From the NCBI GenBank assembly GCA_028713995.1, contig JAQTNF010000001.1, positions 1 to 39,980 of the forward strand: 39,980 bases of DNA. Direction: 5' to 3'. Of the stretch, positions 1 to 39,980 are shown piece after piece. A model generated the notes under the pieces. It saw nothing but the letters and a program-made list of their open reading frames with translations, was not told where the DNA came from and made no database searches. Source of the DNA: Deltaproteobacteria bacterium. GTDB taxonomy: Bacteria > Myxococcota_A > Polyangia > JAAYKL01. Position numbers and translations under genes: made by a program. How positions within the stretch are numbered: the stretch's first letter is position 1; each line of letters begins with the position of its first letter.

Positions 1-1575
1 ATCGCGGCGCGGGTCGACCGCGTCGTCCCGTTCTACGTCGGCCTTTTGAACCGCTCGTTCCGGCACAGGAACAAGGTGCTCTTCGGCGGCGCGGCCATCT
101 TCGCGCTCAGCATCGTGGCCAGCGCGCTGTGGCTGAACGTGGACTTCATGGCGCCAAGCGACGTGGGCGAGATCAACCTGGCGGTCAAGGTGCAGCCCGG
201 CACCACGATCAAGGATTTCGACACGCTCGCGCGCCGCGCGGAGAAGGAGATCTCCGCCGAGGTGCCGGAGGCTGTGGCGGTCGAGGTGCAGTTCGGGGAG
301 ACCGAGGGCTTCGGCGCGTTCTTCGGCGGGCAGTCGGCGACCGCGGGCAGCATTTTCATCAAGCTGCCGCCCATCAAGCAGCGCGCCCGCCGCCAGTCCG
401 AGATCGAAACCGCCGTGCTGCGGCGGCTCGCGAGCATCCCGGGAATCACGGCCTCGGTGCGGCAGGAGATGTCGTTCTCGTCGGGCACGGGCGACATCGA
501 GATCAAGGTGGTGGAGGACGACCTCGACAAGCTGCGCGAGGAGGCGGAGGACCTGGTGCGGCGCATCGAGAAGCTCGACGGCGTGCGCGGCGTCGAGTTC
601 TCCATGGAGCTCGGCCGCCCGCAGCTCGGCGTGCGGCTCGATCGCGAGCAGCAGAAGGCGCTCGGCCTCATGCCCGCCGAGGTCGTGGGCTCCATCTCGT
701 CCTATTACCAGGGCAACAAGGCAGGCGTCTTCCGCGAAAAGGGCGACGAGTACGACATCCTGGTGCGCGCGCCCAAGGAGCGGCGCGAGGACGCGCGCCT
801 GCTCGGCGAGGTGCCCCTCGTCACCCCGGCCGGCAAGATCGTGCCGCTGCGCGCCGTGGCAACGGTCAGCGAAGATGTGGGCCCGGTCACCATCGAGCGC
901 TACAACCAGCGCCGCGTCGGCGTGGTCTCGGTCTACAAGAAGCCCGGCACGCCGCTCGGCCCGCTCTCGGACGAGGTGAAGAAGATCACGGCGGGCAGGA
1001 CCGACATCGACATCGGCGGAGCGGCCTCGGACATGGAGGAGTCGTTCCTCTACCTTATTATCGCCCTTGCGGTGTCGATCTTCCTCGTCTACGGCGTGAT
1101 GGCCGCCCTGTTCGAGTCGCTGCTCGAGCCGTTCGTCATCCTCTTCTCGATCCCGGTGATGTGGATCGGCGTGGCGGCCATGCTGATCCTGACGCGCACG
1201 ACCCTGCAGATCACGGCCCTCATTGGCCTCATCATCCTGGTCGGCATCGTGGTCAACAACGCCATCGTGCTCGTCGACTACCTGAAGCGGCTGCGCGAGC
1301 GCGGCATGCCGCTCGTGGAGGCGGCGCTCGAGGCCGGACGGGCTCGGCTCAGGCCCGTGCTGATGACCGCCTGCACCACCACCCTGGCCATGGTCCCGCT
1401 GGCGCTCCAACTAGGCGAGGGCTCCGAGACCTGGTCGCCCATGGCGCGCACCGTGATCGGCGGGCTGGCCGCGTCGACGATCCTGACCCTGTTCATCGTC
1501 CCCATCGTCTACGTCATGATCGCGGGCTTCCTCGATCGCCTGCGTGCGCGGCGGCGGCCGCCAGCCGATCGATAA
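1..1575 (+). CDS. RND efflux permease, C-terminal part (HAE1/AcrB type)
   Basis: The reading frame is open from base 1, so the gene is cut by the window edge and only its last 524 codons are present. It matches the second half of an inner-membrane RND transporter that exports drugs or other small molecules using proton influx. A periplasmic porter/docking section fills roughly fragment residues 20-340. A cluster of membrane segments follows, with the TM10-11 type motif GIVVNNAIVLVDY near residue 417 and the RLRPVLMTACTT stretch after it, both typical of the HAE1 family. The C-terminus is basic (RARRRPPADR). It is convergent with the cNMP-binding gene, with a gap of 14 bases. Substrate cannot be told; membrane-fusion and outer-membrane partners would lie outside the window. 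Confidence 0.93.
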   Translation: MAARVDRVVPFYVGLLNRSFRHRNKVLFGGAAIFALSIVASALWLNVDFMAPSDVGEINLAVKVQPGTTIKDFDTLARRAEKEISAEVPEAVAVEVQFGETEGFGAFFGGQSATAGSIFIKLPPIKQRARRQSEIETAVLRRLASIPGITASVRQEMSFSSGTGDIEIKVVEDDLDKLREEAEDLVRRIEKLDGVRGVEFSMELGRPQLGVRLDREQQKALGLMPAEVVGSISSYYQGNKAGVFREKGDEYDILVRAPKERREDARLLGEVPLVTPAGKIVPLRAVATVSEDVGPVTIERYNQRRVGVVSVYKKPGTPLGPLSDEVKKITAGRTDIDIGGAASDMEESFLYLIIALAVSIFLVYGVMAALFESLLEPFVILFSIPVMWIGVAAMLILTRTTLQITALIGLIILVGIVVNNAIVLVDYLKRLRERGMPLVEAALEAGRARLRPVLMTACTTTLAMVPLALQLGEGSETWSPMARTVIGGLAASTILTLFIVPIVYVMIAGFLDRLRARRRPPADR

Positions 1576-1589
1576 CACCCCGGCATGGC

Positions 1590-2060
1590 TCAGCCGAACT
1601 TGGAGGACACGGACAGGAACGTGAGCTTGTTGTCGGTCTCGCGCAGCCGCGAGGACAGCGTGCGCACGAACGCCCACAGGATGTCGTAGGCCACGATCTT
1701 GTCCACGAAGAGCAGGTCGTCGAGGTCACGCTTGTTGAGCGTGAGCAGCTTGGCGCTCTCGTGGGCGAGCGCGTCGGCCGAGCGCGGGCGGCCGTCGATG
1801 AGCGCCATCTCGCCGAAGTAGTCGCCCGGCTCCAGGATCGCGAGCGCCTCCTCGCCCATGCCGGGAAGCTGTCTGCTGATGCGGATGCGGCCCTCGAGGA
1901 TGAGGTAGAAGCGGTCGCCCGGATCGCCCTCGCGGAAGACGTGCTTGCCGCGCGCCACGGCCTCGAGCCCGGTGAACGCCGCGAGCCGCGTGAGGTGCGA
2001 CTCCGGCAGGCTGTTGAAGAGCTTGGTGGCGGCGAGCGCCCTCCTGGCTTCCTCGATCAT
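1590..2060 (-). CDS. cyclic nucleotide-binding domain protein
   Basis: A 156-residue protein made almost entirely of one Crp-type cNMP-binding beta-roll. The phosphate-binding cassette is visible at about residues 75-92 (YFGEMALIDGRPRSA) with the Glu and Arg expected to contact the cyclic nucleotide. There is no helix-turn-helix after it, so it is not a CRP-like transcription factor. It probably acts as a stand-alone sensor or regulatory subunit. The start ATG overlaps the trxB stop as ATGA, so translation should be coupled to trxB. Its ligand (cAMP, cGMP or none) cannot be told from sequence. A much longer in-frame extension through trxB is a shadow and was not used. Confidence 0.85.
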   Translation of the reverse strand: MIEEARRALAATKLFNSLPESHLTRLAAFTGLEAVARGKHVFREGDPGDRFYLILEGRIRISRQLPGMGEEALAILEPGDYFGEMALIDGRPRSADALAHESAKLLTLNKRDLDDLLFVDKIVAYDILWAFVRTLSSRLRETDNKLTFLSVSSKFG

Positions 2061-3004
2061 GGCTTTCCCTGCCGTTCCTCGTCGAGGAACCTGGCCGCGT
2101 CGATGGCGGCCATGCACCCGGTGCCGGCCGCGGTGATCGCCTGCCTGTAGACCGTGTCGCGCACGTCGCCCGCGGCGAACACGCCCGGCACGCTCGTGTG
2201 GGTGCCGCCCGGCCGCGTCACGATGTAGCCCTGGGGATCGAGCTCGAGCTGGCCGGCCACGAGCGCGGTGCTCGGGACGTGCCCGATGGCCACGAACACG
2301 CCGTCGAAGGCCAGCTCCTCGGTGCGCCCGTCGCGCGGATCCTTGAGCCGCACGCCTTTGACGCCCGTCGCGTCGCCCAGGATCTCGTCGACCACGCGGT
2401 GCCAGGCCACCTTGATCCTGGGATGGCGAAGGACCCGGTCCGCGGCGACCTTCGCCGCCCGCAGCTCTCCGCGCCGGTGCACCAGGATCACCTCGGACGC
2501 GAGGCCGGCCAGGTAGACGGCGTCCTCGCAGGCCGTGTCCCCGCCGCCCACGACCGCGACCTTCTTGCCGCGGAAGAAGAACCCGTCGCAGGTGGCGCAG
2601 GCCGAGACCCCCATGCCGCGGAAACGATCCTCGGAGGGCAGGTCGAGCCACCTGGCCTGCGCGCCCGTGGCCAGGATAAGCGCGCGCGCGAGCACCTCGT
2701 TCGGGCCAACCTGCATGCGGAACGGGCGGCGGGACAGGTCGACGCGGTCCACGGTCTCGCTCACGATCTTTGCGCCCACGCGCTCGGCCTGGGCGCGCAT
2801 GCGGGCCATCAGATCCGAGCCGGAAAGCGGCTGCTCGAAGCCCGGGAAGTTCTCCACCTCGGTCGTGATCGTGAGCTGCCCGCCGGGCACGACCCCCTCG
2901 AACAGGAGCGGCTCATGGCCCGCGCGCGAAGCGTAGATCGCGGCGGTCAGCCCCGCCGGACCCGACCCGATGATGACGATGTTCCCCGGTTCGCTTGCGC
3001 CCAT
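2057..3004 (-). CDS. trxB: thioredoxin reductase
   Basis: A 315-residue low-molecular-weight thioredoxin reductase, the usual family length. It transfers electrons from NADPH through FAD and a redox cysteine pair to thioredoxin in the cytoplasm. Visible motifs in order are GSGPAG (FAD binding, about residues 13-18), CATCDG with the active-site cysteines near residues 132-135, GGGDTACED (NADPH site, about 150) and FAAGDVRD (second FAD motif near the C-terminus). The ATG follows an AGAGGG ribosome site. It is the first gene of a two-gene unit whose second gene, the cNMP-binding protein, begins inside its stop codon. lgt lies 100 bases upstream on the same strand. Confidence 0.96.
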   Translation of the reverse strand: MGASEPGNIVIIGSGPAGLTAAIYASRAGHEPLLFEGVVPGGQLTITTEVENFPGFEQPLSGSDLMARMRAQAERVGAKIVSETVDRVDLSRRPFRMQVGPNEVLARALILATGAQARWLDLPSEDRFRGMGVSACATCDGFFFRGKKVAVVGGGDTACEDAVYLAGLASEVILVHRRGELRAAKVAADRVLRHPRIKVAWHRVVDEILGDATGVKGVRLKDPRDGRTEELAFDGVFVAIGHVPSTALVAGQLELDPQGYIVTRPGGTHTSVPGVFAAGDVRDTVYRQAITAAGTGCMAAIDAARFLDEERQGKP

Positions 3005-3104
3005 GTTTCGCCCTCTTCGCGTCCGCTGCCCGATTCAAGGCGCATGCTAGCATCCGGCGCCGCGCGGTTCAACCGGAGGCCGGCCAACCGGCAGGACCTG
3101 CGGA

Positions 3105-4049
3105 TCAACCGAGTATGCGAGCCGCGCGGCGGCGGAAGCGGCCCCACAGCCACACGCACACGCCCGTGAACGCGACGGCGATGATCTGGCTCGAGGAGAG
3201 GCCGAAGAACTCGCCGCGCTCGTCGCGCCGCAGGAACTCCACGAGGAACCTCACCGCGGCGTACCCGATCATGGCCACGCAGAAGACCTCGCCGTCGAAG
3301 CGCTTGCGCGGACGCAGCACGAAGTAGGCGAACGCGGCCACGGCCAGGCTCCCGAGCGCCTCGTAAAGCTGGGTGGGGTGCACGGGCAGGGAGTGCAGGC
3401 GGTAAGACGCGAGCAATCCCTCCTCCCACTGGGAGCGCGACGCGGCCGAGCGGCCCGGGAACACGACCCCGATTGCGCAGTCGGTGCGCGCGCCGAAGCA
3501 GCACGAGGCCAAAAAGCACCCCATGCGGCCCCACGCCAGGCCGAAGGTGATCGTCCAACCGGCCATGTCCACGACCTTGCCCGCCGGCCACCTGTGCCTG
3601 CGGATGAAGTGGATCGAGTAGAGCGCCGCGGCGATGAGCCCGCCGTAGAAGGCGAAGCCGCCCGCGGTCACGTCGGCGAAGGCCAGGCAGTTCCGCTGCA
3701 CCGGGTGGCACAGGCCGCGCGCCGCGTCCCACGCGCCCTTGAGCGCCGCGCAGTCGCCGCGGTCGACCTTCCAGTCGACCTTCGCGGGATCGATGCACAC
3801 ATGCACGTAGTCCCAGAAGTGGCCGTCCACGAGCACGTGCATGATGCGCGAGCCCACCACGCCGAGCAGCGCCATGATGATGACGAAGTCCACGAACAGC
3901 CTGGGATCGAGGCCGTGGCCCTTGGCCCAGCGCCGTCCGAGGATCGTGACGATGATGAACCCGAAGGTGAGCAGGCCGAAGTAGGACGGCAGCGCCAGGT
4001 TGCCGAGGCCCGCCACGCCGCTCGGGATGCTGATGAGCTCCGGATTCAT
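3105..4049 (-). CDS. lgt: prolipoprotein diacylglyceryl transferase
   Basis: A 314-residue polytopic inner-membrane enzyme that transfers diacylglycerol from phosphatidylglycerol to the lipobox cysteine of prolipoproteins. Family motifs are visible: GGFAFYGGLIA near residue 131 (the equivalent of the conserved GG-x3-GG loop), WGRMGCF near 175 and HPTQLYE near 220. A cysteine-containing insert of about 40 residues lies between the second membrane segment and the GGFAFYGG motif. The start chosen is the ATG five bases after the stop of the upstream exported-protein gene; the frame stays open upstream but that part overlaps the neighbour and looks non-coding. The enzyme fits a window rich in predicted lipoproteins. 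Confidence 0.95.
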   Translation of the reverse strand: MNPELISIPSGVAGLGNLALPSYFGLLTFGFIIVTILGRRWAKGHGLDPRLFVDFVIIMALLGVVGSRIMHVLVDGHFWDYVHVCIDPAKVDWKVDRGDCAALKGAWDAARGLCHPVQRNCLAFADVTAGGFAFYGGLIAAALYSIHFIRRHRWPAGKVVDMAGWTITFGLAWGRMGCFLASCCFGARTDCAIGVVFPGRSAASRSQWEEGLLASYRLHSLPVHPTQLYEALGSLAVAAFAYFVLRPRKRFDGEVFCVAMIGYAAVRFLVEFLRRDERGEFFGLSSSQIIAVAFTGVCVWLWGRFRRRAARILG

Positions 4050-4054
4050 GGCCC

Positions 4055-4477
4055 CTAGTAGCGCGGCCCCCTGGTCTCGATGAGGAGACCGTCGCGCTCG
4101 GCCAGGGTCTCGAGGAGCGTCAGCTCCTTGCGCACGACCTTCTGGTGGAAACGATACTTGTCCATGACGCCTTCGGCCGCGTAGTGGAACGACCGCTCGA
4201 TGTTCTCGAGCACGAGCAGGAAGTGCGGGTGCAGGGCCGCGTACTGCGCGGGCGGCGTCATGCGCTCGGCTTCTCTCGCGTTCAGCTCGGCCATGTTGCA
4301 CGCGTAGGTCGCGAGTTGCCGGTCGCCGAGGTGGCCGTGCACGAACTCATCGGCGCGCACCGCCCAGTCGAGCATGAGCTGAAAGCGGCTCTCGTACTCG
4401 TTCTTGGTCTCGGCCGAGGCCGGCGCGAGCCGCAAAACCGCGACGGCCGCGAGCGCCAGGAACGTCAAACGTCGCAT
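4055..4477 (-). CDS. small exported helical protein, function unknown
   Basis: A 140-residue protein with a clear signal peptide (basic MRR, hydrophobic core, ASA cleavage site near residue 22). The mature part looks all-helical and is rich in His, Glu and Arg; one Cys lies in ATYACNMAELN. No known domain was recognised. An AGGAG ribosome site sits just before the ATG. It ends five bases before lgt on the same strand and is probably cotranscribed with it, which may point to an envelope role, but no function can be given. Confidence 0.75.
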   Translation of the reverse strand: MRRLTFLALAAVAVLRLAPASAETKNEYESRFQLMLDWAVRADEFVHGHLGDRQLATYACNMAELNAREAERMTPPAQYAALHPHFLLVLENIERSFHYAAEGVMDKYRFHQKVVRKELTLLETLAERDGLLIETRGPRY

Positions 4478-4502
4478 TGCATCTCCTTGATTCGAGCGCG
4501 GA

Positions 4503-5615
4503 TCAGGTGACGGGCACGGTCGGGCACCCGAACGTGGCCTTCACCGTCTTCACTTCGCCGCCCTTCAGCTTGTCGCAGGCCTGGTCGCAGAACTCGACGC
4601 GCGTATGTGTGTCGTCGGTCCACGTCCAGCCCGTGCCCTTGACGCACCCTTCGTCGTACCCGACCACCTCCCCGTCGAAATAGAAATTCACGTTGTTGGG
4701 ATCCGCCGTCGCGTCCGGCGCCTTGATATCGTAGGTGCAGGTCACCACGGCATTGGCGATGGACGAGATGGCGTCCTGGAGGGTCTGCTGGTCCTGCGCG
4801 TCGACCCATTCCTGGCCGGTTCCGCCCGCCTGGGCGATGGCCTGGAGCTGGTCCGGTGACGCGCCCGAGCCGAAGCCGATGACGTATGTCTTGATGCCCT
4901 GGCCGAGGAGCTCCGTCGTGAGCTCGCCGAGCTGCTCGGGCGTCTCGTCCGCGTGACCTCCGCAGGCGATGCCGCAGTTGCCGGCGCCGTCGGACACGAG
5001 CAGGAGGTACTTGAGGGCGTCCGGGCCCGTGAAATTCGGCGCGTAGCCGGGATCGGTGAACTGGTTCATGGCGCAGTAGAGCGGGGTATGGCCCGAAGGC
5101 GTGAGCGTGTTGATGCGGGTCTTGATGTTGGTCGTGTTGCCCGCGGCGCAGTCCACGATGACGGGCGCAGACACGCCGCAGTTGTCGTCATTCGGAAACC
5201 GGTCGAAACCGAAATTGATCTGGTCTCCCCACGTATCGAGTATGGAATTCAGGGCTCCCTGGGCCTGGGACCACTTCGACGGGTTCTCCTCGGACATGGA
5301 TCTCGACAGGTCCTGGAGAATCATGAGCCGGACGGGCACGAACTGGATGTCGAAATTGTCCTCGCCGCAGACCTCGCTGTCATTCGTGTCGGTGTCCGTG
5401 TCGGTATCCGTGTCGGTGTCGCCGTCCGCGTCCGAGTCGCCGTCCGCGTCCGAGTCGCCGTCCGCGTCGTTGTCCGCGCCACCGTCCGAGGAATCGGTGT
5501 CTGTCCCGTTCCCGCTGTCGGCGCTGTTCGCGGACCCGCCCCCCTCACACCCGACCACAGACCAGAAGAACATCGTGAGGACCATGCCGGTAAGCAAAAT
5601 AAAAGCTCGGATCAT
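4503..5615 (-). CDS. vWA-domain lipoprotein with Asp-rich tether
   Basis: A 370-residue predicted lipoprotein. The signal sequence ends in the lipobox VVGC (Cys23), followed by a low-complexity tract of about 50 residues built from DADGDS and DTDTDT units. From about residue 90 comes a von Willebrand factor A domain with the metal-site motif D102-L-S104-R-S106, a GHTPLYCA segment for the third loop and VSDGAGNC for the last metal ligand. The last 70 residues hold several cysteines (CTYDI, DEGCVKG, CDQACDK, FGCP). The start is the ATG after GGGAGGG; a longer upstream reading lacks a ribosome site. vWA domains bind proteins or matrix in a metal-dependent way; its partner is unknown. Confidence 0.88.
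   Translation of the reverse strand: MIRAFILLTGMVLTMFFWSVVGCEGGGSANSADSGNGTDTDSSDGGADNDADGDSDADGDSDADGDTDTDTDTDTDTNDSEVCGEDNFDIQFVPVRLMILQDLSRSMSEENPSKWSQAQGALNSILDTWGDQINFGFDRFPNDDNCGVSAPVIVDCAAGNTTNIKTRINTLTPSGHTPLYCAMNQFTDPGYAPNFTGPDALKYLLLVSDGAGNCGIACGGHADETPEQLGELTTELLGQGIKTYVIGFGSGASPDQLQAIAQAGGTGQEWVDAQDQQTLQDAISSIANAVVTCTYDIKAPDATADPNNVNFYFDGEVVGYDEGCVKGTGWTWTDDTHTRVEFCDQACDKLKGGEVKTVKATFGCPTVPVT
5421..5468. repeat. 18-bp tandem repeat inside the vWA lipoprotein tether
   Basis: An 18-base unit beginning gccgtccgcgtcc is repeated exactly at 5421-5438 and 5439-5456 and continues for 12 bases. On the coding (minus) strand it specifies the hexapeptide DADGDS. The flanking region 5385-5495 is a looser GAC/GAT-based hexanucleotide array. 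Such a tract is prone to length change by slippage or unequal recombination. Confidence 0.9.
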
Positions 5616-5727
5616 GACGGTTCCCTCCCTTTCCGCGCGGACGAGCTGCGTTCCGGCCCCATCCCGCACAATGGCTAAGTGTACCAAGGAATCCGGACAA
5701 GGGCAGCACTCGTTTTCCGCGCCGTCT

Positions 5728-6462
5728 TCAGCCTGGCGCCCGACCGCCGGACGTCGCCGTGACCGAGCGCGCCGCGAGCGCGCGGGCGGCCGCGTCCTTC
5801 TCGGCCTCCTTCTTGCTGCGCCCCCGGCCGCGCGCCAGCACCTCGCCGCCGGCCACGATCTCGACCTCGAACACCTTGTCGTGATCCGGTCCCTCCTCGC
5901 TCACGACCCGGTACATGGGGCCCCTGCCGGCGCCAGCCTGCAGCACCTCCTGGAGCGAGGTCTTGGCGTCGCCCGGCAGATCACCCTCGACCACCGGGTC
6001 GAGCGCGGGCCCGAGCCAGGCGAGCGCCACGCGGCGCGCCGCCTCGTAGCCGGCGTCCAGGTACACCGCGCCCAGCACGGCTTCCACGGCGTCGGACAGG
6101 ATGGACGATCTGTCCCTCCCGCTCGTCTTCTCCTCGCCCTTGCCCAGCCTGAGCGCCGCGCCCAGATTGACCCGCCGCGCCATGTCGGCCAGGCCCGCCT
6201 CGTTGACGAGGGCCGCGCGCCGCCGCGTCAGCTCGCCCTCGGACGCGCCGGGGCAGCGCTCCATGAGCGCCTCGGCCACGATGAGATCGAGCACCGCGTC
6301 CCCCAGGAACTCGAGCCGCTCGTTGTGTGCGCTCCGGTCCGGGTGCTCGTTGACGAAGGAGCGGTGCGTGAGGGCCTCGGCAAGGAGCCGCACGTCCGCG
6401 AAGGTGTGACCGAGGCGCCCGAAGAGCGCAGCCGGATTCCAGGTTTCGTCGGATTGGGACAA
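5728..6462 (-). CDS. rnc: ribonuclease III
   Basis: A 244-residue double-strand-specific endoribonuclease that processes rRNA precursors and structured RNAs. The signature NERLEFLGDAVL is at about residues 47-58, with the second acidic cluster in ILSDAVEAVLGAVYLDAG. A C-terminal dsRNA-binding domain spans about residues 170-235 and ends in the RSKKEAEKDAAARAL helix. Length is normal. The start is a TTG preceded by AGGAGG about ten bases upstream. It is divergent from the VKOR-DsbA gene, 110 bases away, and lies upstream of the vWA lipoprotein on the same strand. Confidence 0.95.
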   Translation of the reverse strand: MSQSDETWNPAALFGRLGHTFADVRLLAEALTHRSFVNEHPDRSAHNERLEFLGDAVLDLIVAEALMERCPGASEGELTRRRAALVNEAGLADMARRVNLGAALRLGKGEEKTSGRDRSSILSDAVEAVLGAVYLDAGYEAARRVALAWLGPALDPVVEGDLPGDAKTSLQEVLQAGAGRGPMYRVVSEEGPDHDKVFEVEIVAGGEVLARGRGRSKKEAEKDAAARALAARSVTATSGGRAPG

Positions 6463-6572
6463 GGGATCTCACGCCTCCTGCCCCTGCCGCGGGGCGCAAG
6501 CGCACTATACCACCTCGGGCCGCAAGGGCCGATCCCCGTTTACATCCGGCCGCTTCTCCTCTACTTAAAGGC

Positions 6573-7772
6573 GTGAGCGAGACCATGGGATCCCCGAGCA
6601 AGACCGCCAGGCCGCAGGGCCGGACCCTCCTCACCGTGGCGGCCGCCCTGTGCATGGCTGGCCTCGGGATCTCGGCGGAGCTCACGCGCATCCACGTGCT
6701 GACGCACACCGACCCCACGTTCCACTCCCTGTGCGCGGTGAGCGAGGAGGTCAACTGCGAGACCGTGGCCCAGTCCCCGTACTCGGTGGTTCTTGGGCTG
6801 CCGATCTCGGTGTGGGGCCTCCTGGCATACGCGGCCATGGGCTTCCTAGCCGTTTCGAGCCTCTTCGAGCGACGGCCGCACTCTTTGTGGCCGCGCGGGC
6901 TCCTTGCCGCGCTGTTCGCGCTCGCGCTCCTCGCCTCGCTCGTGCTCGGCACCCTCTCGTTCACGCGCATCGACTCAATGTGCCTGTTCTGCATGGGGAG
7001 CTACGCGGTGAACCTGGCGCTCTTCGCCCTCGGCGCGATCCTCGTGCGCCGAAGCGGGACGGGGCTGCTTTCTCTCCTCGCGGCGGATCTCAAGGCCATG
7101 GCCGCGCGGCCGGTGCTCGCGGGAGCGTTCGGGTTATCGGCCGCGGCGGTGGTGGTCGCGCTCGAATTGGCGGTGCCGGCCTACTGGACGCATCCGGCCT
7201 GGCAGGACCTTCCCGCGCTGCCGGACGGCGTCGACGACAATGGCCACCACTGGATCGGCGCGAGGAGCCCCAAGGTCACGGTGGTCGAGTTCAGCGACTA
7301 CGAGTGCCCGCACTGCCGCAGGGCGCACAAGGCGATGCGCTTTCTGGCCGCGAGCCGCCCGGACGACGTGCGCCTCGTGCACCGCCACTTCCCGCTCGAC
7401 CTGGCCTGCAACCCGCAGGTCAAGCGCAAGTTCCACGAGCGGGCCTGCGAGTTCGCGCGCGCGGCGGAGTGCGCGGCCGAGCAGGACCGGTTCTGGGCCA
7501 TGAACGATGCGCTCTTCTCGCTGCAGGAGAGCGCCAAGGCCGAGGACCTCGACCCGGAGCTCATCGCGGTCCAGCTCGGGCTCGACCGCTCGGCGTTCGT
7601 CGACTGCATGGCCGGGACCAAGGCGCGGGCGCGCGTCGAGGCGGACATCGCCGAGGCGATGAAGCGCGGGGTCGAAGGCACGCCCACGTACTTCGTCGGC
7701 AACCATGAGTACCCTGGTGGCGTCCCCACGTCCGTCATCGAGGACGCCATCAAACATCCTCCCCGGAAGTAG
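6573..7772 (+). CDS. VKOR-DsbA fusion, envelope disulfide-forming protein
   Basis: A 399-residue fusion of a vitamin K epoxide reductase domain (residues 1-175) with a DsbA-like thioredoxin domain (about 225-399). The VKOR part has membrane segments, the loop pair Cys54/Cys62, and the quinone-proximal CxxC Cys137-Cys140 (MCLFC). After a further membrane helix (about 181-200) the thioredoxin part carries CPHC (Cys245-Cys248) and the expected cis-proline in GTPTYF (Pro371). It should pass electrons from folding envelope proteins to quinone, combining the DsbA and DsbB roles. A GTG at 6573 is taken as start; the ATG at 6585 is an equal alternative because the ribosome site is weak. Confidence 0.92.
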   Translation: MSETMGSPSKTARPQGRTLLTVAAALCMAGLGISAELTRIHVLTHTDPTFHSLCAVSEEVNCETVAQSPYSVVLGLPISVWGLLAYAAMGFLAVSSLFERRPHSLWPRGLLAALFALALLASLVLGTLSFTRIDSMCLFCMGSYAVNLALFALGAILVRRSGTGLLSLLAADLKAMAARPVLAGAFGLSAAAVVVALELAVPAYWTHPAWQDLPALPDGVDDNGHHWIGARSPKVTVVEFSDYECPHCRRAHKAMRFLAASRPDDVRLVHRHFPLDLACNPQVKRKFHERACEFARAAECAAEQDRFWAMNDALFSLQESAKAEDLDPELIAVQLGLDRSAFVDCMAGTKARARVEADIAEAMKRGVEGTPTYFVGNHEYPGGVPTSVIEDAIKHPPRK

Positions 7773-7780
7773 GCCGGGCG

Positions 7781-7826
7781 AAACAGGCGGCTTGCTGCTC
7801 CATCGGCCTGCCTCTGCCGCATGTTT
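7781..7826. terminator. bidirectional terminator candidate between convergent genes
   Basis: Two arms, aaacaggcggc (7781-7791) and gccgcatgttt (7816-7826), are complementary at 10 of 11 positions around a 24-base loop that can pair further (aggc with gcct). The stem has a GC core flanked by A-rich and T-rich ends on both sides. It fills the 55-base gap between the convergent VKOR-DsbA and lamin-tail lipoprotein genes, as expected for a shared terminator. Confidence 0.5.
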
Positions 7827-7827
7827 A

Positions 7828-9153
7828 TCAGAGGAAGACCTGGCCGTCGTTGACCGCGCCGAAGCTCGAAGGCGCAGGTCCGCTCCAGGAGAAGTCCACG
7901 GCTGCACGGCCCCCCGTCCCGACCCTCTGCAACGACGACCCGACCAGCGTGTCGTCGCTCTCGGTCACGAGCATGTCCGTGCTCGTCCAGCCCGCGGCCG
8001 GGCCGTTTAGTGCCGTGAACGCGCCGCCGTAGCTCAGGAGCTCCACGACCGTACCCGCCGGATCCACGAGCGCGAGCCCGTCCGGATCGCCGTTCTGGAT
8101 GCCGGGCTTGTAGAAAACCGCCGCTCCCATGGCGCCCGCGGAGCCGGGGATCACGCCCGACAGGGCCACGGTGGCGTAGGTGCGGCCCTTGAGGCCGTCG
8201 TAGAGCGCCACGGACCAGCCCATGAGATCCACGCCCGAAGGTCCCGCGATCTCCACGGCCTCGCCCATGTCCGCACCCGCGTTGGCATAGTGCAGCTCGT
8301 TGATGAAGACGCCCGGTTCCTGCGGCCCGGCGTCCAATCCGGCGTCGGACGTGTCGGACCCGTCTGACGTGTCGGACCCGCTATCCTGCCCGCACGGCGG
8401 GTTGGGCAGGCCCGGAGTGCCCAGGATGCTCCCGTCGCAGCACGGGCTCGCGGCCGGGCACCAGACGCCCGCGTCGTCCCGGGAAGCGGCCACGCCCAGC
8501 ACGGCGAGGGCCGCGCCGTAGGCGACACGATCGATCTCGACACCGCCGCACGAGAGCACGATCTCGTCCACGTCGTTCGGGAGCGTGAAGCTCTTGTACT
8601 CGTAGTCCACGGTCACGCCGTGAATCGAGGCCAGATCCGCGCTGCGCCCGAGCACGAGACGTCCGCCTGGAGCGACCACGAGCGGCCCTTCGATCACGTG
8701 GCGATCGCCGCCGTCGTCCATGAGCGCGCAGCCGCCGAGATCGAGCGACCTTTCCGTGGCGTTCTCGAGCTCCACCCATTCCCCGCGATCCACGCCTGTC
8801 TGGGAGCGCGCCATGAACTCCGTCACGAGCACCTCTCCCGCGGTTCCGGGGGATCCCACGGTCCCGCCGTCGCCGGTGCCGGAGTCGCAGTCGCCGTCCG
8901 CGTCACCATCCGCATCCGTGTCGCCGTCGGTGCCGGTGTCAGCGTCCGTGTCGTTGTCCGTGTCCGCATCCGAGTCGCTGTCCGCGTCACTGTCAGAGTC
9001 AGCGTCAGCGTCCGCGTCGGTGTCCGTGTCCGCGTCGCCGTCCGCACCCTCCCCGGCGTCGGGAAGGGGTTCGAGGTCCGCGTCGAACGGCGAGCCGTCG
9101 CAGCCCACGGCGCAGGCGGCGAAAGCCAGGATCAAAAGCTGTCTCGTGGTCAT
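7828..9153 (-). CDS. lipoprotein with Asp-rich tether and two lamin-tail domains
   Basis: A 441-residue predicted lipoprotein. The signal sequence ends at AVGC (Cys18). Residues about 35-95 are an Asp-rich tract (DADTDTDADADADSDS and similar). Two lamin-tail-like (LTD) beta-sandwiches follow: one from about 105 to 225 beginning GEVLVTEFMARS with GEWVELENAT, and one from about 280 to the end beginning FINELHYANAG with GEAVEIAGPSG. A second short acidic linker (DSGSDTSDGSDTSD) separates them. LTDs in bacteria are found on exported proteins and may bind surfaces or accompany nucleases, but no enzyme domain is seen here. The ATG has a GAGGAGGGA ribosome site. Confidence 0.86.
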   Translation of the reverse strand: MTTRQLLILAFAACAVGCDGSPFDADLEPLPDAGEGADGDADTDTDADADADSDSDADSDSDADTDNDTDADTGTDGDTDADGDADGDCDSGTGDGGTVGSPGTAGEVLVTEFMARSQTGVDRGEWVELENATERSLDLGGCALMDDGGDRHVIEGPLVVAPGGRLVLGRSADLASIHGVTVDYEYKSFTLPNDVDEIVLSCGGVEIDRVAYGAALAVLGVAASRDDAGVWCPAASPCCDGSILGTPGLPNPPCGQDSGSDTSDGSDTSDAGLDAGPQEPGVFINELHYANAGADMGEAVEIAGPSGVDLMGWSVALYDGLKGRTYATVALSGVIPGSAGAMGAAVFYKPGIQNGDPDGLALVDPAGTVVELLSYGGAFTALNGPAAGWTSTDMLVTESDDTLVGSSLQRVGTGGRAAVDFSWSGPAPSSFGAVNDGQVFL

Positions 9154-9171
9154 GCTCCCTCCTCGTGTGAT

Positions 9172-9183
9172 GTGGCGCGCCAC
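9172..9183. promoter_or_regulatory. perfect 12-bp palindrome in the lipoprotein leader
   Basis: GTGGCGCGCCAC is a perfect inverted repeat 18 bases upstream of the lamin-tail lipoprotein start codon. It could be an operator half-site pair or chance in GC-rich DNA; no regulator can be assigned. Confidence 0.2.
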
Positions 9184-9239
9184 GGCCCGTACATCGGCCG
9201 TTCGGGGCCGCAAGTTGCGAAAAAAATGGAGGGTCTGAG

Positions 9240-9266
9240 AAAAAACCGGGGCTAGGCCCGCCCGGC
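9240..9266 (-). terminator. intrinsic terminator overlapping the RNase J stop codon
   Basis: Read on the minus strand, CCGGG (+ strand 9261-9265) can pair with CCCGG (9246-9250) around a ten-base loop, and six T residues follow directly. The loop contains the TAG stop codon of the RNase J gene, so the terminator is partly coded inside the last codons. The stem is short (5 bp), so strength is uncertain. Confidence 0.45.
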
Positions 9267-10898
9267 GCCCGGCGCGTGGACGACGACCAGCACGTACGGC
9301 TCGCGTGAGACGAGCTTCGAAAGGAACTTGCGCAGGCCGGAGCGTACGAGCTCGCGACACCGCTCGGTGTCCGTACGCTCGTCGCCGGCCGCCTCGAGGA
9401 TGCGCCCCACCTCGGCCGCCACTTGGCCGGCCAGCCAGGGCATGGACTCCTCGGGCGCCACGCCGCGCGCCGTGACGAGCACCGGACCGTTGGCGCGTCC
9501 CGAAGTGTCCGCGACCCACGAGATGACGAGCACCCCGTGGGCGGCCAGCACGCGGCGGTCGCGCACGGCGGCTTCCGTGAGCATGCCGCCCGGATCGATG
9601 TGCACCTTGCGCGCCGGCACGGGTCGCTCCTCGACGGTGAGCCCCGAGGGGCCGACCCGCGCCACCTGCCCGTTCACGATCACGCTCACGCTCGGGACGC
9701 CGGCCTCGCGGGCGAGCGCCGCGGCGGCCGTGAGGTGCCGCAGGGTGCCGTGCGACGGCAGGAAAGCGCGCGGCCGGACGGCCTCCACCACCATGCGGAT
9801 CTCCTGGCGCCCGCCGTGGCCCGACACATGGATGCCGGCTTCGTTGCCGCGGTGGAACACCTGTGCGCCCAGCCGCAGGAGCCGGTCGATGGTCTGGCTG
9901 ATGGCCACCTCGTTGCCCGGGATGAAGCGGCTCGAGAGCAGCACCGCGTCGCCGCGCTCCACGTGCAGGTTGCGGTGCGCGTCCTCGGACAGGCGGCCGA
10001 GCGCGGAACGCAGCTCGCCCTGCGTGCCCGAGAGCACCGCGAGGGTGCGCTCCGGCTGCAGATCCATGACCTCCTCCTCGGGCACCATGAGATCCGGCGG
10101 CAGCTTGAGGGCACCCGTGGACGCGGCCACCCGCGCGTGGGTCTCCACGGATCTGCCACACAGGGACGCCTTGCGGCCCGTGGCGCGCGCCACGTCGAGG
10201 ATCGAGCGCAGGCGCTGCACGTTCGACGAAAAGATGGCCACGAACACGCGCCCGCGCACCTTGCGCACGAGCCGCGTAAGACAGTCCGCCACGCTCCGCT
10301 CGTCGCCGGCGGGCTCCTCCTCCTCGGAGCCGGTGGAGTCCGAGATCAGGAGGTCCACGCCGCCCGCTGCCGCCTCGGCGAAGCGCGCGAGCGCGATCTG
10401 TCCGCGATCTTCGCCCTTCAGGCCGAGCTTGAAGTCACCCGTGTGCAGCACGCGGCCCGCGGGCGTGTCGATGGCGAACCCCATGCTCTCCACGATGGAG
10501 TGCGGCACCGCGAACGCGCGCACTGCGAACGGGCCGAGCACCACAGAACCGTCCTGCGCCAGGATTTTCATGTGGGGCGCGACCTCACTCTCGTGCTCCT
10601 TGAACTTCTCCTTGAGCAGGCCCGCCGGATAGGGCGAGCTGTAGATCGGCACGTCCACCTCGCGCAGCAGGTACGGCAGGCCGCCGATGTGATCCTCGTG
10701 GCCGTGGGTGATCACGACGCCCTCGAGATCGCCGCGGCGCGAGGCGAGGTACTCGAAGCCCGGTACGATGAGCTCGAGCCCGAGCGTCTCGGACGGGAAC
10801 ATGGCCCCGCAGTCGACCACGAGCAGGCGTCCTTCGACCTCGATCGCCATGCAGTTCATGCCGATCTCGCCCAGGCCGCCCAGGGGAATGATGCGCAT
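9252..10898 (-). CDS. rnj: ribonuclease J
   Basis: A 548-residue metallo-beta-lactamase/beta-CASP ribonuclease, the usual RNase J length. It acts as an RNA exo- and endonuclease in maturation and decay. The N-terminus MRIIPLGGLGEIGMN is family-typical, and the zinc motif HGHEDH lies at residues 65-70. HTGDFKLG and the beta-CASP SGHGGRQE motif follow. The C-terminal 100 residues form the oligomerisation domain. The ATG lacks a good ribosome site; a GTG 21 bases upstream (10919), preceded by GAGG at four bases, is a credible alternative start. Together with rnc this gives the window two RNA-processing enzymes. Confidence 0.93.
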   Translation of the reverse strand: MRIIPLGGLGEIGMNCMAIEVEGRLLVVDCGAMFPSETLGLELIVPGFEYLASRRGDLEGVVITHGHEDHIGGLPYLLREVDVPIYSSPYPAGLLKEKFKEHESEVAPHMKILAQDGSVVLGPFAVRAFAVPHSIVESMGFAIDTPAGRVLHTGDFKLGLKGEDRGQIALARFAEAAAGGVDLLISDSTGSEEEEPAGDERSVADCLTRLVRKVRGRVFVAIFSSNVQRLRSILDVARATGRKASLCGRSVETHARVAASTGALKLPPDLMVPEEEVMDLQPERTLAVLSGTQGELRSALGRLSEDAHRNLHVERGDAVLLSSRFIPGNEVAISQTIDRLLRLGAQVFHRGNEAGIHVSGHGGRQEIRMVVEAVRPRAFLPSHGTLRHLTAAAALAREAGVPSVSVIVNGQVARVGPSGLTVEERPVPARKVHIDPGGMLTEAAVRDRRVLAAHGVLVISWVADTSGRANGPVLVTARGVAPEESMPWLAGQVAAEVGRILEAAGDERTDTERCRELVRSGLRKFLSKLVSREPYVLVVVHAPGAGRA

Positions 10899-11075
10899 AT
10901 GGTTTGCGTTGCGGGTCACGTCGCCTCGGCCGCGAGCCCCCTTAAGTCGCGGGATGAGGCAGCGTACCCGGCTCATGCGCGGCGGGTCAAGGCGCGATGT
11001 GTCATTGCGCCCGCGGTCCGGGATCGGCGATGATTGCCCGAGGCGACGAACGCACGGACACAAGGGAGGAGAGAG

Positions 11076-11984
11076 ATGAAGAACCTGGCTTGGATGGGGG
11101 CGCTCCTGGCTGCGGTCCTGGCCGCGGCGGGGTGCACGGGCGACGACGACGGCGCGGGCACGGAGACCGACACGGGCACCGACACCGGCACGGCGTCTGA
11201 CGGGGACGCGGACGGCGACGCCGACTCTGATGCGGACACGGACTCCGATTCCGACACCGAAACGGCTTCGGACATGGGGAGCGCCACGAGCGTGGTCTTC
11301 CTGCACCACAGCACGGGCGGCGTGATCTGGGACGGCGGCGTGGCCGCGTGGATCGACGCCTACAACACGGCCAACGCCAAGACCTACGCCGTCACACAGC
11401 GTGCCTACCCCGACACCCCGTACCCGTGGGAGAACTACCCGTACGACTACTGGAACATCTGGGTGCGAAACGCCGGGAGCGCACCCTTCAACGGCCAGGA
11501 CACGCTCGAGATCCTGACCGCGGCGTACGACGTGATCGTCTTCAAGCACTGCTTCCCGGTGAGCGGCGTGGGGCCGGATACCGGCTCGCCCGACATCGCG
11601 TCCCCGAACAAGACCCAGGAGAACTACAAGCTCCAGTACGCCGCCCTCAAGGAGAAGCTCCACGAGTTCCCGGACACGCGCTTCATTGTGTGGACCGGCG
11701 CGGCCCTGCGGCAGTCCGAGACCGACGCGGAGAGCGCCGCGCGGGCCAAGGCGTTCTTCGATTGGGTCAAGAACGAGTGGGACGAACCCGGGGACAACAT
11801 CTTCGTGTGGGACTTCCGGCAGCTCGAGACCGACGGCGGCCTCTACCTGACCGAGGAGCACGCCTCCACCGACTCACACCCCAACACCACCTTCGCCGCG
11901 GAGGTCGCGCCCCTGTTCGGGCGGCGCCTCGCGGACGTCATCGAGGGCCGCGGCGACACGGGCAGCCTGACCGGCGAGGATTGA
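11076..11984 (+). CDS. SGNH-hydrolase-like lipoprotein with Asp-rich tether
   Basis: A 302-residue predicted lipoprotein whose signal sequence ends in AAGC (Cys20). Residues about 23-65 form an Asp/Thr/Ser/Gly tract. The folded part starts with SVVFLHHSTGG (Ser79), and near the end has STDSHPNTTF (Asp266, His268). This looks like the block I serine and block V Asp/His of the SGNH/GDSL esterase superfamily, but blocks II and III were not located with confidence, so the enzyme call is tentative. A strong AGGGAGGAG ribosome site fixes the ATG; an in-frame start 42 bases earlier has none. It is divergent from RNase J. Confidence 0.75.
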   Translation: MKNLAWMGALLAAVLAAAGCTGDDDGAGTETDTGTDTGTASDGDADGDADSDADTDSDSDTETASDMGSATSVVFLHHSTGGVIWDGGVAAWIDAYNTANAKTYAVTQRAYPDTPYPWENYPYDYWNIWVRNAGSAPFNGQDTLEILTAAYDVIVFKHCFPVSGVGPDTGSPDIASPNKTQENYKLQYAALKEKLHEFPDTRFIVWTGAALRQSETDAESAARAKAFFDWVKNEWDEPGDNIFVWDFRQLETDGGLYLTEEHASTDSHPNTTFAAEVAPLFGRRLADVIEGRGDTGSLTGED

Positions 11985-12077
11985 CCTGAATCCAGGATTC
12001 CCTTGTCTCAATAACGCCGAACCTTTATCTTCGAATCCCCACCCGGCGGCGGCCGGAAAAATGAGGAGGATACTCCA

Positions 12078-13259
12078 ATGAAACGCTGGAGATTCGACAC
12101 CATGGCCCTGCACGGCGCGCTCGAGGGCATGAAGCCCAACACGGTCTCCGTGCCCATCTACCAGAGCCTGGCCTACCCGTTCGACGACGTGCAGCATGGC
12201 GCGGACGCGTACGCCGACGCGCGCGAGGGCCTGTTCTGCTACGGCCGCTGGGACAACCCCACGGTGCAGGTGTTCGAGAAGCGACTCGCCATGCTCGAGG
12301 GCGGCGAGGCGGCGATCGCCACGTCGTCCGGCATGAGCGCCATCCTGCTCGTGGCGCACCACTTCTGCAAGGTGGGTGACGAGATCGTCAGCTCGAACCG
12401 CGTGTACGGCGGCACGTTCGTGCTGTTCGAGGCGGGCCTCGAGAAGATGGGCGTCAAGGTGCGCTGGATCACCGACCCGTCGGATCTCGGCGCGTGGAAG
12501 AAGGCCATCACCAAGAAGACGCGCTTCCTCTACGTGGAGTCGCCGAGCAACCCGTCGCTGCACGTGGCCGACATCCGCGCGCTCGCGGACATCGCGCACG
12601 GCAAGAAGCTGCCGCTCGTCGTGGACAACACCATCTGCACGCCGGCCCTGCAGAAGCCGTTCTCCATGGGCGCCGACGTCATCGTCCATTCCGCGAGCAA
12701 GTACCTGTCGGGCAACGCGACGAGCCTGTCGGGCGCCGTGGTGGGCAAGAAGGAGCTCATCCGCGCGCTGCGCAAGGGCCCCATGCGCTACCTGGGCCCT
12801 GCCCTCTCGCCGTTCAACGCGTGGCTCCTGCTCCTCAGCATGGAGACGCTCTCCTTGCGCATGGATCGCCACTCGTCGAACGCCATGGCGCTCGCCACGT
12901 ACCTCGAGGGCCACCCCAAGGTGAAGTCGGTCAACTACCCGGGCTTGAAGAGCCACCCCGGGCACGCGCTCGCGAAGAAGCAGATGAGAGCGTGCAGCTC
13001 GCTGCTCTCGTTCGTGGTCAAGGGCAAGTTCGAGGACGCGGTCAAGATCATCAACACGCTCGAGCTGTGGGTGCACGCGACACACCTGGGCACGTCGCGC
13101 ACCATCGTGACGCACCCGGCGTCCACCACGCACGTGGCCCTGGGGCCCACCGAGCTCAAGAAGGCCGGCATCCCGCCCACCATGATCCGCGTGTCCGTGG
13201 GCCTTGAGGATCCGGCCGACATCATCGCGGACATCGAGCGCGCGCTCTCCAAGATCTGA
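12078..13259 (+). CDS. PLP-dependent Cys/Met metabolism enzyme (O-acetylhomoserine sulfhydrylase-like)
   Basis: A 393-residue fold-type I PLP enzyme of the Cys/Met metabolism family. Motifs are YGRWDNPTVQVFEKRLAMLEGG (the R-x-x-NPT region), YGGTFVLF, VVDNTICTP, and HSASKYLSGN with the PLP-binding lysine at residue 208. The SRTIVTHPASTTH segment near the C-terminus is also typical. The YGGT motif, where methionine gamma-lyases have a cysteine after Gly, favours a sulfhydrylase or cystathionine gamma-synthase/lyase role over methionine gamma-lyase; these cannot be separated with certainty. A GAGGAGG ribosome site precedes the ATG. No SAM riboswitch is evident in the 93-base upstream gap. Confidence 0.9.
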   Translation: MKRWRFDTMALHGALEGMKPNTVSVPIYQSLAYPFDDVQHGADAYADAREGLFCYGRWDNPTVQVFEKRLAMLEGGEAAIATSSGMSAILLVAHHFCKVGDEIVSSNRVYGGTFVLFEAGLEKMGVKVRWITDPSDLGAWKKAITKKTRFLYVESPSNPSLHVADIRALADIAHGKKLPLVVDNTICTPALQKPFSMGADVIVHSASKYLSGNATSLSGAVVGKKELIRALRKGPMRYLGPALSPFNAWLLLLSMETLSLRMDRHSSNAMALATYLEGHPKVKSVNYPGLKSHPGHALAKKQMRACSSLLSFVVKGKFEDAVKIINTLELWVHATHLGTSRTIVTHPASTTHVALGPTELKKAGIPPTMIRVSVGLEDPADIIADIERALSKI

Positions 13260-13260
13260 A

Positions 13261-13392
13261 CGGCCGAGCCGGCCGACCCGCGCCCGGCGGTCAACCGCCG
13301 GGCTGAGGATACAAAGGACGCTCGAAGCGCCCTGCACCCAAGAGCAAGCCCCTCGGGCTTCGTTCATTGAGCCCGGGAGTTCACGCCCGGGC
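13261..13392. other. cluster of five hairpins between convergent genes
   Basis: The 176-base gap between the PLP enzyme and the TetR gene holds five inverted repeats in succession. They are cggcc/ggccg (13261-13275); a 9-bp arm gcccggcgg/ccgccgggc around tcaa (13282-13303); ggacgct/agcgccc with one mismatch (13316-13332); aagccc/gggctt around ctc (13346-13360); and gcccggg/cccgggc around eight bases (13371-13392). None is followed by a T-run. It may be a shared terminator region or a structured RNA. Confidence 0.5.
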
Positions 13393-13436
13393 CTTGGCGG
13401 AAAAGACCACCGACGGATTGACCTGGTCCCCTCGCC

Positions 13437-14033
13437 TCACGCGATCGAGGCGCCCTCCACGAGGACCCCCCTGCTGAAGAGATCGAGGATCCCGCGGGCC
13501 AGCTCCGCGCAGCTCGCGTCGCCATCCTCGAGCATGGTGGCGAGCACCTCCTTGAGCGCGCCGATGGCCGCACGCGCGACCACGCGCCTATTGCACGGCC
13601 GCACGATACCCAGCTCCTCGCCGAGCTCGAGCGAGCGCTCCACCACGAGCGCGACCCGCCCGTAGAACTCGGCGAGCTTGTCGTCGAAGCCCTTGTCGAG
13701 GCCCACAGCGCCCGAGAGCAGGATGGCCAGCATGGTCCGGTCTGCCGCGAACACATCGAAGACGCGCGCCATGGTGCAAAGGAGCTGCTCTCCGGGCGGG
13801 GGCGCGCCGTCGGACACGTCGACCCTGCGGATGCATGACGCGAGGCGCGTCATGAGGCGGTCGAGGAGCTCTTCGAAGATGGCGCGCTTGCTCTCGAAGT
13901 AGAGGTAGAACGTGCCGCGCGCGATGCCAGCCGCGGCGATGATGTCCGCAACGGAGGTGGAGTGGTAGCCGCGCTCGGCGAAGAGCCGCGCCGCGTGGAT
14001 GAGGATCTGCTCCCTGCGTTCGGCGGGCTCCAC
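13437..14033 (-). CDS. TetR-family transcriptional regulator
   Basis: A 198-residue regulator. The N-terminal helix-turn-helix domain is clear: RREQILIHAARLFAERGY followed by SVADIIAAAGIARGTFYLYF, the standard TetR recognition helix (about residues 25-50). The remainder is a variable helical ligand-binding domain with conserved family features such as FESKRAIFEELL. The start is GTG, three bases after the stop of the PqqD-like gene, so it is the last gene of an OPT transporter/PqqD-like/TetR operon. It likely controls this operon in response to a small molecule, which is an inference from position only. Confidence 0.9.
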   Translation of the reverse strand: MEPAERREQILIHAARLFAERGYHSTSVADIIAAAGIARGTFYLYFESKRAIFEELLDRLMTRLASCIRRVDVSDGAPPPGEQLLCTMARVFDVFAADRTMLAILLSGAVGLDKGFDDKLAEFYGRVALVVERSLELGEELGIVRPCNRRVVARAAIGALKEVLATMLEDGDASCAELARGILDLFSRGVLVEGASIA

Positions 14034-14036
14034 GGC

Positions 14037-14408
14037 TCAGCCTTCCGCGCCCGCGCCGGGCATGGTCATGCTCACCATGGCGCCGTTCTCGAGGGAGCGG
14101 ACGAACCTGGCGCAGCGCTCGTAGCGCGGCTCCACGCGCTCGCCGAACTTCTCGAACAGGATCTCCGCGATGTCGCCCACGTTGCGCGCGCCGTCGATCG
14201 ATTGCCACACGGCCGCGCCGACGTCGTCGAGCTTGACCCTGAAGAACCTGCGCGGGAGCCTGGGCTGGAGCCACCGCGCGAGCGGCCCGGACATGAACTT
14301 GGGCCGCAGGAGCACGAGCCGCCCGTCCCCGTCCTCCTCGAAGTCGACGTTCCGCCTGGGCACGCGGTCGAGGTAGTTTTCACTCGCTGCGCTCTTGCGG
14401 CGGGCCAT
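14037..14408 (-). CDS. PqqD-like protein
   Basis: A 123-residue protein with a PqqD-like winged-helix core from about residue 15 to 105 (RRNVDFEEDGDGRLVLLRPK, then FRVKLDDVGAAVWQSIDGAR and DIAEILFEKFGERVEPR). In known systems PqqD-like domains bind leader peptides of ribosomally made peptides and present them to radical SAM or other modifying enzymes. Here there is no such enzyme or precursor next to it; the neighbours are an OPT peptide transporter, whose stop is 11 bases upstream, and a TetR regulator three bases downstream. The family assignment is fairly firm; the role is open. Confidence 0.75.
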   Translation of the reverse strand: MARRKSAASENYLDRVPRRNVDFEEDGDGRLVLLRPKFMSGPLARWLQPRLPRRFFRVKLDDVGAAVWQSIDGARNVGDIAEILFEKFGERVEPRYERCARFVRSLENGAMVSMTMPGAGAEG

Positions 14409-14419
14409 GGGAAGGGAGC

Positions 14420-16450
14420 CTACCTGCTCGTCTTGAGGCCCTTGAGGGAGCCCTTGATGAGGTACGCGGCGAGCGCCACGATGACGACGGCGCCCAGCCA
14501 CTTCATGCCGAACCAGCCCGGCGGGTCGGCGACGAGCTTGAGGTTGAGCGTCACGAAGACGGCCAGAAGGATGCCCATGAGCGCCTCGCCGGCCACGAAC
14601 CCGGACGCGACGAGCAGCCCCTGGTTGTTGACCGCCTCGATCTCCTTGTCGTCCTTGGCGCCCATCTTCTTCGCGATCTTGGTGCCGATCCAGGCGATCA
14701 CGCCGCCCGTGAAGATGGCGGTGGTGGTCTGGAACGGCAGGTACATGCCCACGGCCACGAGCATGGGGCTCGGCACGCCCACGAAGATGAGGCCGAACGC
14801 GAACGCCATGCCCATGAGGATGAGCTCCCAGGGCAGCTGGCCCGAGATGATCCCCTTGGCCGTGGTGGCCATGAGGCCGGCCTGGGGCGCCGCGAGGCCG
14901 TCGCCGCCGATGCCGCCGGGCGTGGTCTTGTGCAGGAGGGTGATGATGGCCACGAGGAAGAGCGCCGAGGCCACGACGCCCACGAACCCGCCCACCTCCA
15001 TGCGCCACGGCGTGCCGCCGAGCAGGTAGCCGACCTTCCAGTCCTGGGCCATGTCGCCGGCCACGCCGGCCACGCAGCACACCACCGTGGCCACGCCGAG
15101 CACCGCGAGCACGCCCGCGGTCATGGCCTCGGTCATGGTCTTGCCGTCGGCCTCGTAGCCGCCGCCCATGCCGAGGAGCACGAGCAGGCCGGCCGCGATG
15201 AGCAGCGTGGAGAGCGTGAGCCCGGAGATGGGGTTGGACGAGGAGCCGATGATGGACACGAGGAACCCGGCCACGGCCGCGAACAGGAACGACATGACCG
15301 CCATGACGATCGTGACCACGAGCGACACCGTGAACGACTGGCACAGCACGGTGTACAGGCCGAGCATGGCGAGCAGCGTGAGCACGATCGCGGCGAACAC
15401 GATCTTCACGTTGATGTCCTTGTCCGTGCGCAGGACCTCGACGCCCGCGTCGCCCTTGCCGCCGCCGATGGCCTTGATCGACCGGCCGATGCCGGTCTTC
15501 AGGTTCGAGCGCATCTTGAACAGGGTGAAGAACGCGCCCACGATCATGGCGCCGATGGCGATCATCTTGACGTTGCCGTTGTAGATGGCCTTGAGCCCCG
15601 GGAACGACCCGTCGCCGCCGAACAGGGCGTCGACGTTGCCGCTCGACACGAAGCCGTTGAGCGCGGTCCCGAACGCCGCGTCGGAGTGGGCCATCATGAA
15701 CAGGATGACCGGCGTGAGGAACAGCCAGCCGAAGATGCCGCCCGCGGCGGCGATGGCGCCGTACTTGGGCCCGATGATGTAGCCCACCGCGAGGAACGCG
15801 GGCGACGGCTCGGGCGTGAAGAACGGGAACGCGCCCTTCGAGTCGTCGCCCAGCTTGAACGCGCTCTTGAAGTGTCCGCCGATGATCGGGATCCCGGCGC
15901 CGTTCTTGAAGAACTCGATCAGACCTGCGACGCCCATGGCCGCGAACACGGCACCGGCGCCCGACTGGCCGCCCTGGCCGGCCTTGACGATCTCGGTGCA
16001 CGCCAGGCTCTCCGGGAACGGCAGCGACGCGTCCTCCATGAAGGTGCGGCGCAGCAGGATCATGAGCAGCACGCCGAGCACCCCGCCCACGAGGAGCAGC
16101 GCGGTGGCGAGGAGCCACTCCCTAGAGAACAGCTCGATGTCGCCCCACGCGCCGACGAGGACGAACGCCGGGATCGTGAAGATCGCCCCCGCCGCGAGCG
16201 CCTCTCCCACAGCGCCCGTGGTGCGGGCGATGTTCTCTTCGAGGATGTTGCCCTTGAACAGCTTCAGGATCGCCATCGAGAGCACCGCGGCCGGGAACGT
16301 GGCGGCCACGGTCATGCCGGCCTTGAGGCCCAGGTACACGTTGGCCGCGCCCAGGACGACCGCCATAATCGCGCCCAGGATGAGCGGCGGCAGCGTGAGC
16401 TCCTTGAGATCGGTCTTGGGGTCAACGTATGGTTTGTACTCGTTGGCCAT
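14420..16450 (-). CDS. OPT-family oligopeptide transporter
   Basis: A 676-residue inner-membrane transporter with at least 14 hydrophobic segments. Family-typical stretches include LTLPPLILGAIMAVVLGAAN at the N-terminus, NVYLGLKAGMTVAATFPAAV, and the repeated glycine-rich helices toward the C-terminus. OPT proteins import oligopeptides, or in some branches metal chelates, using proton symport. The ATG has a GAGGTGA ribosome site. It leads a minus-strand operon with the PqqD-like and TetR genes. The substrate is unknown; the PqqD neighbour makes a peptide plausible. Confidence 0.92.
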   Translation of the reverse strand: MANEYKPYVDPKTDLKELTLPPLILGAIMAVVLGAANVYLGLKAGMTVAATFPAAVLSMAILKLFKGNILEENIARTTGAVGEALAAGAIFTIPAFVLVGAWGDIELFSREWLLATALLLVGGVLGVLLMILLRRTFMEDASLPFPESLACTEIVKAGQGGQSGAGAVFAAMGVAGLIEFFKNGAGIPIIGGHFKSAFKLGDDSKGAFPFFTPEPSPAFLAVGYIIGPKYGAIAAAGGIFGWLFLTPVILFMMAHSDAAFGTALNGFVSSGNVDALFGGDGSFPGLKAIYNGNVKMIAIGAMIVGAFFTLFKMRSNLKTGIGRSIKAIGGGKGDAGVEVLRTDKDINVKIVFAAIVLTLLAMLGLYTVLCQSFTVSLVVTIVMAVMSFLFAAVAGFLVSIIGSSSNPISGLTLSTLLIAAGLLVLLGMGGGYEADGKTMTEAMTAGVLAVLGVATVVCCVAGVAGDMAQDWKVGYLLGGTPWRMEVGGFVGVVASALFLVAIITLLHKTTPGGIGGDGLAAPQAGLMATTAKGIISGQLPWELILMGMAFAFGLIFVGVPSPMLVAVGMYLPFQTTTAIFTGGVIAWIGTKIAKKMGAKDDKEIEAVNNQGLLVASGFVAGEALMGILLAVFVTLNLKLVADPPGWFGMKWLGAVVIVALAAYLIKGSLKGLKTSR

Positions 16451-16584
16451 TGGGGGTCACCTCGCCTTTTGTGGACGTACCTTTTTGATCACGTGTGACG
16501 CAGCCTAGCCGGCGCCGCGACTGTTTGTCCAGACCAAATCCTTGGGGCAAGGCGCGCGGGTCCTGTGCTATCATCGCGTCCGTC

Positions 16585-18204
16585 ATGACGGATGAAGGCG
16601 ACAGGCCCGCGCCGCCGCGGCCGGGCGAGGGCGGTGGGGAGACCGATTCCTGGCGCGATCTCGGCAGGCGCCTGCCGTCCACGACACCGCCGGACGATCC
16701 CGCGGCCGTGCTCGACAGGCGCATCAAGGGCGCGCGCGTGCTCGTCATCGACGACGATCCGTCCAAGCTGGACGCCGTGGCCGTGGCGCTGCGAGCATTG
16801 GGGCTGTCGATCTCGGTCGGCGATCGCGGCGAGAGCGGCTACCGGCAGGCCCTGCGCATCAAGCCGGACGCGGTGGTGTCCGACCTGGTCTCGCCGGGCG
16901 AGGCCGGTTGGTGGTTGGTGCAGCGCCTGCGGCGCCACCCGCTCCTCAAGTGGACGCCCGTGCTCCTCATGCGCCTGACCGAAAAGGCTCCGGACGGCGG
17001 CGATCACGTGCTGACGCAACGCATCGCCGAGCGCCTGGGCGACGCCTTCGGACCCATCCACGTGCTGGCGGAGCGCATCGCGGTCGGCCGAGGGCTCACG
17101 GACCGGGTCGAGGCCATCGGTGTGCCGCGCCTCCTGCGCGTGCTGTCCGGCGCGGTCCTCGACGGAAAGCTCGCCATCAACGATTCGTGGAACGTGTTCG
17201 AGGTGGTGCTGCGCGCGGGCGAAGTGATGTCGGCCGTGCGCCGCGGCATGGACGGCGAGGAGGACGCGGGCGAGACCGCGTTCATGCAGCTTTTGCTCTG
17301 CGACGCCGGGAGGTGGTCGTTCCGCCCGCTCACCACGCACGGACTGCCGGTGAACCTCGCGCCGAGCCTGGAGGAGAACCTGGAGCGGGCCACGCGCACG
17401 CTCGCGAGCCTGTTCGGGCCCGAAGCCACGATCACGGCCTCGTCGGACGCGGAGATCGAGGTGCGCATGGATCTCTTGCGCAGCGCGGCGCCCGCCGTGG
17501 CCGCGGAGTACGGGCGCGTCGTCCGGGCCATCCTGGAGCATGCCCCGGCCGCGGCCCTCGTCGAGCTCCTGCGCGAGCCAGACGACGTGGCCCTCGCGGA
17601 GCGCGCGCTCGTCTCCCTCATCCGCTGCGGCGCCGTCGTTCCGGCCGCGGGCAAAAACAAAGGCGAGCGGAACCCGGCCGAGGCGGGCGCCGCGAGGAAC
17701 GCCGCGTGGCTTTTGGCCGAAGTCGCGGCCGATCACCGCGCCTTTGGACGCGCGCCCACCGAGACCCTCCCGGCCGAGTCCCTGCCGAAGGCGGCCCCCG
17801 CACGATCGGGAGGCGCGTACATCATGTCCGAGGTGCGCGCCGAGCGCGTGCCCGCGAAGGTCCTCGAAGGCATCAAGCTCCCGACCGAGTCGCTCGTGGA
17901 GTCCCGGACCGAGCCGGAAAGGGACACGGAGCCGAGGCGGCGCGAGGATTCGCCGGTGGTGGTGAACGCGGCGAAGGAGGCCCGCGCGGCCAGGGAAGAC
18001 GCCACGCCCGAGGTGCGACCGATCCATCCCAAGGACACGCTCGCCCCGGCCCCGCCGCCCAAGGATCGCAAGAACGTGCAGACCTGGATCGCCATCGCGC
18101 TCACGGTCGCGCTGGCCGCGGCTGTGGTGGGCGCGCTCGTGATGCTCGGCTCCGGGAATCGCCTCGCGCCGCCTTCCGCGCCGCCTTCTTCCGAAGGTCC
18201 GTGA
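16585..18204 (+). CDS. receiver-DUF4388 signalling protein with C-terminal membrane helix
   Basis: A 539-residue protein. Residues about 50-165 resemble a response-regulator receiver: VIDDDP (Asp56-58) and a phospho-acceptor-like Asp100 in VVSDLVSP. By eye the later Thr/Ser and Lys switch positions are not preserved, so it may be a degenerate receiver. Residues about 185-260 form a DUF4388/PATAN domain (LPRLLRVLSGAVLDGKL and DAGRWSFRPL). A charged, low-complexity linker follows, then one membrane helix at about 499-522 and a short tail. Start is the ATG at 16585; an open frame extends 90 bases upstream without a ribosome site. It is divergent from the OPT gene and ends four bases before the protease stop. 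Confidence 0.8.
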   Translation: MTDEGDRPAPPRPGEGGGETDSWRDLGRRLPSTTPPDDPAAVLDRRIKGARVLVIDDDPSKLDAVAVALRALGLSISVGDRGESGYRQALRIKPDAVVSDLVSPGEAGWWLVQRLRRHPLLKWTPVLLMRLTEKAPDGGDHVLTQRIAERLGDAFGPIHVLAERIAVGRGLTDRVEAIGVPRLLRVLSGAVLDGKLAINDSWNVFEVVLRAGEVMSAVRRGMDGEEDAGETAFMQLLLCDAGRWSFRPLTTHGLPVNLAPSLEENLERATRTLASLFGPEATITASSDAEIEVRMDLLRSAAPAVAAEYGRVVRAILEHAPAAALVELLREPDDVALAERALVSLIRCGAVVPAAGKNKGERNPAEAGAARNAAWLLAEVAADHRAFGRAPTETLPAESLPKAAPARSGGAYIMSEVRAERVPAKVLEGIKLPTESLVESRTEPERDTEPRRREDSPVVVNAAKEARAAREDATPEVRPIHPKDTLAPAPPPKDRKNVQTWIAIALTVALAAAVVGALVMLGSGNRLAPPSAPPSSEGP

Positions 18205-18208
18205 GGTC

Positions 18209-19723
18209 TTACAGGAGGGAGAGGAGGGTGGGGACGAGCGCGACGAGCCGCGTGCCGACCATGGCGCAGCCGCAGGAGTCGCTGCTCCCAGAGCCGCTCG
18301 AGTCGTCGTCGCCCCCATTGTCGGTGCCGTCCGTGTCGCCGTCCGTGTCGCCGCCCGTGTCGCCGCCGCTGTCTGAGTCGGAATCCGAGTCGGCGTCCGA
18401 GTCCGAATCGCTGTCCGAGTCGGCGTCCGAGTCCGTTCCGCCGTCCGGCACCGCGGCGTTCTCGAGGCACCCGCCGGCGAGCACGGTCCCGCTCGTATCC
18501 GTGAGCGGCGTGCACGAGAAGCCGCTTTGGCAGTTCGCCTGGGCGTCGCAGCCCGTGCCGTAGCAGGCGCTCGACGTGCCTGACGTCAGGCATTCGCCCT
18601 CGTCGCACGGTTTGCCCATGCCGCACGTGGTCTTGGCCGGGTGCGCGGTGTCGCCGACGCACGCTTGCAGGTCGACGCCGCCCACGGGAACGCAGGTTCC
18701 CTTGGCGTAGCCCTCGAGGGTCGTGCACGGAACCGGATCGCAGGACACGAGGCACGTCTTGTCCGAGGCGGTGGGATATCCGGGGACGCACAGGTGCGCC
18801 GGATCCATGCACATGCCCTGGCCGCAGCAGGTGCCGTTGAGCTGGCCGCAGGTGGGCACGATGTCGTCCTCGGGCCCGGTGCCGGTGCACGTGTCGCCGA
18901 GCGTCTCGCCGGTCCACGTCTTCACCTGGCTCGCGATCCAGACCGCGTTGTCGGGCAGGTTGGCGAGGAAGTTGCCGCTCATGGGGCTGCAGTTCGCGCC
19001 AGAGCCGCGCGAGACCACGCCCGAGACCTGCCACTTGCCGCTCGAGTCGCCCGGCACCTGGGTGAACAGGGGTCCGCCCGAGTCGCCCTGGCATGTGCCC
19101 GCCGGGTTGCCGACCTCGATTTCGTTCGCGTCGACCTGTAGGACGGTCGTATCGCCTGCCCGGTGCACGCCCGCGCTGGTCTGATCGGACGTCGACGACA
19201 GGCCGTAGCCCACGATGATGCCCGGCTCGTCGACCCCGACCGACGGCGCCGGCGGCGACTGGCGCACGCAGTAGTACGGCAGGAAATCGACCGGGCTCGA
19301 CAGGTGCACGAGCGCGAGGTCGACCGAGCTGTTCGTCAGGTTGCCGTTCCACTTGGGGTGCTTGGCCACCGCCGACACGGTGGCGATCTGGGCCGGGTTC
19401 TTGTTCAGGTCCGCGCCGCCCAGGATGACGAGCGCGCCCGGGTTGTTGAGGTAGTTGATCCCCTCGGGCTGGTAGAGCACGCAGTGCCCGGCGGTCAGCA
19501 CCACCTCGGGGTTGATGAGCGTGCCCGAGCACAAGCCCCCGGAGGAGCCGGACTGCCCGTAGACCGAGACCACGCCCCTCCACGTCTCGAAGTTGGTCTC
19601 GGCGCCTCCGGTGATCTTTTCGGGCGCGGAGCCGGGGCCGGCCGTCGCCGAGGCGTCGTCGCATCCGCCAATGACAAAGGCCAAAGAAATTGCGAGGAGA
19701 GTTGTCGAGATACGCATTTTCAT
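18209..19723 (-). CDS. trypsin-like serine protease with Asp-rich C-tail and MYXO-CTERM-like end
   Basis: A 504-residue exported S1-family protease. The signal sequence ends IGGC (Cys21), compatible with a lipobox. The chymotrypsin fold has the full triad: His80 in TAGHC, Asp135 in SVDLALVHL and Ser215 in GDSGGP. Residues about 275-425 are cysteine-rich with repeated short disulfide-like units (CGQLNGTCCGQGMC and others). Residues about 430-490 are a Ser/Asp tract. The protein ends with a CGC motif and a hydrophobic stretch (VALVPTLLSLL) resembling MYXO-CTERM sorting tails, but without the final arginine cluster. A GGAG site precedes the ATG. It is the only member of the Asp-rich set with the tract at the C-terminus. 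Confidence 0.88.
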   Translation of the reverse strand: MKMRISTTLLAISLAFVIGGCDDASATAGPGSAPEKITGGAETNFETWRGVVSVYGQSGSSGGLCSGTLINPEVVLTAGHCVLYQPEGINYLNNPGALVILGGADLNKNPAQIATVSAVAKHPKWNGNLTNSSVDLALVHLSSPVDFLPYYCVRQSPPAPSVGVDEPGIIVGYGLSSTSDQTSAGVHRAGDTTVLQVDANEIEVGNPAGTCQGDSGGPLFTQVPGDSSGKWQVSGVVSRGSGANCSPMSGNFLANLPDNAVWIASQVKTWTGETLGDTCTGTGPEDDIVPTCGQLNGTCCGQGMCMDPAHLCVPGYPTASDKTCLVSCDPVPCTTLEGYAKGTCVPVGGVDLQACVGDTAHPAKTTCGMGKPCDEGECLTSGTSSACYGTGCDAQANCQSGFSCTPLTDTSGTVLAGGCLENAAVPDGGTDSDADSDSDSDSDADSDSDSDSGGDTGGDTDGDTDGTDNGGDDDSSGSGSSDSCGCAMVGTRLVALVPTLLSLL

Positions 19724-19809
19724 CGCCGTCTCCTTTTTGGGGCCACGTTTTCTGCGAAAGGGAACACGTTCGATTCTGGATCCACCGCGTCGTTTTCGCA
19801 AATGCTTTT

Positions 19810-20694
19810 CTAGAGACGCCTCAGGAACTCGGGCCTGAGCCTCGCGCGGTCCGGATCGTCGAGCACGGAATCGATGAGAGAGATGAGGCGCGCCTTGTCG
19901 CGCTGAAGCTCGCCCGAGAGCGGCAGGTAGTTGGAGGCGTGGTTGGCGTGGAACGTGACCCCGTCGGCCTGCATGGCGGCCAGCATGGCGCGGCATTCGG
20001 CCAGGATCTCGAGGGGGGAAAGCATGCGCCACGCGGGATCGCCGAAGCACTCCTCGAACGACGGATCGCGCGGCCCGAGCATGAGCGTGAGGGCCGAGGC
20101 GTACCTGGGCGCGATGGCGTCGAGCACGCGCGCCGTGCCGAGCGCGTGGCGTTGCGAGAGCCGCGGGCCGCCGAGGCCCAGGATGACCGTGACGGACAGG
20201 TCCATGCCGGCCTGCGTGGGCTTGGCGCACAGGGCGATCATCTCGTCCGCGGTGGCGCCCTTGCTTGCGCGCGCGAGGATCTCGTCGTCGCCCGACTCCA
20301 CGCCCACGTAAAGCATGGAGAGGCCGGCCTCCTTGAGCGCCCGCAGGTCTTCGATGCTCTTCTTGCGAAGGTTCTGGGGCGAGGCGTACGCAGTCACGCG
20401 CTCGAGCGACGGGAGCCGCGCGCGCAGGCGCTCGAGGATGCGCAGCAGCCTTCGCGTGGACAGGACGAGCGCGTCCCCGTCCGCCAGGAACACCCGCGAG
20501 GCGAACGGGATATGCCCGCCCGCCCAGTCGATCTCCGCGAACAGCTCGGCCTCGGGCCGGGCGCGAAACGGCTTGCCCTGGAAGCTCACGCAGAACGCGC
20601 AGCGGTTGTGCGAGCAGCCGTAGGTGGCCTGCAGGATGAGGGAGCGCGCTTCGGACGGGGGGCGGTAAAGGGGCTCTACATAGCGGATGGCCAA
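19810..20694 (-). CDS. radical SAM protein
   Basis: A 294-residue radical SAM enzyme. The iron-sulfur cysteines are in YGCSHNRCAFC (Cys27, Cys32, Cys35), a C-x4-C-x2-C spacing seen in a branch of bacterial radical SAM proteins of unknown reaction. Other features are TAYASPQNLRKKS, YVGVESGDDEIL (the family-typical Gly-Glu-Ser region) and VTVILGLGGPRLS. No SPASM or B12 domain is present. The start is TTG four bases after the aminotransferase stop, whose AGGGG end can serve as ribosome site. It is the last gene of the kinase/Nudix/thioesterase/aminotransferase operon. Substrate unknown. Confidence 0.87.
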   Translation of the reverse strand: MAIRYVEPLYRPPSEARSLILQATYGCSHNRCAFCVSFQGKPFRARPEAELFAEIDWAGGHIPFASRVFLADGDALVLSTRRLLRILERLRARLPSLERVTAYASPQNLRKKSIEDLRALKEAGLSMLYVGVESGDDEILARASKGATADEMIALCAKPTQAGMDLSVTVILGLGGPRLSQRHALGTARVLDAIAPRYASALTLMLGPRDPSFEECFGDPAWRMLSPLEILAECRAMLAAMQADGVTFHANHASNYLPLSGELQRDKARLISLIDSVLDDPDRARLRPEFLRRL

Positions 20695-20698
20695 GCGG

Positions 20699-21871
20699 CT
20701 AGCCCCTGATGGCCTGCTCGAACGCCGGGAGGGCGCCCTCGATGACCTCGTCGCGCATGCAGTAGGACACGCGGAAGTGGCCTCGCATGCCGAAGCCCGT
20801 GCCGGGCACCACGAGCACGCGCATGTCCTTGAGCTTCTGCATGAACGCGATGTCGTCCCCGCCGGGCGCCTCGGGGAAGATGTAGAACGCGCCGCCCGGG
20901 TAGGGCATGCGGTAGCCCATGCGCGTCAGCTCCTTGTAGAGCAGGTCGCGCTTGCGCCGGTACCAACCGAGGTCGATGGTGACGTCCTGCAGGTGGGCCA
21001 CGACGCGCTGCATGAGCGCCGGGGCGTTCACGTAGCCGAGCGTGCGGTTGGTGAAGGCCAAGGCGCCCGCAACGCGCTGCCAGCCCATGCACCGCGGCGA
21101 CACCGCCAGGAATCCGATGCGCTCGCCCGGAAGGCCCAGGTCCTTGGAATGGCTCGTGGCCATGAGCGTGTGCTCGTAGGCCGAAAACGGGTTCGTGCAG
21201 CGCGGAATGTCGTAGACGAGCTTGCGGTACGGGGCATCGTCGATGAGGAAGATGGGGCGGTCGCGGCCCGCGGACACGCGGCGCAGCATCTCTCCGAGCC
21301 GGTCGAGCGTCTCCTGCGGGTAGACCACGCCCGTGGGGTTGTGCGGGTTGTTGATGAGCACGATGCGCGTGAGCTCCGTGATCTTGGCCTCGATGGCGTC
21401 CGGATCCAGGTCGAAGCTCCTGCGCATGGGCGCCGCGACCATGACGCCCTGGTGGTTGTCGATGTAGAAGCGATACTCCACGAAGTACGGGACCGAGACG
21501 ACGACCTCCTCGCCCGGATCGAGCAGCGCCTTGAGCGCCGTGTTGATCGCGCCGCCAGCGCCCACGGTCATGATGACCTGATCGGCCACGAACGGCAGCC
21601 CGTAGTCGCTCGAGAGCGAGCCGGCCACCGCCGCGCGCGTTTCGTCGTACCCCACGTTCGACATGTAGCGGTGCATCCCCCCCGACGCGTCAGCCGCGAG
21701 ACGCGTGAGAGTCTCCTTGAACAGGGCCGGCGGTTCGAGCTCGGGGTTGCCGATGGAGAAGTCGTAGACCGGTCCGCCGCCCTCGGCGCGCATGCGGTTG
21801 CCTTCCTCGAACAGCTTGCGGATCCACGAGGCGTTGGCGAGGTAACCGTCGATCTTGCGTGAGATGGGCAT
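20699..21871 (-). CDS. class I/II aminotransferase (aspartate aminotransferase-like)
   Basis: A 390-residue PLP-dependent aminotransferase of fold type I, probably acting on an amino acid and a keto acid in the cytoplasm. The substrate-carboxylate motif NNPHNPTG is at about residues 174-181, IDDAPYRKLVYD near 210-221 carries the Asp and Tyr that hold PLP, and SHSKDLGLPGERIG contains the PLP lysine at 243. The C-terminal FRVSYC segment supplies the second carboxylate-binding arginine. A GGAGG ribosome site precedes the ATG, which lies 12 bases after the thioesterase stop. The exact substrate cannot be told. Confidence 0.92.
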   Translation of the reverse strand: MPISRKIDGYLANASWIRKLFEEGNRMRAEGGGPVYDFSIGNPELEPPALFKETLTRLAADASGGMHRYMSNVGYDETRAAVAGSLSSDYGLPFVADQVIMTVGAGGAINTALKALLDPGEEVVVSVPYFVEYRFYIDNHQGVMVAAPMRRSFDLDPDAIEAKITELTRIVLINNPHNPTGVVYPQETLDRLGEMLRRVSAGRDRPIFLIDDAPYRKLVYDIPRCTNPFSAYEHTLMATSHSKDLGLPGERIGFLAVSPRCMGWQRVAGALAFTNRTLGYVNAPALMQRVVAHLQDVTIDLGWYRRKRDLLYKELTRMGYRMPYPGGAFYIFPEAPGGDDIAFMQKLKDMRVLVVPGTGFGMRGHFRVSYCMRDEVIEGALPAFEQAIRG

Positions 21872-21883
21872 TCGTTCCTCCGT

Positions 21884-22333
21884 TCAGCGCTCGCTTCTTG
21901 GCGCTGTCTCGGAGGCGAGCAGCGCGTTTTTGAGATGAACCGGCAGCCGGATGGGACCCTTGCCGCGGATCACGGCCGCGTGCCAGGTGTGGCCCGTGAC
22001 GAGCAGCTCAAGGCCGCGGGAGATGCCGTAGTCGAACCTGACCCGCGCTCCGCCAAGCTCGCCCACCCGCGTCGAGACCTCGAGCAGGTCGTCATAGACC
22101 GCGGGCTTCTTGAACACGGCGTGGGCCTCGACCACCGGCAGGGCGAGGCCGCTTCGCTCGATGGCGGCGTACGAGACTCCGCGGCGGCGCATGTAGTCGC
22201 CCCGCCCGGCCTCGAACCACCGCAGGTACGTGGCGTGGTAGACCACGCCCATCATGTCGGTGTCGGCGTACAGGACCCTGACCTCGAGGCGCGACGAGGG
22301 CGGAAAGGGAGGATCCGCGGGCTTCGGGGTCAT
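21884..22333 (-). CDS. acyl-CoA thioesterase, YbgC/4HBT hot-dog family
   Basis: A 149-residue single hot-dog-fold protein. The catalytic loop YADTDMMGVVYHATYLRWFE (Asp26, Gly29, His33) is the 4HBT/YbgC signature, followed by RRRGVSYAAIERSG. These enzymes hydrolyse acyl-CoA or acyl carrier protein thioesters. The length is normal. It sits 63 bases after the Nudix gene and 12 before the aminotransferase, on the same strand. Its physiological substrate is unknown; no Tol-Pal genes are next to it, unlike the classical ybgC setting. Confidence 0.88.
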   Translation of the reverse strand: MTPKPADPPFPPSSRLEVRVLYADTDMMGVVYHATYLRWFEAGRGDYMRRRGVSYAAIERSGLALPVVEAHAVFKKPAVYDDLLEVSTRVGELGGARVRFDYGISRGLELLVTGHTWHAAVIRGKGPIRLPVHLKNALLASETAPRSER

Positions 22334-22396
22334 GAGGCCCGAATATCAAAACGAAACGGCCGCCGCAAGGAACGAGGGAGCGATTTCAAGGCCCGC

Positions 22397-22855
22397 TCAC
22401 AGCCGCTTGCCGAAGACGCGCACCGCCTCGGCCAGGATCTCGGCGTGGTCGAAGGCGAGCGCAGGAGGTCGCCGCGCCGGGGCCCAGAACGCCTCGGCCG
22501 CGTCATCCCCGCCGCGCACCGCGGGCTTGCCCCGCGCCTCGCCCATGAACACCACCGACACGTTGCGGCCGCGCGGATCGCGCCCGGGCCTGCCGTACGC
22601 CCCGAGCTGTTCGAGCTTCACCCCGAAAAGGCCGGTCTCCTCTTGCAGCTCGCGCGCCGCCGCATCCGGCAGATCCTCGTCCATGTCGACGAACCCGCCC
22701 GGGAAGGCCGCGAGCCCCTTGTACGGCGGATTGCCGCGCCGGACGAGCAGCACCTCGAGGCGGCTGCGGGTGCGCCTGAAGACCACCGCGTCGACCGTGA
22801 CCATGGGCCGCGGCCAGTCGTAGACGTACCTGCCGCGCGACGCGCCCAAGCTCAC
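22397..22855 (-). CDS. Nudix hydrolase
   Basis: A 152-residue Nudix hydrolase that should cleave nucleoside diphosphates linked to another group. The full Nudix box is at about residues 54-76, from GFVDMDE to RELQEETGL, with all metal-binding glutamates. The N-terminal YDWPRPMVTVDAVVF matches a common ADP-ribose/NAD-sugar type entry strand. The start used is a GTG that overlaps the kinase stop (GTGA); the internal ATG 51 bases later would remove the conserved YDWPRP entry. Translation is therefore probably coupled to the kinase. An ADP-ribose pyrophosphatase-like activity is likely but not certain. Confidence 0.9.
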   Translation of the reverse strand: MSLGASRGRYVYDWPRPMVTVDAVVFRRTRSRLEVLLVRRGNPPYKGLAAFPGGFVDMDEDLPDAAARELQEETGLFGVKLEQLGAYGRPGRDPRGRNVSVVFMGEARGKPAVRGGDDAAEAFWAPARRPPALAFDHAEILAEAVRVFGKRL

Positions 22856-24990
22856 GCCCCTTCCCGCCACGGGGGCTGCGGACCGTCCGAGGTCCACATG
22901 CCCGTCTCGATGGCGACGAAGAGGCCCCGCGCCAGGTTCTCCTTGCTCCGGCCGTTCTTGAGAGAGGCGGCCCAGTCGCCCAGCTTGCGCGTCTCCCGCA
23001 ACCCGCCGGCGATCTGCTCGACGTCGTGGGGGAGCATGAGCCTGCGGGAGAGATCGCGCGCCGCGGACGTGGGCGTGACGAGGGCCTGGGACATGGCCCC
23101 GAGCAGGTCGAAGGGCGCGATCCGGGAGGCCTGCTCGAGCAACCGGTCGCGCACGATGGCGAACGGATCGAGCGCCACCTCCAGCACGTCGGCCCGGCAC
23201 CCGACGCCGCGGTAGAACTCGTAGTTGCCGCGCTTCCAGCCGAGGAGATCGTCGAACCGGAACGTGATCTGCGCGCTGATATGGTTGAACAGGTCGACGG
23301 CCGAGAGCATGCCGAGCGCGATAAGGGTGTCGCCCAGGTGGCCGTTGTACTTGGGCAAGAGAGACAGGGCCATCTCCAGATCCATGCGGTCGATGGCCGA
23401 GCGCGCCACGAGGAACTCGCCGAGCAGCTCCGCGGGGTTGTTCGAGGCCACGTAGACCGGATGCCCGTCACGGTAGTAGACCTCCTTGCGCCGGCCGCCG
23501 CTCTCGCACCCGAGCAGCCCGGTCTCGTTGCGAACGGCGAGCGACAGCACGACCTCGGAGGGCGACTCCATCTCGAGGAGGCCGCGGCGATCCGGCGTCT
23601 CGATTTCGGTGAGGTCGCGCGTGGGAGTGTAGGTCGGCAGGTGGCGGGCCAGCTCGGGTCGCTCCGCGGCCGGGACGAACACCTCGCCGTCCACCGACAC
23701 GGGCGTCTCCGGCCCGACCTTGTCCGAATAGATGAGCTCCACCAGATGCGCGAACGACGTGGGCCCGACGGTCGTCCCGTCCGCGAGCCGCGCCGAATAG
23801 TGATCTTCGGCGGAGAACGGCGTGGTCTCGAGCGTGACGGGCGTCCCGTCGCCGAGAAACGATCCGCCCAACCTCGGGAAGCGGCCGGTGGGCTCGGGCG
23901 GATCGCTGCCGGGCCGGGCCGTCGGGAAGCTCCCGCGCATCGCGGTCAGGTCGGTCTCGCGTCCGGCGCGGGATTGGAACGGATCGGCCGTGAGCGGGGT
24001 CTGCTCCTGGCCCGCGTCGGGTTTGACGCTCTTCGAGCGCAGCTCGACGGCCCTCCTCACCTGATCGGCCAGCTCGGACTGCGGGGGCCTCCCCGCGCGC
24101 GCCGCCAGGTAGGCGAGGAGCTCGTCCCTGAGCTCGCCGGCGGTCTGCGGGCGTCCGTCCGGCTCGCGCGACACGGCGCGGCGGATGATGGCGAGCAGCG
24201 CCTGCTCCACCTTGTCGGCGTTCTGCTCGAGGGTGTCGAGGCGCGCGTCGCGGATGTCGAGCAGCACGCCGAGCTGGCTGTGCCCGGAGAAGAGCTTCTT
24301 GCCGATCAGAATCTCCGCCAGCACCACCCCCGCGGCGAAGATGTCGGAGCGCTGGTCGATCGGCCGTCCTTCCACCTGCTCGGGGGCCATGTATCCGAAC
24401 TTGCCCTTGGGGATCATGGTCGTCTGCCTGTAGCGCCGCGACCGGATGCGCGCGATGCCGAAGTCGCCGAGCTTCACGTTTCCGTCGAGCGAAAGATAGA
24501 TGTTGGAGGGCGAGATGTCCCTGTGGACCACGTGGAGCGGGTGGCCGTTCACGTCCGTCATGCCGTGCACGTACTCGAGGGCCAGGAGCACGTCGCACAT
24601 GATGGAGACCGCCAGGGCCGTATGGTTTCGGCCCCACGGGAACAGGCGCCGCGAGAAGCGCCAGCAGTCGAGGCCGTCGACGTACTCCATGACCATGTAG
24701 AGGTGGCCGCGGTGCTCGCCGAAGTCGACGACCCGCACCACGTTGGGGTGCCGCATCTGGGCCGCGAGCTGGGCCTCGTTCACGAACATCCCGAGGAACT
24801 GGGGATCGTGCGCGAGCTCGGGCAGGATGCGCTTGACGATGACCGGAGGCGTGCCGAGCGGGGCGCCACGCTCCGTGGCCAGGAAGATCTCGGCCATGCC
24901 GCCGTGGGCGATCTTCTGCACGAGGTCGTAACGGCCGAACTCGACGCGATCGGCCAGGGAACCCTCGGATGTTGTCTGCCACTCGTTCAT
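22852..24990 (-). CDS. Ser/Thr protein kinase with GYF-like and DUF4388 domains
   Basis: A 712-residue Hanks-type kinase. The ATP loop is IAHGGMAEIFLA (about 27-38), the lysine is K53 in VIVKRIL, the catalytic loop HRDISPSN has Asp158, DFG is 176-178 and APE 202-204, so the kinase should be active. A linker (about 300-400) follows, then a GYF-like segment (about 405-460, YSARLADGTTVGPTS). A DUF4388/PATAN domain follows at about 480-600 and a helical C-terminus. There is no membrane helix. An ATG at 25056 is also in frame, but the extra codons use unusual low-GC third positions and a possible -10 box covers it, so 24990 is preferred. It leads a five-gene operon. Confidence 0.88.
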   Translation of the reverse strand: MNEWQTTSEGSLADRVEFGRYDLVQKIAHGGMAEIFLATERGAPLGTPPVIVKRILPELAHDPQFLGMFVNEAQLAAQMRHPNVVRVVDFGEHRGHLYMVMEYVDGLDCWRFSRRLFPWGRNHTALAVSIMCDVLLALEYVHGMTDVNGHPLHVVHRDISPSNIYLSLDGNVKLGDFGIARIRSRRYRQTTMIPKGKFGYMAPEQVEGRPIDQRSDIFAAGVVLAEILIGKKLFSGHSQLGVLLDIRDARLDTLEQNADKVEQALLAIIRRAVSREPDGRPQTAGELRDELLAYLAARAGRPPQSELADQVRRAVELRSKSVKPDAGQEQTPLTADPFQSRAGRETDLTAMRGSFPTARPGSDPPEPTGRFPRLGGSFLGDGTPVTLETTPFSAEDHYSARLADGTTVGPTSFAHLVELIYSDKVGPETPVSVDGEVFVPAAERPELARHLPTYTPTRDLTEIETPDRRGLLEMESPSEVVLSLAVRNETGLLGCESGGRRKEVYYRDGHPVYVASNNPAELLGEFLVARSAIDRMDLEMALSLLPKYNGHLGDTLIALGMLSAVDLFNHISAQITFRFDDLLGWKRGNYEFYRGVGCRADVLEVALDPFAIVRDRLLEQASRIAPFDLLGAMSQALVTPTSAARDLSRRLMLPHDVEQIAGGLRETRKLGDWAASLKNGRSKENLARGLFVAIETGMWTSDGPQPPWREGA

Positions 24991-25051
24991 GTCGGTTGCG
25001 TCGCAGGGCCGCCCGTGTCCCTTCCGCAGGGGGGCAGTTTTCGTGTAGTCT

Positions 25052-25057
25052 ATCATA
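25052..25057 (-). promoter_or_regulatory. possible -10 box for the kinase operon
   Basis: On the minus strand TATGAT lies about 60 bases upstream of the preferred kinase start at 24990. No good -35 box is present at 17 bases. If used, it would place transcription start downstream of the alternative ATG at 25056. Confidence 0.25.
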
Positions 25058-25115
25058 TCCCATTCGGCTGCAACCCCTTGGAGCCGCCGTTTTTTCGTGT
25101 TTGGAGGACGTTTCG

Positions 25116-26894
25116 TTGGACGACGCGGGATTCGAGCTCATGTTGCCGGGCGCCGTGGCGCACATTTGCCGCACGCTCGCGCAGGCCGGGGAGTCGGCCT
25201 TCGTGGTGGGTGGGTCGATCAGGGATCTCGTGTCCGGGCGCGTCCCTGTGGACTGGGATCTCGCCACGAGCGCCACGCCCGAGCGCGTCATAGGGCTCTT
25301 CCGGCGCGTCGTGCCGACCGGCGTGGCCCACGGCACCGTGACGGTCCTCGCGGGCGACGAGAGCTACGAGGTCACGACCCTGCGCGGCGAGGGCGGCTAC
25401 GCGGACGGCCGCCATCCGGACAGCGTGACGTTCATTACGGACATCGAGGCCGATCTGGCGCGCCGGGACTTCACGGTGAACGCCATGGCCTGGGATCCGG
25501 CCGCGAGGTCGCTCGTGGATCCGTTCGGCGGCCGCGCCGATCTCGCGTCGCGCGTGCTGCGGGCGGTGGGCGATCCGGCCATCCGCTTCGCCGAGGATGG
25601 ACTGCGAGTGCTGCGCGCGGCCAGGTTCGCGGCCACGCTCGAGATGGTGGTGGAGGAGGGTACGCGGGGCGCCATGCCGGCCGCGGCGCCGGCCCTTGCC
25701 CGGGTGTCGGCCGAGCGCAAGCGCGACGAGCTCGCAAAGCTCCTCTCGGCGAACCGCCCGTCAATCGGGCTCGCGCTCATCCAGGACAACGGCCTGCTGC
25801 CGTTCGTGTGCCCTGGGCTCGCGGGGTCGCACACGGCCGCGTGGTCGCGGGTGCTCGCGCGGGTGGATGCCGCCCCGGCCGGGCTCCCGATGAGGCTCGC
25901 TGCCCTGCTCACAGATCTGCCCGGCGAAGCGGCGCGCGAATGGCTCACGTCCATGAAGCTCGACCGCAGGACCACGGATCGCGTCGCGCGCCTCGTGGAC
26001 GGCCTCGTGGTTCCGTGCAAGGCCGACGCGACCGACGCCGAGGTCAGGCGCGACCTCAAACGGATCGGGCTCGATTGCGTGCACGATCTCTTCAGCCTGC
26101 GGCGCGCCGATCTCATCGCCTGCGCGGCTGTCGCCGAGGCGTTCGCGGATCTCGATCGCCTGGAAGGGCGCGTCATCGACATGGAGCGCCATGGCCTGGC
26201 CCTCGGCACCGGAGATCTGGCCGTGGACGGGAACGATCTCATGCGCGAGCTCGGCATCCCTGCCGGCCGCGACGTGGGTCGCCTCCTCGCCGCGCTCCTC
26301 GACCACGTGCTCGACCACCCCGAGGACAACACGCGCGAGAAGCTCATCGAGCTGGCGCGGCGCACGGTTTCATTGACAGGCAAAAGCCGGGATGAATGTG
26401 TCTTCCCGGCGTTGAAAGGAGTCTCCATGGCAGAGAGAACACTGTCGGATTTCATCGAGCTCGCCATCAAGCGCGAGATCGAGGCGCACGATTTCTATCG
26501 CGGGCTCGTCGCGAAGGTGGAGGACGCGGTCGCGCGCGACGCCCTCGAGCACCTGGCCGCCGAGGAGAAGAAGCACCGGGTTTTCCTGGAGGAATACCGC
26601 GCAGGCAAGCTGGGGCCCGATGTCCTGCGGCTCAGTCACGTGGTCGATTACAGAATCGCCGAGCACCTCGAGAAGCCGGATCCGCAGAAGAACATGGAGA
26701 CCAAGGACGTATACTTGGTGGCCGCCCACAGGGAGCAGAGCTCGTGCGCGTTCTACGAGGGCCTCGCCGCGCTCCACCCCGACGGAGCGGTCAAGGACAT
26801 GCTCCTGCGCATGGCGAACGAGGAACGGCGGCACAAGGAAAAGGTGGAGTACCTCTACAGCAACACCGCGTTCCCCCAGACCGCGGGCGGCTGA
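25116..26894 (+). CDS. cca: CCA-adding-type nucleotidyltransferase fused in frame to rubrerythrin-like domain
   Basis: A continuous 592-codon frame. Residues 1 to about 425 are a class II tRNA nucleotidyltransferase/poly(A) polymerase-like enzyme: GGSIRD at 32-37, the catalytic Asp46-x-Asp48, RRDFTVNAMAWD near 130 and EDGLRVLRAARFAA near 170-185. It would add or repair the tRNA CCA end. There is no stop before a ferritin-like domain beginning at residue 438, although an AGGAG ribosome site and ATG sit at that junction. A single-base insertion in the run of A upstream would end the first protein at a TGA about 30 bases before the ATG. The start used is a TTG with GGAGG at eight bases; ATG 25140 is the alternative. 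Confidence 0.85.
   Translation: MDDAGFELMLPGAVAHICRTLAQAGESAFVVGGSIRDLVSGRVPVDWDLATSATPERVIGLFRRVVPTGVAHGTVTVLAGDESYEVTTLRGEGGYADGRHPDSVTFITDIEADLARRDFTVNAMAWDPAARSLVDPFGGRADLASRVLRAVGDPAIRFAEDGLRVLRAARFAATLEMVVEEGTRGAMPAAAPALARVSAERKRDELAKLLSANRPSIGLALIQDNGLLPFVCPGLAGSHTAAWSRVLARVDAAPAGLPMRLAALLTDLPGEAAREWLTSMKLDRRTTDRVARLVDGLVVPCKADATDAEVRRDLKRIGLDCVHDLFSLRRADLIACAAVAEAFADLDRLEGRVIDMERHGLALGTGDLAVDGNDLMRELGIPAGRDVGRLLAALLDHVLDHPEDNTREKLIELARRTVSLTGKSRDECVFPALKGVSMAERTLSDFIELAIKREIEAHDFYRGLVAKVEDAVARDALEHLAAEEKKHRVFLEEYRAGKLGPDVLRLSHVVDYRIAEHLEKPDPQKNMETKDVYLVAAHREQSSCAFYEGLAALHPDGAVKDMLLRMANEERRHKEKVEYLYSNTAFPQTAGG
26427..26894 (+). CDS. rubrerythrin-like ferritin-domain protein (internal start in the cca frame)
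   Basis: A 155-residue four-helix ferritin-like protein if translated from its own ATG, which has an AGGAG site at six bases. The paired iron ligands are visible: KREIEAHDFY and EEKKH in the first half, HREQSSCAFYEG and EERRH in the second. Such domains hold a di-iron centre and often act in peroxide reduction or iron handling. The rubredoxin CxxC domain of full rubrerythrins is absent. It is in frame with the upstream nucleotidyltransferase and could be made alone, as a fusion, or both. The independent start looks more natural than the fusion. Confidence 0.65.
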   Translation: MAERTLSDFIELAIKREIEAHDFYRGLVAKVEDAVARDALEHLAAEEKKHRVFLEEYRAGKLGPDVLRLSHVVDYRIAEHLEKPDPQKNMETKDVYLVAAHREQSSCAFYEGLAALHPDGAVKDMLLRMANEERRHKEKVEYLYSNTAFPQTAGG

Positions 26895-26904
26895 TTCACG
26901 GCGC

Positions 26905-27057
26905 TTCGCGTCCACTGCAAGCGCGCTCTTGGGCTTCCTGGATCACGTAGGAGCGCGCCCCCTGCATGCCTACGTCGCAAAACACAATCTCGGCTCGATC
27001 CGGGTGCTCGAGAAGTGCGGGTTCGCGGCCACGGACGGGCGGGAAGTTGCCGTCTGA
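26905..27057 (+). pseudogene. GNAT acetyltransferase, C-terminal remnant
   Basis: This frame ends in AYVAKHNLGSIRVLEKCGF, the N-x-x-S-x-x-V-L-E-K-x-G-F signature of the last strands of GNAT N-acetyltransferases, then stops with TGA at 27055-27057. Before it the frame holds only about 20 plausible residues (ALLGFLDHVGARPLH) and then enters the 3' end of the rubrerythrin-like gene; the acetyl-CoA-binding core and a start codon are missing. It is therefore a truncated remnant of about 50 codons. Its stop codon overlaps the first copy of the dispersed repeat. Confidence 0.7.
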
Positions 27058-27095
27058 ACCCCCGTCCCGAACCCCCGTCCCACCCCAACGGATCA
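27056..27095 (+). repeat. dispersed intergenic repeat, copy A
   Basis: The core is CCCACCC-N-AACGGATCA preceded by a C-rich stretch with two GAACCCCCGTCCC units in tandem. In the 24-base core (27072-27095) it differs from copies B and C at two positions each. It lies between the GNAT remnant and the 3' end of the Asp-rich lipoprotein gene. Confidence 0.8.
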
Positions 27096-27097
27096 GC

Positions 27098-27694
27098 TCA
27101 GCAGCACGCCGCATCGACCATCGGCTCCCATCCCGCATCCTCGGATCCACAAGGGGTGTCCTCCACCTGCTGGACGGCGTCGCAGATGCGCTCGAGCTTC
27201 GTGCACAGCGATCTCTCCGAATAGAAACAGTACTCGCATTCCTTCCCGATCCAATCGAAGTAGTGCGTCCAGGCATAGACCACCGGGCCCGTGCTATCTT
27301 CGATATCCGAGAAGCACACATAGGGGGCCCCACCGTCGAGCGCCGGCACCTGCTCGCCATCGCATTCCACCCAATCTTCGTATACGCACCATCCGGCCCA
27401 GAAGGTCATCGTCGCCTCGATCCCGACGATGCACTCGTCGGCGTCCCCGGCGTCCGGATCCGTCTGGCCCGCGTCGTCTCCGGCATCGGGACCTGCATCG
27501 ACGTCGGTGTCGCCGTCCGTATCGGTATCGGTATCGGTATCCGTGTCGGTATCAGTGTCGCTATCCGTGTCCGCGTCGCTGTCCGCATCGCCGGATGCAT
27601 CCGGACCGGAGTCGACATCCGGCTTCGCGCTGTCCGCGCAACCGGCCAGGCAAACAATGAGAAGCGCCAGCATCATGAAGGCTGCTGTTCTCAT
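27098..27694 (-). CDS. small Cys-rich lipoprotein with Asp-rich tether
   Basis: A 198-residue predicted lipoprotein with a near-ideal lipobox LAGC (Cys19). Residues about 30-85 are a DTDTDTDTD-type tract. The remaining 110 residues contain about a dozen cysteines (for example ECEYCFYSERSLC) and many aromatic residues, suggesting a small disulfide-bonded domain; none was recognised. The ATG follows GCGAGGGAGGGAGCC, a ribosome site also seen on other lipoprotein genes here. A possible sigma-54 promoter lies 50 bases upstream. Direct copies of the dispersed repeat lie on both sides of the gene, so it may be a recently moved or recombined unit. Confidence 0.8.
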   Translation of the reverse strand: MRTAAFMMLALLIVCLAGCADSAKPDVDSGPDASGDADSDADTDSDTDTDTDTDTDTDTDGDTDVDAGPDAGDDAGQTDPDAGDADECIVGIEATMTFWAGWCVYEDWVECDGEQVPALDGGAPYVCFSDIEDSTGPVVYAWTHYFDWIGKECEYCFYSERSLCTKLERICDAVQQVEDTPCGSEDAGWEPMVDAACC

Positions 27695-27743
27695 GGCTCC
27701 CTCCCTCGCCCACGAATGGCGGACGAATCCATTGTATCCGTTG

Positions 27744-27759
27744 TGCATGGTTCGTGCCA
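27744..27759 (-). promoter_or_regulatory. sigma-54 promoter candidate for the Cys-rich lipoprotein
   Basis: Minus-strand TGGCACGAACCATGCA matches the -24/-12 consensus TGGCACG-N4-TTGCA at all but one defined position, with the GG and GC elements exactly ten bases apart. The lipoprotein start codon is about 50 bases downstream. A sigma-54 gene and enhancer-binding activator are not in the window. Confidence 0.4.
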
Positions 27760-27780
27760 CCAGGGATGCCCGCGCCGTGC

Positions 27781-27799
27781 GATTCCAACTAGTTGAATC
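27781..27799. promoter_or_regulatory. near-perfect palindrome upstream of the lipoprotein promoter
   Basis: The centre CAACTAGTTG is a perfect 10-base palindrome, extended by GATTC on the left and AATC on the right. It lies about 20 bases upstream of the sigma-54-like site, a plausible position for an activator or repressor. Chance occurrence is possible. Confidence 0.25.
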
Positions 27800-27893
27800 A
27801 ACAGGAGAAAAGCAACCGTCGAAGAGCTGTTTTCACGCAGACGTGTCTCCGCGCATGGACAGCGGATGAACGATTTGCGGTCCGGACCCCCCG

Positions 27894-27946
27894 GAACCCC
27901 CATCCGAACCCCCATCCCCGAAACCCCGTCCCACCCTAACGGATCA
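27894..27946 (+). repeat. dispersed intergenic repeat, copy B
   Basis: The same core CCCACCC-N-AACGGATCA as copy A, in the same orientation, preceded by three imperfect GAACCCCCATCC-like units. Together with copy A it brackets the Cys-rich lipoprotein gene as direct repeats about 850 bases apart. The rest of the 295-base gap at 27695-27989 holds only the promoter and palindrome listed. Confidence 0.8.
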
Positions 27947-27989
27947 AGGCGAATCAATTAAGGAATCGGCGGAAGTCATCCCAAGGAAT

Positions 27990-28262
27990 TCACACGGCTG
28001 CGGCGGGCTTCTGCTCGTCTGCCGGCGGCAGCCCGCCCCAGATGAGCACATCGGGACAGAGGTCCGCCCCGTTCGGCCACGCCACCGTGCCCGACTCGAT
28101 CCGGACGGCGGCAAAGACGGCGGGATCGAGTCGAATCGCCTCGAAGATCGGCCCGGCAAGCAACCCATTGATGTCGCGCTCGATTCCCCGCCCGTCGCTG
28201 AGCTTGAGCCTCAAGCGGAACGGATCGAGCGGCTTGACTGCCATGATTCTCACAAGCGACAT
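27990..28262 (-). CDS. DUF2442 domain protein
   Basis: A 90-residue protein of the DUF2442 family, recognised from PLDPFRLRLKLSDGRGIERDIN, FEAIRLDPAVFAAVRIESGT and the VAWPNGADLCPDVLI end. A GAGGAGG ribosome site precedes the ATG. DUF2442 genes are commonly found next to DUF4160 genes and are suspected toxin-antitoxin-type pairs; biochemical roles are not established. Here the upstream partner is damaged (see 28274-28400), so this protein appears to have lost it. A few alanine-rich residues extend the C-terminus. Confidence 0.82.
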   Translation of the reverse strand: MSLVRIMAVKPLDPFRLRLKLSDGRGIERDINGLLAGPIFEAIRLDPAVFAAVRIESGTVAWPNGADLCPDVLIWGGLPPADEQKPAAAV

Positions 28263-28273
28263 CTTCGTCCTCC

Positions 28274-28400
28274 TCATTCGAGCGGCGCGACATCCTGGAG
28301 CGGCTTCCCATCTCGCGCGAGCGCCCAGTCTGCCCGCAGTTCCTCCCTGTGGAAGAGCGCCCATTCGATCGTCCCCGAAAAACCGGCTGAGCTCGGGCAT
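28274..28400 (-). pseudogene. DUF4160 gene with internal deletion and frameshift
   Basis: The ATG at 28400 has a GGAGG site and starts MPELSRFFG, the typical DUF4160 N-terminus. The C-terminus of the family, WALFHREELRADWALARD then GKPLQDVAPLE and a TGA at 28274-28276, is present in the next frame only a few codons later. About 35 central residues, including the HFHA-type segment, are missing and the two ends are one base out of register. The stop lies 11 bases before the DUF2442 start, the usual arrangement of the intact pair. Confidence 0.75.
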
Positions 28401-28422
28401 GGGCCTCGCACCTCCTCGGAGA

Positions 28423-28428
28423 ATTGTA
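28423..28428 (-). promoter_or_regulatory. possible -10 box for the DUF4160/DUF2442 unit
   Basis: TACAAT on the minus strand lies 22 bases upstream of the DUF4160 start, between it and the stop of the BamB-like gene. No convincing -35 box is visible. Confidence 0.25.
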
Positions 28429-28438
28429 CCACGGAGTC

Positions 28439-29638
28439 CTAGAGGACAGACATGCCGATCAGGGTGCCGCCGTTGGCCATGACGAGCAGGTAGCCGGCGT
28501 AGGCGCTCGGCCGGGCGAAGAACCCGTCGCGCAGATCGATGCGCTGCAAGAGGTCGCCGCTCCCGGCGGAGACGACGTAGAGCCCGGCCACGCTGTCCGA
28601 GAGGATGAGCACGTCGTCGTGCAGGAGCGGATCCTGGAGCATGCCCGCGGCGAACGCACGCTCCCAGATGGTTGAGCCCGTGGTCGGATCGAGGGCCGTC
28701 ACGCCGAATCCGGAGCGCGCCGCGTAGACCGTGCCGCTGTCCGCGGCCAGGCCCGACACGCCCTTCACGTCCGGGCGGGTCCAGGCCACCGAGCCGTCAG
28801 CCGCGTCGAGCCCGTACACGCCGCCCGCCACCGAGGCGCCGACGAGCCTGCCGCCCGCGAGACACGGCGTGGCGTCCGCGTCCATGAGGTCCACGGCGCC
28901 CGTGGTCGTGGCCGGCGTCACCTCCGCGGCGAGATCGCGCGTCCACAGCTCGCTGCCCTCCTGCGCGTCGATGGCGACCACCACGCCGTCGCTGAACGAC
29001 GTGATGATGCGGGACTTCTCGACGACCACATCGGCATACCCCGCGGCCGTGAAGCCCTCCATGGGCGGCCGTCTATACTGCCAGACCACCTTGCCGCTGT
29101 CCGCGTCCACCGCGTAGACCGCGTTGTCCGCCGTGGCGAAGTACAGCGTGCCCTCCTGCTGGTAGATCTCGCGGCGCACCTCGGCGCCCAGGTCGATCGA
29201 CCACAGGAGCCGCCCGGAGCGGGCGTGCAGCGCGTAGAGCAGCCCGTCGTCCGCGCCGAAGTAGACGTGCTTGCGCCTCGCGTCGTACAGCGGCCTGCCG
29301 CCGACCGCGTGATTGAGGTCAAAGCGCCACACGGTCGCGCCGTCGAAGAGGGCGATGCAGTAGAAGCCGCCGATCGAGGCACCGATGAACGCGCGCTTCA
29401 TGTCCGTGTCGAACGCCGCGGACGCGGTTTCGAGCGGGTGGAAGCGGTCGTGCTGCTCCACGAGCTCGGGGAGCAGAAAGTTGGGCAGAGGCGGAGCGAG
29501 CCGCTTGACCCAGCGCAGCCGCAGCACGCTCACACCGGGCTTGTGGGTCCATCCGGAGTCGACCGGGCGGCTCGCGCCGCACGCGGCCGCGCAAGACGCG
29601 GAAAAAAGGATCGCGGCGAGGGCCGGGCGCGGGATCAA
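28439..29638 (-). CDS. bamB: BamB-like PQQ-repeat beta-propeller lipoprotein
   Basis: A 399-residue protein made of repeated propeller strands such as VYAVDADSGKVVWQY, VYGLDAADGSVAWTR and VTALDPTTGSTIWER, the outer-membrane assembly factor BamB/PQQ-like pattern. The N-terminus is a hydrophobic signal followed by AAAC, an imperfect lipobox. The start is a TTG overlapping the upstream TPR gene stop (TTGA). The adjacent YfgM-like gene reproduces the yfgM-bamB order known from Proteobacteria, supporting a role with the BAM complex at the outer membrane. Other PQQ-repeat proteins cannot be excluded. Confidence 0.82.
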   Translation of the reverse strand: MIPRPALAAILFSASCAAACGASRPVDSGWTHKPGVSVLRLRWVKRLAPPLPNFLLPELVEQHDRFHPLETASAAFDTDMKRAFIGASIGGFYCIALFDGATVWRFDLNHAVGGRPLYDARRKHVYFGADDGLLYALHARSGRLLWSIDLGAEVRREIYQQEGTLYFATADNAVYAVDADSGKVVWQYRRPPMEGFTAAGYADVVVEKSRIITSFSDGVVVAIDAQEGSELWTRDLAAEVTPATTTGAVDLMDADATPCLAGGRLVGASVAGGVYGLDAADGSVAWTRPDVKGVSGLAADSGTVYAARSGFGVTALDPTTGSTIWERAFAAGMLQDPLLHDDVLILSDSVAGLYVVSAGSGDLLQRIDLRDGFFARPSAYAGYLLVMANGGTLIGMSVL

Positions 29639-30528
29639 GGGGCCTTGCCCGCGGACTTGGCGCGCAGGAGCTTCTGGAGCAACGCCGGATCGATGCCTTC
29701 GAGGCCGCTGACATCGCTCGGCATGTCCGGGACCTCGGCCGAAGGATCGAGGGCCAGCAGACGCTCGCGGGTCTGCGCGAACAGGTCGTCGAAGCGATCG
29801 GGCCTGCCCTGCTCTCCGAGCTTCGTGACGACGTCCTTGAGCAGCGCGACCGCCCTGTCCTTCTCGTTCTTGCGCTCGGCGATGCGCGCCTGATGGTACT
29901 TGGCGAGGAGCGCGGTGCGGTCGCCGTACCCCTTCTCCATCTCCCTCCACTTGGCCGCGGCCTCGTCGAGCTTGCCCTTCGCCTCGTACGAATAGGCCAG
30001 GCCCTCGATCGCCGCGGGCCGCAGCCATTCAGCGTTGTCCCGGACCTCGCCGAGGAACTTCTCGTACGCGGCGATGGCCTTGTCGTACTGACCCAGATCG
30101 TACCGGGACGCCGCCTCGCCGAGCGCCGCGACCGCGCCGATCTCCGAGCCGCCGAGCTCCTGCTCGACCTTCACAAACTTGTCCGTCGCCTGCGTGGCGC
30201 GCGCCGAGCGCGTGTCGAACGACAGCTCGCCCTTGGGCAAAGGCGGCGTCTCGGTCGGATCCGCGGACGCGGATCTCACGCTCCCCATGGCGACCTTCAC
30301 GGCGTCGAAAAGCAGGTCGGTCTTCTCCGCGTGACCCTTCTCGACAATGGCGCTCACGGCGACGTAGACGACGGTCCCCAGGATGACGAGGCACACGCCC
30401 GCGATGAGCGGCCTGCGGTGCTCGGTCATCCAGTCGAAAACGGTCATCGTCTTGGCGATGAACTGATCCTGGGTCGGATCGAGCTCGTCCTTGCGGCGCT
30501 TCTTCTCGGCGATCTTGGTGCGCGACAC
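29635..30528 (-). CDS. YfgM-like membrane-anchored TPR protein
   Basis: A 297-residue protein with a charged cytoplasmic N-terminus, one membrane helix at about residues 40-62 (LIAGVCLVILGTVVYVAVSA) and a periplasmic helical region with tetratricopeptide-like repeats (ALGEAASRYDLGQYDKAIAAYEKFL and following). This is the YfgM architecture, an ancillary SecYEG/BAM-linked factor in Proteobacteria. Start is GTG, with AAGGAG about 11 bases upstream. It overlaps the BamB-like gene by four bases. YfgM is usually about 200 residues; the longer C-terminus here (with a Pro-rich end) is lineage-specific. Confidence 0.8.
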   Translation of the reverse strand: MSRTKIAEKKRRKDELDPTQDQFIAKTMTVFDWMTEHRRPLIAGVCLVILGTVVYVAVSAIVEKGHAEKTDLLFDAVKVAMGSVRSASADPTETPPLPKGELSFDTRSARATQATDKFVKVEQELGGSEIGAVAALGEAASRYDLGQYDKAIAAYEKFLGEVRDNAEWLRPAAIEGLAYSYEAKGKLDEAAAKWREMEKGYGDRTALLAKYHQARIAERKNEKDRAVALLKDVVTKLGEQGRPDRFDDLFAQTRERLLALDPSAEVPDMPSDVSGLEGIDPALLQKLLRAKSAGKAP

Positions 30529-30667
30529 GGCTTTTCAACTCCTTGCAAACAAAAGGGTTCTTGCCTGACGGGCGCAGACTATATGCCGCGCCCGATCCCA
30601 GTGTCAACGCCGGACCGGCGTTGGACCGGCCTTGCGCGTCGGCGTAAATGAGACAAGAATACTCCAA

Positions 30668-31786
30668 ATGCTCGCGCGAGGGCCGGGGCGCGCGGCGGAG
30701 GATCCTTTGGCGAGCGGCTGCGACAACGCCCTCCTGATCCGGTACGGTGGCCTGGCCGCGGACGAGCACCTCGTCCAGAAGCGCTACTTCGTGCAGAAAC
30801 GGCTCTATACGCTCCAGATCGAGTCGACCGACGACTGCCCGCAGGATTGCGTGTTCTGCTACGCGGGCGGCACCGGGGTGGGAAAGCGCGGGCTCGACGC
30901 GGCGGAGATCCGGGGCCTGCTCGAGGACGCGGCAACGCTCGGGATCCGGGCCATCGACTGGCTCGGCGGCGATCCGCTCACCCGCCCGGACTGGCACGAG
31001 CTCATGCTCCACGCCGCGCGCCTCGGGCTCGTGAACAACATCTGGACGAGCGGCCTGCCCCTGCGCGAAAGGACCGTCGCGGCGCGCGTGCGCGAGGCGG
31101 CCTCGCGCGGGTTCGTCTCGGTGCACTCGGACAGCATCTTCCCGGCCACGCTCGCCCGCTTGCGCCGCGGCGGAGGCGCCGGCTCGTTCGAGGCCATCGC
31201 GCAAGGCGTCGACAACCTTCTCGCCCTCGGCCACCCGCCGGATCGCATCATCAACTGCATCACGTTCACCTCGGTGCAGGAGCCGCGCGACACCATCGAA
31301 ACCATGCGATGGTGGTTCGAGAACAAGGGCGTGCGCACCTGCCTGACCATGTTCAACCCGACCGGCGAGGGCGCGGCCCTGCACTTTCTGGAGCCGGATC
31401 CCGGGGCCGTGCGCGAGGTGTACCGCGAGCGCGACCGCATCAACTTCGGCGACGGGCAAGGCACCATCGGCGCCATGGACACGGACAAGTTCTACTGCGG
31501 CACCATGGCCACGGTCACGTTCACGGGCGACGTGACGCCCTGCTCCGTGATCCGCGAGGGCGTGGGCAACATCCGCGAGGCGCGGCTCGCGGAGATCGTG
31601 GCGCGCCACGGAGATGCGCTCGTGCACGAGCGGCTGCACGACGCCTGCAACCTGCCCGCTCCGTGCGACGCCTGCGCGGACAACGACCACTGTTGGGGTT
31701 GCCGCGCGACCGCGCACAATTACTGCGGCGACGCGGACGGCCTCGACCCCAAATGCTGGCGCATCCGCGCCGGGGAAGACAGATGA
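30668..31786 (+). CDS. radical SAM enzyme with SPASM-like domain
   Basis: A 372-residue radical SAM enzyme. The iron-sulfur motif is CPQDCVFC (Cys57, Cys61, Cys64). The partial TIM barrel includes DWLGGDPLTRPDWHEL and MFNPTGEGA. The C-terminal 90 residues form a cysteine-rich SPASM/twitch-like domain (FYCGTM, TPCSVI, then CDACADNDHCWGC and NYCGD), which should hold auxiliary clusters. SPASM enzymes modify peptides, proteins or small molecules. The stop overlaps the methyltransferase start (ATGA). The ATG at 30668 has a weak ribosome site; a TTG 36 bases upstream is the alternative. Substrate unknown. Confidence 0.88.
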   Translation: MLARGPGRAAEDPLASGCDNALLIRYGGLAADEHLVQKRYFVQKRLYTLQIESTDDCPQDCVFCYAGGTGVGKRGLDAAEIRGLLEDAATLGIRAIDWLGGDPLTRPDWHELMLHAARLGLVNNIWTSGLPLRERTVAARVREAASRGFVSVHSDSIFPATLARLRRGGGAGSFEAIAQGVDNLLALGHPPDRIINCITFTSVQEPRDTIETMRWWFENKGVRTCLTMFNPTGEGAALHFLEPDPGAVREVYRERDRINFGDGQGTIGAMDTDKFYCGTMATVTFTGDVTPCSVIREGVGNIREARLAEIVARHGDALVHERLHDACNLPAPCDACADNDHCWGCRATAHNYCGDADGLDPKCWRIRAGEDR

Positions 31787-32580
31787 AGAGGACGAGCGTG
31801 ACGCTGAAGGACGTGCAGGCGGTGTACGGCGGGCCCGAGGCCGACCTGTGGGAGCTCGTCATGGGCGAGCAGATCCACGCGGGCGGCATGATGTCGTCGC
31901 TCGCGCTCGCGAAGAGCGCGGGGATCGCGTCCGGCATGAGGGGCGTGGACCTGTGCTGCTGCCTGGGCGCGGGCATGCGCCTGCTCGCACACACCTATGG
32001 CGTGCGCATGTGCGGCGTGGACGCCACCGAGCGCATGGTGGAGGAGGCTCGCAGGCGCACCGAGGCCGCGGGGCTTTCCGACAACCTCGAATACCGCCTG
32101 GGCGACGTGACCGACGCGCCGGTCAAGGACGGCGAGTTCGACTTCGTCTGGGGCGAGGACGCGTGGTGCTACGTGGTCGACAAGGATCGCCTGATCCGGG
32201 AGGCCGCGCGCGTCCTCAAGCCCGGCGGCATCGTGGCGTTCACGGACTGGATCGAGGGACCGCGGGGCCTTTCCGACGACGAGGCGGCGCGCATCAACAC
32301 GTTCATGAAGTTCCCGGACATGCAGAGCCTCGACGGATGGGCCGCGCTGCTTGAGAAGCACGGCTTCCAGGTCAAAGAGAGCGTGGAGATCGACTTTGCC
32401 GTGTTCGTAGACCTCTACATGCAGATGCTCACCACTCAGCTCACCTCGGACGCCCTGCGCATCCTCGGCAACGACCAGGCGCTCTTCGAAGCCATGGGCG
32501 CCGAGATGGAGTTCATGCGGCAGGCTGCGCACGCGGGCAAGATCACCCGCGGCCGCTTCGTTGGGGTCAAGAAGGGTTAG
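31783..32580 (+). CDS. SAM-dependent methyltransferase with CCC motif
   Basis: A 265-residue class I methyltransferase. Motif I is GVDLCCCLGAGMR (Cys58-60, Gly62, Gly64) in place of the usual D-x-G-C-G-x-G, and is followed by the acidic ribose ligand in CGVDATERM (Asp80). VWGEDAWCYV and RVLKPGGIVAFTDW are the later motifs. The N-terminal EQIHAGGMM segment recalls sarcosine/dimethylglycine-type methyltransferases. The start lies inside the stop of the radical SAM gene, so the two are translationally coupled and probably act on the same substrate. The exact reaction cannot be told. Confidence 0.87.
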   Translation: MKRTSVTLKDVQAVYGGPEADLWELVMGEQIHAGGMMSSLALAKSAGIASGMRGVDLCCCLGAGMRLLAHTYGVRMCGVDATERMVEEARRRTEAAGLSDNLEYRLGDVTDAPVKDGEFDFVWGEDAWCYVVDKDRLIREAARVLKPGGIVAFTDWIEGPRGLSDDEAARINTFMKFPDMQSLDGWAALLEKHGFQVKESVEIDFAVFVDLYMQMLTTQLTSDALRILGNDQALFEAMGAEMEFMRQAAHAGKITRGRFVGVKKG

Positions 32581-32690
32581 AGTTCCGCCCTGTACGTCTC
32601 GCGCGAGCGCGCGACCGCGAAGATGGCCACGAGGAGCCAGACGATCATGTAGATTGAGGGGCCCGCGGCCCAGCCCCGCACGCTCAGCAT
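32577..32690 (-). CDS. small membrane ORF or 3' fragment of a membrane-protein gene
   Basis: A 37-codon frame with one hydrophobic helix (SIYMIVWLLVAIFAVARSR) and a charged end. A GGAG sits three bases before the ATG, which is close. Its stop overlaps the methyltransferase stop on the other strand. It starts only about ten bases from the third repeat copy and may be the tail of a gene cut at the repeat. No function can be given. Confidence 0.3.
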   Translation of the reverse strand: MLSVRGWAAGPSIYMIVWLLVAIFAVARSRETYRAEL

Positions 32691-32700
32691 CCACTCCAAG

Positions 32701-32724
32701 CCCCCTTCCCACCCAAACGGATCA
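32701..32724 (+). repeat. dispersed intergenic repeat, copy C
   Basis: Core CCCACCC-N-AACGGATCA preceded by CCCCCTT, identical to copy A at 22 of 24 positions, same orientation. Unlike A and B it lacks the upstream tandem GAACCCCC units. It lies in the 327-base gap between the methyltransferase and the DUF4258 gene, which otherwise holds only the small ORF at 32577-32690, inverted repeats and no further gene. Confidence 0.75.
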
Positions 32725-32862
32725 GACGGAAATCACAGCGTTTTCTGACCAGCTGACCGCCACCGCACACAAAGGTGGCAGAGCCGTTTGAACGACCTTT
32801 GCCACTCACGCACCAATCCGCCTGACGATTTTTCGCAACTCTCCTCGTCGAGCGGCCGATGA

Positions 32863-32891
32863 GGGGAACGAACCGGTCCCCGATGTCGGGA
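32863..32891. promoter_or_regulatory. overlapping inverted repeats before the DUF4258 gene
   Basis: Two mutually exclusive inverted repeats share bases: a 7-base arm starting gggga (32863) pairs with one ending tcccc (32881) with one mismatch, and CCCGA/TCGGG (32879-32890) is separated by only two bases. They end 17 bases before the DUF4258 start. Autoregulated toxin-antitoxin-like operons often have such operators, but this one is untested. Confidence 0.3.
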
Positions 32892-32907
32892 CATGGCGAG
32901 GAGAAAC

Positions 32908-33162
32908 ATGGGCGTCAGGCTGCATCCACACGCGAGCGAGCGCGCCGCAGAACGCGGAGCACGAGAGACTGAAATCGTCCTCGCCGTGCGCGAGGGTGAG
33001 CGCTTCGCCGCAAAGCACGGTCGGACCCGCTTCGTGAAGTCCTTTCCGCATGCAGGTTCGGTGCGCGACCGACCGTGTTTGGAGAAACAGCTGGAAGTGA
33101 TCGCCGTACGCGACGGCCTCGACTGGCTGGTCATCACGGTCATCGTGCGCTATTTTAGATGA
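32908..33162 (+). CDS. DUF4258 domain protein (putative toxin of a pair)
   Basis: An 84-residue protein of the DUF4258 type: HPHASERAAERGARETEIVLAV is the family's HA-x-ER-x2-ERG motif and GRTRFVKSF follows. Such proteins are small RelE/BrnT-like fold members suspected to be toxins of type II systems. The start is the ATG with a GAGGAG at five bases; an in-frame ATG 15 bases earlier lacks one. A DUF2283 gene follows after 14 bases, so the two form a unit. Activity is not established. Confidence 0.72.
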   Translation: MGVRLHPHASERAAERGARETEIVLAVREGERFAAKHGRTRFVKSFPHAGSVRDRPCLEKQLEVIAVRDGLDWLVITVIVRYFR

Positions 33163-33176
33163 GGAGGTGATGGACG

Positions 33177-33431
33177 ATGCGGCTGACGCATGATCCCAGG
33201 CACAACGTGGCCTACCTGCGACTCAAGGAGAGACCTGCGGACGGGCACGTGCGCACGGTGAAGGTGAGCGAGTCCGTCAAAATCGACCTCGACGCGGACG
33301 GCACCGTATTCGGAATCGAGCTCTTGAACGCCAACGACCAGATCTTCGCCGCGGACGGCGGTGCGTTCGTCTTCGTCGACGAAGCGGCCGGGAGAAGGAC
33401 CGAGTTCGACATCTCGGCGGGCACGCCGTAG
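33177..33431 (+). CDS. DUF2283 domain protein (putative antitoxin of a pair)
   Basis: An 84-residue DUF2283 protein, recognised from DPRHNVAYLRL, the VRTVKVSESVKIDLDADGTVFG strand region and IELLNANDQIF. These are common small proteins, often encoded beside DUF4258 or similar small genes and proposed to be antitoxins. A GAGGAGG site lies nine bases before the ATG. The gene is convergent with the ABC-F gene, 63 bases away. Role by neighbourhood only. Confidence 0.75.
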   Translation: MRLTHDPRHNVAYLRLKERPADGHVRTVKVSESVKIDLDADGTVFGIELLNANDQIFAADGGAFVFVDEAAGRRTEFDISAGTP

Positions 33432-33494
33432 GAAATCCCCACCTCTCTTCCCTCTGCGATCCGATCCCAGCCCGTTTGAGAGAAATCGGGGGAG

Positions 33495-35411
33495 TCACCC
33501 CTCGGAACCGTCGCCTGGCGCCTGGGCGAGCGCGGCCTCGAGGGCCTCGTGGGCCGCAATCCAGCGCGCCTCGGCCTCGGCGACCAGCCGCTCGAGCTCG
33601 CGCTTGCGCCTTCCGAGCTCGGCCACGCGCGCCTCTGAGCCCGCGTAGGTGGCGGGGTCGGAAAGCTCACGGTCGACCGCGGAGGTCTCGTCGGTGAGCG
33701 CCTCGAGCGCCTCCTCGGCGGCCCTGGCCTCGCCCTTCAACGGCGCGAGCCGCGCCCGCTCGGCCGCCGCCGCGCGCCGCGTCTCCTTGCGGCCGGCCCT
33801 TTCCTGGCCCCCTCCTTCCGCGCCCTCCGCGGTCCGCGAGGCCGGCGAGCGCTCGGCCAGGAGCCCGCTGCGGTACTCGTCCATGTCGCCCTCGAACGGC
33901 AGGGCCGTGCCGCGCGCCACGAGCCACAGCCGATCGGCCACGGTCTCGACGAGGTGGCGATCGTGGCTCACCAGGATCACGGCGCCTTTGTAGTCGTTGA
34001 GCGCCTGCACGAGCGCCTCGCGCGAGTCGAGGTCCAGGTGGTTCGTGGGCTCGTCGAGGATGAGCAGGTGCGGCGCACAGTGCGCGATGAGGCACAGGGC
34101 GAGCCGCGCCTTCTCCCCGCCCGAGAGATCCGCCACGCGCACGAGCGCCTTGTCCCCGCCGAAGCCGAACCCGCCAAGGCGCGTTCTCACACGTTCCTCG
34201 GGCGCGCCCGGCATCAAGGCCGAGAGCTCCTCGATCGGGGTACGGCCCACGCGCAGCTCCTCGAGCTGGTTCTGGGCGAAGTACCCCACCCGCAGCCGCG
34301 GCGTGCGCGTCATCTCGCCGCCCGAGACCCGCAGGCGCCCCGAGAACAGGCGCGTGAGCGTGGTCTTGCCGTTGCCGTTGGCGCCGAGCAGCGCGATCCT
34401 GTCGTCCGCGTACACGCTCAAGGACAGACCGCGCAGCACGGGCCGCCCCGGTTCGTAGCCGACCTCGGCGCTCTCGAGACGGATGACGGGCGAGGGCACG
34501 GCTTCGGGCTCCGGGAACGAGAACGCCACCGCGCGCTCCTCCATGACTGCGGCGATGGGCTCCATGCGCGCGAGCGCCTTCATGCGGCTCTGAGCCTGGC
34601 GCGCCTTGGTGGCCTTGGCCTTGAACCTGGCGATGAACGCCTCCATGCGCCGCCGCTGGTCGTCCTGGCGCGCGACCATCACCGCGGTGCGCTCGAGGGT
34701 CTCACGCCGCGCGCGCTCGAAGGCGTCGTAACCGCCCGAGTACACGGCGAGCTTGCCGCCTTCGATGTGCAGGATGCGCGTGGCCACCGTGTTGAGGAAC
34801 TCCCGGTCGTGGCTCACGATGAGCAGCGTGTGCGGGTACGTCCGCAGGTGGCTCTCGAGCCACAGGCTGGCCTCGAGGTCGAGGTGGTTCGTGGGCTCGT
34901 CGAGGAGCAGGAGGTCCGGCTCGGCGAAGAGCACGGCCGCGAGCGCCACGCGCATGCGGAAGCCGCCCGAGAAGTGGGAGAGCGGCCTTGCTTGCGCCTC
35001 CTCGTCGAAGCCCAGCCCGGCCAGGATCGAAGCGGCCCGGGCCGGCGCCGCGTGCGCGCCCATGTCGGCGAGCCGGGTGTGGATCTCGGCGATGCGGTGC
35101 GGGTCGCGCGCGGCCTCGGCCTCGGCGAGCAGGCGCGTGCGCTCCTCGTCCGCGGCGAGCACGGTCTCAAGCGGCGTGCGCGGCCCGTCCGGCGCGTCCT
35201 GCGCCACCACGCCCACGCGTGCCCCACGACGCAGGGCGAGCGAGCCCCGCTCGATCTCGAGCGCCCCGGCGATGAGCTTGAGGAGCGTGGTCTTGCCCGA
35301 GCCGTTGCGCCCCACGAGCCCAACCCGGTGCCCCACCGGCACGTGCGCCGTGGCTCCCTCGAACAGGAAGCGCGTCCCGACCCGGTAGGTGAGGCCCGCG
35401 ATCTGCAACAT
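33495..35411 (-). CDS. ABC-F family ATPase
   Basis: A 638-residue soluble protein with two ABC ATPase domains and no membrane part. Walker A motifs are GRNGSGKT (about 35-42) and GANGNGKT (about 345), the signature sequences SHFSGGFRMR and ADLSGGEKARL, and both domains have DEPTNHLDL. The linker between them is the arginine/lysine-rich ABC-F helix (IARFKAKATKARQAQSRMKA). A C-terminal coiled coil rich in Arg, Glu and Ala spans about 545-630. ABC-F proteins act on the ribosome, resolving stalled translation or giving antibiotic protection. The tail and general layout suggest the Uup/YheS type; resistance is not implied. Confidence 0.92.
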   Translation of the reverse strand: MLQIAGLTYRVGTRFLFEGATAHVPVGHRVGLVGRNGSGKTTLLKLIAGALEIERGSLALRRGARVGVVAQDAPDGPRTPLETVLAADEERTRLLAEAEAARDPHRIAEIHTRLADMGAHAAPARAASILAGLGFDEEAQARPLSHFSGGFRMRVALAAVLFAEPDLLLLDEPTNHLDLEASLWLESHLRTYPHTLLIVSHDREFLNTVATRILHIEGGKLAVYSGGYDAFERARRETLERTAVMVARQDDQRRRMEAFIARFKAKATKARQAQSRMKALARMEPIAAVMEERAVAFSFPEPEAVPSPVIRLESAEVGYEPGRPVLRGLSLSVYADDRIALLGANGNGKTTLTRLFSGRLRVSGGEMTRTPRLRVGYFAQNQLEELRVGRTPIEELSALMPGAPEERVRTRLGGFGFGGDKALVRVADLSGGEKARLALCLIAHCAPHLLILDEPTNHLDLDSREALVQALNDYKGAVILVSHDRHLVETVADRLWLVARGTALPFEGDMDEYRSGLLAERSPASRTAEGAEGGGQERAGRKETRRAAAAERARLAPLKGEARAAEEALEALTDETSAVDRELSDPATYAGSEARVAELGRRKRELERLVAEAEARWIAAHEALEAALAQAPGDGSEG

Positions 35412-35499
35412 GGGCGCTTGTTAGCACGCCGCAACGGCCATTTGGAAGGTTCACGCCTTGCTCCGCAAGACGTTGTTCCCCTCGCGGCAGCAGTTGCCG

Positions 35500-35505
35500 T
35501 ATAAT
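35500..35505 (+). promoter_or_regulatory. -10 box for the Asp-rich lipoprotein
   Basis: A perfect TATAAT lies 35 bases upstream of the lipoprotein start codon, in the 129-base divergent gap with the ABC-F gene. A TTGTTC at 35473 is 21 bases away, which is long for a -35 box. Confidence 0.4.
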
Positions 35506-35540
35506 GCAGCAGACTTGCGATGAACCAAAGGAGTTGGGAC

Positions 35541-36305
35541 ATGAGACATCTTCTGCTGACGGCCATGGTCCTTTGCGCATCGTGCATCCTGTTCGCGTCA
35601 TGCGGCGAGAACGGGCCGTTCATCATCGACGGAGGAACGGACGACACGGGCACGGATCTCGACGGTGATTCGGACGGCGACGCGGACGGTGATTCGGACG
35701 GCGACACGGACGGCGATACCGATTCCGATACGGATGCCGACAGCGACAGCGATGCCGACAACGATTCCGACGCCGACGGGGACTCGGACACGACGAATCA
35801 GTGCCCGTATCAGTGCATGCGGGCGTCGAACTGCCAGGGCAATATCCACGACGAATACACGTGCAGCCAGCCGAACCGCGTTTGCTGCGAGCAGGGAGTG
35901 GATACGGGCTCGACCTCGGACTCGGACACCGGGACCTCGGCGGACTGCGAGTCGAGCGGCGGCACGTGCACCAACATGTGGGATGGGTGCCCGGACGGCT
36001 CCTCGGCCGACGACACGCTCACGGGGTGCCAGGTGTGGCAGCAGTGCTGCATGCCGGACGATATACCCGCGGACGCGGGCCTGGACGGGGGCAGCGCCTG
36101 GGAGTGCCTGCCCAAGACTCAGGCTCCCGGCCTAGCGTGCGACCCGGCTAACGCCTGCTGCGGCTTTCCGCCGGCCCAGGGAGGGGTGTCGTACAGCGCG
36201 GGTCCGGATTCGTGCGACGCCTCGTGGACGAGCAGCGGCGGGTCCTACCAGGTGAGCTGCACCGGGCTCGGCGCCACCGGCTCCACCTGCACCTGCACGG
36301 GCTAG
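35541..36305 (+). CDS. Cys-rich lipoprotein with Asp-rich tether
   Basis: A 254-residue predicted lipoprotein with lipobox FASC (Cys21). Residues about 33-88 are an Asp-rich tract (DGDSDGDADGDSDG and similar). The rest holds about 20 cysteines in short clusters (CPYQCMRASNCQ, RVCCEQG, QQCCMPDD, NACCGFPP, TCTCTG), suggesting small disulfide-knotted modules; no known domain was recognised. An AGGAG eight bases before the ATG supports this start over an in-frame ATG 21 bases earlier. It ends in a CTAG that is also the stop of the convergent hypothetical gene. Confidence 0.8.
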   Translation: MRHLLLTAMVLCASCILFASCGENGPFIIDGGTDDTGTDLDGDSDGDADGDSDGDTDGDTDSDTDADSDSDADNDSDADGDSDTTNQCPYQCMRASNCQGNIHDEYTCSQPNRVCCEQGVDTGSTSDSDTGTSADCESSGGTCTNMWDGCPDGSSADDTLTGCQVWQQCCMPDDIPADAGLDGGSAWECLPKTQAPGLACDPANACCGFPPAQGGVSYSAGPDSCDASWTSSGGSYQVSCTGLGATGSTCTCTG

Positions 36306-37009
36306 CCTTCCCGCGCCAACTCTTCGCGAAACCTGCGACCCGCAAGCTCGAAAACATCGCTGGCCACGAGCGCGGCCCGCTCGATGCGACCGTCCGGATC
36401 CGATCCGGAAAAGAGCATGACACCGGCCTCGTCCGTCAGGAGCCTCACCCGGGCCTGACCGTCCGGCGCCCGGGCCGCGACAACGCCCCGGACCTCGACG
36501 AGCGGCGTCCTGCCAAAGGGATGCTCCACGTCCGAGGCTCCGGGCGCGAGCAGAAGCGTGAACGGCTGGGACGCGAAGCCCAAGGGAACGTGCATGCGCG
36601 CCGCCAGCGCCCGAACGAGAGGCTCGACCTCGTCGCTCCCCTCGAACCTGTGGACGCTCAGGTAGCGATCGCAGCCTTCGACGAGAACGAGGAGATCGAG
36701 AGCCGCCTCGGGATCAGAACCGACGAGCCCGTGCCCCACGAGGAGCCCGCGCACTGACGAGAAGGGAACGTGGAGCCTCCTGCCGATCTTCAGGGTCTCC
36801 TGGGCCAAGTGGGCTCGCGAGGGGACTTGGTCGGCCGACACGAAATCGATCGCGTCCCCCTCGCGCTCGGAGGCGGCGTCCGGATGCGCGGGCGACAGGT
36901 AGCGCCACAAGGCATCGTACCGCCTTCGCCCGTGTCCGAAGAGGCGGGACAGGAAGCCCGGCCGGGCGAGCCCTTCCGGCAGCACGAGCACGTCCACCAT
37001 GCGCGCCAT
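36302..37009 (-). CDS. hypothetical protein
   Basis: A 235-residue soluble protein with no signal peptide, membrane helix or recognised domain. It has conspicuous Arg, Asp and Val content, few cysteines and an N-terminal basic patch (SRLFGHGRRRYDALWRYL). Coding character is supported by its long frame and base composition. It is convergent with the Cys-rich lipoprotein gene, and the two stops share the palindrome CTAG. Its start is 118 bases from the divergent IgGFc-binding-like lipoprotein start. Confidence 0.65.
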   Translation of the reverse strand: MARMVDVLVLPEGLARPGFLSRLFGHGRRRYDALWRYLSPAHPDAASEREGDAIDFVSADQVPSRAHLAQETLKIGRRLHVPFSSVRGLLVGHGLVGSDPEAALDLLVLVEGCDRYLSVHRFEGSDEVEPLVRALAARMHVPLGFASQPFTLLLAPGASDVEHPFGRTPLVEVRGVVAARAPDGQARVRLLTDEAGVMLFSGSDPDGRIERAALVASDVFELAGRRFREELAREG

Positions 37010-37082
37010 CCTCTTATTCTAGGAGCCCGCCGTGGAAAAACCAAAAATTCAAGAACCAAAGACCATGGGGGTCGGAAAGTAG

Positions 37083-37088
37083 TATATT
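37083..37088 (+). promoter_or_regulatory. -10 box for the IgGFc-binding-like lipoprotein
   Basis: TATATT lies 39 bases upstream of the start codon, in an unusually AT-rich 118-base divergent gap (37010-37127). A -35 box is not clear. Confidence 0.35.
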
Positions 37089-37127
37089 CGGCGTGAACGG
37101 TTTTTTTCGAAACGTAAGGAGGCATGC

Positions 37128-38930
37128 ATGACTCGCAAATTTCTTGTCATCCCGGCGGCGCTCCTCTTTGCGGCGGCGTTGTCGTGCGAGAGCGGGGCGG
37201 ACACGACGACCGGGGACGACGACAACGGCGCGGACGCGGACGGCGACACGGACTCGGACGCGGACTCGGACGCGGACTCCGATACGGACACGGGCGCCCT
37301 GGGCACGTGCGAGCCGGGCGAGGTCTGGTGCCTCGGGAACTTCGTATCCGTGTGCAACGCACAGGGCGCGTTATGGGACAAGACCGAGGATTGCGCCACG
37401 CAGGGCCTCATCTGCGCGGCGGGCAAGTGTTCGGACTTCACGCAACAGTGCGCGGACGCCATCAACGAGCGCTCCTACATCGGCTGCGACTACTGGGCGA
37501 CCACGCTCAGCAACATCGAGCTCAACTGGACCCCCGCGACGAACGCGTACGCCCAGAAGCCGTTCTACTACGCCATCGCGGTGGCCAACGACGGCGCGGA
37601 CAACGCAGAGGTCACGGTCACGGACGGCGCGACCATCAACAACAACTACACCGTGCCCGGCGGCCAGATGATCATCATCGAGGACCTGCCCTGGAAGATG
37701 AACATCAAGAACCCGGGCGACATCCAGAAGAACACCTGGGCCACGCGCCAGGTGGCCAACGCCGCCTACCACCTCACCTCCACACGGCCCGTCACCGCCT
37801 ACCAGTTCAACCCGCTCCATTACTCCGCGGGCACAAACGTCTATTCGTATTCCAATGACGCCTCGCTCCTGCTCCCGTCGCATGTCTACCTGGACGAATA
37901 CGTGGCCATGGCGCGGCCGACCATGAAGGTGAAAACCGCCTCAGCCGGCATGATACGGCCCGGATTCGTGGCCATCGTCGGCACGGGCGACGGGCCGTCC
38001 ACCGTGGAGATCACGTCGTCGGCGTTCACGTTCAAGTCCGACGCCAAGTCCAGCGCCTCCTACCCCGCGCTGCAACCGGGCGGGACCATGACCGCGACCT
38101 TGAACCCTTATGACGTGCTGCAGATCCTCTCGAGCGCCGAGCAGGCCTGCACGGGCGGCAAGGTCTGCCAGGCCGGCTACACGTGCTGCAACACGCCTCC
38201 CCAGTACGACCTCACGGGCACGATCATCAAGGTCACCTCCGGGCCGAGCCCGGCCGTGTTCGCCGGCACCACCATGAGCTTCGTGCCGTTCAACAAGTGG
38301 GCCGCGGATCACCTCGAGGAGCAGATGTTCCCGCTCAAGACGTGGGGCACCCACTACATCTGCGCCCGCAACATCACCCAGAAGCCGGCCGAACCGACGG
38401 TCTGGCGCGTGCTGTCGGGCTCGAACGGCAATCCGATCACGTTCACGCCCGCATCCGCGCACGCGGGCGTGACGCTGAACAAGGGCGAGTACGTCGAGTT
38501 CGAGAGCCTCGCGGATTTCGAGATCAAAGGAGAGGGCCGCATTTCGGTCGGGCAGTTCATGGTCGGACAGAATTACACCTCGGACGTGAACCCGCCGAAG
38601 AACGGTGATCCGTCCATGTCGCTCGGCGTGCCCGTGGAACAGTACCGCACGAGCTACACGTTCCTCGCGCCCACGACATACGTTTTCAATTACCTGACAG
38701 TGGTCCACAAGACCGGGACATTCCCGCAGCTGGACGGCGCACCGGTAGCCGGTGACACGGTCGGTGTCACCGCCGAGTACTCGCGGACCAACCTCACCAT
38801 CTCCGCCGGTATACACAAGATCAAGTCGACCGAGGCGTTCGGAATCCAGGTGTACGGCGTCGGAACCTACACGTCGTACATGTACCCGGGAGGCCTCGAC
38901 CTCAAGCGGGTCGACACGCCGGTCGATTGA
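37128..38930 (+). CDS. IgGFc-binding-domain-like lipoprotein with Asp-rich tether
   Basis: A 600-residue predicted lipoprotein. The signal sequence ends ALSC (Cys20), followed by an Asp-rich tract to about residue 60 and a small Cys-rich module (CEPGEVWCLGNFVSVC to GKCSDF). From about residue 115 comes an IgGFc-binding-type domain: YIGCDYWATTL, PVTAYQFNPLHY and a long beta-rich region with TSYTFLAPTTY near the end. Such domains occur on surface proteins of Myxococcota and relatives, with unknown partners. A strong AAGGAGG site precedes the ATG. It is the largest of the Asp-rich set. Confidence 0.85.
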   Translation: MTRKFLVIPAALLFAAALSCESGADTTTGDDDNGADADGDTDSDADSDADSDTDTGALGTCEPGEVWCLGNFVSVCNAQGALWDKTEDCATQGLICAAGKCSDFTQQCADAINERSYIGCDYWATTLSNIELNWTPATNAYAQKPFYYAIAVANDGADNAEVTVTDGATINNNYTVPGGQMIIIEDLPWKMNIKNPGDIQKNTWATRQVANAAYHLTSTRPVTAYQFNPLHYSAGTNVYSYSNDASLLLPSHVYLDEYVAMARPTMKVKTASAGMIRPGFVAIVGTGDGPSTVEITSSAFTFKSDAKSSASYPALQPGGTMTATLNPYDVLQILSSAEQACTGGKVCQAGYTCCNTPPQYDLTGTIIKVTSGPSPAVFAGTTMSFVPFNKWAADHLEEQMFPLKTWGTHYICARNITQKPAEPTVWRVLSGSNGNPITFTPASAHAGVTLNKGEYVEFESLADFEIKGEGRISVGQFMVGQNYTSDVNPPKNGDPSMSLGVPVEQYRTSYTFLAPTTYVFNYLTVVHKTGTFPQLDGAPVAGDTVGVTAEYSRTNLTISAGIHKIKSTEAFGIQVYGVGTYTSYMYPGGLDLKRVDTPVD

Positions 38931-38951
38931 GTCGCGCGGACAGGAACACAC

Positions 38952-39626
38952 GTGCAAATCGATTTCGAAAAACGCGAGATACAACTCAAGCTCGTCTATT
39001 ACGGTCCGGGGCTCTCGGGCAAGACGACGAACCTCGTGGCCATCCACAGGATCTGCGCGCCTTCGAGCCGCGGCCGGCTCATGACCCTTGAGACCAAGGA
39101 CGACCGCACGCTCTTCTTCGATCTCCTGCCCATGCACTTCGAAACCGATTCCGGGCTCTACATCACGGTCAAGCTCTTCACCGTGCCCGGACAGGTCATC
39201 CACAACGCCACGCGGCGCATCGTGCTGCAGGGCGCCGACTCGGTGGCGTTCATCGCCGACTCGCAGATTGCGGAGACCGAGAACAACCAGGCCTCCTTCT
39301 TGAACCTCAAGGAGAACATGAAAGAGAACGGGCTCAACATCAAGGCCATGCCGCTCGTCATCCAGTTCAACAAGCGCGACCTGCCGAACATCCGCACCGA
39401 CGCGGAGATCGCGGCGCTCGCGGCGCAGGGGCGAGAGCGGGTCTACAAGGCCGTGGCCACGCGGGGCGACGGTGTGGTCGAGACCTTCATGGGCCTCATG
39501 GAGCTCACCTGGGAGAAGCTCAACGCCTGGCACGACCTGGAAGGCAAGTTCGGTGTGAACGGCGACAGGCTGCTCACGAGCCTGGCGCGACAGCTCTCCT
39601 TCCCGTACCCGCCGGAAAAGAGGTGA
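38952..39626 (+). CDS. MglA-like small Ras-type GTPase
   Basis: A 224-residue bacterial Ras-like GTPase. G1 is GPGLSGKTT (Lys24), the switch II equivalent is FTVPGQVIH where the usual D-x-x-G is replaced, and the guanine motif is NKRDLP. The leading KLVYYGPGLSGKTTNL is typical of MglA. MglA-family proteins control polarity and motility and are paired with effector or MglB-type GAP proteins; no MglB is in the window. It is about 30 residues longer than myxococcal MglA at the C-terminus. Start is GTG. The stop overlaps the start of the PocR-domain gene (GTGA). Confidence 0.9.
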   Translation: MQIDFEKREIQLKLVYYGPGLSGKTTNLVAIHRICAPSSRGRLMTLETKDDRTLFFDLLPMHFETDSGLYITVKLFTVPGQVIHNATRRIVLQGADSVAFIADSQIAETENNQASFLNLKENMKENGLNIKAMPLVIQFNKRDLPNIRTDAEIAALAAQGRERVYKAVATRGDGVVETFMGLMELTWEKLNAWHDLEGKFGVNGDRLLTSLARQLSFPYPPEKR

Positions 39627-39980
39627 CGCCCGTGGACCCCACAGACCCGACCCAGGTTCCCTCGCTGGCCGACATCGTCGACCCGAAAACGCTCGACGAG
39701 GTGTGCCGCGCGCTCCACGACCTCTTCGACCTGCCCGTGCGCGTGTTCGCGACGGACGGGAAGCTCCTGGTCGAGACCACCCACACGCCGCCCCTGTGCC
39801 ACGCCTTCAACAAGATCGAGAAGGGGCGCAGCGCGTGCACGGCCACGCGCGAGGGCATCAAGCGCGCGCGTCCGCGGGTGAACGAGACCGTGGAGGTCGT
39901 GTGCCCCATGGGCCTGCGGTACGAGATCTCCCCGGTCATGTTCCAAGGCTCCTCGCTCGGCAAGGTGGTGCTCGGCCCCT
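39623..39980 (+). CDS. PocR-like sensory domain protein, N-terminal part (runs off the window)
   Basis: A frame of 119 codons open at the window end. After an N-terminal linker, residues about 20-119 resemble a PocR ligand-binding domain: VRVFATDGKLL, LCHAFNKIEKGRSACTATR with its two cysteines, and VCPMGLRYEISPV. Such domains sense small ligands, in PocR 1,2-propanediol, and are often followed by kinases, GGDEF or DNA-binding domains, which would lie outside the window. The GTG start overlaps the GTPase stop as GTGA, so the two are translationally coupled. Confidence 0.75.
   Translation, partial: MTPVDPTDPTQVPSLADIVDPKTLDEVCRALHDLFDLPVRVFATDGKLLVETTHTPPLCHAFNKIEKGRSACTATREGIKRARPRVNETVEVVCPMGLRYEISPVMFQGSSLGKVVLGP

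Follow-up and report, generated by a model that had tools for sequence, protein, structure and literature searches.

Among described systems, the closest to the locus studied here are the class II CCA-adding enzyme of Geobacillus stearothermophilus (PDB 1miv) and, separately, the stand-alone ferritin-like di-iron carboxylate proteins of the COG1633 type, represented by Thermotoga maritima TM1526 (1vjx) and by 2fzf. CCA-adding tRNA nucleotidyltransferases are recognised by a nucleotidyltransferase head with GG..R, D.D and RRDFTVNA motifs, and the ferritin-like proteins by two di-iron motifs of the form E..ExxH within a bundle of four helices. We know of no earlier link between tRNA 3'-end repair and an iron/peroxide enzyme, and, among the papers searched, none beyond one incidental genome paper connects a CCA enzyme with a ferritin-like protein. 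In the 39,980-nucleotide stretch of a Deltaproteobacteria bacterium that was analysed here (the window), both kinds of protein are encoded in one frame, which runs stop-free from TTG 25116 to TGA 26892-26894 (592 aa) and is mechanically open from position 24969 onward; residues 1 to approximately 424 constitute the CCA-adding enzyme and residues 438-592 a rubrerythrin/COG1633-type ferritin-like protein. This arrangement is best explained (probability approximately 0.88) by two neighbouring ordinary genes, the first of which has lost its stop through natural mutation or an assembly error. The following features were assigned:

25116..26387, plus strand: cca, tRNA CCA-adding nucleotidyltransferase, residues 1-424 (Pfam, NCBIfam, 1miv, motifs, AlphaFold)
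26364..26426, plus strand: stop-free junction of intergenic-like composition, 63 bases, overlapping the expected end of cca (GC3, pLDDT, stops of relatives)
26415..26421, plus strand: Shine-Dalgarno sequence AAAGGAG of the ferritin-like gene, 5 nt before its ATG
26427..26894, plus strand: ferritin-like di-iron carboxylate protein of stand-alone type, 155 aa (PF02915, TM1526/2fzf relatives, ligands)

Within the first part of the frame, the Pfam domains PolyA_pol, PolyA_pol_RNAbd and tRNA_NucTran2_2 were identified at residues 28-413, so that RNA-binding and C-terminal domains are present, and the frame runs past the usual chain end near residue 420-430. All three head motifs were found: G32, G33, R36 and D48, as well as R116, R117, D118, F119, N122 and A123, are invariant in 24 sequences, and D46 is nearly so. 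The best NCBIfam match was PRK13299 (CCA tRNA nucleotidyltransferase; residues 16-415, 272.4 bits, which is below its curated cut-off of 290), and the best solved relative was 1miv (residues 17-411, E 3.7e-56); on the strength of these two matches the product of cca would be expected to add CCA rather than A or poly(A). The AlphaFold model is confident for the CCA enzyme, with pLDDT exceeding 90 at most positions as far as residue 420; its last helix (407-422) completes the predicted fold at residue 422. A second homolog of the enzyme, 32% identical, is located on contig C129. Divergent from cca lies a gene for a Ser/Thr protein kinase that carries DUF4388 at its C-terminus (22852-25056, minus strand), and then a NUDIX hydrolase (22397-23200).

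The second part of the frame carries a Rubrerythrin domain (PF02915) at residues 445-493. Six di-iron ligands, namely E17, E47, H50, E103, E133 and H136 in the numbering of the 155-aa protein, are invariant across 39 sequences and provide the two E..ExxH motifs; 2fzf and TM1526 were the nearest solved relatives, and identity to the nearest relatives found is approximately 25-33%. The C-terminal part of the 592-aa AlphaFold model is helical and of moderate confidence, and low confidence is to be expected in this part since the alignment used contained no ferritin rows. A rubrerythrin in the strict sense was considered and rejected, as the chain ends at 155 aa, has a single cysteine and lacks an Fe-Cys4 site. 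Further along the window, a putative lipoprotein without a Pfam match (27098-27760, minus strand) combines a long Asp/Thr/Ser repeat (DADTDSDTDTDTD...) with a Cys-containing C-terminal part, and an IgGFc_binding domain protein (PF17517, E 1.4e-57) is encoded at 37128-38930 on the plus strand.

The first-pass annotation, made from the sequence alone, had stated that no stop separates the nucleotidyltransferase from the ferritin-like domain and that the junction nevertheless has an AGGAG and an ATG of its own. Translation of 25116-26894 bears out the former, and the latter corresponds to the order AAAGGAG, TCTCC and in-frame ATG 26427-26429. Of the 981 ATGs that the window contains when both strands are counted, just five have AAGGAG ahead of them at such a spacing, and the Shine-Dalgarno sequence ahead of Met 26427 thus exceeds chance; furthermore, GGAGG is located upstream of the cca start at TTG 25116, and Shine-Dalgarno sites of such a kind are therefore used here. 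A promoter before the ferritin-like gene was also sought, and was rejected because a TTGACA at 26373 has no fitting -10 element. The composition of the junction differs from that of its flanks: across the 20 codons of 26367-26426, GC3 is 0.55 (against 0.89 in cca and 0.88 in the ferritin-like gene) and total GC is 0.52 (against 0.72 and 0.64, respectively). The low GC3 looks like that of an intergenic stretch rather than of a selected linker, and in the AlphaFold model the linker residues 423-441 have pLDDT below 50.

The absence of a stop from the junction is by itself unremarkable, with 33% of junction shuffles being stop-free in frame across 21 codons; since about one third of random stretches of this length and composition are open, loss of one stop suffices. 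Insertion of one base upstream would bring TGA 26393-26395 into frame, as the first-pass annotation had calculated for a stop at about 26395, and removal of one base would do the same for TGA 26374 or 26413. Whereas that annotation had considered an indel in the run of A near 26380, a substitution would serve equally well, because eight codons out of 21 in the junction need just one base exchanged to become a stop. Any such small change is enough to explain why the frame is open, whether it arose naturally or as a technical artefact.

A comparison of orthologous loci, which the first-pass annotation had proposed, places the missing stop where nearly all relatives have theirs. There are 107 other CCA-enzyme loci with a readable C-terminus; in 106 of them, among which are all close same-family relatives, the CCA enzyme terminates opposite query residues 416-453 (median 424, taken across all rows), inside the junction interval or a little past it. 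The same-family enzymes are unfused, and are mostly 42-54% identical to the query (36% in one case). Two CCA matches that seemed to extend further, as far as query residue 471 in L022 and 539 in L046, were dismissed, as the CCA similarity ends at 415-416 and the frames stop at 428 and 434, respectively. The lone exception among the 107 is a locus of an Oscillospiraceae MAG (L097, 4869-6989), in which the cca frame continues, uninterrupted by a stop, into a radical-SAM-like protein; this looks like an accident of the same kind as in the window, i.e. a lost stop (or another fusion).

The relatives of the ferritin-like part are mostly stand-alone frames of approximately 150-170 aa, and their ATG aligns about -3 to +2 residues from Met 26427, usually with a Shine-Dalgarno sequence. 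Matches were obtained in 47 of 318 genomes of the class and in 40 of 379 genomes of the phylum (the two sets overlap). The search for a cca/ferritin pair spanned same-family, class and phylum genomes, with a 613-aa frame (G218:C495) and a 976-aa frame (G346:C173) left out; in the fetched loci, which extend approximately 1.5 kb to either side of each ferritin match, the two genes occur together in the window alone. Longer open frames at three ferritin matches (L116, L128 and L129) were rejected as fusions, as tblastn identified no cca in them.

Junction composition, the ends and starts of homologs and the lack, in the fetched loci, of any relative so arranged all argue for the loss of a stop before an independent start, which was one of the two readings offered in the first-pass annotation. 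Two neighbouring genes would thus lie head to tail, cca starting at TTG 25116 and the ferritin-like gene at ATG 26427 behind its own Shine-Dalgarno sequence, and they probably form one transcription unit. The stop of cca, due at approximately 26365-26425, would have disappeared by a natural substitution, a single-base indel or an assembly/consensus error, and, as the two reading frames would by chance be in register, the open frame continues. The first part would be expected to keep its CCA-adding activity on tRNA, and the second to be translated independently, from ATG 26427, as a di-iron protein that acts as a peroxidase or binds iron. Should the cell really lack the stop, a read-through protein of 592 aa would arise as a by-product alongside the 155-aa ferritin-like protein. 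Weighing against two separate genes are the stop-free state of the given sequence and the distance of the nearest CCA relatives, which are only about 50% identical, the genus being represented by a single genome, the window's own, so that a fusion peculiar to the genus keeps a small probability. That genome yielded no 16S rRNA, and among named relatives a Myxococcota MAG (L032) is the closest.

As to how the stop was lost, a natural loss within the lineage, in which the sequence is correct and a read-through fusion accompanies an internally started ferritin-like protein, has close to an even chance of being the right account. The single-substitution distances and the share of stop-free shuffles given above fit it, and with an internal start the ferritin-like protein would not be lost, although such an account requires the given sequence to be exact. 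An assembly or consensus error, whereby the real genome has a stop that was lost through a one-base indel or miscall (e.g. in the AAAA run at 26382-26385), is a plausible if tentative account: one extra base would end the CCA enzyme at about residue 427, as in relatives, and the source assembly is a draft broken into 218 contigs, but four A make a rather short homopolymer for indel errors of a systematic kind, and a natural loss of the stop explains the junction just as well. It is very improbable that a single gene gives two products, a lineage-specific translated fusion and a free ferritin-like protein from the internal start. The novel fusion envisaged in the first-pass annotation, taken here as one functional CCA-adding enzyme of 592 aa that ends in a di-iron domain and might, for example, couple the repair of tRNA ends to the status of peroxide or iron, is likewise highly doubtful, since, for all that the frame is uninterrupted and the active-site residues of both halves are intact, nothing beyond the open frame supports it: the GC3 of the linker is non-coding-like, the Shine-Dalgarno sequence and start are independent and match those of stand-alone homologs, the fetched loci hold no second case, and neither mark of an evolved gene fusion (recurrence of the architecture across lineages, or a linker under coding constraint) was found.

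The preferred reading, that of two genes and a lost stop, carries a caution for GC-rich draft genomes, in which stop codons are scarce and one lost stop makes two neighbouring genes resemble a new fusion enzyme. Were the read-through protein in fact made and used, it would provide the first connection known to us between 3'-end repair of tRNA and an iron/peroxide enzyme, yet none of the results calls for this. Compared with the Geobacillus stearothermophilus enzyme, the window protein has the same head and RNA-binding domains and the same three motifs, but its frame extends 168 residues beyond the usual end. The ferritin-like part resembles TM1526 and 2fzf in its length of approximately 155 aa, its six ligands and the position of its N-terminal Met, and differs from stand-alone COG1633-type proteins in that no stop separates its gene from the preceding one. 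With rubrerythrin it shares the PF02915 domain and the E..ExxH..E..ExxH ligands; in contrast to rubrerythrin, it has no C-terminal rubredoxin domain and ends straight after the fourth helix.
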